Shown here: positions 1 to 64,000 of the stretch, one piece after another | Layout of the letters: every line of letters begins with the position of its first letter | Numbering within the stretch: the stretch's first letter is position 1 | Notes under the pieces: model-generated | Seen by the model: the letters and a program-made list of their open reading frames with translations, nothing else | What the model was told of the DNA's origin: nothing | Database searches by the model: none | Source of the DNA: Galdieria sulphuraria | Taxonomy: Eukaryota > Rhodophyta > Bangiophyceae > Galdieriales > Galdieriaceae | NCBI RefSeq assembly: GCF_000341285.1 | Contig: NW_005178439.1 | Location: 89,349 to 153,348 of the forward strand | Length of the DNA stretch: 64,000 bases | Direction: 5' to 3' | Made by a program: the position numbers and the translations under genes

Positions 1-572
1 AACTAGAAACTTTGGTCAAGAATGCCACCGAAATATCAAAATTGGAAGATATTTATGAGTCCATGTAGGTAAAATAGAAAGTCTTTGTGTAGCTCTTATT
101 GACATATATATTGGGTTGTATAGTCAACACTTGGTAACTCAGTTGCAACAATTGGAACAACAAAGCAATTTGGCACAAGGCAGCGTACCTTTGGATGTAA
201 GTATATTATGAAACTAGTTATAAAGAACACAGGATGTTATGCATATTTGTAGTTGCTAGAGTGCATAGATCGAGGAGAGAATCCTTCCTTTTATACTTTA
301 GCCAAGTTGTAAGTACTATTTTTGGAAAGAGAAAGCAAGTGACTAAAGAGTAAATAAGAGATCAATGGAAGAAATTGGAATCTGAAAGACAGAAGAAGAT
401 GGAGGCAGTAGGTTGGTTTAGGTGGGTGATAATTGTTATGAATAGATGAAAGTTTTTGTTTGCTGATAGTTATTGTGTATATAGGGATTGTTTGCGTAAA
501 CAATTGGAAGAACAAAATATAAGTTGGAAAGAATATGGAGACGAAGACAAGTCGGAGTCTGAAAACGATTGA
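1..572 (+). CDS. MED10: Mediator complex subunit 10, 5' end outside window
   Basis: MED10 (yeast Nut2) is a small subunit of the Mediator middle module, which links transcription factors to RNA polymerase II. The window opens inside the gene. Four exons can be joined through short introns (about 65-115, 199-250, 309-358 and 422-484). The diagnostic stretch follows the second intron: VPLDLLECIDRGENPSFYT, matching the family consensus in which a leucine-rich helix leads into an ID-x-G-x-NP-x-x-YT motif. The last exon gives a basic then acidic tail (DCLRKQLEEQN, ending SESEND). The N-terminal part before residue LETLVKN is missing only because of the window edge. The next gene starts 221 bp downstream on the same strand. 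The identification rests on motif recall and is firm for the family. Confidence 0.85.
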
Positions 573-793
573 TGAAAGAATAGATGGGTTTCTATTGAGA
601 AGAATAGGTTGTATCTTTGCCTTTACGGATTGTTTCTATCCTATTGATAAGGATTGATTTCATTTTATATACTTTTTATCTGAAAAATCATTAGCAAATG
701 TTGCATTCACAAGTTTTTGTGTATTCTCCTATTCTTCTTTTTATAGAGTCATATTCCGATAGAAACTAAATTTTGAATTGATTTCAATTGGAA

Positions 794-2424
794 ATGGTTG
801 CCTATTTATGTTTCTATTGGAATACTAGTCAGTCTGTTATATTTTACAAAACAAGGCAATGCAAAACACTTTGTTGTAATAAGGGTAGTTTTTCAACGAA
901 ACCCAAGTTTTATATAAGGAACAAGTTGAAGCGTCCATTGGGTTATCGAGTCCAACCAACTATGGAGGATAGAACGAACTTTGCAACGACAAGTATTCAA
1001 GGTTCATAATTCCATTTAGGGCTGAGTTGTTTTCATAATAGTGTGTTTGATAGGAGACTCAAATAGCACTGGAGAGTCGAATATTTCTCAAGCTGTTGGT
1101 TATTCAGAGGAGAGCGATATGTATGTTGACTTGAGGGACTCTCCGAATTTTCAAGTAAAACCTGCAGGAGTCATATCTTTGGCTTGGTTACACTTTAGAA
1201 AGGAATTGGATGGACTCATTCGTAAGGATAAAGTATCCTAGAATTTTGGTTATGGGTCTGAAAAGAGTGAGTTAGGAAGTATGGGTCAATTTTTGGGTTG
1301 GATAGAAAAAGATGAATGGATACCTCCCGACTGCTTTGGTTTTCGTTTGGATAATGAAAAAGTATTTGAAAGACAAAGAGAAAGAGAAAGTAAACAGGAG
1401 AGTTACATAACAACTCCCCGATGGGTGAGCATTCTTTGAGTATCTTTTTGTATATGGTGTGCTTATCCTAGTTGTAGAGTCGTTGGATATACGATGCCTT
1501 GTGTGGTTTTATTGATTGGGCTTATAAAGACAGACCTGTTGAAAGGTTTTGGTTTTTGGAAACGGTTGCTCGTATGCCCTATTTTAGTTATATTTCAGTA
1601 CTTCATCTCTATGAAACTTTGGGTTGGTATATATATATGTATATGTATATTGAAATATCCATATTCTTATGTTCTATTGAGGTTGGTGGAGGAATGGAGA
1701 ATTGCTCAAAATACATTTTGCAGAAGAGTATAATGAATTTCATCATTTGTTGATTATGGAGTCGTTGGGTGGCGATCGAAAATGGTAAAAGAGACAGACT
1801 TTCAAATGGGAAATGAAAAAAAGACTTTTGGTAGGTTGGATAGATTTGTAGCCGAACATGCAGCAGTATTTTATTATTGGATATTGGTGTTATATTTCTT
1901 TCTTTCTCCTTCACTTGCCTATAATTTTTCAGAGTTGGTAGAAGCACATGCAGTAGATACTTATACGGAATTTTTACAAACCAATGAAGAACTACTGAAA
2001 CAGTTGCCTCCTCCCAAGATAGCTGAACGTTATTATTTGGCTGATAATTTGTATATGTTTGACGAGTAAGTAAATCATAAAAGGTTTTGAGTTGATCGAC
2101 TTGGAATAGATTTCAGAATCATACTCCAGGTACTAGGAGACCTCCTTGTGATAATCTCTACGATGTATTTTGTAATATTCGTGATGATGAAATGGAACAT
2201 GTCAAGGTGAGTCGGATAAATATTACATTTATCTGTGACTGATCGACATACTCTTCTAGACAATGCATGCCTGTCAGGATTACTCAAAACTGGGTAAAAT
2301 AGTACTCAGTCCACATGCCACATATGAAAATCAAAATAGAACAAAGACTATTCAACAAAAGAGGAAATATTGGAAGCAATGGGTACAACGAGTTACTCCT
2401 AAAAAGAACAAAACCCAACCATAA
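794..2424 (+). CDS. PTOX: Plastid terminal oxidase (PTOX / IMMUTANS type alternative oxidase)
   Basis: This is a di-iron plastoquinol oxidase that passes electrons from plastoquinol to oxygen in chlororespiration and carotenoid desaturation. About eight exons join cleanly. Iron ligands expected in the family are visible: the E of [14 protein letters not shown] and H of [12 protein letters not shown], the E of ELVEAHA, and the E and H of [11 protein letters not shown]. The [24 protein letters not shown] block and the [13 protein letters not shown] block are typical of plastid rather than mitochondrial alternative oxidase. The first 60 or so residues after the ATG at 794 are basic and poor in acids, as expected for a plastid transit peptide. 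Introns are 40-70 bp; one contains a TA-rich run (about 1627-1655), and its donor (GTTGGT, near 1622) is ambiguous because GGTTGGT occurs at both ends. The C-terminal tail is lysine-rich. Confidence 0.92.
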
Positions 2425-2566
2425 TACAATTTTTTATCTTTTAAGACTATCTGAAACTTGGTCACATAATGCCACAATTATGTTGTTTGGCATATTGCTT
2501 ATTGAGTTGCAATTCTTCTCTTGTAAACAAACCTATTCAAATACATATCCTCTTTTCAGAATCCTC

Positions 2567-3243
2567 CTATTTGAAAAAAAACCATCCGTTCTTACCATTT
2601 TCTACAGCAAACTGGGCAAACTTTTCTTCTTCTTCTTCTTTCCAACGACGAAACTGTACTCCATCATTACTATTGTTATGCAATGGATCAACGACAACTA
2701 TTCTATACATACCTGTTTGGGTGTCGAAATATCTTCCGGAATGAGTTTATTCTTTTTCCAGTGGGATATGTTTGCAGCCAAGATGGCGTTGGGAACGCGA
2801 ATGAACTCGTTATCCTCCTTTACATGTTGTTCCATAACCAGTTGTGCTCTCTCTTTGATTTTCTTTTCCTCGAATGCTCTTAAATAGTTCAGAACTTGAT
2901 GGCGTCCTTTCCACTGCGCACGCGCTTCGTCAATATCCTGTCTACCCTTGAAAACCAACATATCGACCAGCTTTCTATCTTGAACGTTTCGATGCCTTTC
3001 AAACAAGTCTCGAATACACGCAGCCACATCTTCCTTGCCTTCATTCAAGCGATAGTGTTTTCGAATATCTGGAACACTTTTCAACGCATATCGATACAAG
3101 TGGATCACTCTTTCTCGTGCTTCCTGTTCTGTGGTTGACAACCCTGAAGACTCTCTTCCAGTTCCTCCTGTATAATCATACTCAGTAGAGAATCTACGTA
3201 AAGAGAACACAAGTCCTCTTTTATGGTGCATAAGATTTTTCAT
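2567..3243 (-). CDS. NDUFA6: NADH dehydrogenase (complex I) LYR subunit NDUFA6/B14
   Basis: This accessory subunit of mitochondrial complex I belongs to the LYR-motif family and binds mitochondrial acyl carrier protein. The LYR signature appears as RVIHLYRYALK, followed by VPDIRKHYRLNE, and then LVDMLVFKGRQDIDEARAQW, which matches the conserved VDLLVxKGxxEL...W segment of NDUFA6. The N-terminus (MKNLMHHKRGLVFSLRRFST) looks like a mitochondrial presequence. The first exon runs to about 2716; an intron of about 60 bp (donor GTATGT) leads to a second exon rich in glutamate and ending near 2567. The last exon is less certain because a further possible donor, GTAAGA, lies before the stop. The gene converges with PTOX, leaving about 140 bp. 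Confidence 0.85.
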
Positions 3244-3376
3244 AATGGCAACAATGAATGAATGATTTTTTCACGAGGAAAGAAAAAATGTAAAGAAAGC
3301 GCCTTTTTTGGGGGGGGAAAAAGAAGAGCCTACAAGTCGATTCTTTCTTTCAACTTGTGAAGCTTTGACTTGCCGC

Positions 3377-4072
3377 TCAGTTGGTGTTGCAACAACGTGA
3401 TAACCATTGAGACGTAAGAGGTTTCAAGTCTTCACTACGACAATCCAATAAAGTTGTCAAGGTATCTAAACATTCTCTTTCGACTTGGTTCATTCTATCT
3501 CTATCTAAAGCTTCTTCGTGGTCATAACCCAAGAGATGACAAAACCCATGAACCAATACACTAGCAAACTGATAAGTTGGTAATACTCCTCTCTTTTCAG
3601 CCACTCTTTTTACATAAGGAACCGAAATGACAACATCTCCCATATCCCGAAATTCTACGTTAGAGTCTAAAGGCACTTCAAAGGAATGATCAATACGGTC
3701 GTTGTGCAACATTTGTAGCTCCTTTTGAATAATGGCTGAATAAGGTTGCAATCGACCTTGTTGGAATAAACCAGTTGGAAACGATAGCACATCGGTAGCT
3801 CCGTGTATTCCACGAAATTGACTATTAAGCAATCGAATGTAACGATCAGTTGTCAGTTTTACACTATATTCATATTCTTTCAACTGAAAATGATCTAATA
3901 ATGCGTAGCACATTTCTTCTACTTTGCTTTTGGAGAGGAACAAAGTCTTCCGAAGTCTGCATAATACCAATGCCATCGAAAGAATCGAGCAATTTTCATC
4001 ATTTCTTGTTGTTGAATATTTTTGAATAGGGATAGCATCAAAATATGTCGATAGAAAGATGGCCTGAGACAT
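3377..4072 (-). CDS. ybeY: YbeY endoribonuclease, organellar
   Basis: YbeY is a zinc-dependent single-strand endoribonuclease for rRNA maturation; eukaryotic copies act in plastids or mitochondria. The zinc motif HxxxHxxxxDH is visible as HGFCHLLGYDHE, and GATDVLSFP upstream matches the conserved T-DVLSFP element. The protein is about 230 residues, longer than bacterial YbeY because of an N-terminal extension (SQAIFLSTYFDAIPIQKYST) that looks like an organellar targeting peptide. The reading frame opens with GTG at 4084; the first ATG is at 4072 and is taken as the start. That ATG overlaps the NUP188 ATG at 4045 by 28 bp on the opposite strand, so the two genes appear to share overlapping 5' ends. 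The gap to the NDUFA6 start at 3243 includes a run of G near 3310. Confidence 0.92.
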   Translation of the reverse strand: MSQAIFLSTYFDAIPIQKYSTTRNDENCSILSMALVLCRLRKTLFLSKSKVEEMCYALLDHFQLKEYEYSVKLTTDRYIRLLNSQFRGIHGATDVLSFPTGLFQQGRLQPYSAIIQKELQMLHNDRIDHSFEVPLDSNVEFRDMGDVVISVPYVKRVAEKRGVLPTYQFASVLVHGFCHLLGYDHEEALDRDRMNQVERECLDTLTTLLDCRSEDLKPLTSQWLSRCCNTN

Positions 4073-7000
4073 CAACCTTTTCACAAGTCATTCATAGGGT
4101 TCGAAAAGCCCACCAACCTACGGAAACTATAGAGAACACAATACAAGTCTATTTGCCCAAAGCTATAGAGATATTTTGTGCAAAGAGCGTCAGAGAAAAC
4201 AAGGAAAGTTCACAAAGTGGACAACGACAACAAGGTAAACAGTGTCCTTGGAAAGGTTTTTATTCCTTTGTGAAAACTAGAGTATTAGTGATGTGGAGAG
4301 GAAAGAAGCTGGAACCTTCAGAAGCTGAGTGGTTGAAAGCGAAACAACTCAGTGAAGTGCTGGGAACATCTGAAAGCTTAGCGGTCCTTTTGATTAGGGA
4401 ATATATTTCTGCAGTGAGTTTTCCGCTCCTTTTTTTTCTCAGTTGAAGCAATCCATTTATTGATCCTTTTTCAAAGGTTTATGTGAAATTCAACGATTCT
4501 GTTGCAGATTTGTCGTTGTTTGATTTGATAAAGTATTTTTACTCGGATGAACATGCTGCATATTGCTTTCTTGCACAGATATTAGATATCTGTCAAGATC
4601 AAGAACATCCTTTGCATGCTTTGTGTAATGAAATTTGGTCTAGTAAAGTTGAGAGCGAAGTATTTAAACTAGGTAGGCACAGTCAACAGATTTTAAAAGA
4701 TAAATATGTTAAACATTGTTTTTGAAGATGAAAAGAATTATTCATTTGCCAATTTGGGATTGCAAATGTTGAATCATATTTTGGATAGTGAAGGTATTCT
4801 CGTAGGTTGGAAGCAGTCATCGAATTTATTAAATTATGACAAATATCGTCAAGTATGAAGGAATATTTGATTGTGTTGAGTGGATGATAACATTGGAATA
4901 GGAAGTGTTGGAGTTTGAATCTTATCGTCTTTTATGGACTTTGGAATTATTGTTCTTATATCATTATTCTCATAGGTGTTCTCTAAACAAACTTTTGGAA
5001 TTGGTTCAATTGTTACCGAAAATGACTACAATCATAGAAACTACTCGAACTTGGCATTGGAAATGTTATCTTACCTTTCATGGTCTTTTGATCGAAATAT
5101 TGTGTTTAGAAGAATGGATAGACATGCAATGGGGAACATCACAGGACGGTAAGTGAGTGCTATTTACTACATCTAGCATATATGTAATATTTAGACAACA
5201 ATTCTATAACAGAACACCAAACCGAGACTGTTTCCAAGTCATATAGCGACATCGACCTTACTGGACTATGTACACAAATGGAAGCTTTATTTTCATCTAG
5301 AAATAATGTTGGTACTATTTCCATAGCAGAATTGGTTTGGTCCGTTTTTCTATATCTTATTTCGCATAAGAAATGGGAACATCAAGAAAGTCTCTTATCT
5401 GAACACCAACGACAGTTGTGGTCATCTTGTGCTCGAATGCACTTTTCACAAGCAGTTTCGAGTGGTGCAATTGAACAACTTGATCAAATATTGCGTAATA
5501 CACCTTTTGTGAATCCTTATTCGCTACAAGAGACACATGGAAAGTTGAATGGCATCTTTTTTGGTTTTTTAGAGACGCTCTTTGTATCTTTTATTCCTCG
5601 ACAATTGAATGTTTCTGAGGTAGGCAAAGTCTTTTCTTTTGGGAAATGATAAACTGATCGTCTTATCTTTCTTTTATATAGCGTACCATCCTGAATCGAC
5701 TGTTTGTGAGTACCATGAAGAATATTGTTCCTATTATTCAACATATTTGGTGGATTTTTCAAGAAGCATCCGATGGGAAGTACAACAATGGCTATCATGG
5801 TTTATTACTACATTCCTTGGCTCAATTTCCACTTGAGATGCAGTTAAGTTGTCAGTTACTGAGTGGTTTGATTGGGAATGAATGGAGTGCTTATCGTGTA
5901 TTTCAATTAATTGAAAATGAGTTGCCATTTTACACGAGCAATGTGGATCCCAATAATATATCCAATATTCACTTATTATCATTGGAACAGTTCCGAATTC
6001 AATGCAACGAAGATTGGTTATTTTCAAAATGGGCTACATTAGGAGTTCCCGTTGTTTGGAATGGATATTTGATGACACAAGATGGACAAAAAAGTAGTTA
6101 CAATTGTATTGGTTTCTATGTGGAATCGGAATCCAAAGTTGTTTGGAGAATGCATTGGAATGGTTGGAAGTATATTTCTTATTTTATTCGAAAGGTGTTG
6201 GAAGCTTTGAAATGGAATGAAGACTCATGGTAGTAATATCCTTCTTTCGATTGTTCGCACATGACTTGGAATTTTCATAGGAAAGCTTACTATTCGGAGC
6301 TGATTGGTTTGCTGGAATTGATTCATCGTTTGATAATACATGGAGATGATTCATGTATAAATGGCATTCTTTCATATATTGATGCGAAAAATTGGATTGC
6401 TCTTTACAGTGCTTTTATGGACAACTTTTTAAGAACAGAGCCATATACATTAAGAGGTGAAGACACACAAGAGTATGTTGTAGGGAATTGAAGAAAACTT
6501 CAATTACTAATGAATGATTGACTTAGGTTAAAAATGAAACAGTATCATATTTTACAAGATATCCTTCATTGTTTGAATGGTTTTGTTGTATCGAGTCCAC
6601 ATTTGGTTTCATTATTATGTGAACATGTAGAAGAATGGTGTGATTGGTTTCCCAAGTTATCCAAATATACTTCCATTCTTTCTTCTATGTTACAGATATG
6701 GACATGTTTATTACATAGTGGTTTTGATTTATCCGATGAAAGTAAGTGGTTGATACATTTTGGATCTAGTTCCTAAAATCATGTATAGAGAAGAAGAGAA
6801 TGTTTTCTCAATCACTTTATCTTTTGAGAACTAGGAGACCTATTGGTAATAGACTCTTATGGGAGACAAGTGATGATATGTATCTTTATATCAATTGTAT
6901 TCTTTCTCTTTCAAATGCACCGTTGGAGATTCTGTTTCCTTTGGATTGGATAAAGCCTTTGGAACATTTTTGTGATATGTGGCTCTCTAAAAGACATGAG

Positions 7001-10000
7001 GAAAGGAATACTTGGTTATCTAGCTTGGAATGGAACACTTTGGATTGGAGATGGTTTGACAAACAAAATGAAGAACAAAGAATACAACAGGGTTATTCTC
7101 TTTTAGGATATTGTTTGGTTCATTTTATTTACAAACAGAATTGTACCAAGAATAGTAGTCTTTTGTCTCATTGGTGGACAACTTTGGCTCATTCTCGTGG
7201 TTTGATAAGAGTATTGGCTTATTTATCTTTCAATGCACAACAATTTGCTGTGGTTCACGAACAAATATTGAAATATGTATTGTTGGAATTGGAATGGAAC
7301 GATTCTAATTGGCCAAAGTTCATTCAGTTCTTATTTGGAGAACAAGTCGATAATCAACGTTCATCATCGTACATGATTGCTTCTAGGTGTTTGATACAAC
7401 TCTTTCAAGGTCTAAGTTCAAATCCTTTTCATCAAGACTCCATTCCACAGGTAAATTAACAAGTCTCTCTTGATGCTGATAATATCCTTTTTAATTTGTT
7501 GGTGTTCTGTTTAGGTATTATGGCCTGAAGATGAGGAGGCTCATATCTTGGTCAATTCATTTCTATTTAATGTCATATCTTCAGATGTTTGTTTATCAAC
7601 TTTATCCACTTTTGTTGTTTGCAATGGATGGAAAGGTGATCAAAGAGGTCTTTCTCGTACATTTATTTCTTTTCCAAAGTCGACATCACATCAAGTTGAG
7701 GCAAGTTGTTTTATAATGTGTTTGTTTTATGCATCTGAATGATGGGAGGATAGGGCTTTTTGAAAAGTAAGAATATGGACTTTGAATGGCTATCTACTTG
7801 TGTAGATTTATTGAGTACTTTGAAAAGTCGATTATTGGATAGCAACAGTTGTTTGGAACGTGGAGATGGAATTCGTTTTCTTTCCTTGGTGAATTTATTG
7901 AAAGAAGCGTGGCTTAGTTTTGGTAGTGTTTGGTTACAAGATGTTTGGGAAAAATTTGGTGTGTGGAGGTTGCTGCTTTCCTTTGTGAATCGGGAATGGA
8001 ATAAAGAAAATGTCTTTGCATGGGTATGTCGACTTTTGGAGAACAAAGATGACAAAGGTAATTATGGCAGACACATGCAATGTTGTTGACTCATTTCAAA
8101 ACTTAGATTATCTGGATGAAATGGCAGGTTGGCTGCAAGGCATTTCTGTATTATTGAACTGGTTTGCCTTGGAGATATTTGATGCTTTTCGTTTTTCAAA
8201 TGAGGATGACGATGAAAATGCTACTTTTCTTTGGTCTCTTACTTATCAAGAACTGGATTTGGATGGTTTGGAATATTTATGGACGAAATGTATTGAAATT
8301 TGGTTGCAAAGCATTCAAACTATGGATGGAAAGGAATCATGTCCACATTTATATTCCATTATGAGAACTTATGAAAATTGGTTTTATCAATGGAAGAAGG
8401 ACGAGAAAGATTGGCAAGAATGGATACCATTATGGTATTATGAAACTATTTGTATTATTCCTGGAGAATGTTTTTATGATATTTCTTATCATCCTTATGC
8501 CCATTTTTGGAGTAAAAAGGACGTTGAGTTATTGGAGAAAATGCATCTTCAGACGAGTCGCTTTCAAGCAATTGGAAAATGCATCGATTCTTTGTATCAT
8601 TTGTATTTTGCAACGATGGTGAGAATTTCCACAGAGAAGAATCGATATCATTCTTTTTGGAGTCACATGTGGAACAAGATATTGGACTATTTGTCTTGTC
8701 TTCCTTGTGTAATGACTTTAGTTGATGGAATTCTTGCACAATGGTTATTAGATATGGCACATCATTCCAAGTTGCAAGATGATATTTATCCATTGGATGC
8801 TGATCACATTTTATTGTTAAATAAGGCTTGGAAACAATCAAAGAATGTTTTTACCTTTTTGGATATGTATCAAATAACATCTGTTCCATATCGTTTGAAT
8901 TTATTGAGTTTATGGCAACAACCATGGGAAAGAAATCGCAAGTGGTTTCAAGTGGTAAGTGATATATGTAATGTTGGATTGCATGTGAAGATACTGAATG
9001 CATCTATTTTCAATAGCATTTACTATTTATTCTAAGTAAAGTCTTATCAAAACAAAGAAGACACAATCCTTATATTTCATTATCCGAAGACCAAATCGAC
9101 AAGTCTGAAAATACTTTGCAGAATACAACAACTCTATTCCAAGTTATCAGTCAAATATTACAAGATGCCATGCAAGAAGACGAAGTAAACTCTATTGAAT
9201 TCAAAGCAGTTTATATGCATGCCTGGAGTGTCTTATTGTGCCATTTGCCTTGTGCATTTTTACAAACTTTATATCCCAATATGCTGAAGGAATGGTCACA
9301 ACGAATATTAGGGTTATGGAAGGAATGGATATCTATGCAAAGTACAAATGGGGAACAAGAGAATAGAATCACTTTGTTATTGTCAAGTCGATGGAGAATC
9401 ATGGATCAGTTGCTACTTATGCATATCCAATTGTGGTTAGCTATACCTGATTCTTCTCATTGTTTACAATGGAAGGAAAGTTTTCTCCAAGAGTGTATAT
9501 CTTATGCGTCATTAGATATACAATCCGATGTAGTTCCTTACTTTGATAGTCAAAATGCTCCTAATATACAACATTTTTATGATACTTTATTGAGACAACG
9601 ACAACCGTAAGTTCAAGTTACATTGTTGCTTTTATTGTTGGATGTGAAAATGAATACTCAAAGTTGTTGTTTAGATGGCATCGTTATTGGGTACATCGAT
9701 TAGCTGCCTTATCATTGCATGGTTTCGTATCAGAGAGTCATCATTCTTCACATCAAGTTGTATTGCAATGGATATCCACTCATGTTTCATTCATTGAAGA
9801 GTCGTTGCATTTATTTCCTCGACCATTGGGAGATATGAACAACGAAGAACAAATGGGGAGTCCTCATGCTTATTGGAACCTTGCCAGAATAGAAGAAATG
9901 GAACAATTATGCACCTTACTGCATAGTCTATATAGTGATTCCAAGTCATTGTTTCAAAACTATCTTCCAGAAGTATATCGTCATTTGCTTATTTGTCTCT

Positions 10001-11067
10001 ATAGATATCTTTATCAAGTACGTCCAACCCAATTGTTTTCATATCTCATTCAACTTTATTTCTTAAACAGTTGTATCGTTTACTACAAAATGGAGTATTC
10101 ATAGAATGGTGGATAAAGCCAATGACAACTTTAGAACATGAACAAAGTAATACAAGTCCTAATAATATCAAGGCCAAGTCATTTTCATCTGAATGGACAA
10201 AAGAAGACGAAGAAACTGAAGGAGTTCATTTTCAATGGACTGGCACTTCACCTCTTATTCCATCGACACCACAAGCTACATCACCCGTATTTTGGAAACG
10301 AAGATTGGAATTATCTCCTAAGAAGTTAGCTTTGACTCAAACTTTTTCTGAGAAGAAGAGAGGATACAAAAGTATATTTGGTCAAGTAAGTATACACCTT
10401 TATGTAAATGATATATATATACATATATTTATATATTCTATTATCGAATATTATTATTTTTTTACTTATAGCGTGTATTGAATTCTTTGATGAGAAGTTT
10501 GATGTTAACTATGAGTTGTTGGAAATATGCCATTCAACAAGATTGGGAGAACATCGATTGGGAACCAAGTCTATTTTTATCTTCTCAAAAGCCTAGTCTT
10601 GGGATATTTTTAGCTATTCCTATTATGCTCGTTCCTTATTCATGTTCTATTTCATCAAACAGTAAGTATTATCTTCCCTTTTTTTTATATAAAGGAAATA
10701 TTAACCCAATTTGAAGCTGTCTTGAGTTGGTATTTGGATCACATTTTAGATGATTGTTTTCTGATTGTTTGTATATCTGGTCGTCGATATGAACAACAAC
10801 AAACTTCTTTACAGGTGAGTGAGTGAGATGATCATATTGTATTTTAGTTCACAACTCATGATTGGATAGAAGAATATACAGTCTTTGAGGTTGAAAGAAG
10901 ATATTGCGAAACGTTGGTTTCCTATTATGGAAACCATTCAGAAACGTTGTATGAGAGATTCTGATCGTTGGTATAGTTGGAAATGTGTGAAAGAATGGCT
11001 GCAATATTCTTCTTTATCCGTTGGAAAAGAAATTTCCAGATCATCCGTCCAAGAGAATGATGCTTAA
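4045..11067 (+). CDS. NUP188: Nucleoporin NUP188-like inner-ring scaffold protein
   Basis: This is the largest gene in the window: a chain of exons in one orientation that encodes an all-helical protein of well over 1,800 residues, separated by short introns (for example 4414-4476 and 4673-4727). It has no enzyme motifs. Three segments align with my recollection of animal NUP188: a helical block around 4540-4670 (CFLAQILDICQDQEHPL), the block around 4915-5010 (LLWTLELLFLYHYSHRCSLN), and an SH3-like segment around 6080-6180 (NCIGFYVESESKVVWRMHWN). NUP188 is a member of the NUP205/NUP192 family and builds the inner ring of the nuclear pore. The C-terminal half (about 7750-11067) is long, tryptophan-rich and helical. 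Exon joins were checked only at several places, so individual boundaries need transcript support. Confidence 0.72.
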
Positions 11068-11101
11068 GTTTGTGGTTTTTGGAGAGGATTGATTGTGGAA
11101 C

Positions 11102-11978
11102 ATGTCTTTAAACCATTCTCAGAATATAGAGACAAGTGAAGAAAACAATCCTACAGAAACCAATACAGGTTTAAGAAAGAGAGTAGTGCATAACGCAGAA
11201 AGTAGTCAAGATAAAAACTTGTCTTGTTCAGAAAAGGAAACCCATTCTTCTCTCTTTGACTGTCATATTTGTTTTGACTCTCCTAATGACCCTGTTGTAA
11301 CACCTTGTGGACACTTATATTGTTGGTCTTGTATTTACAAGGTACGTGGGTTAGATAATAATCTGTAAACTTCATATTTACATACAACAATAGTGGATGG
11401 CTGCACACCCTGACTGTCCTTCTTGTCCTTTATGCAAGTCAAGTATAGAGAAAGATAAGATAATTCCTATTTATGGTAGAAATGGACAAGACCAAGTAGA
11501 CCCCAGAACTAAAGTTATTCCGGATATTCCTGCCAGACCAAGTGGACAACGAACAGGTAAGTCTTTTGAAGTCTCTGTTGATAAGAATCTCAACTTACAC
11601 TCTTTTCATAGAACTACCACGTTCTTCTTCTACTAGTCAGTCTTCAGGAGGAGGAGCTTTCCATTCCCCACATTCTCCCTTTTATGGCAGTCCTTTCTAT
11701 CCTGGACCCTTTTCTTCTCCTGTTCATCATAGTAACTTTGGTCCATTTTCAGTTTCAGCTTTTGGTCCTTTTCCTTCTTTATTTGGATTGCAGTTTACAT
11801 ATCCTCCACCACAGAGTACGGGTTCTGTACCAGGTAAGTTTGGCAATAGTGATGAATAAGGTATTGATGACTAGTTGATTTAGAAACGATGACGGAAGAA
11901 CAAGCCAATCAGGCTTTTGTTTCTCGTTTATTGTTGGTAATGGGTCTACTTATCATATTGTGTCTTTTATTTGTATGA
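11102..11978 (+). CDS. RNF5/RNF185/RMA-type membrane-anchored RING E3 ubiquitin ligase
   Basis: The product is a predicted ER-anchored ubiquitin ligase of the RMA/RNF185 family, which acts in ER-associated degradation. A C3HC4 RING finger spans the first intron: FDCHICFDSPNDPVVTPCGH, then YCWSCIYKW, and CPLCKSSIE in exon 2. The conserved K-W dipeptide after the sixth zinc ligand is regenerated by the splice (11342-11393). A glycine-, proline- and serine-rich linker (SPHSPFYGSPFYPGPFSS) follows. The last exon encodes a single hydrophobic segment LLLVMGLLIILCLLFV right at the C-terminus, typical of tail-anchored RMA ligases. Four exons are supported (introns about 11342-11393, 11557-11611, 11835-11883). 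The gene begins 34 bp after the NUP188 stop on the same strand. Confidence 0.85.
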
Positions 11979-12103
11979 AAACAGGAATTTCCTACGAATT
12001 ACGCACACTAATAAAGCAATGTATCAGCTTTGAAGTATTCTAGTGAAACTACTAGAACTACCATCTTCAGCTTCTAAAAAGCCAAGTATGAAAAGTTGTA
12101 TAT

Positions 12104-12358
12104 ATGAATAGTAGAAAGGTTTTGTTACACATTCATTCACTGCATTGGCTGCTACACTATGTTATACAACACAAGAATATGAAATTGTCATTTTGTTTTC
12201 TACTAAGCAACTGGATGGATGTGATATACAAAACACTTTCGAGAGAAATCGATTCCAAATATTTCCAATATTCTTCCTATTTGACAACAAGGAATGACTT
12301 GATATTCTACGAGTTGTCATTTCTTCTTCATAGAGAGAGACTAACTAGAATATTATGA
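12104..12358 (+). other. Uncertain small coding region between the RING gene and FAM98
   Basis: About 370 bp separate the RING gene stop (11978) and the 3' end of the FAM98-like gene (12353). Two overlapping forward frames look plausible as exons. One is open from 12104 to 12358 and encodes a helical peptide (SLHWLLHYVIQHKN). The other is open from 12118 to 12297 and reads SFTALAATLCYTTQEYEI. Neither has a convincing start in place, and short candidate introns upstream (donors GTATTC at about 12033 and GTATGA at about 12087) would be unusually small. I recognise no family. It may be a small gene or simply open sequence. Confidence 0.25.
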
Positions 12359-13147
12359 TGAAAACAGATGGCTTGACTTGCCATCTTCTCGAGTCATAAA
12401 ATACAAATCATAAATGCAAAACATGCGTTCGAAAAGTTCATATTTCTTACAACAACCTGTCCATCTTTCACTCGATTGGAAACATTCCCATGTTGCTTGA
12501 AACCGAGTAATCAACAACTCTCTTCTATTCTTGTAATCGAGATATAGAAGGGAGTTTATTTCTTGTATCTTTTTTCGATGCATTGGATTGGAAAGATATT
12601 CCTGTATATGCGTCTTTGTTGTAAAAAGTGAGAAAATATCTCCAATTCTTTCTTTGGCTTGTCGTATCAATGTTTTGGCTTGGTTGGCATCTTGAACCAA
12701 CCCTCTTTTCAGTAAAGCAGATAATTGATCCAAATAAAAGGTCATCCAATGACTCGAACTATCCTTTGTCGTACATAATACACTTTGAGGTTGTTTTGGA
12801 ATAGTCTCTTTATCCACGATGGACAACTTGCAAGCTTCCAATTCGGTTGCCAAAAAGTGCAACACTTGTAGCCTAGTGAGTGTGGACTCCAAACGAATAT
12901 CTTTGACAGGAATCTCCATCAACCAAGCAATATGTTGTAAACATTCTTGTTCAAGTTGAGCTAATGGTTGGTTCACATCGTAATGGAAAGGAGACTCTGT
13001 TAAGTGTTGATCCAATACCTGTGCATGAATAGAAAGATAGCTCCACTCATCCAACAAAGTGGCTGCAAGTTGTAAAAAGAGTGGAAATGGAGCTGTTTCT
13101 TCTTTCAAACTGTCTATTGAAATGTTTCCTAATCTACAAACATTCAT
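12353..13147 (-). CDS. FAM98-like protein
   Basis: The product is a 264-residue single-exon protein. The central stretch LTRLQVLHFLATELEACKL resembles the FAM98 element around LLDFLxxELQAAR, and YKNRRELLITRFQATWECFQ resembles the family's YRxRRxMLxKRLDVTVQSF segment followed by a WS-type motif. In animals FAM98 proteins belong to the tRNA-splicing ligase complex (RTCB, DDX1, RTRAF) and to cytoplasmic RNA granules. That role is carried over by family only. The N-terminus lacks a targeting signal. It is shorter than animal FAM98A (about 500 residues) because the glycine-rich tail is absent. The assignment is from remembered motifs; a profile search could overturn it. Its start is about 100 bp from the ATG of the divergent downstream gene. 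Confidence 0.6.
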   Translation of the reverse strand: MNVCRLGNISIDSLKEETAPFPLFLQLAATLLDEWSYLSIHAQVLDQHLTESPFHYDVNQPLAQLEQECLQHIAWLMEIPVKDIRLESTLTRLQVLHFLATELEACKLSIVDKETIPKQPQSVLCTTKDSSSHWMTFYLDQLSALLKRGLVQDANQAKTLIRQAKERIGDIFSLFTTKTHIQEYLSNPMHRKKIQEINSLLYLDYKNRRELLITRFQATWECFQSSERWTGCCKKYELFERMFCIYDLYFMTREDGKSSHLFSS

Positions 13148-13250
13148 AATGGTTGTTACTTTATGCTATTCAAACACTTACCCCAACTGTTGGAGTTGAG
13201 TGAGCACAGAAGAAGAATTGGTCATTATTGAAAAAGGGAGAGAGGTGAAT

Positions 13251-13794
13251 ATGTCTCCTACTTATACTGGCTTAAGAAAGATAAGACAATTGGCCAAAAT
13301 ACAAAGGATAAGAGAACAAGTATGGAAAGATAGAAAAGGAATAGTGGAAAAGGATCCTTATGCAGTGGACACCCTATTGGAACGATTTCCAACTTTATCA
13401 ACGGAAGAAAAGGTAAGTGACTCGTATATCTTGAGATATCATATATGGAATAATGGTTTGATATACTTTATATTAGCAACAATTGCAATCGATTGAACAA
13501 GGAATAGCACCTGCCACAGGACAATCTTATGATTATCTTTTTGCCAATATATTTGATAGAGCCCTTGAAACTCCACCTCCTGGAGTACGTTCTCTCCGAA
13601 AGCCTTTAAGGAAGAAACCAAAGGAACCTCATTTTGAACATCACTTACAACCTCGTATATGGGATAATCCATATTGTGAATTTCGTGAATCAGAAGCACA
13701 AGAACGTTGGAAAGCAAAATTGGCAAGATTGGAAGCAGAAGGAAAAAGTCCTAAACAAAAAGCAGAAAATAAAAGAACGACGAGAAAGAAATAG
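13251..13794 (+). CDS. Hypothetical basic protein, two exons
   Basis: I do not recognise this protein. The reading frame extends upstream to 13200 without an ATG, so the start is set at the ATG at 13251 (MSPTYTGLRKIRQLAK); an upstream exon cannot be excluded. Exon 1 ends at EEK with a GTAAGT donor (about 13413) and the frame resumes after TTAG near 13477 (QQLQSIEQGIAPATGQ). The protein is about 160 residues, charged and probably helical, with a proline-bearing centre (ALETPPPGVRSLRKPLRKKP) and a lysine-rich C-terminus (KQKAENKRTTRKK) that could bind RNA. It shares a short divergent promoter with the FAM98-like gene and ends 29 bp before the transporter start. Confidence 0.7.
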
Positions 13795-13823
13795 TAGAGT
13801 TGTCCATTTTCTTATTTGAGTTC

Positions 13824-15286
13824 ATGTGGAGATCCTATTTGCTATTTTGGATAGAAAAGATTGTTGAAAGTATTCGTTTATTAAATGAGTCACCTCGAGA
13901 ACTTTGGCTTATTTATGCCATCAAGTTTTTATCTTCTTTTAGTTACTTTTCTTATTCCCTTATTCTTACTTTATTTCTGTCCAATGAGTTTGACTTTAGT
14001 GACGAAAAAGCAGGTTGGACTTATGGAGCTTATGGATTTATGTCTGTTTTATATGGAATATCTTTGGGTTGGATAGTCGACTATTTGGGTGTTCGTTATA
14101 CTTTGTTATTAGGTGCAATTATGGGAACTTTTTCTAGATGGTTATTGGCACTTTCTTCCTCCAGTCGTGTCACCGTATTTCTATTGTATACTTTTCTTCC
14201 TTTTAGTGAAAGTCTTGGTATTCCTGTTATGACAATTGGAATTAAGAGATATACCAACTCCAATAATCGAACTATAGCATATTCTATGTTTTATACCGTT
14301 ATGAATATAGCAGCTTTGGTATCGGGTCCTGTTGTGGATGTTTGTAGACGTTGGTTTGGAAATGGTTTGGTTATTTGGGGTCACTCTTTTGATTCTTTAC
14401 AATTGGTTATTTTATGTGGTTCTATTTCCACTTTTTTGATTATTTTGATAGTTGTATTGGGTATGAGAGATGTGCAATATACCGAATCCGGAGATATTCG
14501 TTCTTATCCTATCCATTCGACTCCACTTGGAATACAATTGAAAGAGGCAAGTAGTTGTGTGTATTATCATTATTCTATGATTATATAAGAGTTGATGAAT
14601 AGGTCATTGGAGATTCTACTTTTTGGAGATTGGCCTTGTTGATGTTTCTTTTGGTTGGAGTTCGTTTAGTCTTTCGTCATGTGGATGCCACTTTACCGAA
14701 ATATATGATACGTGAATTCGGTGAAGATGCTCCATTTGGTGCTTTTTATGCTATCAATCCGTTGCTAGTGATTATTCTCGTTCCTTTGGTAGGCATATGG
14801 AGCAAAGGAGTGGATTCCTTTCCTATGATATTGTATGGTTCCTTTTTAAGTGGAGGTTCAGTATTCATTCTTTGTGTGGGACCTTATTATATATGTATTG
14901 CTACTTTTTTGATTGTGTTGAGTATGGGAGAAGCCATTTATTCCCCACGTGTGTATGAATATACGATGCAAGTATCTGGTGAAGGTAGAGAAGGATTGTA
15001 TACTTCATTAGCAAGTATCCCATTATTTGGTGTAGTATTATTTGCAGGTGGAATGAGTGGTTACTTGTTGCAACATTTTTGTTCGATAGAGAAAGTAGCT
15101 CGACATTGTTCTACGATGTGGGCGGTGATTGGATTGTTTTCTTTTTCTTCGCCTTGTTTTTTGTATTTATTTCGAAACGTGATACATCCGCCATCACTAG
15201 TTATTACCAACACTCATGTGGAAAGTATGCCACAAGTAGTGACTTTTATGATCGACGATGATGATGATGATGATGCGAGGAAATAG
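13824..15286 (+). CDS. Major facilitator superfamily transporter
   Basis: The product is a polytopic membrane protein of about 470 residues with around 11-12 hydrophobic segments in two halves, the layout of the major facilitator superfamily. The loop after the second segment (GWIVDYLGVRYTLL) matches the MFS G-x3-D-x-G-R/K-type motif. Substrate cannot be inferred. The N-terminal half resembles proton-coupled oligopeptide or drug-type carriers only in general. The single intron (about 14548-14603) begins with GCAAGT rather than GT after AAAGAG; using it restores the frame (KE then VIGDSTFW). The C-terminus is a run of seven aspartates encoded by a GAT repeat (15258-15275), which overlaps the potential upstream ATGs of the following gene. 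Confidence 0.85.
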
Positions 15287-15293
15287 AATCCTC

Positions 15294-16158
15294 ATGAATA
15301 GAATAGCTTGGAAACAAAACTTCTTTTCTTTTGGGTTGAAACAAAACTTTTCAAGTTTCTTGTGGTCGTTACCAAATAACTCTACTAGAAAAGTTCTCCA
15401 GTCCACAAATCTTTGGAAATATCGTCCTTGGACAACGAGTGCAAATAGTACAACCACAGAAACCAAAGAAAAGGATGGAAAGAAGCCTCAAGACTCAACA
15501 CCTGAAACAACAACAGCACAAGAGACGACGGAAACAGAACAATCAACTTCGAAGGAAACCGATGAACGACAGCAAAAGAGTAGTGCAAAGGGTATCAGTT
15601 TGGATCCCGAAGAACTGGTACAACAAATACAAGAACAAGAACAACAAATAGTGAAATTAAAAGACTTATCGATGCGTGCTTATGCTGAAATGGAAAACGT
15701 GCGGAAGATTGCCCAAAGAGATGTGGACAACGCCAGGAAATATAGTATAGGAGCTTTCGCAAAAGACTTGTTAGATGTTGCGGATAACTTGGAAAGAGCA
15801 CTGCAAAATATACCGGCTGAGAAACTGGACGCTGAAAAGGGAGATGCCATCGTCATCAGTTTGTACGAAGGAGTAAAAGCTACTGTAAGTAACTAGATGT
15901 ATTTTAGATAATTGAATAACTCGATGGTTTTAGAATGATGTATTACAGAAAGTATTTCAGAGATATGGAATCGAGAGATATGATCCTATGGGAGAGAAGT
16001 TTGATCCCAATCTTCATCAAGCTATGTTTGAAATACCTGACAAGTCAAGTAGTGGTATAGTATTGGCAGTAGCAAAGACTGGATATAAAATACAAGATAG
16101 AATATTACGTCCAGCTGAAGTCGGTGTAAGTAAAGTCACCGATGAAGCATCATCATAA
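15294..16158 (+). CDS. MGE1: GrpE nucleotide exchange factor, mitochondrial (Mge1)
   Basis: GrpE/Mge1 is the nucleotide exchange factor of mitochondrial Hsp70. The core is clear: a coiled coil (LVQQIQEQEQQIVKLKD), then RAYAEMENVRKIAQRDVDNA, FAKDLLDVADNLERAL, and in the second exon YDPMGEKFDPNLHQAMFEIP followed by GIVLAVAKTGYKIQDRILRPAEVGV, the conserved beta-domain ending. The N-terminus is an Arg/Asn-rich presequence followed by a threonine-, glutamate- and glutamine-rich spacer. One intron (about 15885-15933) is spliced in phase. The ATG at 15294 lies 8 bp after the transporter stop; in-frame ATGs from the GAT repeat (15258 onward) also exist but would overlap the transporter. The distance suggests either a very short promoter or one embedded in the upstream coding region. 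Confidence 0.93.
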
Positions 16159-16189
16159 TAATAAAAGTGTTGTTGAAAATTTATGATTG

Positions 16190-17935
16190 ATGAATGACAA
16201 CAAGTTTGCTATCGATATTCTTTGGTTGAATAAAACAGCTCAAGCAAGTAATGGCTTGAAACATGGAGACTATCGTCGTTATCATTTGTATTGCACTAGA
16301 AAGTTACATCGTTTGAGAAAGGCTTTGAAATGGACTCAAGGAAGAGGAAGATTTGTGAAACGAAAGATAGGAGAAGAGGAAGTTGTTTCAAAAGGTGGTG
16401 GAAGAAGTGACGTTCGATTCTTATGGTTAGTGCTTTTACAAGCTGAAAGGGCCTGGAGTCACGGAATGGAGTTGAAGGAAGAAGCTGCTTTACTACAAAA
16501 CAGTAAGAAGAGGATGTCTACGAGAAGAAAACGTCGTTGGCCACTTAGGAAATGGACAAAAGCTGCTTTATGGGCAAGGCACTTGGAAAGACTTTGTTCA
16601 TCAATAGGAGCTCCAACGAAAACTATTTTAGAAGCTCAAGCTTATGCTCAGCTAATGGCAGGTAACGCACTGTTGGAAAGGAAACAATGGAAAGCTTCAC
16701 AAGAATCATTCCAAAGAGCTTATTATATTTTGGAAAAGTTGGAACAAACAAAAGGCACAAGTGCACAACAAAGGCATATCTATCGACAATATATTCAAGA
16801 AATGGAGCCTTCTGTTCGTTATTGTCGTTATCAATTGACTAAACTACAGTTGGAAGAAAACTCTGATAACCAAGCTTTATTTGTAGCTGAATTGGAAGGT
16901 CAGTTGAATCGATTGGAATCCGAATTACAAGCCAAGGAAAATGGAGCTTCAATATTATCTGTAGAATGGCGTGGGACAAGGATTCCAATAGCCAATCGAC
17001 GTATCCAACAATGTCTTCAAAGGATAGTCGAACAAGAAAATGATAGAGATGAAAATGATATAACAAAGTTGGAAAAGATCATTTCATTGTATATGCAATG
17101 TATCCGATTAGTTTCCAAGGAATGGGAACAATTGACTATAACGGAAATGGATAAGCAAATAGGAGAAGAATTTGCCATGCTGAAAGCTTACTTTGTAAGT
17201 AATCGAGTTCAACTTGCTTTAAGAAGGAACGTGTTGATTTGGAATAATCTTGAAAGCAATCATGTAGTTTCCTGGAGGCAACGCATTCGTCTAGTTGAAC
17301 ATTGTATCAAACTATGTGAAGAGATTTTACAACTAAAGGACTTTCAGAATGATGCAGAAAGTAACAAGTATTGGTCACAAAGAAAACAATTCTTTCGAGC
17401 TTATCGATGTTTCTATTTGGCAAGTTATTTATCCAGTCGTCATATGTGGACCGAATCTTATCTCTCAAGTAAGAAAGCCTTGGAAGATTTGAAACAAATA
17501 TCAAAAGAAGATCTAAGAGATAATTGGATTCAGGAACATATCGATTCATTGCAAGAAAAAATAACTCGTCAGGCTTGTTTATCAAAAGCTTATGCATTTC
17601 TCGACGAAATCCGATTGGCAGATAAATGGAATGAGCTAAAGTTGGATGATTCAACTTGTTCAGTTTCTTTCAATGCACCTCTTATCAATAGACTGCACGA
17701 GATTGTCCTTCCCAATTCCTTTGAAAGATTAGCAAAGGATTGGAAGATGATTGACTTGCAACCAAGTTTTATGAAAGTTCCTTGCAAGCCATTTCTGTTC
17801 GACATAGCATCTGAAGAACTTTCATTTCCAGATATGTCTTTGTTTGTAAATGAAGGAAACAAGTCTGTTGAGGATACCAATGCCAAAAAAGGATTACTTG
17901 GTAGAGCTGTAAGTTGGTTTTCTGGAAAGAAATAG
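16190..17935 (+). CDS. SRP68: Signal recognition particle subunit SRP68
   Basis: SRP68 forms a heterodimer with SRP72 on the S domain of the signal recognition particle RNA and acts in cotranslational ER targeting. The 581-residue protein is intronless. The N-terminal RNA-binding region is recognisable: HGDYRRYHLYCTRKLHRLRK matches the family's Y-R-x-Y-C-x-R-x-L-R-R-L-R-K element, followed by WLVLLQAERAWSHGMELK. The rest is helical and TPR-like, and the C-terminal PFLFDIASEELSFPDMS fits the region that contacts SRP72. It starts 31 bp after the GrpE stop on the same strand and ends 38 bp from the convergent ORC5 stop. Confidence 0.9.
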   Translation: MNDNKFAIDILWLNKTAQASNGLKHGDYRRYHLYCTRKLHRLRKALKWTQGRGRFVKRKIGEEEVVSKGGGRSDVRFLWLVLLQAERAWSHGMELKEEAALLQNSKKRMSTRRKRRWPLRKWTKAALWARHLERLCSSIGAPTKTILEAQAYAQLMAGNALLERKQWKASQESFQRAYYILEKLEQTKGTSAQQRHIYRQYIQEMEPSVRYCRYQLTKLQLEENSDNQALFVAELEGQLNRLESELQAKENGASILSVEWRGTRIPIANRRIQQCLQRIVEQENDRDENDITKLEKIISLYMQCIRLVSKEWEQLTITEMDKQIGEEFAMLKAYFVSNRVQLALRRNVLIWNNLESNHVVSWRQRIRLVEHCIKLCEEILQLKDFQNDAESNKYWSQRKQFFRAYRCFYLASYLSSRHMWTESYLSSKKALEDLKQISKEDLRDNWIQEHIDSLQEKITRQACLSKAYAFLDEIRLADKWNELKLDDSTCSVSFNAPLINRLHEIVLPNSFERLAKDWKMIDLQPSFMKVPCKPFLFDIASEELSFPDMSLFVNEGNKSVEDTNAKKGLLGRAVSWFSGKK

Positions 17936-17973
17936 TTGTATCGGAACATTTCTTGATATGATGCTGAATAGCG

Positions 17974-19378
17974 TCAAGAGAGACCCAAATAAGGTGCCAA
18001 TTGTAATCCAAATTGTCTAGTAAAAGCATGAAAAGTTTCCTCTGTCACCTGACTGTGATATTTTGGATTCGTTAAAGAATCGGTTCTCATTGGAACAATG
18101 AAATTGTAATCACAAATCGTCTTCCATTCAGTTAATAAAACTCCGCTGGAATAATTTTCTGTGATTGACTGTTCTAAATATTGTTGAATGACTCGATAAA
18201 TAGCCAACAATCTTTCAAAGCTAAAGGGAATGTCTTCTATTTGAGTTGAGTAGTTGCTATTTTTCCGTCTTCGCTTTTTCAAAAATGTTGATCTTTTGGT
18301 AAATATTTTTGAGTCTCGTTTAGAGGAAATATGTGCAGCCATATAAGCAGCAATACATAACAATTTCGCAGTGTTGCTCAAATGATATTCATCAGCCAAA
18401 ATATGATTGTTCGATTGTTGGTTTTCATTTCGGTCGCTTATAAGTTGATGCTGACAATACATACCATCCAATCTTTGTTTCAAATAAGGCAAAATATTAC
18501 TATACAATTGACTTGCGTCATGAAAGGATGCAGAATGAATATCTTCTTCGATAGGTTGGATATATATTCGAAAGAGTTGTTGACATACCGTTAATAGTTG
18601 ATCGAGATAGGGAATTGCATGATAAAGTACATCCAACACAGTTCTTACGAAAGGTTTCTTAAGTTTTTCATATTTAGGATCCGTTTGTAACATGTTTTCC
18701 AATATCATGGCGCATTCATTCCATTGATAGTTGGGAAACCATATCAAATATGGCGTAGTTACATTATGAAAGGAAAGAAGTTGTCCTTTAAGCCTCTCCC
18801 ATGGAAGATATGCTGTCAAAGTTACGTGAATCCATCGAAAAGTTGAATACTTTTCTAGTTCTAGTAACACAATGAGTGCCTTTGGACATATGGATACCAA
18901 AGTATCTGCATGTAATAAGATAAGATAGGTTGGTTCCTTACAAGGAATTTCGTTCAAGTGCCGTATAAAATCGGCAAGTCTTTCAGTCTTTTTCCAACTT
19001 TGATAACCATTTGCTTTGCTAGGAATATGATTGCTTAGTCGATTCAAGATGCTCTCATAAAGTGCTCTATTCCAGTATGCAGAGTTTTCCTTTGTTGTAT
19101 TTATTCTACTTACCTTTCGTTGGGACAAAGAAAGCAATCTATCTCCACTTTTCGTTTATTCAAGGCTTCTAAGCAGAGAGATATCACTGTCTTTTTTCCA
19201 GTGCTCGGCAGTCCATAGAGATACAAGGGTAAAAGTGGTAAAACAGTAGCTAACTTCCAGTTAGAAGATGGAAATACCCTTTTTTTTCCTCACCTTTATA
19301 CAAAACAAATACATCTCTTATTTGAGTTGTTCTACAAGGAAATGCCTTTTGTAAGACTTCATAATCTTGTTCTGACAT
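17974..19378 (-). CDS. ORC5: Origin recognition complex subunit 5
   Basis: ORC5 is an AAA+ subunit of the origin recognition complex. Three exons can be assembled on the minus strand. Exon 1 (MSEQDYEVLQKAFPCRTTQI) starts at 19378. Exon 2 contains the Walker A motif YGLPSTGKKT. Exon 3 follows a 47-bp intron and runs to the stop at 17974. The Walker B region appears as TYLILLHADTL, weaker than in active AAA+ proteins. The strongest family marker is the winged-helix-adjacent segment LSNTAKLLCIAAYMAAHISSKRD followed by a KKRRRK stretch, matching the ORC5 C-terminal domain (SKFILIAAYLASYNPARTD in animals), and then IPFSFERLLAIYR. Confidence 0.88.
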
Positions 19379-19808
19379 GAAATGAATTGGCGCCCAAAAA
19401 AAATGATTTCTAAAATGACATTTTTTTTATTTTCTTTTGGATTGCTTTTGATTGCTTTCCTTAATGGTCCTATTTGGTTCCCCATTTTTTGGCTATTTGA
19501 ATCAATCCTTTCTATTCTATGTCAAAAGGTTGATATTTGAAAGATTTACTTTCATTTACAAAATTTCTAGAGATTTCCTGAACGAGAACAAGTTTATGCA
19601 TTCCTAAAGAGTAGCGTCTCATTATCTATTCAATAGCTCTCCTTCCAACATGAGATAATGAAAAAAAACCTATCCTATTCTGTAATAGTCAACACTGGAT
19701 AATCAATGTTCCTCATGTAGTAGAGTACAATCTTGTAAAAGATCCCAACCCAACAACAACTCTATCCAACTACAACTCTAACGAGTATATAAAAATATAT
19801 CAAACTTA
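19379..19808. other. Intergenic region between ORC5 and VPS10 gene
   Basis: These 430 bp separate the ORC5 start (minus strand) from the VPS10 stop (minus strand). The stretch is A+T-rich with poly-T runs (near 19420) and no open frame of note. It would hold the ORC5 promoter and the VPS10 3' untranslated region. I see no RNA gene in it. Confidence 0.6.
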
Positions 19809-22590
19809 TCAATTTCGACCAATAACAGTATATCCTCTGGCCAGTCCTCGAGATGTGTTGATAACATTTTCCAGGAATGATTGAAATACAGAAAATATCC
19901 ATTGAATTCCAATCAAAAAAGATATTCCAGCCGCTCTACATTCACCAATCAACAACCCTAATATCTCTTCCCAAGAACTAACATCTCGAAAGTCGCCTTT
20001 TATGCAACCACCCAACAATATCATACAACACTTAAGAAAGTATAGACAAATGAATATTCATTCATAGGAGTTGGCTCAACAACTTACCATGACCAACGGA
20101 ATACTTAATATCCAAAATACAAAATACACAAAGCGTCGTATCCAATATGAAACACAACTATGACGACTAGGCAACAGATTGAGTCCCTTTGTCACATCAC
20201 AAGTATCGCCCGGAATAAGTACATATCCTTTGCTTTCCAAGTAACCACATTTGCTTGAAAATTCCTGGGTACCATAAGAAGGATGACATTCGGTAGAACC
20301 GGGTTTTCGTTCATAGCCAATATCGCATTGATAATCATCCAATGTACAAGGACATGAAATGGAGGCTATTCTACTCGTAAAAGATTCTCGGTTATTACAA
20401 AGCACTTCTGCTCTTCTTCTCGTATAACAATTCTTTCTTCCCAAAGGACATTTTCCTTCCAAAGCATCAGCTGGACAAAAACTACAATAATCACTCTCAT
20501 CGGAAGATTTATCTTGATGAAACTCATTATTGTCATTCCATTTAGTAGGATCATCAACGCAAGGTTTCATTTTTGACAAAGTAACAGGATCAGATAAACT
20601 ATCACATGGACGTATATTAAGGTTACCAAAGTCTATATAAACCACTATTCCATCATTGTCTCTTTTACCCAATACCAACATTCGTTCTTGAACTGCGTCT
20701 GGTTCCGATAGTATGTTGGAAATGAACATTTCTTTATCCAATGAAATGGATAACCAAGATATGCCTCCAGTCCAACTATATCGTATGAAGTCAGTCTTTT
20801 CCATTGGGGAATATACAATCAAGGAGCCTATACAAAATAAATAGTTTTAAGTGACTAACAAAGCAATGGAATGTTATTCATTTACTTACCATAATCACCA
20901 TATTCAAAAATATATTGACCTGGGGAGGATATTTCCAACCAAGTAATTCCACCATTGGAACTTAACCATAAAGAAGCAGTGTCACTTCTCAAAGTGGCAT
21001 CGGGACCAGGCAAAAGAACTCCATGAGCTAAAATATACCCACTAGTTGTGTTTAAGGAATATGCTGATTCAAAATGATATTCTTCATAATTGGATAAAGC
21101 ACTTCCAAATAACAACAATTCCGAGTTGGGAGATGCCAAATAGTATTTGTTGTTCTGTACATCTCTTTTATAAAAATAAAAGTGAGGAACAGCTGATTCA
21201 TTCATTATCAAACGATGCCAGGCTCCACCATTATCAAAAGATAATAATGTTCTTGGACGATCTAAATGAGAAGCTTCAGGATCATAAGCATTGGTCAACA
21301 TCATTCCTGCATAATACGTTGGTCAATACAAAAAGAAGAAAATGATTAAAACTATATCCTTACCTTGTACTCCTCTAATGAGACTAAAATCCTCAAAAAT
21401 GGCTCTCCTTAAACTCAAAGAAAATCTAGTTCCAGTAGAATCACTAAGATACAAATTATAAAATGGTTTGGAATCTTCCACTCCATGAAGTACAGCCAAA
21501 AGGGCATTTTGACCTCCAACCTTCTCAGTCGACATAATATGAAAGCTTTGTTGTTGTAATACAAATGGCATACTGACAGGTTCAAAAGTTGAACCACCAT
21601 CTTTGCTTACTTTCAAAAGGACAGATGAATGCTCACGTGGATCCACTTGAGCAGCATATAAGAGACTGGGTATTCATCATGTTATTGCTCATTACAAATA
21701 TAACAACATAATAAATGAACTTACTTGCCCACAAAAGCAAAAGAATAAATATGAGACATGACAAGTTGAGGCTTACTCTGAAACCAGTCCACAGAAGCAA
21801 CAAGTTCAACATTACCATGCCAAGAAAATAAGTCTTGAGGTTTATCTCGATCCTCTTCCGATACTATAGTCAAAATAGTTACTACATGTGGCTGATTCCG
21901 ATGAAGAAAGGGAAGGAAGTAATTGCGTCTCTTCACATAGGGACAATTCTGTACAACAAGAGTTGGCATAAATTCATAATCATAAACAAAATCTTGAAGA
22001 AACGACCAAGAAAAACCAAAGTCATTAGAGCCATAAACAAGTCGCGTACAGAAAGGAATATCTTCACGTTGTGAAGGACTAAGATCTCCACAGTCACCAG
22101 CAAATATTGCAGCTAGTAAATAGTCGGGATAATCGGGATGCTGTTTCACATTTTCTACTGAAATAGAACCTTTCAAGTCTTTGCCAACAGAAATAATGTC
22201 ATAAGAGAGCTTGTCTCTTTTACTCAAAGCTTCTGTAGTTACTGCAAACGAGCCTTTCTTATCAACTACTAGTAACTTGTTGGGATTTGTGGGATGACTG
22301 ATCAAGTCAATGGCAAAGAATCCTTTCAAATATTCTTCTTCACTCAGTTGTAAATTCCAGGGACCTTTCCCTGACAGTGAGTTCCTAAATACCTTTCCAG
22401 CTTCTGTCCTAAGATATATAGTAAACGAACCGTCGGGTGCGTGTAAATATTTAGCTTGCACAGGACTACCAGAGTTGGGCAATAACTGTGCACTATCAAC
22501 TATATTTAGGTCGTTGGAACAACTAACGATGGAGAATAGAAGAAATAACAAGCAACAAACCAACAAAACTGTCATTTCTACAAGTAACAT
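19809..22590 (-). CDS. VPS10: VPS10/sortilin-type sorting receptor
   Basis: The product is a type I membrane receptor of the sortilin family, which sorts soluble hydrolases from the Golgi to the vacuole or lysosome. The first ATG of the open frame is at 22590 and gives a signal peptide (MLLVEMTVLLVCCLLFLL). The luminal part shows ten-bladed propeller repeats with Asp-box-like elements (S-x-D-x-G-x-x-W: GSNDFGFSW, SKDGGSTF, SFDNGGAWH, SSNGGITW). A cysteine-rich 10CC module follows (CSFCPADALEGKCPLGRKNC, then CPCTLDDYQCDIGYERKPGS). One transmembrane segment lies near 20080-20130 and continues across the last intron. The cytosolic tail is short and has no obvious acidic dileucine signal. Five exons are supported; the largest intron is about 85 bp. 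Confidence 0.9.
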
Positions 22591-22771
22591 TGAAGCGATT
22601 CTTTCATGAGGCAATATGAAATTCTATTTATATTTTATTATTATAAAGAAAGTTATATTTATTCAACTATCTTATTTCACTTTACAACTCTCTTTGGACA
22701 CGTATTTCTTCTTTCTCTTTGGATGTGGATTTCAGACTTCGAACATTTGGTGACTTGGCAATTGAATTGAC

Positions 22772-23081
22772 ATGCCAAGCAAAAAGATAACTAAACAATC
22801 TATTCAAAGAAAAGGAAGAAGTCTATCTCATTATAATCTATTTATGAGAAACTGCGTATTAAAGGTAGGCGAAATATATTCATTCTATATATGAACGGAA
22901 GAAAACTTAGCTAACAACCACGTGCACTCTGTATTTACTTTAGGTGAAAAAAGAAAATCCTTTTCTAAGTCATCGTGAAGCGTTTCAGAAAGCTGCAAAG
23001 GAATGGAACAAGTCTCCAGAAAATCCGAAAAATATTTCTGCTACAAACATCAATATGGAAACTGGAAATCAGAAGAAATAA
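22772..23081 (+). CDS. Small YABBY/HMG-box-like protein (76 residues, two exons)
   Basis: This gene is too short to appear as a long open frame. Exon 1 starts at the ATG at 22772 (MPSKKITKQSIQRKGRSLSH) and ends at LK with a GTAGGC donor (22865). The frame resumes after TTTAG near 22945 and stops at 23081. The joined core reads HYNLFMRNCVLKVKKENPF, then LSHREAFQKAAKEWNKSPEN. This is very close to the HMG-like YABBY domain of land plants (NxF...I-x-R-I-K-x-x-x-P-x-x-SHREAF-x-x-A-A-K-x-W). No zinc finger of the plant YABBY N-terminus is present. It is likely a small DNA-binding protein. It lies about 180 bp from the VPS10 start and is divergently transcribed. Confidence 0.8.
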
Positions 23082-23287
23082 TATTGTCTATCAGCTTTGG
23101 GTATTCTTCTCATACATTCCTTCATAATAAATAGAGTTGACATATTTTCTATTTCCTTTTGTTTCTTATCGTACCTAACAGTTACTTTCTATGTGTCGTT
23201 TCAAACGGAGGTCATTGTACAACAATGTTAGTATTATTTCTTGAGATTGAAGAACAATGTAGTCAGAGTTCTCATACTTTTACCAAG

Positions 23288-24409
23288 TCAGTAATGTAAA
23301 ACATCATTCAACCATGTTTTGCCATCACCAGATTGTCCAGAAGGAGGCTGCCAATCTCTATCGGGATCTGAACTTTGAGCCGAAATAAGTTTTTCATCAT
23401 ACAAAGGCAAAGATGCTCTCGTTGGACCATAAGGAATACGTGAACGCTTTCTAGAATTTCTATTCTTTTCTAATACATCAGCTTCGGTTTCTTCTTTCTC
23501 TTTTTCTACTGAAGATGATCGACTACTTTCAGAAGGAATACTTTTCAAACTATTTGTTGCATCGGAATGAATACTGCTGTTTGAAACTATCATAGAATGC
23601 TTGCGGTGGGTTTGTAAAGTTTGTTCATTCTCCTTCATAAACTTTTCCAACTCGTCCTCTTCTTCATCTTGAATGGTTTCATTGGCAATATTTTTATGTC
23701 GGTTATACGTGATTCCTTCCTGTCTATGAGAAATATTAGTAGGCTTGACCAGAGTTTCGCCACAACGAGTTTTAGTGCGATCATAAAACTCATCATCACT
23801 ATCATCACCATAATTAGCGCCAAGAACATCTTCAAACCCACCTAGAGCTTCCAAACGTTGCCTTTCTTCATCTTCTGTTTCAAACACTTCCTCTTCATCT
23901 TCCTCTGAATAGACTTGTGGATTCTTACCAACCCAGTTACTAATTGGGTCGTTGTTCTTCGTCTGTGATTCCTTTCCCTCAGAAATACCTTTTGAAGATA
24001 CTGGTGAATCGCAATTAGTCTCTAAAAGTTTCTCCTCCTCTTTCGTTTCATAAGATGGAACGAACTGTCTGGTGGATAGTCCAAAACGCAGCAATTCTCC
24101 AGTGTGGAACAAATAATATTGTTTGGGCTCCAACTTTGTTTTGTTTAAAAAAGTACCGTGAGTACTTTCCACGTCGTACAAGTATACTTGTGAGCCATCT
24201 GACTGAATGACTGCGTGAAGTCGGGAGACACTAGGGTGTTCCAGTTGAACGTCACAGTCCGGAGTTCTTCCTATCAAAAAATAAGGCTTTCCTATCAACC
24301 TGAGAATATCTATCACAGTTCCTTCTTTGATAACCTCTAGTGTCAAAGGTTTTGACAGACAAGATGACCACTGAGGTTCTTCATAATGTTTTTCCATGGC
24401 TTTGTCCAT
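23288..24409 (-). CDS. FHA-domain protein, kanadaptin-like
   Basis: The N-terminal forkhead-associated domain (residues about 25-105) is clear: YFLIGRTPDCDVQLEHPSVS, RLHAVIQ, DVESTHGTFLNKTKL. These contain the phosphothreonine-binding G-R, S-x-x-H and the N-x-x-x-L type residues. The middle is acidic and low in complexity with many serine and glutamate runs. The extreme C-terminus, DWQPPSGQSGDGKTWLNDVL, matches the conserved last residues of kanadaptin (SLC4A1AP), where a W-x-P-P-x-x-Q-x-GDG-x-T-x-LN motif ends the protein. Kanadaptin is nuclear and has been linked to RNA processing. At 373 residues this is about half the animal length and lacks the dsRNA-binding middle. The first ATG is at 24409. 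Confidence 0.72.
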   Translation of the reverse strand: MDKAMEKHYEEPQWSSCLSKPLTLEVIKEGTVIDILRLIGKPYFLIGRTPDCDVQLEHPSVSRLHAVIQSDGSQVYLYDVESTHGTFLNKTKLEPKQYYLFHTGELLRFGLSTRQFVPSYETKEEEKLLETNCDSPVSSKGISEGKESQTKNNDPISNWVGKNPQVYSEEDEEEVFETEDEERQRLEALGGFEDVLGANYGDDSDDEFYDRTKTRCGETLVKPTNISHRQEGITYNRHKNIANETIQDEEEDELEKFMKENEQTLQTHRKHSMIVSNSSIHSDATNSLKSIPSESSRSSSVEKEKEETEADVLEKNRNSRKRSRIPYGPTRASLPLYDEKLISAQSSDPDRDWQPPSGQSGDGKTWLNDVLHY

Positions 24410-24637
24410 TCCAAACAAAGCTATGGAAAGCTATTGAAATTGAAAAGCATATAATGAAAGGAAGATTCCTTTAAAACAGTTATTTTACAACTTGATGAAT
24501 AAAAAGTTCCTCATGGGCTACTCACAAGTATCCAAGTAACTAAAGAAAGACAAGTGCATCTATGCTTTAGTTTCTCAAGTCTCATTTGCCATTTTTTTGA
24601 CTAACACTAAACATTTACAATTGAAAGATAGTAACTT

Positions 24638-25171
24638 TCAAGACTCTGTGTCTATTTTTACGAGTTGAAAAACTTGACCACATAAAGGACACTTTACATT
24701 GGTTTCCTTGGTAACATGAAGCCACCATATAGAATGGTCTTTAGGAGCACTATGTCCTATGTAAAATAGTTTTCTTTATAGAACTTTTTCAAAGTGAAAT
24801 AAGCACAAGTTACCTGTACAACCCACAAATCTCGAATCACCCATGGTTGGAACCTTTCTAGGTCTTTCACTAGTTCCAAAATGGTCTGAAGAAACACAAT
24901 AATGCCGAAACCATTCGGGGTTTTGAACTAGCATGCCTTGCGTTTTGGTCCCTCTACCTTCAGTAGGAAGCATTTCCTCAAGAGCAATAGCTCTTTCTAA
25001 CTTCTTATTCTCTTCATCCACAAAAGTTTCTCTGCTGTTTTGGTTTTCCTGTTTTCTATGATAAAAGTGTTGGTTAAAAGACTGGACTTTCACACAAGTA
25101 GTTGTTCTAGGAGAAGGAAACCAAACTCTCGTCCTGAAATAACACAGTCTGTTCCAAGCAACAGAAAACAT
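24638..25171 (-). CDS. COX5B: Cytochrome c oxidase subunit 5b, mitochondrial
   Basis: COX5B is the zinc-binding nuclear-encoded subunit of mitochondrial complex IV. Exon 1 (25171 to about 24813) gives an Arg-rich presequence, a spacer with LERAIALEEML, and the conserved SRFVGCTG. After an intron of about 56 bp the second exon continues GHSAPKDHSIWWLHVTKE and ends with the zinc-site pair VKCPLCGQVFQLV. The expected family sequence RIVGC...VWFWL...CPxCGxxFxL is thus complete once spliced. The second exon is only about 120 bp and contains the stop at 24638. The 210-bp gap to the next start (25382) is a shared divergent promoter. Confidence 0.9.
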
Positions 25172-25381
25172 GATTCAACTGAAAATACTCTATGACTGCA
25201 TATAGACAGCAGGAATAGATTTGGGTTATTTTGGTAGACCTTTATATGACAAGAGTGCCCAATTGACAAGCCTCTGTGAATCGTCGCAACTTAGATTTGC
25301 CAAAAGAAATTTTCGAGTCTAAAGAAAAAAGGGATTGACCGTTGGTTGGATTGGTTTTGCGCCCTGAGTATTACGAGTAAT

Positions 25382-27587
25382 ATGAACTTTCAAAGAATAT
25401 CCCCTAATATATCAGATACTGGAAACCCTTCGCATAATATTATATCAACGGATTACAACAGTGTTTTTCAGCGTCGTCAAACGGACTCCAAAACAGAAGA
25501 CTCAAGGTCTTCTAAAAACCCTATAGCCAGAAGCTTGCTACAGCGCCTCACAATGGGAAACGAAAGTGTATGGATTCGAATTGGAACTTTACGAGAATCT
25601 ATAGGTGATACCACAGGTGCTATGGAAGCCTATAATAATGCGTTGCGTTTCTCTTCAAACACTCCGACACCTCTTTGCAAATTGGGTTCCATTCTGTTAC
25701 GAAAAGGACAACTGGAACAAGTACGTTTGCAAGCTACAGAATTGGAAATATCTGAATTGTAATATTTACAATATAGGCCTTGATATACATTCAACAGGCG
25801 TTGGCTTTGTCTGGCAATAGTGGAGAAGCTTGGTCGTTGTTGGGATATTATTATTTAAAGACGGGAGCCTATGAGCAAGCTTATGAAGCTTTTCAAAGTG
25901 CTATTAGGCTTCTTGGAGACCAAGCCTCTGCATTTCTTTGGTATGGAATCGGTCTTCTATATGAGTTGAACGGTTCTACCGATTACGCTTTGGAGGCTTA
26001 TCAAAATGCGTTAAAATTGAAACCATATTCCGAACAAACTATCGATATCTATTTGCATATTGCTCATATTTATGAAGAGCGAGAAGCATTGGATGTTGCT
26101 TCCGAGTATTTGAACAAGGCTTTTCTACACGTTTCTACTTTTAACTTTAATACAACTATTTTGGGAGAAATATTCTTTCGAATGGGTGCTATTCAAGAAT
26201 TGAAACGGAATGTTACCATGGCAAAGGAGTTTTATTTGAAAGCACTCAAGGAGAGTCCGAATCATGCAAAGTCTTTGCAACAGTTGGGTTGGATTGAGCA
26301 TGAAGAAGGCCGTTCGGAAGATGGTTTTCAGTTGTTAAAACGAGCTGTGGAAGCTGACCCTAATGATGGTCAGGGTTGGTATTTGTTAGGTTTGTAGAAC
26401 TGGTTTTTATTTCTTGTTCAAACTCTATATTGAATTGAACTTAGGAAGGCTGCACATGGCAAAGAAGGAATATCGCTCTGCTTATGATAATTACCAGCAT
26501 GCTGTTTACTGCAACAGTCGAAACCCTAGATTCTGGTGTTCAATTGGAGTTTTATATTATCAAATGGGTCAACATAGAGATGCAATGGATGCTTATACTA
26601 GAGCAATCAGACTGAACCCAAACCTAAGTGAAGTATGGTATGATTTGGGAACTTTATACGAAAGTTTTTCGCAGTATAAAGATGCATTGGATGCGTATAA
26701 GAAAGCATTGGAGCTTTCTCCAAATAATTCTCAGATCAAAGCTCGAGTGGTGGAAATTGAGAAGAATATAAGGGATGAAAATGTGGGTTTGTCATCAAGA
26801 GACCATGGATGGCATATGGATACTCGTCCTTCAAGCATTCTGGCAGTGGAAACTAAGGAACCTGAGGCAACTATGGCTTTCGAAATGCCAAAAATGTCAA
26901 ACGTCAGAGATAGTAATAGTTTAGGAGCTATGGAAGCTTTATATGGTGAAGACCGAACAACCAATCAACCTATCGAGAAGTCTATTGATGAGAACTTGAA
27001 GAAACCTGTGGAAGAAAGTGAACAAGGTGACCAGGTATGTATATGTTCCTTATTGTTATTTATTGGTTTTTGTAACAGGAATGTGTCTTTGATAGATTCA
27101 GAAGAGCATTGAAGAGGAATCCAAAGATAATGAGAATATACAACTTTCTGAAAACTGGAAAAAGGACAAAGATAATTCAGCTAGTCCAAGTGCAACGGCC
27201 TCATCGTCTTTTAATGAAGACGAAGAATGTGAAGTTGCTACTGAAAGTGTTCCTACGAGTGGTACCGCTATAAAGAATAGTGTAGGGGAATGGACGAAGC
27301 GAGAACAGTTATTGACTAGTAAGAATAACGCAGAAAGTGAAAGACACGATGATGAAAATAAACAAGAAAAAGAAGAACAACAACAACAACAACCTGTTGC
27401 GAAACGACTCAAGACTCGCAGAGCACAGGATTCTCGTTCAGAGTCTTCAGCAGAGAACGGAAAGACATTCGATGAGAATCAATTCAATGAAGAAAAGTCG
27501 TCAACTGCCATAAATCAAGATACCTGTGAGGACACACAATTAGAGCGTAATGACGATATTCCATCGGAAGGATATTTATCTGACTAG
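25382..27587 (+). CDS. CYC8: CYC8/SSN6-like TPR transcriptional corepressor
   Basis: This is the TPR subunit of the Tup1-Cyc8 type corepressor, which bridges DNA-bound repressors to Tup1. It has at least nine tetratricopeptide repeats between residues about 55 and 460. The most diagnostic part follows the second intron: NPRFWCSIGVLYYQMGQHRD, AMDAYTRAIRLNPNLSEVWY and DLGTLYE, nearly the yeast Cyc8 repeats 8-9. The C-terminal quarter is acidic, serine-rich and contains six consecutive glutamines before PVAKRLK, a possible nuclear localisation signal. Introns are at about 25720-25797, 26391-26444 and 27035-27096; the middle one uses a GTTTGT donor. The ATG at 25382 is the first in the frame. Confidence 0.9.
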
Positions 27588-28205
27588 TCTGGATTGGAAA
27601 CTTTACTTTTGATGTATCATCGTTTGTAGTGTGTTTTTGTCGAAGAGCTTGTTCTTAGATATGGAGAATAGATATTGGAATTTGCAGACTCTCGACTCAT
27701 TATATTGAGTAGGAAAAATAGCAGAATATTTTCAAGTTAGGATTCGACTTTTTCAAGCAAGTTTTGACATTTCATTCATTGTCATTGAATCTCTTGAATA
27801 TTTTGCTATTCCTATTAGTTTCGCTCATTTTTATGATATACAAGTGGAAATGGACTTTTTGGAGCGATTCTTATATATATATCCATATACAGATATAAGT
27901 GTAATATGATTGATTTTAATAGACCAAATGGTAAACAACTACAATAGAATATTCTTGGCTAATCCATTTCTTCATTATTCCAAAAACCCAAAAGTTGCTC
28001 CTTTTCCTACAAGAATAATACTTCTGAAAAGTAACAACGTTGGCTCATTGCAATTATTATTGATTGAAGAGACTTGTTGAGATTAGTGAAAGTCGTTGAT
28101 TTCAAAGGCTATCCGCTTTGTCTCTTATATGTTATTCTTTCGGGTGTTTACAATATATTCCAGTCTTTAAAAACTCGTACTAGTATTTGATATTTCATAA
28201 ACGAT
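27588..28205. other. Intergenic region, 3' of CYC8 and 5' of NOT2
   Basis: The 618-bp A+T-rich stretch has no open frame with coding character on either strand. It includes an AT dinucleotide run near 27872-27895. It presumably holds the CYC8 terminator and the NOT2 promoter. It is one of the longest gene-free gaps of the conserved block. Confidence 0.6.
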
Positions 28206-29894
28206 ATGAGTGTACAGCGGAAACCGAGGGAAAACCATAGCAACAACGATAAACAGTTGGTTGACAAGAGAATGATTGCAACTTCAGGAAAAGGTCCTAC
28301 AATTGGTTACAACAAGCCAAAGAGCCCATTTGTTAGCCATACAAGTGGACTTGTACATGGACCAACTCAAGATTGGGAGACAAGAGGTTGGGAAAACGCC
28401 AAAAACCTCAATGGGACGAACAACAAGCAATCTTCCAGCGCACAAGGTAAAGTATTTTATATTGGGTATTTATTTTATGTGGTTTTGATATATAAGGTAC
28501 ATATTTCTGGGGGACTAGAGTCTATTCATGGTTATAGTTACTCAAGCTTGGATGTTTGGGGTAGAGCGCCTTCAGATGCAGGAGGAGGGGGTCAAAAACT
28601 AGTCAACTCGAGTTCTCCTCGGGTAGATATGTCACATTGGGTTTTTGGTGGAAACAAAGCGGAACAAATATCTCCTCCAGCTTTGGATCTCTCAGAATTT
28701 CCGACCTTGTCTAGTACAGTTTCTTCTACAATTCAAGAAGAGAGCAGCCGACCATCTTCCCACCCTTCTGTTTCACCGCAGTTATCAGGATATTATAGTG
28801 CAGCTGTAGGAGCCAATAGAGTGCAGTCAAAAGGAAACGTTCCACCCAATGGAAAGCGTACCAATATGAACTCGTTTCCTTCTTTGAATAGTCACGACGA
28901 GAGTATCGAAAAGTTTTCAGATATGGAAGCAAAGTCGAGGATTGGATTGAACGATACTGATTGGCAACGTAACTTGACTTCCTATTCTGATGCGAAATTA
29001 GGAATGCGCTATAGAAATCGTTCTGCTCCGTTTACTGGTTCCAATATGACTCACAATGATGATTCCAGAACAAGTAACCCTATTTCATCTGACGATTTTG
29101 GTAATGTTTCTAATTGGATGTCTTCCAATTTTGGTTCGAAGAATTCCAAATATTCCTTCCAAAATGCGAGTAACAACTTTGAACAGTCGAATATCATTTC
29201 GGAACCAGAATCTTATACGACAAACTTTGAAGTTGCATCCACAGTAGCAAAGACGGAACCTCAAAGTGATTTTTCACAGTTGTCTTCAAAACTAAGCGAA
29301 ATTTCATTCCCGCATGACACTTTGGAGATATATGGCATACGAGGACTCTTAAAGTTGATGTCATCAAGTTGGAGAACAGAACAACCAGACTATTTGCTAC
29401 TTACTCTTGGAATCGACTTGACAAGCTTAGGACTGAATTTGAACTCCACGGAGCCCTTGTATTTATCCTTTGAGACTCCGTTTCTTGATATGGATAGAGG
29501 TCTCTATCATGAACCTGAATATATTCTTCCTGAATGCTACAAAATGGAACAAAAACCTCCTCTATTGAAATTGGGTCATTTTAGGAAGTTTCAGTTGCAA
29601 ACCTTATTTTATATATTTTATTGTATGCCTCGAGATGCATTACAGATTCTTGCAGCTGCGGAATTGTATCAAAGAGAGTGGAGATATCATAAAGACTTGA
29701 AACTTTGGTTTACGAGAGCACCTGGTACAACCACTCCGGGATATGAACGAAATGCTTTTATCTACTTTGATATAACTACATGGGAAAGGAAACCTTTTCA
29801 TGAAACAAATAGAAATTTCTTGCAAGGTTTTCTTCCTCAAAATGTGATTACTGAAGCAGTAGAACATTTAGTAAATTCCAATTCGTCGTCCTAA
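28206..29894 (+). CDS. NOT2: CCR4-NOT complex subunit 2
   Basis: NOT2 (CNOT2/CDC36) forms the NOT module of the CCR4-NOT deadenylase with NOT1 and NOT3. The C-terminal NOT-box (about the last 170 residues) is well conserved: LTLGIDLTSLGLNLNSTEPL, then ETPFLDMDRGLYHEPEYILP, YIFYCMPRDALQILAAAELY and WRYHKDLKLWFTRAPG. The N-terminal 370 residues are serine- and asparagine-rich and probably disordered, with a repeated SEFPTLSS-like NOT1-anchor element around 28690. The open frame runs through what looks like a 72-bp in-frame intron (28447-28518, GTAAAG to TAG), so the mature protein is probably 24 residues shorter than the continuous translation. Confidence 0.95.
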   Translation: MSVQRKPRENHSNNDKQLVDKRMIATSGKGPTIGYNKPKSPFVSHTSGLVHGPTQDWETRGWENAKNLNGTNNKQSSSAQGKVFYIGYLFYVVLIYKVHISGGLESIHGYSYSSLDVWGRAPSDAGGGGQKLVNSSSPRVDMSHWVFGGNKAEQISPPALDLSEFPTLSSTVSSTIQEESSRPSSHPSVSPQLSGYYSAAVGANRVQSKGNVPPNGKRTNMNSFPSLNSHDESIEKFSDMEAKSRIGLNDTDWQRNLTSYSDAKLGMRYRNRSAPFTGSNMTHNDDSRTSNPISSDDFGNVSNWMSSNFGSKNSKYSFQNASNNFEQSNIISEPESYTTNFEVASTVAKTEPQSDFSQLSSKLSEISFPHDTLEIYGIRGLLKLMSSSWRTEQPDYLLLTLGIDLTSLGLNLNSTEPLYLSFETPFLDMDRGLYHEPEYILPECYKMEQKPPLLKLGHFRKFQLQTLFYIFYCMPRDALQILAAAELYQREWRYHKDLKLWFTRAPGTTTPGYERNAFIYFDITTWERKPFHETNRNFLQGFLPQNVITEAVEHLVNSNSSS

Positions 29895-29917
29895 AACTGT
29901 GATCTTTTCTATAGAAA

Positions 29918-32171
29918 ATGGCTGTTTATCAAACACATTTAGACAAAAAGGAACCACTTATACAAAGGTTTCGAAAAGGTCGAGGATTGGGAGTATCTGT
30001 TGTAGCTTCAACGCAAGACAACGATACTCTGCTTGTTCTATCAGAAACAGATAGAGTTCAGTGTCTAGTCGATCACTCAATAGATTTGGATTGCACTCTC
30101 AAGTGGACACTGTTGATTCCACCTAGCAAAAAACTAACTTGTGTAAGTAGTGTGAGTTTGCTTAGTTTGCTTTGTATAGTGACTTGTGATATTTATTAGA
30201 GTGCCATTCCTATTGGCTTATGTGGAGTACAATTTTTAGGAGTCTTAGATGAGCACGACATAACTTTATGGGACTCTAGTACGGAGGAATTTGGAGTTTT
30301 GAACTGGAAAATTGTTGGACAAGTGCCCTATCCAGTTGCTCGTATTATTGAACTGGTGTTTGGTGCGAAAACTTGCATTCTTGTCATATCAAGTACGGGA
30401 TATCAGTTGCTAGATGGGAGTAGCTTTGATACTGTTTTTTCATTTGTATTACAAAAGTAAGTGAGGTTTTCAATTGTTATTCTTTTGAAGTCATATTTTT
30501 AGTAGTAACTGCGAACATATTTGTTCTCGAGTGGTGAAAGGAAGTGTCTTTCCTGCAAGTTTAGGATTCAGAAAGGAAAGTGATTATTGTGTGATATTAG
30601 GAGTGGTAAATCATTCACCAGATACTGGAAAAGACATATTTTTTCATATATTCGATGAAGAATGTTGCAAATGTAGAACTTTGGAATGGAATGTGAAGTT
30701 TTATGTTGAAGAAAGTACCATTCAGTCACTTATTTTCTATGAAGAACAACAAAATGATGAGATATGTAGCCTTCATTTGTGTATGTTTTGGTCATGTGGA
30801 ATATTGGAGTTTAGAATGATAACGTTTGATGGTCAAGAGCCTATTATTATCCGTCGAATTACATTACCAGGCACTGAGTTTACTCCACGGAATACTTTTC
30901 TTTTTGATTTGAGCAACGATTATTTTGGAATACTTTTCAAGGAAAGTTTACAAATTTGGCATAAGAAATGGAAACTTTGTTTTCGGAAATGGAGTGTGCT
31001 TAAGGAATTGGGTATTGTGAAGGATATAAGTCGCAGTCGTTTTTCTCATTTAGGAGACGATAATTTTTGCATTTATGGTTGTTTTGTGAATGGCTTGGTG
31101 AAATGGAATTGTGAACTTCCACAACTATCTTTATCCCAAATATTAGAAATGAAAAGAATCGAAAATTTGAATATACAAGATTTTTCCTGTATGGAACGAA
31201 AAGGACAAATATTTTCAGAAGATATGTTGGAAGCATTGTCCATGACAGATAATGATACGCGAGGAGATCTTATTATGAAAACTTTGTCTGACAAGGAAAA
31301 GGAGTGGATCAATCACATAGAACAAGGTCTTTACTCTTCCAAAGATATTTTGGAAGTTTTGCAAGAGCCCCAATCAACCAATAATTTGGATATATCTTCA
31401 GCACAAACTTCACAACATCATAAATTGTACGAAAAGCCCTCGTCTTTGTTGATTAGTACTATTTTGATGCATATTTTCAAAGTCCTAAAAGATGGAGATT
31501 TATCATATACAGCGGTGTTGGAATTTTTAGTCAAGAGACATTGGATTGACTATTCTATGATGAGAAGTTGTCTGATATCTTTGGAGAGTCAACAGAGCAC
31601 TACAAAGAATCCCATATTGTTTCCGTTTCTATGGAGAAACCATTTATTTTCTTTATGTTTGGAGTTTATGAAACACATTGTAGACTTACCACCGATCGAA
31701 GTAATCTATCTAATTCAACAAGTTTCGAACAATAGACAACAGAATTCTTTCATAGAAAATGATAATTTCTATTTAGAACAACTTTTCACTGCATTATGGC
31801 AGAGACCTTTTTCAACCAAAGATATGATGTTGGCTTTAGAAATGTTACCTTTTCGTGATGTTATACTTCAGTTACATTTATTTGAAGACGAGTTGGAAAG
31901 CATTCTTCATACGAAAAGGTGGATTTCAAAAGCTTGGATTGCGTGGATTGCTCTCATTTTGGACACCTACATGTTTGCTCTTCTTGTGGATAGCAAAGGC
32001 ATTCAACATCTTAACAATGTTTATAAGAAAGTGAAACAACTTGAACAGTTGACTGAAATAATGGTCTCTGTTGAGCCTCTTATTCGAAGTTTTGTGGAAA
32101 GGCAACAACTGTTCTTCACCAACAAAGGACAACATAAGCATTGGGTTGAATATTATTCATTCACTTTGTAA
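29918..32171 (+). CDS. NOL11/UTP8-like nucleolar protein
   Basis: The product is a beta-propeller-like N-terminal half followed by a helical C-terminal half, about 710 residues over three exons (introns near 30142-30199 and 30456-30502). The C-terminus (WIALILDTYMFALLVDSKGI, then NNVYKKVKQLEQL) resembles the last 80 residues of human NOL11 ([20 protein letters not shown], then INLYKLVKSQ), and the protein length and layout fit. NOL11 is part of the t-UTP complex of the small-subunit processome and supports rRNA transcription and processing. The N-terminal part has weak similarity only. It begins 24 bp after the NOT2 stop on the same strand. IMP4, another processome protein, is encoded 6 kb further right. 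Confidence 0.55.
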
Positions 32172-32382
32172 TTATTTATCAAATATACAAACAGTTGAAT
32201 TCCATATCAAGTTTTTCTTTCATAGTGTTCCAAAGTTACAGAAGCGTTTTTACATAATAAGATGGTTTTATGGGAAGACTTATTACTCAATATCCATATA
32301 AAACTGCTATACTTGTGAAACAACTAGAAAATTGATATGTAATAGAATGGAACATTCGCATTATTATTTTAGTCAACAATAA

Positions 32383-33533
32383 TCAGATAACCAACAATTT
32401 GCAATATCTAGCAAGACCACTCATATCCTCAAAAACTTGCAATAATTCTACTCCTACATTTGGCTCTTTATGTAAAAAGTCTTGTATCAGTTTAGGATGT
32501 GAAGGATCGACTTCTAACCATATTGTGCCTCCTGTCTTCAACCAATTCTTTGCACCTCTCAATATAACACGAATAATTTCCATTCCTCATCAAAACAATT
32601 TGAATAATAAATATCATTAGCATATTTTAACGACTTACCATCTTTTCCTCCTAATAACGCACATGATGCCTCGTATTGAATAACTTCCGGTTGCAAGGTT
32701 CGATATTCTGCTTCTGGAATGTATGGAGGATTAGATACCAAAAAGTCATACTTATTGTCATCTAACCGAAATTTTGTAATATCTTGCAAGTGAATATCTA
32801 ACAACCGCTTTTGTTCATCTTCTAAAACTATGCAGGCATTTTCTTTCGTCAAGGTGATAGCTTGAGGATCAATATCAAGTGCAGTCACTTTCAATATATT
32901 ATTATTCCCTGTGAACTCCTTCCAACCTTTCAAAAGAGATAAACTGATGGCGCCACTTCCACATCCAATCTCTAAACATCTTGTCACTTCACCGGTTGAG
33001 CCTCGACGCAACACATTCTTCCAAAACTTTAGGATCCTGTCTACCAACTCCTCGGTTTCCGGACGAGGTATTAAGACAGGTTGTCTGACCTTCAAAGTCA
33101 AATTATAAAAGTCCCAATTACCCACAATGTACTGCACTGGTTCTCGGAGAAGACGTCTAAGTGCATTGTGTGTCAAAGTGCTGTAAAACGGCTCTAGTTG
33201 GGATAACAAAGTAGGCTCTCCACGAAGCAACTGTTTCCGACTCAAGCCAAAACTAGTTGCCACTATGTACTCTGCTGACAGTCTGGACTCTGGAACTCCT
33301 TGTTGAACGAACACTTCACTCAGCCTGGTCACCAGCTCTTTAGTAGTGCTACAGACTCGCAGCTTGTCTCTCAACTCTGTTTCACTAAGCTGCGAGCTGC
33401 ATGAGACGTAGTTGCTTGGTTTATTGACAGTTTTGTGATATCTGTTTGGTAGAAAAACTTGGACACAGCCTCTCCTTGTTCCAATGAGTAACCAACTTTT
33501 ATTCAAGACATTGCATGCTATGCTGACAAACAT
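32383..33533 (-). CDS. HEMK1: HemK/PrmC N5-glutamine methyltransferase, organellar
   Basis: This enzyme methylates the GGQ glutamine of organellar peptide release factors. The helical N-terminal domain (residues about 50-150) and the Rossmann domain are both present: motif I LEIGCGSGAISLSLL, the acidic motif II TALDIDPQAI, and the catalytic SNPPYIP. QPVLIPRPETEELVD precedes motif I, as expected for PrmC. An intron of about 55 bp (near 32639-32585) separates LLGGKDG from MEIIRVILRGAKNWLKTGG. The frame opens at 33548 with TTG; the first ATG is at 33533. The N-terminal 40 residues (ACNVLNKSWLLIGTRRG) may act as a targeting sequence. The stop at 32383 faces the NOL11-like gene with a 210-bp convergent gap. 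Confidence 0.92.
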
Positions 33534-33649
33534 ATTATGTATTTCCAAAATAAAACAGAAACCAAGAGTTTAGAAAAACTGTAAGATATAGTCTTTATTT
33601 CTATACAAGCCAGAATCAAAAGGAGAAGGAGCAGCTGCGCGAACGCATA

Positions 33650-34076
33650 CTACTCCAGGGTCATAAATTGAGGAGTCGACAGCCACATAGTCGTGACCTC
33701 GACGGTTTCAACAAACAACTTTCCCTGTCCGAAGACAAAAGTAAAGAAGTTTGTCGTCCCCGCACAGTCGTACGTCTTGCGATGTACAGACTGCCCTCCC
33801 AGGTAAGTATGATTTTCTACTAAGGTCGTTTAACATTATTTAAAAACGGGATCCAAACAATTTTGATGTTGGGACGAATTCAACTTGCGAATTGGGATTT
33901 ACAGCATTTTCTATTTCTTTCCTTTTTGACCCATAAACTCTCAAAGGATCAAGGTATATGGCATTCTTTTGCAACAGATGAAATGCACAAAGAATAAATA
34001 CTTTGGTCGCTCCTCGTGTTGCGAACTCCAGTTGCCTAGTCCTCATTAGTTTATTTAGGAATTCTATTTCGTCCAT
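33650..34076 (-). CDS. Small hypothetical protein, two exons
   Basis: Two open stretches on the minus strand lie between HemK and the TACO1 gene and look coding. The first begins with the ATG at 34076 (MDEIEFLNKLMRTRQLEFAT) and reads RGATKVFILCAFHLLQKNAI before ending near 33890. The second, ending at a TAG at 33650, reads SVHRKTYDCAGTTNFFTFVF and GQGKLFVETVEVTTMWLSTP. They are not in one frame. The best junction I can see uses a GTAAAT donor near 33903 and an acceptor GGCAG near 33800; a shorter intron with a GTTTTT donor would also keep the frame. The protein would be about 105-125 residues. I recognise no family. The start lies 17 bp after the TACO1 stop. Confidence 0.5.
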
Positions 34077-34092
34077 AAACAAGAATTTATCG

Positions 34093-35047
34093 TCAAGTAA
34101 AGTTTGCTGCATGAGCAACATTTTCTACATCTTCGTCGTCTTCCAAGGCTTCTATGAGTCCATTCACCTTTTTCCCCAAGTCCTCTTCTATGGACAAGGA
34201 TATCATGTTCTTGGGACGATACAAAACGTCAGCGGACTCAAACACAAAACTTCTCTCCTTGAGACTTTCCAAAATAGTAAAGAATTGATCTGGATTGCAA
34301 GTCATATGAGCTTCCTTCGAACTTTCAACGACTTCCACATCCTTTGCGTTCAAGTCGATAGCTGCTTCTTCCAGTTTGTCTAATAAGCTAGTATCCTCGG
34401 AAATGCTAAAACGTATCACCCCCAACTTTTCAAACATCCAATCTACAGAACCTGGAGAACCCAGACTTCCTTCATACTTGTTAAATAAATGTCGTACTTG
34501 AGCAGCAGTACGATTACGATTTCCGGTAAGCGCTTCTACCAAAATAGCTATACCACCTGGTCCATATCCTTCGTATCGAACAGCTTCCAACTCAGCTTCC
34601 GAACGAACACCCAACCCTGACTTGATTGCACTCTGAATTTTATCCTTAGGAACATCCAGAGACTTTGCTCTTTCGATGGCAACTGCCAACTTTACATTTT
34701 TCGCTGGGTCCTCTCCTGCTTCTCTCACTGCGGATATGATACTCCTCGATATTTTTGCAATGTTCTGAGAACGTTTTGCGTCTGCTCGTGCTTTCTGATC
34801 TGTGAAAAGCCAATGTTAGCGTCCTGGTATGAAAAGTAGTCTAATCCGTTGTGTACATACGCTTAATATTGTGCCACTTGGAGTGTCCAGCCATTTTCAA
34901 AATAGAAGGTATCCATTCTTCCAAGTTGGGTAGTGCGGGCACACTTCCTAGTCCATTCGCAATTTCTAGTTGTGGAAGTAAGTTACTCAAATATCGAAAA
35001 TTCTTCACATATATGAACAAGTCGTCCAGTGGAGCAAACTTGAGCAT
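34093..35047 (-). CDS. TACO1: TACO1/YebC family translational regulator
   Basis: YebC/TACO1 proteins help organellar or bacterial ribosomes and, as TACO1, activate COX1 translation in mitochondria. The family opening is exact: MAGHSKWHNIKR, then after a short intron (about 34857-34801) QKARADAKRSQNIAKISRSI. Later blocks ERAKSLDVPKDKIQSAIKSG and YEGYGPGGIAILVEALTGNR are typical, with GSLGSPGSVDWMFEKLGVI. The upstream ATG at 35047 adds about 50 residues that could target an organelle; translation might instead start at MAGHSKW (34894). The gene is divergent from ArfGAP with only about 60 bp between proposed starts. Confidence 0.93.
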
Positions 35048-35105
35048 TGCTGACAAACTGCTCAATAACAAAAATGGATTGGATTTTGAGTTATTCGTAA
35101 ATAAA

Positions 35106-36447
35106 ATGAATATGACACAAGAAGAGGCGCGAGAGTTGTTGGCCAAGTTACGAGCCAAGCCTGAAAACAAGGTACATATGTTTTTAGCTTTACTTACTTT
35201 TTATGAACTATGTTAGTCTTGTTTCGATTGCAACGCGAGAAACCCCACCTGGGCTTCAGCTTCCTTTGGAGTGTTTATCTGTTTGGATTGTGCTGGGCTT
35301 CACAGGAAACTTGGAACTCATGTTACCTTTGTAAGGTCCACTATTATGGATACTTGGACTCCACATCACTTGCGTCTTATGGTGCTGGGTGGGAACGCTA
35401 AAGCCCGAGAGTTTTATTCTCAAAATGGATGGAGTTTGGAGAGTGGAAGAGGTATAGAAGAAAAGTATACCGGCCGTATTGGACAACAGTACAAAGCATA
35501 TCTCCAAAAGCAAGCAGTGATATCTGAAGAAAGGTATGAAAGAAGACAACTGACTTTTGTTCAACCACTTACTTGCTTCCAGAGGCGAAGTCCGTTTGGG
35601 TGAAGAACTGGAGCAACTAGAACCTGCAAGTAGTATTGTTGTTGAAGAAAGTAACGTGAATGTAGAAGATTCGACAATTTCTGAGTTACCTAACCCTTTG
35701 ACTACGGAAACCAATTTCTTAGAAAGTAGTTGGGACGGCTTTTCAGACGACCACTCTCTTCAAGAACAAACTGCGGAGTCCCTATTAGATACCGGTGTAA
35801 CTAGTGTACCTGTCTCTTCCTCTACAGAACCTTTCAACTCGCAGTCAAAGTTACAAACGAATACAAATAACTTTAGAACCATCAAACTGAAAAGTAGTAT
35901 GGGTAGTAGACGAGGTTTAGGAGCAAAACGAATGTCAAGGGAGATGTCTCCCAAAGTTGCAACGGTGGATATATCCAAAGTTGGAACGATTAAGGAAAAG
36001 CCAGTTATACATGTTACGGAACAGCATGCAAGCTTGGAAAGAGATTCTTCAAGTCCTGCATTGTTTACTTTTCATGACCAGAATTCTAGAGAGGAAACCA
36101 AAATCAAACCTCAGGATCGATTTGCAAATGCTCGTTCTATTTCGTCTGCGGATTACTTTTCTTCAACAACTTCCAACTATAGTCATTCTGAAAGTCAACC
36201 TACAGATGCATCATTTCGCTTTGCTGGTGCTCGTTCAATTTCATCATCTGAGTACTTTGGAGAAGATGTACCTGTTACCAGAAGATCTTCTGATAGAAAT
36301 GAAACATCGGAAGAGTTGAGGGAACTTGCTTCACAATTTGTAAAAAAGGCATCTTTGGAAGCTTCAGAAATGAAAGCAATTGCTGGAAAAGCGTTTAAAC
36401 AGGTTTCAAGTTATTTGGATGAGTTTCTTAGTAAAGGTTATCAATAA
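35106..36447 (+). CDS. GLO3: ADP-ribosylation factor GTPase-activating protein (ArfGAP2/3, Glo3)
   Basis: The product is a GTPase activator for Arf1 on COPI vesicles at the Golgi. The zinc finger C-x2-C-x16-C-x2-C spans the first intron: CFDCNARNPTWASASFGVFI followed by CLDCAGLHRKLGTHVTFVRS, with the catalytic arginine in the FVRS block. The C-terminal region has two copies of a Glo3-type motif, NARSISSADYF and GARSISSSEYFG, matching the ISSxxFF regulatory motif of ArfGAP2/3. Introns are at about 35172-35216 and 35537-35582. The ATG at 35106 gives MNMTQEEARELLAKLRAKPE, aligning with the family start; an in-frame ATG at 35013 would add 31 residues and overlap TACO1. It ends 37 bp before NSE2. 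Confidence 0.92.
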
Positions 36448-36484
36448 TCCGAGTAGTATCTTTGCAATTGTTTGGATTCTGAAA

Positions 36485-37504
36485 ATGAATAGCGAACTCA
36501 CTCTATCCAACAATGTTTTCCTTGAAAGAACTAGTACTTGGGAAGAGTTGAAAAAGACAAGTGAGGAGGGTTTGTTTTATTTAAAGCACTTATTGGAAGT
36601 GTATTCGCAAGCTGATGTTGGCAACTTTTCAAAAGATGACGTTGGTTGAATTTTGTTGCACTGTGCCTTTCTTACAACTTCGTTCTATTAGCTTAATTCG
36701 TTGAAGAGAATGGCTTGTGACTTTACAGATTCAAAACAAGAAGCAGCGTTGTATTTGGAGGCCAACAGGACTTGTCAAAGAGTTTTCTCCACTGGAAGCA
36801 CAAGAAGAGAAAAGGTAACTTTTGAGAGTATTTACTAGTTGAACTTTCTCGCTCTATCTTTTCTAGTCTTCTTCGGAAGTGAATAATATCTTGACAATAT
36901 ATGAGCAAGTGGTCCAAAAGTTCCAAAACGAGAATAGGAGCGAAATGAGTGAAGAATTGAAGAGACTTGTCAACTTCATGGAGGTAGTTGAAGAGCTTGT
37001 GTATGATATGAGATTGGTTGAAATAACAATATGACACTCGTAGACTCTTCAAGAGGGAGAAGTAGTTTCTTCAGTCTTTCCATCGGACGAGAAGCATTTT
37101 ACTTGTCCTATATCACAAAGTAGACTTGTTGAACCTGTGAAAAAGTAAGAAGCGTTCAAATTGTCTATTTATACAGTTTGGTTAAATAATGTTCGCAACT
37201 ATCATAACAGTAAGGAATGTCTTCATACATACTCAAGACAAGCGTTGTTGGAATATTTGAAACATCACAAAACTTCGAAGAAACAAACTTGTGTTCGTTG
37301 TCCAGTAGCTTTTTGTGACAAGTTGGTCAGTCCAAATGGATACCAGTTAAAAACTTCATAACAAGTATTCTTGGTTAGGTTTCTCTGGATTCGATAGAGC
37401 CGGATCATGAAATGGAAAAACTCTTAAAGGAATGGTCAAGTCGCCTAGAAAAAGGAACAAACCCTCTTGGAGCAGTTTCAGTAGAAGAGTTTGTATCATC
37501 TTGA
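36485..37504 (+). CDS. NSE2: E3 SUMO-protein ligase NSE2/MMS21
   Basis: NSE2 is the SUMO ligase subunit of the SMC5/6 complex and acts in DNA repair. Six exons of 40-250 bp join in phase. The N-terminal part is a long coiled coil that would bind SMC5. The C-terminal SP-RING is present: FTCPISQSRLVEPVKN, then KECLHTYSRQALLEYL and TCVRCPVAFCDKLVSL, with the family's C-P-I-S, C-x-H-x-Y/F-x-R and C-P-V elements. Introns lie near 36643-36692, 36815-36866, 36981-37040, 37147-37211 and 37326-37379; the last uses a GTCAGT donor. The stop at 37504 faces the minus-strand neighbour with 25 bp between stops. Confidence 0.88.
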
Positions 37505-37529
37505 TAACTTTTTCACAATACATATATTC

Positions 37530-38514
37530 TCAAGTTTCAATATACTGCACAGGAGATGGAAAAATAAATTCTTCTCCACTCGATATCCAAAGAATATCTC
37601 CAGGACAGACTTCATGTAATGAAGATATTTCAAAACCAGAACGCGTATATGCTTTAGTTGCTACACTCATATCGAGTAGTTGAGCAGCTTTTATAAAAAA
37701 ACTTGCTAGACTATTTGGCAACTCCAAGCCAACATCCATCAGAAAAGTACGACCATATTGCTCAAAATTCTATATAAAGTAAAAAAGATTATTTAAAAGT
37801 AAGCAAAGTTGAAAGCTCTGAATCAACAGTTGACAACTCTCTAATAGGATAACTTTCTACAGAAGAATCGGTGGACATCCTTTGTAAGGTTTTGGAACGA
37901 GAGCGAACAGATCCTTGAGCTTCCTTTGAAGGGCATTTTTGGATAATATTCCAAGTATCTTCTTCTCCTAACTCAACTGATAGAGTATCCTCATCTATCA
38001 AGTCGAATATACTCCGTTTTAAGTTGGCGTTACTTGCAAGTTTCCTCTTCCTCAAGTAATACTTTTGAGCATGGGACTGACACTGACTAGCACTTCTCGT
38101 TTCAACATAGTCTGCTATTTGTCTCCAATTTCCATGACCGAATTTTTTCAGTGCTACAAGAAAGCGATGGTGTTCATCCAGTTTCCAAGCATTCTTGAAT
38201 TTTCTTTCATTGTTTTGCAAAAGATTGCAACTCTCAGTTAAGAGTTGTCGAGGAAACTCCGAAACGGTTTCTTCACTCATTTTGAAAGTTGTGACTTTGT
38301 CCTTGTGAAAAGGACACTGTCCAAAACGTGCACAAAAGCCACCTCTTTGGTTTGGTGCACCACAAACACGAAAGCCTCTCGAGTTGTAAGCTACACCATC
38401 AATAAATATTACTTGTTCACCAATTGTATCTTCTTCTTGGTGTTGTATTTCAAATTGTTCTCTAGTCAATATCGAAGAAGTTGAATAAGTTTCTTGTGGC
38501 TTCCCACAACTCAT
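37530..38514 (-). CDS. SHAQKYF-type MYB protein with a possible doublecortin-like 3' exon
   Basis: Exon 1 (38514 to about 37800) encodes a single-repeat MYB domain with the plant-type signature: WKLDEHHRFLVALKKFGHGN, WRQIADYVETRSASQCQSHA, QKYYLRKRK. Ahead of it lies a cysteine- and histidine-bearing segment (GFRVCGAPNQRGGFCARFGQ, CPFHKDK) that could bind zinc. The exon's own frame stops at 37789. Immediately downstream a second open stretch ends at 37530 and reads SLASFFIKAAQLLDMSVATK, then GFEISSLHEVCPGDILWISS, resembling a doublecortin or KHA-like fold. A phase-compatible intron (donor GTTGAT near 37830, acceptor TATAG near 37770) would fuse them; it is not proven. Divergent from IMP4 with 14 bp between ATGs. 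Confidence 0.75.
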
Positions 38515-38528
38515 TTTGGGTCACTCTC

Positions 38529-39730
38529 ATGCTTCGTCGAGAAGCTCGAAGACGACGTGAATATCTCTATCGAAAGTCTTTGAAAGAAGAAGAAATATAT
38601 GAGAAGAAAATCAAGGTAATATTATTTTTTAGAAGCTATATTTAAGGAATATTATGTGGTAACTTTTATTTAGGTTAGAGACGCCATTGCTGCTGGAAAG
38701 AATGTTCCAACAGAACTTCAAGGCAAGTGTTCGATATATAATAGAATGCTTTTGAGTTTTTACGTTGTTTGGATAGAAGAAGCACAAGAATTGTTTGAAT
38801 CCGCAAACTACTTGGACTCAGCAACAGACCGTGCTTATTCTCACGTGGATGACGAATATGCTAGAGCCAATGAAATAGATCCCAAAGTAGATTCTTTATT
38901 TATTCATAGCGTTATCAGTTTGTTGCTTAAACAGTCCTAGGTTGTCATTACAACCTCTCGAGATCCCAGTAGTAGATTGTCTCAGTTTGCCAAAGAAGTG
39001 AAACTTTTATTTCCCAACTCTCAACGGTTGAACCGAGGCAATCTAGTCATTCGTGACTTGATGACGGCTTGTAAAAACAATCAAGTAACTGATGTTATCC
39101 TGTTAAGTGAATATAGAGGTAATACGAGAATTCGAAATGCTGGAACTTGTGCAAAGTGATTTTTATATTACTTTAGGACAGCCCGATGGTCTTGTTGTTT
39201 GTCATTTACCTCTTGGACCTACTGCATTCTTTTGTAAGTAATAGAGGAGTTTGTTTTGTTTGTTGTTTGATTATCAATCCTATCAAGCTTTATCCAACGT
39301 GGTTATGCGTCATGATATTGTGGATACAGACCTTGGAACAGTCTCAGAAGCCAACCCGCATCTTGTCTTTGATAATTTTGAATCAAAGCTTGGATGGAGA
39401 GTTAAAAATATTCTCAAATATTTATTTCCGAGTCCAAAACCAGATTCCAAGCGTATCATTACTTTCAGCAATCATGCAGATATTATTTCCTTTAGGTAAG
39501 GAATCGTTTTCTTAGTTTAGCTTATTTGATATTTTCTTAGACATCATTTGTATCAAAAAAGTGGCACTAGACCCGAAGATATAGAGTTGATAGAAATGGG
39601 ACCTCGTTTTGATATGAAGCTTTACCAAATTCGATTAGGAACGATTGAGCAATCACATGCGGATAATGAATGGGTTTTAAGGCCTTATATGAATACAGCA
39701 CATAAGAGACGAGCATTAGGTGGAATCTAA
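38529..39730 (+). CDS. IMP4: U3 snoRNP protein IMP4
   Basis: IMP4 is a Brix-domain protein of the U3 snoRNP in the small-subunit processome. The first exon begins [20 protein letters not shown], the hallmark of the family. Following exons give [71 protein letters not shown] and [10 protein letters not shown], then [17 protein letters not shown] and [11 protein letters not shown] at the end. Six or so introns of 40-70 bp are needed. The intron beginning near 38722 has a GCAAGT donor (after CTTCAAG); only that choice keeps the frame into EEAQELFES. This is the last conserved housekeeping gene before the gene-poor right half. Confidence 0.94.
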
Positions 39731-39734
39731 GGGA

Positions 39735-39914
39735 ATGTGTGAAAACATGGAAATATTTTCCTTCTTTGGAACGTTCATATATTTATCGTTGTTGACTTTT
39801 GAATTGTTGCAACAGTGGATATGTAACATCAAAACGAATGATCAGACCAAGAGAGAAGGTTTTCAAGTATGTGTCAACAGATATGAAGAAATATTAGAAT
39901 CGTTTCATATGTAG
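39735..39914 (+). CDS. Possible small single-pass membrane protein
   Basis: An open frame of 59 codons starts with the ATG at 39735, 5 bp after the IMP4 stop. It would encode MCENMEIFSFFGTFIYLSLL with a hydrophobic helix (FFGTFIYLSLLTFELL), then a charged tail (NIKTNDQTKREGFQVCVNRY). Size and layout suit a small tail- or signal-anchored membrane subunit, but I recognise no family and the frame could be chance sequence in the IMP4 3' region. Confidence 0.35.
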   Translation: MCENMEIFSFFGTFIYLSLLTFELLQQWICNIKTNDQTKREGFQVCVNRYEEILESFHM

Positions 39915-40412
39915 TCCCCAGATATTTCTAAAACAATCTTTAAATATAAGCATCGTACACTTGTACTATTTTTTTGATCAAAAATATGATAGAGACTAAA
40001 GTAACTAACAAGAGCCAAAAATTTCAGAAATAGCTTTGTGACTAGAGCTATATACATCTTGGTTACGACCTACCGAGACTCGTAGTTACTTTAGCTCACG
40101 GATGAATCGTCCATAATGTGAAAAAGATCAGCCTACTGGTTGTGCTTTGTGGAGCTTTCTATTGGTCCCATGCTTTTGAGTCTCTTTGTGACAATATTCA
40201 TTTTCAAATACGAATCCTTCTTTACTGGGTTTAACAAAAAACTTATATTTTTAATGTAAAGAGGTATAAAGCGTCTATTAGTATCTGTCAACACACAAAG
40301 TTGTTACAGAATGAATAAACTAATTATTTCAAAAAGAGAGAAGTATACCAAAGCACACGATAGATTGACTGTCTCTTTTCTCTAGTTGGTCAAAAGTGAA
40401 TAGCAATTCGAA
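39915..40412. other. Gene-free A+T-rich stretch at the start of the gene-poor region
   Basis: No open frame with coding character was seen on either strand. The transition from dense genes to sparse sequence occurs here, right after IMP4. Confidence 0.5.
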
Positions 40413-41378
40413 TGGAGGATTTCAGCTCAATACAACGTTGTGTTTCTATTATATTCCAAGAATTATTCAGTGATCTCCTCTCCAAATACTTGGATTTTCC
40501 CTTTTATGATACATAAACGGAAAAAGAAGTACGTGACCTGCTTAGTGTCGCAAGAACCCAAAAAGTTACTTGGAAAGCTCGAATATGGCTATTCAAGTAT
40601 ACCTTTGCAGAATCATATGATCTTACTCATTGGAAATGAGTCATATTTGATTCTCAGTAAACCTTCCTATTAACGTATTTGAAGTTTTGGAAAAATTTTT
40701 GAATCACAACTACGATTAATAATTTTGGATACAAAAGTTGTGTACACCAATAAACCAACGTAGTTTTACAAAGCTTGCATTTCCTTTACAATTTGTGAAC
40801 TTTAAGTATTTGCAGCTACTGGATTCAAGTGAGAAAAGTCATAGTGTCCATCTTTTCCAGGTCAACTCTAAATTCCAATGTCACTTCAAAAGAAAATAGA
40901 ATGATGCTTTCATTTCCTTGAAAAGATATAATTGTGAAGAGAATGCATACAATTTCAATTGATTAAACTTCGGAGGAAGTCTTAACCTATTCGCTCTTAC
41001 CATCATTTTCACGTAATGAACTTTATACAACTATTGATAATATATTTCAAGAGCTTTCGAAAGTCCCACCATTTGTTGACCAGGATGAAAGTAGCTGTCA
41101 CATACTACAGTTGTCACAAACGGCACATAAGAAAGTTTTGACTATCACAGGGACTCTTTTTTAAAATAAATATTCAAGCTTCTTACAAGCACTTGCGTGT
41201 AGCCTTGAAAGTGTTTCAGTCAACAAAAAGACAACTTGAAGAATGGGTCGTCTTTGAAATTCACAACTCAATTCCTAAAGTGCTCTTTGACTATAATAGA
41301 AAACAAGTTTCACCTATTCTTCCATTGAAAAGGTTTCTTGCATCAAGATTGTCAGGATATTCTGTAGAGAGGCACTGA
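40413..41378 (+). pseudogene. Decayed protein-coding relic of unknown family
   Basis: Several forward stretches have protein-like composition but are broken by stops and frameshifts. The first begins with an ATG at 40413 (MEDFSSIQRCVSIIFQELFS), meets TAA near 40510, and continues in the same frame (TEKEVRDLLSVARTQKVTWK). A middle piece near 40770-40980 reads KLAFPLQFVNFKYLQLLDSS with two stops. A third, near 40985-41160, reads LLPSFSRNELYTTIDNIFQE and ends at TAA after a run of six T. Shifting by one base at that run opens a frame to 41378 (HLRVALKVFQSTKRQLEEWV). The order and orientation suggest one gene of about 300 codons that has lost function. I cannot assign a family. Alternatively it is a gene with many introns I failed to place. 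Confidence 0.45.
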
Positions 41379-41664
41379 GCATAGTGGCCTGGCGTATTAT
41401 CACACATAGCGGGGGTGCAAACGTGACCTTTTTGACTTGTATATAAAGGTTTATCTGAAAATTCAGGAGATTTTTTCTACTCGACTAACTGTAGCGAAAG
41501 AGTGGACACACTACCTTCAGTTGAGCCTCAATCTCCCTTGTAAAGAATATTGTATCAATAAAATGTAGAGTTGTTCCTTGGAATATCCATAATCTATAAT
41601 AATAACAATGCACACAAAACACTAATTTATAACACCAACATCAGTAATGACAATAGGATTATCT

Positions 41665-44151
41665 CTACTTTGTTGAAACTCTCTGCAACCAGAACAAAAT
41701 TTTCACAATGTCTTCTTCTCTAATTCTTGTATGCATTAAGTCGTCAAAAGAAATGTATTTTAGAGCAGATACCGGAAGACGTGGGAGCTTTGAAACATAT
41801 TCACGAACTTGACTTTCATCAAATCCCAATTGACGGAGAAACAAATTCCAATCAAATGACGAAGAACTGGAAGCTACAACACTTCGTTTGCCTCGTATAT
41901 TTCCTTCTTCCATTTGCATAGCACTTTGAAAACCTTCCATTTGCATCCTATTCTCCTTGTTTGTTCTCGGTCTTATATTTCGAGCCACTCTAACAGAAGC
42001 ATTTGATTGCTCAGCTTCCAAAGATGAAACATATTCATTAGACATCGACTCAAAGATAGTTTTACACCATACTGAAAAGTATTTACTGAACTCTTCTCGG
42101 CTTGCCTTGTCAATTTTCCTCAAAATATCGAAATTTTCTATTCCCAAAAATCGTTCAAGGTTCCTTTGGGAAACAACTATCAATTGCATACATGATCGAC
42201 TACTTTCATTCAAAGTTGACCCTGCAGAATGTTCAGTTACCAAATAACTTGCATCCTCAACAATATTCTGTTCTTCACTAGAGAAAACTACAGATCGACC
42301 ATAACTAGTACAAACTACCACAAACTGAAAACAAAGTTGAACAGATGAAAAAGATTCGTCATTCAAAACGGAAACAACTCCCTTAAAAAATTGTTCTGCT
42401 TCCTTCTCAATATTTCTTTTCGAAAATTCACTTTTGTGATAAAATTTAAATGAAAATCCAACAACATAACGTGTTTCACCATTATGGAATACAACATATG
42501 CATCAGCGCCACTAGAATTGCCATCTTTTGGAACAAAAATACCACAACGTTGTAAAAATTTTCCATAATGGTCAGAAAATGAATCAGAGACATTTCTCAA
42601 GATGGGTATATCATTAGATTTTGTTGATTCCATAGAATAAGAAACATTGTCCTGTTCAATAAAAGAACCCTCGAAAATTCCTGGAATAGCAGAATGCACA
42701 ATCTGCGAGGAACTAGAATGAAGAAAAGTTAATAAGCGAAAACGAAAGATCTTCATAAATATAAATTCAAAGAAGACTCCCTTTGCTGTTGAAATGTCGG
42801 AAATATAACTAAACGGAGATAAAGGCAAGAGTTCAGTAGCCTCAAGGAAAAAGTTATAGTTGCTATGAGCTCTCAATATAAAATCACAACAACCAATCTT
42901 GAATTCAGTGCCCAAATCAATCCCGTCAGTTTCACAAATTTCAAAGTAAAACCCAAAAGTTGCAACCAAGTCCATCAAATAACTTCTCGTTCCACATAGA
43001 GTAATTACAAAGTCAATTGGAAAAACTGTCCCAAGCTGATAATTCAAAAGGACAAATTGATATCGAAGAAGGGTTGCGGAATCTAGTATCTCTGGAATAA
43101 TAAACGTTACTGACTCTAGTAGTAAAGAGCTAAAGACACTATCTAACAAAAGTTCCATATTGTCATCGTTGGTAACAGGTTGCGATAAGTTTGAAACTTT
43201 CCCTACTAGGGCTAATAAAGTATTCCTTACAATCAACGGAATACCCCCTGTCTTCTTCTTCAACAATTCTACGAATCGATATCGTAATTCATCAAAGGGC
43301 AATAAACAGTCCTTCAAGGACTTTCCATCATAAGTTGCCAGCTCAAGATATTCGTTAATATCATGGAGGTTAAAGAGATTCAACCGCAACATACGGAGAC
43401 TCACTCTACTGGAGCGAGCATCAGACAAGGGGGCTGAGATTTCAGCAGTTCGACCTGCCACATAGACAATTACCTTCCCTGTAATCAAAAAACTACGTAG
43501 AATGCGGAAGAAATTCCGGAAAGGTACATATTTTGGGTCAGACTCAAAAAACTGTTTCGTGGTAAGTTCACTATAGTATGTGGTGAGGTAACTCAGGTGG
43601 CTAAGTTCGTCTATCATCAAAAATAAATATCGTTTCTGAAATTGTTCGAGAAGCCAATTAATAGCTCCTACAATATCAAAATTCTTTACCGTCCTTTCAG
43701 CTATTTGAAGAGCGTCCGCATCTTTACCATTTTGTCGGTAAGCGTTCAAAATAATATTATACATCAAAGCCTTTCGAAAACTTGGAAAAGGAGCATCAGA
43801 AAAGCTCTCTCTTAGTTCTAAGATAACTGACAAAGTTTGTTCCGCAAAGTGTTTCCAAGGCACCTTCAAAGCACTCGGTTGGGGGTTATCGTTTGAACTG
43901 TGTAGTTGTTGAAAAGCCTGTGCATTGGAACACTCACGCTCTGCAAAAATATTCAAATAGACCAAAAAGTTTTGGCCTAGAAATGTTTTGCCGGCTCCAT
44001 AAATATGCGGCGCAAAACAGCAAGCCGGGCGATTGAACGAAGGCCCACCGTACGCCTTCTCCGAGAACTGAAAAAGAAACGTCCGTATAATTGTCCTGAC
44101 GTCCTCTTCCCTGTCAATTTGTGGTTCTTTTAAGCGGTATATTGTTTGCAT
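41665..44151 (-). CDS. P-loop NTPase fused to a restriction-endonuclease-like domain (CR/Crinkler-RHS-like)
   Basis: This is an intronless 828-residue protein; the frame opens at 44205 but its first ATG is at 44151. Visible in order: Walker A YGAGKT (residues about 51-56), Walker B YLFLMIDE (DE at 181-182), a V-A-G-R-T strand (231-235) and a TGGIP motif (301-305) like the GxP motif of STAND ATPases. The C-terminal half has the order E (FFE, about 462), D (GADAYVVF, 550) and K (GFSFKF, 569), as in a PD-(D/E)xK nuclease, although the acidic residue before K is replaced by serine. The last 65 residues (LFLRQLGFDESQVREYVSKL) look SAM-like. NTPase plus REase-fold nuclease is the architecture described for Crinkler/RHS-type proteins; function here is inferred only. 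Its broken relative lies 3.4 kb to the right. Confidence 0.65.
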   Translation of the reverse strand: MQTIYRLKEPQIDREEDVRTIIRTFLFQFSEKAYGGPSFNRPACCFAPHIYGAGKTFLGQNFLVYLNIFAERECSNAQAFQQLHSSNDNPQPSALKVPWKHFAEQTLSVILELRESFSDAPFPSFRKALMYNIILNAYRQNGKDADALQIAERTVKNFDIVGAINWLLEQFQKRYLFLMIDELSHLSYLTTYYSELTTKQFFESDPKYVPFRNFFRILRSFLITGKVIVYVAGRTAEISAPLSDARSSRVSLRMLRLNLFNLHDINEYLELATYDGKSLKDCLLPFDELRYRFVELLKKKTGGIPLIVRNTLLALVGKVSNLSQPVTNDDNMELLLDSVFSSLLLESVTFIIPEILDSATLLRYQFVLLNYQLGTVFPIDFVITLCGTRSYLMDLVATFGFYFEICETDGIDLGTEFKIGCCDFILRAHSNYNFFLEATELLPLSPFSYISDISTAKGVFFEFIFMKIFRFRLLTFLHSSSSQIVHSAIPGIFEGSFIEQDNVSYSMESTKSNDIPILRNVSDSFSDHYGKFLQRCGIFVPKDGNSSGADAYVVFHNGETRYVVGFSFKFYHKSEFSKRNIEKEAEQFFKGVVSVLNDESFSSVQLCFQFVVVCTSYGRSVVFSSEEQNIVEDASYLVTEHSAGSTLNESSRSCMQLIVVSQRNLERFLGIENFDILRKIDKASREEFSKYFSVWCKTIFESMSNEYVSSLEAEQSNASVRVARNIRPRTNKENRMQMEGFQSAMQMEEGNIRGKRSVVASSSSSFDWNLFLRQLGFDESQVREYVSKLPRLPVSALKYISFDDLMHTRIREEDIVKILFWLQRVSTK

Positions 44152-47100
44152 TATCCAAAGACTGATACAACTCGAAACTTTCAACAACGAATGACCTAAA
44201 CACAAATTGTAAATTGGACAAATTGATAATGTTTTTCAAGAGTTTCCAGGGCGGCTATACAGTTACTTTGGATATCGTTAAGTTGGTTTATGACACTTTA
44301 GCCACTTCAAACCTATCGAGGGATTAAAGTTATAAAAATGAAATTTCGGAATTTAAACCTCTCTTTGAACATATTTCAAGCTTTGAATTGTTTCTATTGT
44401 AACAGTCCCACCTTTTCCTTTGAGACGTTGAGCTCCACTTGGCTTGTATTGTCTTTTTGGATTGTCCAATATTGAATACCTCTGTTACTTTTATATACTC
44501 CATTCAAGAGATATCGTTGTTTAAACTCTGGTATTCCTTGGAAATTCGCTGTTTGTCTTTTCGAGGAGATAACCAAGGCAATGGATTCCAAATAACTCAA
44601 GGTCGTGAACCTTTCATCTCTCTCGTAAATCAGCAGATTTTTATTGAGTGTCGTTTTAGAATATTTTTCGTGCATATCTGCAGTCAGAATCTTGGTCCTT
44701 TAGGCTCTTGTCGATATCAGCCCTTGGGTTCACATTGTCAAGATAGTTTGTAAGAACCTTAACTAGATTCTTAGTCGAATCCTATTCCTTTTATTTTTCG
44801 GCACTTTAGTTATGTCCGTTTTCATTTAGGAAGATACTCTTTTTAAAGAGACGAATTGTAGGTTTGTGATCAGATTTGGAACATAAAAGACATTTCTCAG
44901 AATAGCATGCAGAAGAAATCCAGGGACTACTTCTACCCATCTGTCATAGTTGTCTTCATAGATTGGCACCTTTAACAGGGTCATATTATTAGATAATTAG
45001 GACGCTCGTTAATAAGTTGACGAAGCGTTTAAAGAAGATTCTGACCAGAGATAGATTGCTCCTTGCTATGATTGATCTTCCTAGACATTGTTGTTTTGAT
45101 ACACCTTGTAGATAGGTATTTATATAGTTTGTCTCAATGTCTCATATCTATTCCCTTATGGATGATCGTTAATTCATTTATCACGAATTCTACCAAAAGA
45201 AAAATTTCAATAGTCATCTTACCCAGTCGTTTTGTTGTATCGTTTTACATAAATGATAAAAGTATCTACTGAAAAAGCAAGGTGATGCTGACTATAGGAG
45301 TATTTTAGCTGTTAAAGAGACATTTCCAAAAAATGGACAAATAACAAAAAGTTTAAAAAGTGTACAAACTTTCGGTTTATAAGAGTACCAAAAATCAGTA
45401 AAGTCTCTATGCCCAAAAAAAACTATTATAACAGAAAGGAGTTTACATTTCAGTGTTTCTCATCATAGCAGAAACATCTGAGCAATCCTTTTACAATTCT
45501 TTTTATAGATGATTTTAAAACATTCCCATTTAGCAAACTCTTGCAAAAAAAGATAACATTGCTAAAGCAAGATTGCAATCGTACACATAGCGTTGTTCAA
45601 ATCGGCAGAAAGTCTCATTCTTTTCAATACTGTATAACTAGGTAAGATTGCCGATGGAAATTTACCTTGTTATGATGACAAGTGGTGGGTTCTTCGAATG
45701 GATAATTATAAAACAAAAAATTAGGAAACAATGGAACTTAAGCTCTTGTAGTAGAAAGACTGCTCTGCTTCTTCTTCTTTTTTTGGAAACTAGAAACATA
45801 AATGATCCAACAGTGCTATTAACGAATACTCTTACAACTTTTCACTGTTGACTTTCATTCGAAGAGAACTATAGGGTTGAATCTGGAAAGGGACGATCTT
45901 TGCAACTTTCAATCTTTCAGCAACCGTTTGAGATACTCTCTCTATGAGCTCCTTGACTTTAACAGTACTCTAAACTTTACCCCGTAAATTGTATCCCTAT
46001 TTGTATGTTTTCTAATACTCAATGACTCGATATAATCCTTGGCACTTGTGTGTAGACCCAGTCAATGAATGGCAAAGTTTGAGGTTATAACTTTTTGTGT
46101 TTGTTAACTATCCAAATATTGCATATATCAAAATATACCGGAGTAGCCATAGTAAAAACTCAACCTAACATTCCCTGAAGAGAGTAGTAGTCACAAGAAA
46201 GTTTCTGGATGACTCAAAGTCAGGGACGTTTGAGTGTAGAGCCAATGACTCAAAATGAAGCATTCCTATGTGGACAACATACTGCAATGGAATTATACAA
46301 TATCTTGCAACAATGTCAATGTGATAAGAATACATAACTAACTACCTATTTGAATATGTGATAGTAATCTTTTGCAACAATACTATCTGCCAGGGCATTC
46401 CACATCTCAGCAAAGTTCCTACCAAACAACATTTTCCAGGTACTAGAAACATACCTTTTGTCTAAATCATTGCGAAAGATAACTGTTTGAAAACGATTGA
46501 TGGTGCAGAATCTACAAAAACTTTTCAATCTGACTACATTTCTGTCTCCTTTACTATTTGTCAAATAACCACTCCTCTAAAGGATTCAACGTATTACAAA
46601 CTTACAATTCCAAACAAAAGATTCTACTAAAATATTTCTTATTCTGTTAATATGAAAACCAAGCAGCTTTCGATCGATTCAACCAAGTTCCATCACCATT
46701 ACATCTTTGAAGTTTGCACAACAATCTACAACCTTTTGTCCGCCAACTTGTGGCTCTATCAAACCTAATCTAGTTGAAGACTCATTCTACCTTTCAGAAA
46801 GGTAAAGTTTATGCTTGGTTATGGAAACCTGGGTGCTCACCCAATCACATCGGGTCTCTGGCTGATGAAGGTTTGTTTTAGAACCTTCACAGTTTCCAAA
46901 GTTGAGAAGTAAGATACCATAGTTTAAGCCTTGCATTTTATTTTGAATAAAAAGTTTTTTGTTGTATAACTTTCCATTGCTCAAATTGAGTCATTATCAA
47001 CGTGTCTCAAGCTTCCATAGCGATCTATTTTGGTAACAAACTGATCCAACAGCCTTTTGAAGTCATCCATTGTGAGACTATGCTGAAAAATCGAAACATT

Positions 47101-47581
47101 TCAGAAACGTTTCAATGTCAACAAATATTCCATTCATACGTAGAAGAGAAGAAAGAATGTGAGATTCTAAAACAATTGGAGCAAAGACAAAGCGCTTTCT
47201 GGTGTCATATAGAGTTTTCTGTTTCTCCAATACGGACTTTTTCATGACTTGAGAGCCTTCCCCAACAAAGTTTTCTACAATTGCTTCAAAATAGCCAATC
47301 TATTGTCATAGACACCAAAAATGACTCAACTTATTGAATACAATTGTCGTATATTTAGTATTGATAATATTCAGAATGTATTATGCAATTACATAGCCAT
47401 GTAAAATGGCTAGATAAGAATGAACTACTGTGAACCAGCCCTGTCAGCCAGCTAATAAACTCTTTTCGGAAAAGAATGTATGGTCTCCAAAGAGGCAAAA
47501 AAGTAAGATGTAACCAAGTTTCAAACATACAAAAAATAGTTTATTTGCTCTTCAAAACAAAGAAAAGGACTGAGTTAGAAT
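44152..47581. other. Gene-poor subtelomeric stretch with a few short open frames
   Basis: The 3.4 kb between the two NTPase-nuclease copies hold no recognisable gene. Short frames with somewhat protein-like composition are 44394-44675 on the minus strand (LNKNLLIYERDERFTTLSYL), 46346-46564 on the minus strand (TWKMLFGRNFAEMWNALADS) and 47002-47247 on the plus strand (IHCETMLKNRNISETFQCQQ, no ATG at its start). They may be relics. No RNA gene or long repeat was seen. Confidence 0.4.
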
Positions 47582-49704
47582 CTATTGCCAACTTAAGAAA
47601 CTGTTACGGATTCTATCAAGTAAATCTAATCCAAAATCCCAAAAAGTAGGATTATGAGAAACACCAAACGCTCTTTCAAGTCCATTCAAAATTTCGTCGT
47701 CAATCAGCATTTCGACATCTCTTTCACAAAGAATAACAAGTTCACAATTATCAGGTACTTTGAAAAAATCATCTCCAATAAACATTCCACTGGAGTAACA
47801 ACGACTCTGATTACCCAACTCATTAGAAACATTCAATGATAACTTTGTACTAACGATAATAAGCATACAATGATGAGAATCCATTGCACTGGATAAGACT
47901 TGATCATAAACAGGATCTAAAAATTTCTTGGCTTCATCTATAATATCTGACCAGCCAATTCCTTCCGACTTCCAACGTCCTTTACAAGCAACTCCAACAG
48001 TAAGAACTTTGGGTTCCACAGGAGATTGTAATTTGAATATAATATCAGGACTATGAGAAGTAGCGTCCAAAGGAATGTAAACAGTCTCTAAATAAAGTGT
48101 CTCTCGAATAATCTTATTCCATTCAGTACTGGCAAAAGTTCTTCGACTCTTGTTCGATTCATTTCTTGTTTCTCTAGAACTAACAACAGACTTCATATAG
48201 TGAATAGGTGATATTGTACTGATTGGAAGTTTCATTTGTTTCCATATCGGAGACAACTGACACAACAATTCCCTCAACTCATTTCGATTCTTTGAAGACA
48301 ACATCAAAACTAGTCGTAAAGCAACAATTCCTTCAAATACACGACACTTTGAATAAAAGAAACAATCTACTGGTTCGACATCAAGTGATCCAAGAAGTAT
48401 CTTTTCCAAAGAAGAGATGGAAGGGTCCCTCTTGAAGATTACAACAAATACTTTCGGAATTAGGACTTGAAAAGTATTCTCGTCAATAGGATATCGATAT
48501 AATCCCATTTCAGTGACTGCATCATATAAAAAGGACTCCGAGGTCAATCTATCATCTACTTGAAACGGTATACGATAAAGAGCCATCATCAAAAGTAAAT
48601 CAAAAACACTTCTTCTATCTTCGTCCAAATTCAATATTCGTTCCACAAATGGTTCAGCACAAATTATTCGGAAATCGTAGTCATTCATACAAGTCAAACA
48701 TTCTTCTTTCGATATGAAAGGCTGATTTCTTGCTACTATATAATTCAAAAGCATATTTACTGCACGAGTCAACAAACCAGGAACTCCACCTGTACATTCC
48801 AACAACGAATCTGCCAATTCATTTACTGAAAATGAAGAACTACATAAGACATTACAAACCGGAACTTGAGTAGGTGTCTCAAGAAGACTCTTTTCAAGGA
48901 ATTCAACGATACTGGAAGCGTCCAAAGGTGATAAAGAAATAAAATGTAGTATAACTCTTGATAGCCAAAAGACACATAATTCTTAATACTTAAACCCTTG
49001 CTTTTCCCAACAACAATAAAAAACAAGTCGGGTTCTTCGCACAATTGACTAATGATACCGAAAAAGTCATTGTAAGGTCGAACTACACCGTCATCGGTCC
49101 TCCCCAAATGAAACAAAGTCGAGACTTGCGTCAAAGACACCAACTTCATCAAATGCCAACAAAAGACATTGATCAGAAGGAATGCCCAAAATCTTCCGTA
49201 GCTCTGGAACTAGAAAGCTTGGATAGGGAGGAATGTGTCTGAAGGCTTCATCAGGCTTCATAAACGGTAGACCCATCTGATAACAAGCAGACCGGTACAA
49301 CAAATAGTAGACTGCCCACTCAAGGTTGCGTTATTACGGCGACGGGGACTGTGGACTCCAACTCCTTCAAAAACAGCAAAAAAGCAACGAAGCCCTCTTC
49401 AAAAACTCCAAAAAGCTAAGCTTCAAAGGGTCTGAAGCAAACGTCGACAGAGAAAATTCACCAAACCTTTGCACAAAGCTCCAAGAAAGGTTCGGGCAAA
49501 GGTCGTTTTGCCCGAGCCAAAAAGATGGGGGGCAAATGGTATCGTCAAGCGATAGTCGCAACTACTCGTTACACCCCTGAGTTGTTCTCTGTTGCTATGA
49601 AGATCATACAGTTCTTCTGTCACTCGAAAAACATCTCTTTCACGATCTACCACAACAGACTTAAACTTGACAAAAGCTTCCCACTTTTCATCCAAACTCG
49701 CCAT
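47582..49704 (-). pseudogene. Frameshifted relative of the P-loop NTPase/nuclease gene
   Basis: The same domain order as in the gene ending at 41665 is found, but scattered over frames. The first ATG (49704) leads to a Walker A segment APHLFGSGKTTFARTFLG, equivalent to APHIYGAGKTFLGQNFL in the other copy. A second frame (49303-49091) has Walker B LLLAFDEVG; a third (near 49100-48980) has NDFFGIISQLCEEPDLFFIV VGKS; the last (to 47582) is 447 residues and holds CTGGVPGLL, a FFYSKCRVFEGIV helix with the expected E, and HSPDIIF...VGVACKG for the D and K of the nuclease. At least three shifts separate these pieces and I found no phase-compatible introns, so decay is the likelier reading. The intact 447-residue part could still be expressed from an internal ATG. 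Confidence 0.6.
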
Positions 49705-52700
49705 CGCCAAAGAGAAATTAAACAATCTTCTGCTTATTTCGGAGTACAAATATAAATAAACGAATGACTTGTTTGTCGGTCACAACAAAAACAATGGAAA
49801 AAAACAATAAGGATACCAATCCAACTTCTTCTCTGTATCAACTGATGACTATGTCATACCCTTTATGGCTTGGACTGAGATGACCAGAACAATGGAAGAA
49901 CGATCAATATGGCTTTTTCAACTATCGATATTCTTATTCTCGTATGCTAATACAATGGCAACTCTCATAGGGTACAAGAAGGATTAGAAGGAAGCCAATG
50001 TTTATTTCACAAGTTTTTTATGCTCTTTGAGAGTATAAAGCTATTAAACATGGCCCATTCTCAAATAGATAAGAAAGTTTCTTTCAGAATTTTCGAGAAT
50101 AGTCAAGAGAGTTCCAAGCAATATAGATTGTTCATGAAGAATTTGTTCCATAGACGTCTCTCTCTAGATTAACTGTATTTTATAGAACAGTTTTTACGTC
50201 ACTTTTGCTTCATTTCGAAACACGGAACTAGAGTATGAACCAAGTCATTCTCTTCTACAGTCTATTCAAAAGCTCCAATTGAAATATTATTATTTAGTAG
50301 AAATGCAGAAACCCGCAAGCACAACACTCCTTTATTCTCAGCAATCACCAAATTCCTTTCTTACGATATCATGAAACTAGCAGCTTATCACTAAAGCTAC
50401 AAAAGTTGATGATAGCAAAAGACAAAACCAAAACAAATGTGCAAAGAAGGATCCAAAATATCGCGTGGTTTTATCAAATCTCAGAAACAACATTGACTCA
50501 CACAAGTGTATCATCAATACTCAATTTCTGTAAGAGTCAATAACTCCTGTTTCTTTCTCCTCTGAAAATAGTGGCATTTGATATTGTGGATTCTGTTAAG
50601 AGGAGAAAAGATATTTTCAAGAAAAATTCAATTCAATCGAATTGAGTCTATTCTAGCGACTCTCTTCTCGTATCTTGTCATTGCATATCATTTGAATCAT
50701 AGTTGAATTCTTTCTCCTCAATAGTCGACTATACAGTTGAAGAGTTTTTGAAGGTAAACATGACTGTTTAGGTTTAAAGGCTTTTGTTGCATCCTCTTGT
50801 ACGATAAACTTTGTAAAAACCACAACTTTTAAAGATATACAAGAAAGCAAACTATAAAAAGTACAAAGCTGCTTTAAAACGAGATAACTCCAAGAGGGCT
50901 ATTATCTCTTCCAATATAAAAAAAGGTAAAACTTTTAAAAGCTCTGCAAATTCAAAGAACGATTTGTTCAGCTGCAGTTGAGTCCTACTATTTTTCTTCC
51001 ATTCTCAACCATCAGCTCGTTGAATAAGTGAGTCACTATACAAAAGTTCCTTGCGTTAGGCACTTGGAAGAAGACTCTTGCGAAATATAACCTGATGGGT
51101 ACACTAGTAGAGGCTTCCTTTTGGACATTGGTAACGAGAATCAAAGACAACCCAACGTTTCGTTTAAAAAACGGGTCTATCAATAGAAGAAATGTTCATT
51201 TCTACTAGGGACAAGTCAAACTTGAAAAAGAAGAGAAACGCCTTTTTATCCAAGTTGCTCTACAGAGAATAAAAATGTCGTCAACTCGCAAACAATATTC
51301 AGCAGAATAAGATAACACAAGTTATCTGATTCTTTTGCAGAGTCAAAATCTTAAATGATATTTTGGTTGTTATCCAAACCGGTAAAGGTCTTGTTCTTTT
51401 AAATATACTGGATCAATTTCGTCTATTAGTAAAGAAAAGAATATAAACGTAGAAATAATGGAAAAATAAGAATCTTTCATTCTCTTCTTGGCAAAGTAAT
51501 AAAGAAAGGTGAATCTTGAAACATATGTGCAAGGAGAACCAAAAGCATCACCACTTTTACTGTTGTTATACCAGTCAAAACTCTCTACAAGTTCTTTATG
51601 AAGAGAACAAAGCGAGACCCTTGTAACTTTTGAGGCTCGATCCTCCTTATCGTAAGTAGTTTGTGTACGTATTTGTGTATAGACAAAAGTATTCCCAACC
51701 TTTGAACAGTTTTTTATTATAGCCCTGTCCTCTGTATACTTTCCAATTCTAGAGTTGAATATACGATTTATTATTCTTTATAACTCGTAATCGAACAAAG
51801 ATTGTTCCTTGAGCGTAATTTGCATAAAAGGAAAGGTTCTATCTCTCACAATGCAAGCCAAACAGAGTAAATGTCAGTGAAATTGGAAAATGACCATTTT
51901 ACATCTTTAAGGAGTTTTCCTTAATTTTGAGTGACCAACAAAGAAAGGTTCTCAGATCGAGAACGAGTCAAAAGCTGGTTGTAGCAAAACCCGTTCTTGA
52001 TTTGTTATCAAAATAGGCTCACAAGTAGTTTGAAATTTACCTTGCAGAGACAAGATTGATCAAACTCAACTCTGTTAAAAGGCTACAGTGTCGCTAGGGA
52101 GTTGAGAGGACCTTTGTTACGACACTGTTCTTCTCGTTTCACAACAATACTGAGATGTGAGATTGATTGTATCTAGCACACTTAGTGTTCCAGAAACTTT
52201 TTACATATCTCCAAGTGGAATATTTTCTTTCATAAAACTCACTAGTCACTCAAAATAATATATCTCCAGTGAAAGGAGACAATACAAAGCGATCCTCCTC
52301 ATAACAATCCAATTAGAAAGGAACACAATGGTTTGATTGTTGGATAAAGGGGAAGGCTCAGTGAGTATTGTCAAGGCTGTGGACCTGGTTCAAGTTTGCT
52401 AATGAAACTTTCCAGACTTTAATTGCTAAAACAAATTCTTCGTTCGTTTTAGGTGGACAAGTGAATTTCTATTATCTACGTTTCCTTTTAAGCCCTGCAA
52501 ATGTTTCTTTTAGAACAATCCATCGATTCCTGAGCTCTGAGTTCCGTGTAGACTGTAGTTTCTTTTTAGTATGTACAAATTTTATCATCTCTTTGGAGTT
52601 TATATACTTTATGCAACAATTCTTGTTATTTCACTTCTGGTCTTGTATGGAAATTTGAGATTAGCGTTGTCGAGAAGAGAACAAAGACAAAGGAGTTTAA

Positions 52701-55700
52701 GCTGTCGTTGAGTGTTGGTACTTTAGTCAATTAGTTGTCTCGCAAGTTCATTCAGATTTAGTTTTTACTGATAACTGTTGCAGAGCAATTTTGTGTATTT
52801 ATTAGCAGTTTACAGTCTAGTCTTGTAGTCGATCGTTGAGAATCAGCCTTGGGTTGATATTTCAAAGATATTCTGCAAGAAAGCAGTTAGACTCTCAGTT
52901 GAGTGTTTTAGTCAGTACAAGAACTATATTCCGTATAGTAGTTTTCTTTGTCTTCTATGTGACTCTTTTCACGATGGAGAAATCGGTCTGTAACTCTGCA
53001 ACAGGCATTTCTCAGGATAGCATAGGAAAGTCTTGAGTCCATCATTGCTTATTTTAATGGTTGTTTGTATTGTTGTGCTTTTAGATCAATTCTCTATTGA
53101 TTCGAGTATATATTTTGAAATATTATTTGCGGATCCTTAGAAAACGACACGCATAAGGTTTGACAGTTTTTGAAAACGAAAGCTGAATAAACTTATTTTT
53201 TGAAAGCACGGAAAAAGTTTTCAGTTCAAAATATACTCACCTGTTTGGGAACCACTAAAAAAAAAACAAGCAAAAGAGCACTGTTGAAAGTCATGGTTAA
53301 GTCCACCTGATAAAATGTTTTGACGATGGCGACTGTAGCTATTAGTCCGTTTTGAGAAACGCCTTTGTTTTATGAATTATTGGGTTTACCGAGGGTGAAA
53401 TATGTCTAAAAGGATATGTGAATAGTAAGAGTGATAAAGTTGGAACTAGTATTGATGGTGTTTCTGAAAGGCATCTATTGCAAATCGTCTTTGGTACTTA
53501 TATAGTTGAAGAGGAGGATAACAGTAGTAGTACGGTGTGAATGGGAAACAAGGCGACTTGTGTATAACAGTATTTGCCTTTTCAAGAGTGCTGCTGATCT
53601 GTTTTTTTCCAACACACTGAAAGTCATGCTGTTGAAAGTAGTGGTAGTTGTAGCTGTCAAAAAGTGAAAAGGAAACACAACATTTTGTGCAAACAGCTTG
53701 CGTTTGGATAGTATACAAAGTAGCTCTAAAAGAAACTCACGAAGGATGGGGAGAACTTCTACAATGTTACACAAGTGCACACATCGATGTCATCGTGTCC
53801 GACTAGAGTTTTTGGTTCGACTCTGAAGATAAAGTCCAACTTTTGATAGACAATTCCTAGAAAGCATACGCAGACGAACAAAGTAGTTTGCACATTGACA
53901 CGAACCTAAAACATTTTTCTATTATCGCAGCAAAATCAAACCACTCGCCACTACTTGAAATTCAACCAGAACAGCAACAACAACAAATATGAGCCCAAGG
54001 CTAGTAAAGTATGGCACAGTCATCAAGTCTACAAAGAGAATGATTCCCGCTTCTATCTTTTACTCTTTTCTTCGTTGTTGGCATGAGCGGAGAATTGCAA
54101 TTGTTTTAGTTACTTGGATTTGTAAAATGACAGCAACGACAACAACAAACAAGAGAAAGTCATAGTGTATTGGTTAGTGGTACAGGAATATTAATAATAG
54201 ATTTTGTCATAAAAGTACGAATTTGACCTATTTTTTACCATAAAGGAAAATTGAATTGTTGACTTTACAAAATAAAAGGGCATTATTTGCACACTTACGA
54301 CTATTCCTGTACCTTGCTGTCGGTAGAACTAAATACGGTTCTGATTTTGAACAACAAATAGGGTATCGAGTTGCTTTAATGGTCGATTTTAGATTTTTCT
54401 TGTACCTGTTTGAGACCAATCTTTATCTTTTGATTCTTGAAACGAACTTATTTGTTATCTCATGATAGTATGATGAAGAACTAGTCGTCATTTCTTTTCC
54501 GAAAACGTCGACGTAAAAACTTTTCAGAAGCTTATTTCATTGGAAATCTCAATCAAATAGAATCTCTTTGTCCCGTGATAGTTGTGTTGCATTTGTAGGG
54601 ATGTGTAACTCCAAGTGATCAATTCGCGACAATCTAGTCTGTTGAATCAATTAATCTTTGACAAGTGAATTTGCAGTATCATGAGAGTGTACAACATACT
54701 GTTTTCTGTGATCTAGAATCTACTACTGATTTATCTTGATATATTGTATTGTTCTTATGTCGAAACTAAACCTTATGACTATTTATGCTTCAGAACAATT
54801 CCATCTTACATCTTCGACCCTAAGACCAGCTTCATATGAAGTAGTCATCTAGCCGATAAGGATAAGATAATATCTCTATCTCGTTTTTTCTCTTCTTTAT
54901 CGGCGTAATTGTAGAATGGTGAAGATCTTGTTTTTTAGAGTTGTAATATGTTCTTACAAGAAAAGGGACGAATATGATAAAAAATAGCATTCAAAGACTG
55001 CAAGATAACGTAAATTCAAAAAAAAGAATCAACTATATTGCAGACAAAGTTCTATACAAACGATCTGCTGGGAATAGAAATTGAACTTGTCCTAGTACGA
55101 CCTACTGATTGTTTTCCCTTATTCATATGAATTGTCATGAAAGACAAAAATTTATGTTTCACATAGCACATTTTTTTCAATGAAAGAATATAGAAAGGTC
55201 AGTTGAAAGAAATTCAAGGAAAAGAAGTAAATGAATGCTTCTCTGGCTTCACGGGGTTAGATATCAGACATATGATGTACAGATTTTGAGGTTGATCCTC
55301 ACAAAAAGCAGAATCAGTTCTGTGCTTTTTACACAAGTAGCAGCAGAACATAAATTGATAGTCATGTTCTAATTTCAGGATCTTTTTGTATATCCTTTGA
55401 TTCTTGAACCTTTTTACAACCTTTGGTGGTTTTCATCCACCTCTTAATCTTGGACTATTACCACAATTGATTCAAGTGATAAATGACAATGTATTTATGC
55501 CATATCAATACCTTGTTTCTATTGATGTGTTGAATTTGAATCTTATTTTAGTGTGATATCCGAAACAATTCTGGTTATAGCTGTATTGAAGTAAGCAGTA
55601 ATCATTTGCTTTAGAGTACTACTCTGAATCTTACCACTTCTAGTTAAATCTCAACGGGATATGGCACAATTATTCTAGTAGATACGTAAGAAAAGGTTTA

Positions 55701-58700
55701 TTTGGTTTCTTCCTTCTCAACGTATCTAGAAACTGGTTACTGTTTTATATTACTTGAATTGTATACTGAATTCAATGATTTACTGTTCAATGGAAAGAAA
55801 GTAAGATGCCTCTTGGTATTGCTCATTTAAAATGACTTTTTGTGTAAGAATTGGTTATTGGTTGATTACTAGTCGAATATCTCATCAAGATGAAATTCTG
55901 TTTCATAAGTGAAATGTCCTCTATGGTTGATTCAACTTTTGAATTCCTAGAGATCATACTGAATTTATCGAACTCGTTTAGTCCGTATCCCGGGAAAAAC
56001 GATATGCCATATAGTATTAATAGTAGTAGTATTACTAAGGATACCGAGGCTTAGCTAAATAAATACTTGGTTTGAAAAGAACATAGTAGTAGCAGAGTGT
56101 CCAATTAGTCCTCCCAAACATTTGCACTTTATTTGCGATACTAGTTACGATTTTTCGATCATTTCATCCTAGAAAGCTTCACGAATCGACTCAAGCGATG
56201 AATCGCATTATACCTTTGCAGCGCCACGAATCTGTTACTACTAGTTTATATATTTTGATATTAACTGGTTGTTTATTTAGATATATTTGTTGCACTGTAT
56301 TTGATTCAAATGATAACTACTTGTTTTAAAGTACCTTTAGTTATATCATTTCGTTCCAACCAAGCATCACTGGGTAAGCTATAGTCACTTCGCAGACAAG
56401 AATCTAATATCAGATTTCAATCTTTTTTCAAGATTTACATTTTAATGCGTTGATCGTTAGAAACGTTCAAAGTTGACTAGTGAAATACAGCCCTAGTAAT
56501 GAATGGAGTCAATGTGTTAGACAAGATAACGGCACAACTCGATGCACAAAAAGTTGAATCAACGTTTCCATTCAAAATCAATTGTTTGATAGGAAGACTA
56601 ATATACGTTGTTATTTTTTAGGGGTATCTAAAAGAGAGTTGGTTGAATTGTCATTAAGTGGACATTGGGTTATCCAATAGAACTTCTGCTAGATAGTGTT
56701 TGTATAAGATGGCTACTTTAAGGTAGAATTGATACTTTATTGACTACTAGTTGTCGAGTGGATAAAAACTTTGTACCTTTGCACTTGAAATCTTGCTGTT
56801 GTATGTACAGAGTCTTTATATCCGAAGCAGTGTCTTATGTGGTCTTTAGGCACCCTATATGCTTGATTCAGCGTCGAATTGTCCAAGATTATCTTGAATT
56901 GTCTAAAATAATCTAGTCCTTAACCTAAAAGGATGATTTACAGACTATTATTTGGATCACTTAGAATCAAGTCGAAGATGAATTCATTCGAGAATCACTA
57001 GGTGAGAATCCGAATTGTAGCAAAGCATCAATCTTTCCTTGATTTTTGTATGCTGTTTGCAATATTAGGGTAAGCCGTTGTCCATAATTCAGTTAAGGTA
57101 CATTTGTGGATTGACTTTCATATAGAATGACAATGTATTTCTAGAATATTGAGAACATGTTACTATGGATGGGCATAAATCAATCAGCATCCACTATTCT
57201 TGTATCTGTACGGAATTCAATTAGACTTTGTTTGAATCCAATTGTTCCTATCAATATTGGTGGAACACGTTCTCCTTTTACTGCCTTGGCACCAAGCTCA
57301 ACTTGCGTCATAGAATCATCACTTTGTGGATAAAGATACTATGTTAAAAGTCTATTGCTTGTTTCTATTGACTGGTCGGAGAGTAGTCATCATCTTGTTA
57401 TCTTATCTTTTCAAGAAAGTCGGAATAATTACATAAAAACTAAAAACTGAACTTTAATTGAAATAAAGTATCACAGCGATAAACTATACTATTCATATAC
57501 TACAGAATCACCTGATTTAGAAGAAGACTCAACTAGATTGCAGACGATTGGTCACAAAGGAGCTGCAAAAAGAAGCAAAGTAACCTTGCTGATACAAGCT
57601 ATTGAATCTCTTTGTCATGTTGAAATGTTGTATATAGTACAAGATGAAGAAAATGATTCCTTTCATTTCAACTTTTATACAACTCGCTAAACAAAAAAAT
57701 ACAACAATTTGCTTTGAAAGAAAATATATGATGAAAGATATAAAGTGAAAAAAGAAAAAAATGGCTTCCTAGTTTAATAGACTACAGAGATAGTGTTATG
57801 AGCCAAAAGTCTTGACTTTGATTCTCTCTAGAAACATCGACGATACTCTTGTCGTCATTAATAGAAAAAGTATTCCCTAGTAGTATCTCATACTGGTAAT
57901 AGTAGAGCGTTTATGGCATTTTGTTTTGTTTATCCATTCTACTGATATGCATGACCTGTATTTGAACACCATAAGATAAAAAGTAGGCTGTTGAAACAAT
58001 ATGTTTAATGTTTGTGTATTTCATGGCATCCCTAATCGTTATAAATTGTCCAAAGCTTCAAAGACCTGATTACTGTAGGCATTCTTTATCCTTTTCACAC
58101 TCACCTTATTCTTCTTCTTCCCTTTTTTTATATCTAAAATGAATATCATACAATCCTCACTGATAGAATACAATCAAATTTCTATTCGAAAAGGTAAAGT
58201 TTAGAATAAAGCAAGGAATACACAATCTTACTTGCAGAATCATTATTTGCATCTCTGTAGATATTATTCTCTATATAGCTGTAACTTTCTTTACTAGTTT
58301 GGAAAGTGTAGACAACAACATTCATAGAAAGAACAATATCAAGTTTATGATTCAACTCGATCTCGACACTAGTATTCCATGAAGAAGGATATCACTCATC
58401 ATAATACTCGACGAATGGTTTTAGATTCGAACTAATCAATCTAATCTCAATCGAACAACTAAACCGGACCACAAAGAAGCTTGCATATATTTACATTCCA
58501 TTGCAAAAATCATTGAGGTCTTGGTACAAACTGGCAGAAATGATCACAAAAGCAGAATTTACTATCTGATTTGCACATTTGACGACAACAATAACAGCAA
58601 CTCTTACAAGAAATAGGACAACACTTCTCACTACACCACTATTCTCGAAGAGTCATAAACATACCATTTCTTCTATAGTTCGTCATTTATTTAGAATTGT

Positions 58701-60783
58701 GAATGGTGTTTTACGACCACTCGCTTTGCCTATATTAAAAACTCAATACGTCCCTCAATTGTGGAACGGATACATTTTTCTATCTAATCGACAAGACTAG
58801 AGACAATAGGGATATGAGCTAGTGTCCAGGAATCAGTTTAAATTCAACTGATTTCAAGATCATAGTTTCGGCTATGTTGAATCGAGTTTAAACTGTATTG
58901 AGTGGAGAAACAAGCGACTGTGCAAAACAGGGCAATCAACCATCAAACTAGTGAATAAGCCAGGTGCTTTGCTTGAGAGAATCAGAACAATGTCGGATTA
59001 AGAGCAATTTATTTTTTCTTTAAGCACCTTTCATTCTCTTATTCACGGAGCCTTACCTATAGAATTGCACGAGTCCGTCATAAATAGAATATTATTGGTT
59101 TCTGTCATATCATTCATGCCTAAAGACAAGCTCGATTTTAAGTTGCAGAAAGAGGGACTGTAATCTATCCTGGCCACTTTTGTATTGAACTTGGTGTCAA
59201 ATAGAACGACTTGACCTTGTCCATTTGAATTCATATTTTCTTATGAATACTGTATTTGAAGAGTACCTATCATATGCTATTCGAATTTACCCTTAGCTTT
59301 TTTTTCACTGTTTATCATACAGCTCATCCTGTAACTTAGTTCATAAAAGCCTTGGTATCGTTGAGACTATCAAGTTTTATGGCTATGAATTGTACAGTTT
59401 TGATAGAACCAAGTTGTCACCAATCTGTTTCATCAAGGATCGATTTGATAGTGGGACATAAATAATGCCGCAGCTAACTACAAAATCATAAACATACGAG
59501 ACAATTCAACTCAACTGAAAGGAACTGTATGCTCAGCAACTTTTAGAGATCATTACCATTTTAAATAGAAGAACGCAAACATTCGGTTTTATGTTGTTTG
59601 AAAGATTTGAATCCACACGACAACTTGAGAAGATTGACGAAGAAGCACTTTGATCCTAACCTTTGATTGTTAGTACTTCAAGTCATGCTGAGACATATGG
59701 TTATGTCCGTTTACTTCCTTTGGTGAAAAAAGTTGTCCCTTACCTTTGTTATATTAAGCTATTACAAAATCAAGTTAATAACCTGGTACAGCTTTTACTA
59801 GTACAGGATGCCTTTCACAGCAAACTCTTTGTTATCTTTATGGATGAAGAATTGAGTTTGGCTTGTATTGATTCATTGACTGAATGATTGATTGCTTTAT
59901 GTCATACTAGCCTATTTATTCATCAACTGACAAATAATTGCACTTGGACTTGTGAAATTGACTGATTCCAGTATTTGAGGAATAGTAGTTGGTCAATTCT
60001 ATTCAAAAAGGTGATCTAAGAATTCACTTTAGACAGATTGTTGTTTTGCGAGTCAAAGACAAGTTGTACCATAGAAAAAGATATATACAAGGTAAGTGAT
60101 ACAAATAGGAGTAGTTTCATTGTGCATTCTCAAGCTGAATACGGACTGGATTGGACAGTGCTAATAGAATAAAATGGGTTGTTTGAACCACACTGGGTTG
60201 TCCGTCTATTACGAGTTCTTTAGCTCATCAAGATACTTTATCATGGCACTATAAAACTCTCTGTCCCATAAGAAGAGTCGTTATACCCTAGACTTTGGGT
60301 CATATAGTATTTATATATCCTCAATAGTCTATTTAATACCGATTGCTTCACGACTGTATGGATTTACTGGAAGAATTTACCCAAGTAGACTTGGCAGACG
60401 ACATTCCAACGAGTACTAGTATTCTTTCATCTAAATACACAGAGGACAATCTAGTTGATAGTTTTCTTGACAAGAATCATAACTAGAGAAAATCCCCACA
60501 TTCTCTCCTCATAGTTGCAAATAACTTTCTAATACTAAACAGATCGTTGACCGAAACTCGTTTGAATCCATTGTTTCCAGAATTGACCCAATGTTGAATC
60601 ATATTGCTATACTCTAAAATGAAGATTTTGTTGTTGCCATAGGGTCTGATTCTGCATAATATGCTGAGCACCAATATACACACTTTTTACTGATTGTTTC
60701 TGCTAATGGGAAAGATGGGCAATTTGGAAAGAGTGGCCAATTAGGAATGGGCCCGCGCAATTTTGACTTGAAAATTGCCATTA
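49705..60783. other. Long gene-poor subtelomeric region
   Basis: This is about 11 kb of A+T-rich sequence with no recognisable gene on either strand. Short open frames exist but lack homologues I know: 58579-58800 plus (HTISSIVRHLFRIVNGVLRP), 59043-59234 minus (FCNLKSSLSLGMNDMTETNN) and 59663-59887 plus (LLPLVKKVVPYLCYIKLLQN). I saw no tRNA cloverleaf, rRNA, transposase signature, long terminal repeat or CRISPR array. Absence of a call means only that nothing was recognisable by eye. Confidence 0.5.
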
Positions 60784-61230
60784 TGGGTATGGGGTGGGAA
60801 AGAATGGGTAAATTGGAAATGGGAGAGAGTGGGGAAATTGCCAAGGGGAAAATGGGTGGGGAAAGGGGCCAATTGGGGCCAACCCAAAGGTGATTGCGTT
60901 GATTTGAAAATTGCCATTGTGGTGGGCTGGGGAAGAATGGGTAAATTGGAGGAAATGGGAGAGAGTGGGGAAATTGCCAAGGGGAAAATGGGTGGGGAAA
61001 GGGGCCAATTTGGGCCAACCACAAAGGTGATCGTGTTTTGGAAATTGCCATTGTGGCGGGCTGGGAAAGAATGGGTAATTGGAAATGGGAGGGGAAATTG
61101 CGATGGGGGAAAATGGGTGGGGAAAGGGGTTTGAGGAAATTGGAGAAGAGGGCCAATCCAAAGGCGATTGTGTTGATTTGAAAATTGCCATTATGGATAC
61201 AGGGAAGAATGGGTAAATTAGAAATGGGGA
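60784..61230 (+). repeat. G-rich minisatellite, 133-138 bp units
   Basis: About four units share AGAATGGGTAAATTGG at about 60801, 60934, 61068 and 61206 (spacings 133, 134 and 138 bp). Each unit continues with GGGGAAATTGCCAAGGGGA, GGTGGGGAAAGGGGCCAATT and AAAATTGCCATTGTGG-like segments. The plus strand is strongly G-rich with many GGG and GGGG runs. Long proline-rich open frames on the minus strand (FPHPFSPWQFP) are a by-product of the repeat and not treated as genes. Confidence 0.85.
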
Positions 61231-62059
61231 CATTTGAAATTGAGGACAGTGTGCAAAGAGGACTGAATGTAAATTGAAAATCTTGGGAGAATCCGTACAG
61301 GAAGGGTGTTTGAAAAATTCCAATTCGAAAAACAAAAGATTGAAATTTGAACTACAGTTCTATTCTATGAGATAATAGTAGTAGAAAGTTTAATTACATG
61401 CTGTTCACATAATGTTTCCATGCTTTCATGATACATTTTTACTCTAAAATAATCTTCTTATAAAATTTCTAAAGAAAATATAATAACAATTTAATATAAT
61501 TGATTGAAACAATGAAAGCATTATTAAAAAATTTGATCATTGACTTAATTTTTAACTGTTACAATGAAATGTTCAAAGTAAATATTATATAAACACAAAA
61601 AACTCAACAAAACAAAAAAAGAATTAATTTCAAAAAGACTATATTAATACAGTATCCACTAAATTGACAAAAGCGAATAATTTTTAGTTTAATTTCAAAA
61701 TACTTACTAAAAATATACACAACAAAAATAAAAACGATCAGCAAAATTTGATAACAACCTTGACAAAAAAATATAAACACGCAATAAACGTAAAGATTGT
61801 TCTTCAAAAATTAATAACTTTAACAGTGAATATCAGTCTATCAGAGAAACGAGTGCATAGTCGTGGAATGTATAAAAAAAGTTTTTTACTCAAAGAAATA
61901 GACATATCTAAAGTGATTAAGTAAAATGGCGCAAAAAAATAATAAACGAACTTAAAAAAGACAAAGAATTGCATCTGGTAAATTGCCATTTGATGAGAGA
62001 ATATGTGTGGGTGAATGAAATGGTCGATTGCGGGTAAAGGATGGTAGTGCAACTTTGTT

Positions 62060-62400
62060 TTAAAAATTGTCATGGAGTGTGTGGATGGGGGGAAAGAAGG
62101 GGCCAATTGGAAGTGGAAGAGGATTGGGAGCAATTGTGAATTGGAAATTGGCATGGGGGAAAATGAGTGGGGGGAAGGATTGGGGCCAATTGAGAAGAGA
62201 GGGGTCAACTCGAAATGTGGATGGGCAATTGTGATTTTGAAATTGCCATGGGGGAAACTGAGTGGGAGGAAGGATTGGGGGCCAAATTGGAGAGGGGCAA
62301 CTCGAAATGTAGATGGGCAATTGTGATTTGGAAATTGCCATGGGGAAAAATGAGTGGGAGGGGAGAAAGGATTGCGGGCCAATTGAAAAGACAGGGGGCC
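62060..62400 (+). repeat. G-rich minisatellite, 92-95 bp units
   Basis: The block corresponds in position to the G-rich block of the first macro-unit but has a shorter internal period. GAAATTGCCATGGGG-like landmarks fall at about 62145, 62240 and 62332. Units contain ATGAGTGGGAGG, GGATTGGGGCCAATT and CAACTCGAAATGTGGATGGG. Confidence 0.8.
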
Positions 62401-63289
62401 AACCCTACAGCGACTTAGATTTTGGGATTTACCATTATGAGTGGTAGGGGAATAATGGGTAAATTGAAAATGGGAAGGGCATTAAAAACTGTCAGGGCAG
62501 TGTACGAAAAGACAAAGTAATTTGAATTGAGGAAATTAAGAAAATACAATAAGGGTGTTTGTGAGATATTCAAATTTTAGAAGTAGAAGAGCAAAAGCTG
62601 AAATTCAATTATATTTTATGAGATGGAGGTAGTAGTAAGATTGACGACATACTTTTCACGCAATATTTCTATATTTTCATAGTAGAACCTCAGTCAAAAA
62701 TAATCTTCTTTAAACTTAATAAAACTATGCTAACAAAATACTATAGTTAATTAAAACAATGAAAAAATAAAAAATTTTAATACCGCCTTGATTTTCAAAG
62801 CTTATATGTTAATGATTCAAAGTAACTTCTATTTCGACACAATAAATTGAATAAAGCAAAAAAAAATTCCATAAAAATAAATAAATAAAAAAAGTAACTA
62901 CTTAATGGACAAGAGAAGATAATTCTTTGTTTCAAAGTAGTTACTAAAAATAGAAACCAAAGATGCAAAAATAATTAACTAGAATGAATCGCAACATAAA
63001 CAAAAAAGACTAGAATCATACAATTAGCGGAAAATTTAATTTTTAAACTTGAGCAAATTGCAAAATAGATTCCAATCTATGCGAGCGATATGACACAATT
63101 TTAAATGATACACAAAAAGAAGTTGCATTCAAGGAATTAAAGGTGTCCAAAAATATTGAATAAGATACAGTTTAGAAATAAAAATAATAGAAATAAACCG
63201 AGAAAACCAAAAATTGCAATAACTTTACTTTTTAAAAAGTAGAGTAATTGTGTAATGTCACGAAGGTCAATTTTCATATGTTATGGTTA

Positions 63290-63332
63290 TCAAGTTATAT
63301 TAAGTTATATTAAGTTATATTAAGGTATATAA
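63290..63332 (+). repeat. Short tandem repeat, TTATATTAAG units
   Basis: Three to four 10-bp units (GTTATATTAA) lie immediately before the third G-rich block. Copies are nearly perfect, so the run is likely young. Confidence 0.85.
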
Positions 63333-63399
63333 AGTTTTATGGGGGATACGCAATGGTCGATTGCAGGTAAAGGATGATAGTGCAACTTTGGTTTGAAAA

Positions 63400-63790
63400 T
63401 TGTCTTGGAGGGAATGGGGAAAAAAGGGGCCAATTGAAAGTGGAAGAGGGATGGGGGTCAATTGTGAATTGGAAAATGTGCATGGGGGAAAATGAGTGAG
63501 GGGAAGAATGGGGGCCAAATTGGAAATGGGGCAACTCGAAATGTGGATGGGCAATTGTGATTTGAAAAATGCCATGGGGGAAAATGAGTGGGAGGGGAGG
63601 AAGGATTGGGGCCAAATTGGAAATGGGTCAATTCGAAATGTGGATAGGCAATTGTGATTTTGAAATTGCCATGGGGAAAATGAGTGGGAGGAAAGATTGG
63701 GGCCAATTGCAATTGGGAAGAAAGGGGGCCAACCCAGAGGCAGATTGTGATTTTGAAATTGCCATTATTGTTGGTGGGTGGGGAAGGATG
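63400..63790 (+). repeat. G-rich minisatellite, third block
   Basis: This repeats the 62060-62400 block with landmarks at about 63472, 63566 and 63663 (94 and 97 bp). It again carries GGATTGGGGCCAAATTGG and CAACTCGAAATGTGGATGGG, and ends in a GTGGGGAAGGATGGGTAAAT segment similar to the first block. Confidence 0.8.
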
Positions 63791-64000
63791 GGTAAATTGG
63801 AAATGAAAAGGGGCATTGAAAACTGTAAGGGCAGTGTCAGTGTATGAAAAGGACAGAGTAATTTGAATTGAAACATTTAAGAAAATACGATAAGGGTGTT
63901 TGTGAGAAATTCAAATTTTAAAAGTAGAAGATCAAAAGTTGAACTTCAATTATATTTTATGAGATGGAGGTAGTAGTAAACTTGACGACGAACTGTTCAC

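What the first reader, a model, noticed from the sequence alone, without database searches (positions are those of the whole stretch)
41665..44151. Intronless P-loop NTPase with a C-terminal nuclease-like domain at a chromosome end
Seen: Walker A YGAGKT, Walker B IDE, a TGGIP motif, then E...D...FSFK in the order of the PD-(D/E)xK fold, and a SAM-like tail. Known: Crinkler/RHS-type (CR) proteins pair a P-loop NTPase with a REase-like domain and occur in oomycetes, fungi, trypanosomes and some algae, often in variable chromosome-end regions. Inferred: this is a red-algal member, possibly acting in element control or conflict rather than infection. Serine in place of the acidic residue before the lysine raises the question whether it still cuts.
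Basis: partly seen in the sequence, partly recalled or inferred. Interest (0 to 1): 0.8.

Follow-up and report, generated by a model that had tools for sequence, protein, structure and literature searches.

The report
Subtelomere-type NTPase with nuclease-like domain
A real, fast-evolving algal gene, with a related copy beside it, encodes a protein that probably binds nucleotides and may carry a DNA-cutting-type domain; it may belong to a puzzling gene family at the chromosome ends of a hot-spring red alga.

Summary
The gene is real: an uninterrupted 828-codon minus-strand frame (41665-44151) with neighbouring genes' codon usage. The listed motifs are present: Walker A, Walker B, TGGIP, D550...S567-F-K569 and a confidently modelled five-helix tail. 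A diverged second copy lies at about 47582-49704; its N-terminal match beats 1000 of 1000 shuffles. It keeps the NTPase motifs, D and K (serine becomes alanine) and a helix glutamate, but has no tail. No significant match was found in Pfam, NCBIfam, PADLOC, PDB, phages or plasmids; Crinkler membership is not shown. AlphaFold failed outside the tail, so the nuclease fold is unproven. A comparison with archaeal Mrr nucleases puts D on D and K on K (1 of 400 permutations as good), but the reversed query scores the same. The closest known thing is the 211 'archaeal STAND ATPases' reported beside Galdieria telomeres; the host as Galdieria is inferred. Most likely it is an NTP-switched, nucleic-acid-targeting protein of a subtelomeric conflict family.

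The parts
41665..44151 (-). Intact gene, 828 aa (P0001)
44107..44115 (-). DRE box (D13-E15) upstream of Walker A, also in the second copy and in many archaeal ATPase_2 proteins
43984..44007 (-). Walker A HIYGAGKT (49-56), His in place of first Gly
43606..43620 (-). Walker B LMIDE (178-182)
43447..43458 (-). AGRT after a hydrophobic stretch (232-235), sensor-1-like
   Evidence: reading as sensor is inference
43237..43251 (-). TGGIP (301-305), GxP motif of STAND-type NTPases
   Evidence: motif meaning recalled
42862..43104 (-). Middle region (about 350-430), winged-helix-like pattern by eye
   Evidence: inference only; aligned with the second copy
42082..42798 (-). Nuclease-like region (452-690), helix-strand-strand-helix-strand order in poor models
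   Evidence: (low confidence)
42766..42768 (-). E462 in FFE, candidate helix-A glutamate; lined up with FE of the second copy only by hand, not by MAFFT
42502..42504 (-). D550, candidate catalytic aspartate
42445..42453 (-). S567-F568-K569, D/ExK position with Ser in place of the acid
42400..42408 (-). E582-K583-E584, candidate moved acid; E584 is conserved in the second copy, E582 is not
41668..41871 (-). Five-helix SAM-like tail (761-828), absent from the second copy
47582..49704 (-). Second, diverged copy; frame broken between about 49460 and 48950 (introns or decay)
49504..49527 (-). Second copy, Walker A HLFGSGKT
48779..48793 (-). Second copy, TGGVP
47660..48367 (-). Second copy, nuclease-like region with FE, PD (D313), ACK (K334) and DEA (E350), numbered in the 466-aa frame
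60709..63691 (.). G-rich tandem repeats, subtelomere-like

Best explanation
A lineage-specific STAND-type P-loop NTPase with (inferred) winged-helix middle, a PD-(D/E)xK-like domain and a SAM-like tail, one of a diverged tandem pair, probably a member of the 'archaeal STAND ATPase' families of Galdieria subtelomeres. Proposed mechanism: NTP binding or hydrolysis switches the protein, it assembles (in this copy through the tail), and the nuclease-like domain binds or cuts nucleic acid, used against invading or selfish DNA. Shown: gene, motifs, paralogy, modelled tail helices. Suggested only: nuclease fold. Inferred: winged helix, oligomerisation, target, conflict role, host genus, family.
For: Coding frame and motifs. 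Second copy, same strand and motif order: N-terminal piece 70 against 31.4+-4.4, 0 of 1000 shuffles; C-terminal frame 60 against 41.2+-5.6, 10 of 1000, highest of 36 window frames of 150 aa or more; NTPase-end part 2 of 2000. D, K, KSE and EA conserved among 49 identities in 218 aligned columns. Two-copy domain profile against an archaeal Mrr profile puts D on D and K on K: 18.7 against 10.99+-1.84, 1 of 400 permutations, 0 of 42 other window pieces, the best of which gave 17.9. Best Mrr matches of the single copies fall on FE (P0001, 7 of 25 permutations) and VACK (second copy, 9 of 25): right places, ordinary scores. Whole profile against DUF234-type ATPases: best hit is the D..K strand pair, K on K, 1 of 60 permutations. 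Tail modelled confidently. Literature: 211 archaeal STAND ATPases, next to every telomere by that paper's own unpublished data, no hits outside the species (PMC6629376, section 47 read whole); duplicated in subtelomeres (PMC9812998, passages). No relative found outside the window.
Against: AlphaFold poor outside the tail (mean pLDDT 37.6 and 36.0); fold searches gave nothing at E<=0.001. Reversed query scores 18.8 against Mrr, as high as the real one. The Mrr profile was picked for a D..[E/Q]xK pattern, which favours that motif. The nuclease part alone is weakly similar between copies (105 and 152 of 2000); two middle fragments gave nothing (299 and 65 of 1000). Domain profile against the DUF234 domain alone: 4 of 25 and not at the active site; an unrelated AAA profile: 1 of 25. 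A hand alignment joining the FE helices did not raise the Mrr score (18.5). NTPase profile fits ABC and NACHT (32.6 each) as well as ATPase_2 (31.2). The D/ExK acid is absent in both copies. The second copy has no tail, so tail-driven assembly cannot hold for the whole family. No Galdieria sequence was at hand.
Confidence: 0.45

Rival explanations
1. A true Crinkler/RHS-type (CR) protein of a red alga: NTPase, HTH and REase of common descent with the oomycete, fungal and trypanosome families.
For: Same domain order as most Phytophthora CRN C-termini, NTPase + HTH + REase; [quoted passage not shown] RHS proteins are tied to variable chromosome regions (recalled).
Against: No Pfam match at E<=10 for P0001, only sub-threshold matches for its pieces. 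The order also fits archaeal ATPase_2-DUF234 proteins. Common descent not testable here.
Confidence: 0.2
2. A regulator with a dead nuclease-like domain: the domain binds DNA or protein but does not cut.
For: Acid of D/ExK lost in both copies (Ser, Ala).
Against: D, K and a helix Glu stay conserved between copies, as expected if the site is used; CCGG enzymes work with PDX21-53KX12-13E (PMC4652773, passages).
Confidence: 0.3
3. A STAND-type NTPase whose C-terminal half is not a nuclease at all (other alpha/beta domain); D and K are coincidence.
For: No confident fold; reversed query scores as well against Mrr; other sub-threshold matches such as LAGLIDADG_3, E 0.021.
Against: Positions of D, K and FE in separate comparisons; 1 of 400 permutations.
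Confidence: 0.35
4. Horizontal gene from archaea (ATPase_2 with DUF234), since diverged.
For: A DRE-like box before Walker A, as in 21 of 25 and 14 of 23 archaeal sequences; profile match spanning DRE box and Walker A, 0 of 60 permutations.
Against: ABC and NACHT profiles score equally, on Walker A; spacing DRE to Walker A is 36 and 40 here against 22-26 in nearly all archaeal cases (34 of 35); 0 of 345 archaeal genomes match the two-copy profile, though the tool warns that without a positive control this shows nothing; HGT origin rejected in PMC6629376.
Confidence: 0.2

Closest known systems
Galdieria subtelomeric 'archaeal STAND ATPases' (211 in G. sulphuraria 074W; OG0000000, OG0000001, OG0000003)
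   Same: STAND-type NTPase, chromosome-end-like place, no relatives found outside, strong divergence of neighbouring copies
   Different: Not comparable by sequence here; the passages I read mention no nuclease-like or SAM-like domain
Crinkler/RHS-type (CR) NTPase-HTH-REase proteins
   Same: Order of NTPase and nuclease-like domain; possible HTH between
   Different: No CR header found; SAM-like tail extra (recalled as not typical); common descent untested
Archaeal ATPase_2 (PF01637) with DUF234 (PF03008)
   Same: DRE box, Walker A and B, GGxP, then nuclease-like C-terminus
   Different: No Pfam match; Walker A begins with His; long insert between FFE and the D strand; tail extra
Mrr_cat (PF04471) PD-(D/E)xK nucleases
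   Same: D and K positions line up in profile comparison; FE matched separately
   Different: Q/E of the xxK motif replaced by Ser or Ala; no significant Pfam match
CCGG-family restriction enzymes (NgoMIV, Cfr10I, BsaWI)
   Same: Candidate acid moved to a helix after the lysine (conserved one at X14 and X15 here; family KX12-13E)
   Different: No sequence relation shown; spacing differs by one to three residues

Membership tests
STAND-type P-loop NTPase | Walker A | tested here: met
   HIYGAGKT and HLFGSGKT, first Gly replaced by His in both; best N-terminal profile matches to ABC, NACHT and ATPase_2 fall on it
STAND-type P-loop NTPase | Walker B, then sensor strand and GGxP motif | tested here: met
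   LMIDE, AGRT, TGGIP in order; LAFDE, VVGKS, TGGVP in the second copy; pattern only, no significant family model
Archaeal ATPase_2 (PF01637) | Match to the Pfam model over its cut-off | tested here: not met
   Not listed at E<=10 for P0001, nor for its N-terminal part or the two second-copy pieces
Crinkler/RHS-type (CR) | CR header domain at the N-terminus | tested here: not met
   No Pfam match; only 48 residues precede Walker A and they hold the DRE box; upstream exons not excluded
Crinkler/RHS-type (CR) | NTPase + HTH + REase order | tested here: inconclusive
   NTPase motifs met; HTH by eye only; REase suggestive
Crinkler/RHS-type (CR) | Common descent with CR NTPases | not testable with these tools
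   No eukaryotic genome collection; CR effectors of crop pathogens were deliberately not fetched
PD-(D/E)xK nuclease | Conserved fold | tested here: inconclusive
   AlphaFold mean pLDDT 36.0 for the domain; secondary-structure order fits
PD-(D/E)xK nuclease | D and K of the active site | tested here: met
   D550 and K569, conserved in the second copy; their role is inferred
PD-(D/E)xK nuclease | Acid two before the K | tested here: not met
   S567, and Ala in the second copy; helix acids at X12 and X14 (P0001), X14 and X15 (second copy)
Galdieria subtelomeric STAND ATPases | Sequence similarity to the three orthogroups | not testable with these tools
   No Galdieria sequence held; own genome not held
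Galdieria subtelomeric STAND ATPases | Adjacent to a telomere | tested here: inconclusive
   G-rich repeats at 60.7-63.7 kb; no match to a recalled telomere-like motif
SAM domain | Five-helix bundle with long last helix | tested here: inconclusive
   Five helices, the last the longest; SLA1 chain 3idw E 1.5 and Pfam Death E 0.11, neither significant

The most novel reading that the evidence does not exclude
The hundreds of 'archaeal STAND ATPases' that flank Galdieria telomeres are NTP-switched nuclease-like proteins with a rearranged active site, some with a SAM-like assembly tail: a chromosome-end conflict or immune arsenal of a red alga, convergent with or related to Crinkler/RHS proteins, rather than heat-adaptation genes taken from archaea.
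Probability: 0.25. Interest if true: 0.75.

Novelty: new member of a known kind. Interest (0 to 1): 0.5.

Why it matters
Galdieria's 211 subtelomeric ATPases have no demonstrated function and a disputed origin: called archaeal imports tied to extreme habitats, then denied as HGT (PMC6629376 section 47; PMC9812998 passages). A nuclease-like domain would give them a testable biochemical activity and link the chromosome ends of a red alga to the Crinkler/RHS and prokaryotic NTPase-nuclease conflict systems.

Tried and rejected
Single-sequence and two-copy searches of viral and genome contigs, tblastn of phages and plasmids and a profile search of 345 archaeal genomes gave no relative. PDB sequence searches of P0001, the A2 profile and the tail gave nothing significant (best E 1.5, 0.18 and 0.063). 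PADLOC (P0001 only), NCBIfam and Pfam gave nothing; sub-pieces gave only sub-threshold Pfam matches. Foldseek hits of the two poor models (acetyltransferases, terminase nuclease, Mad2) are treated as meaningless; one, 9q28_I (probability 0.84, E 0.75), may reflect the tail, but the aligned region was not printed. Calling the second copy a certain pseudogene was rejected: a splice path with 3 GT/GC-AG introns of 185, 58 and 47 bases keeps all four NTPase markers in frame. Filing under Crinkler was rejected for lack of any tested defining match. The Mrr evidence was downgraded after the reversed-query control.

Rows dropped: 15 of 25 Mrr loci used (picker: D..[E/Q]xK pattern within 600 bases of the locus centre); 23 of 25 DUF234 loci and 25 of 25 ATPase_2 loci; of 25 loci brought by the NACHT search I took 7 as NACHT (6 usable), 15 as 'ORC-like' (my label, from frame length, untested) and left 3 out; 25 AAA and 25 ABC.

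Full report
Observation. The stretch 41665-44151 is an uninterrupted minus-strand frame of 828 codons from ATG. Chance of an open run of 846 codons (from the upstream TTG) at this base composition is 3.3e-28, and its codon score (0.060) is like the 3 of 7 neighbouring genes scored leave-one-out. Two additions: a DRE box (13-15) before Walker A, and His in place of the first Walker A Gly.

Second copy. tblastn of the protein against the window gave a weak hit at 49680-49483 (E 0.010). Reading that region showed a second copy on the same strand, about 3.4 kb upstream of the start codon, with FAPHLFGSGKT, LAFDE, VVGKS and TGGVP, the last in a 466-aa frame that also holds the nuclease-like region. 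Significance: N-terminal piece 0 of 1000 shuffles; C-terminal frame 10 of 1000 and top of 36 window frames. Two middle fragments gave nothing by themselves (299 and 65 of 1000), and the nuclease part alone is weak (105 and 152 of 2000). Order and strand of all parts make paralogy safe in my judgement. The second copy ends before the tail, and no tail-like stretch was found elsewhere in the window (best E 4.5 by tblastn and 0.25 by phmmer). Whether this copy is spliced or decayed is open.

Nuclease-like domain. The two copies share PxD, D550, VVG, K569, KSE, I and EA among 49 identities in 218 aligned columns of this domain. P0001 reads D-X18-K with acids at X12 and X14; the second copy PD-X20-K with acids at X14 and X15. 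Of these only E584 of P0001 is matched by Glu in the alignment. The position two before K is Ser in one and Ala in the other. The FE pair is lined up only by hand. AlphaFold, run twice (the cap), failed: mean pLDDT 37.6 for the whole protein (3 rows) and 36.0 for residues 452-690 (2 rows); the helix-strand order fits the fold, at a confidence that proves nothing. Profile comparisons with archaeal families: against DUF234-type ATPases the best match of the whole two-copy profile is the D..K strand pair with K on K and D off by two (23.8, 1 of 60 permutations); against Mrr the domain profile puts D on D and K on K (18.7, 1 of 400 permutations, 0 of 42 other window pieces). Against this: the reversed query scores 18.8, hand-anchoring gave no gain (18.5); the domain profile against the DUF234 domain alone gives 4 of 25, away from the active site, and an AAA profile gives 1 of 25; my Mrr picker favoured the motif. 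I hold the nuclease fold at about 0.6 and actual cutting at about 0.35.

Does it cut? CCGG restriction enzymes use PDX21-53KX12-13E, with the second acid after the lysine; for BsaWI a shifted Asp is proposed and its mutation matters (PMC4652773, passages). A review states that D/E or K is recruited from elsewhere in some enzymes (PMC4081073, passages). The EA of both copies lies in that neighbourhood (X14 and X15), so loss of the acid does not by itself mean a dead enzyme. This is a resemblance, not a test.

NTPase. By profile the N-terminal part fits ABC and NACHT (32.6 each, on 11-13 columns around Walker A) as well as archaeal ATPase_2 (31.2, 46 columns that include the DRE box); AAA 24.8, DUF234-type ATPases 21.3, ORC-like 18.6. 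A DRE-like box was found in 21 of 25 and 14 of 23 archaeal sequences, usually 24 residues before Walker A, against 36 and 40 here. The protein is STAND-like in motifs; no closer assignment is possible.

Tail. Residues 761-828 are the only confident part of the model: five helices, the last the longest. Sequence hits (SLA1 chain 3idw E 1.5; Death domain E 0.11) are not significant. A helical bundle of SAM or death type, hence assembly, is likely but inferred, and the second copy does without it.

Host and known family. GC is 0.33-0.42 per 2 kb; several genes are eukaryotic (SRP68, ORC5, sortilin, NOT2/3/5); one intron of about 56 bases was read by eye. This fits Galdieria (36.9-40.2% GC, intron-rich; tables) but is inference. 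In G. sulphuraria 074W, 211 'archaeal STAND ATPases' fall in three orthogroups, have no hits outside the species, and lie next to every telomere, the last on that paper's unpublished data (PMC6629376, section 47 read whole); Nat Commun 2023 reports their subtelomeric duplication (PMC9812998, passages). The target matches in kind, in likely place and in isolation; sequence proof needs Galdieria data, which these tools do not hold. The one open-library paper that names both Galdieria and Crinkler is by its title about white rust of Arabidopsis; only its listing was seen. Two further literature searches showed me no paper that joins the two subjects among the 15 listed in each (29 and 2,584 matched). 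The primary CR paper (recalled as Zhang et al. 2016, looked up by a recalled DOI) is not held; what I say of it comes from passages of a review (PMC5289972).

Mechanism committed to. NTP-dependent switch (motifs shown) -> assembly, here through the tail (inferred) -> nuclease-like domain acts on nucleic acid (suggested) -> conflict with invading or selfish DNA and fast diversification at chromosome ends (inferred). Overall 0.45, lowered from 0.50 after the missing tail of the second copy was noted.

Noticed in passing
window 49083-49140 and 48955-49001: Candidate introns of 58 and 47 bases (the second with a GC donor) would join Walker B, the sensor strand and the C-terminal frame of the second copy.
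   Followed up: partly
window 60709-63691: Three arrays of G-rich tandem repeats (periods 136, 92 and 97) and a duplicated block 62019-62659 / 63352-64000 at 84% identity.
   Followed up: no
window 50000-60500: About 10 kb without any listed frame of 150 aa or more between the gene pair and the G-rich repeats.
   Followed up: no
window 14547-14602: MFS gene appears, by eye, to be interrupted by an intron of about 56 bases with a GC-AG look.
   Followed up: no
window 30531-32171: 546-aa frame with no Pfam match at E 0.01.
   Followed up: no
window 42082-42798 (-): Sub-threshold LAGLIDADG_3 match (E 0.021) in the nuclease-like region, probably chance.
   Followed up: no
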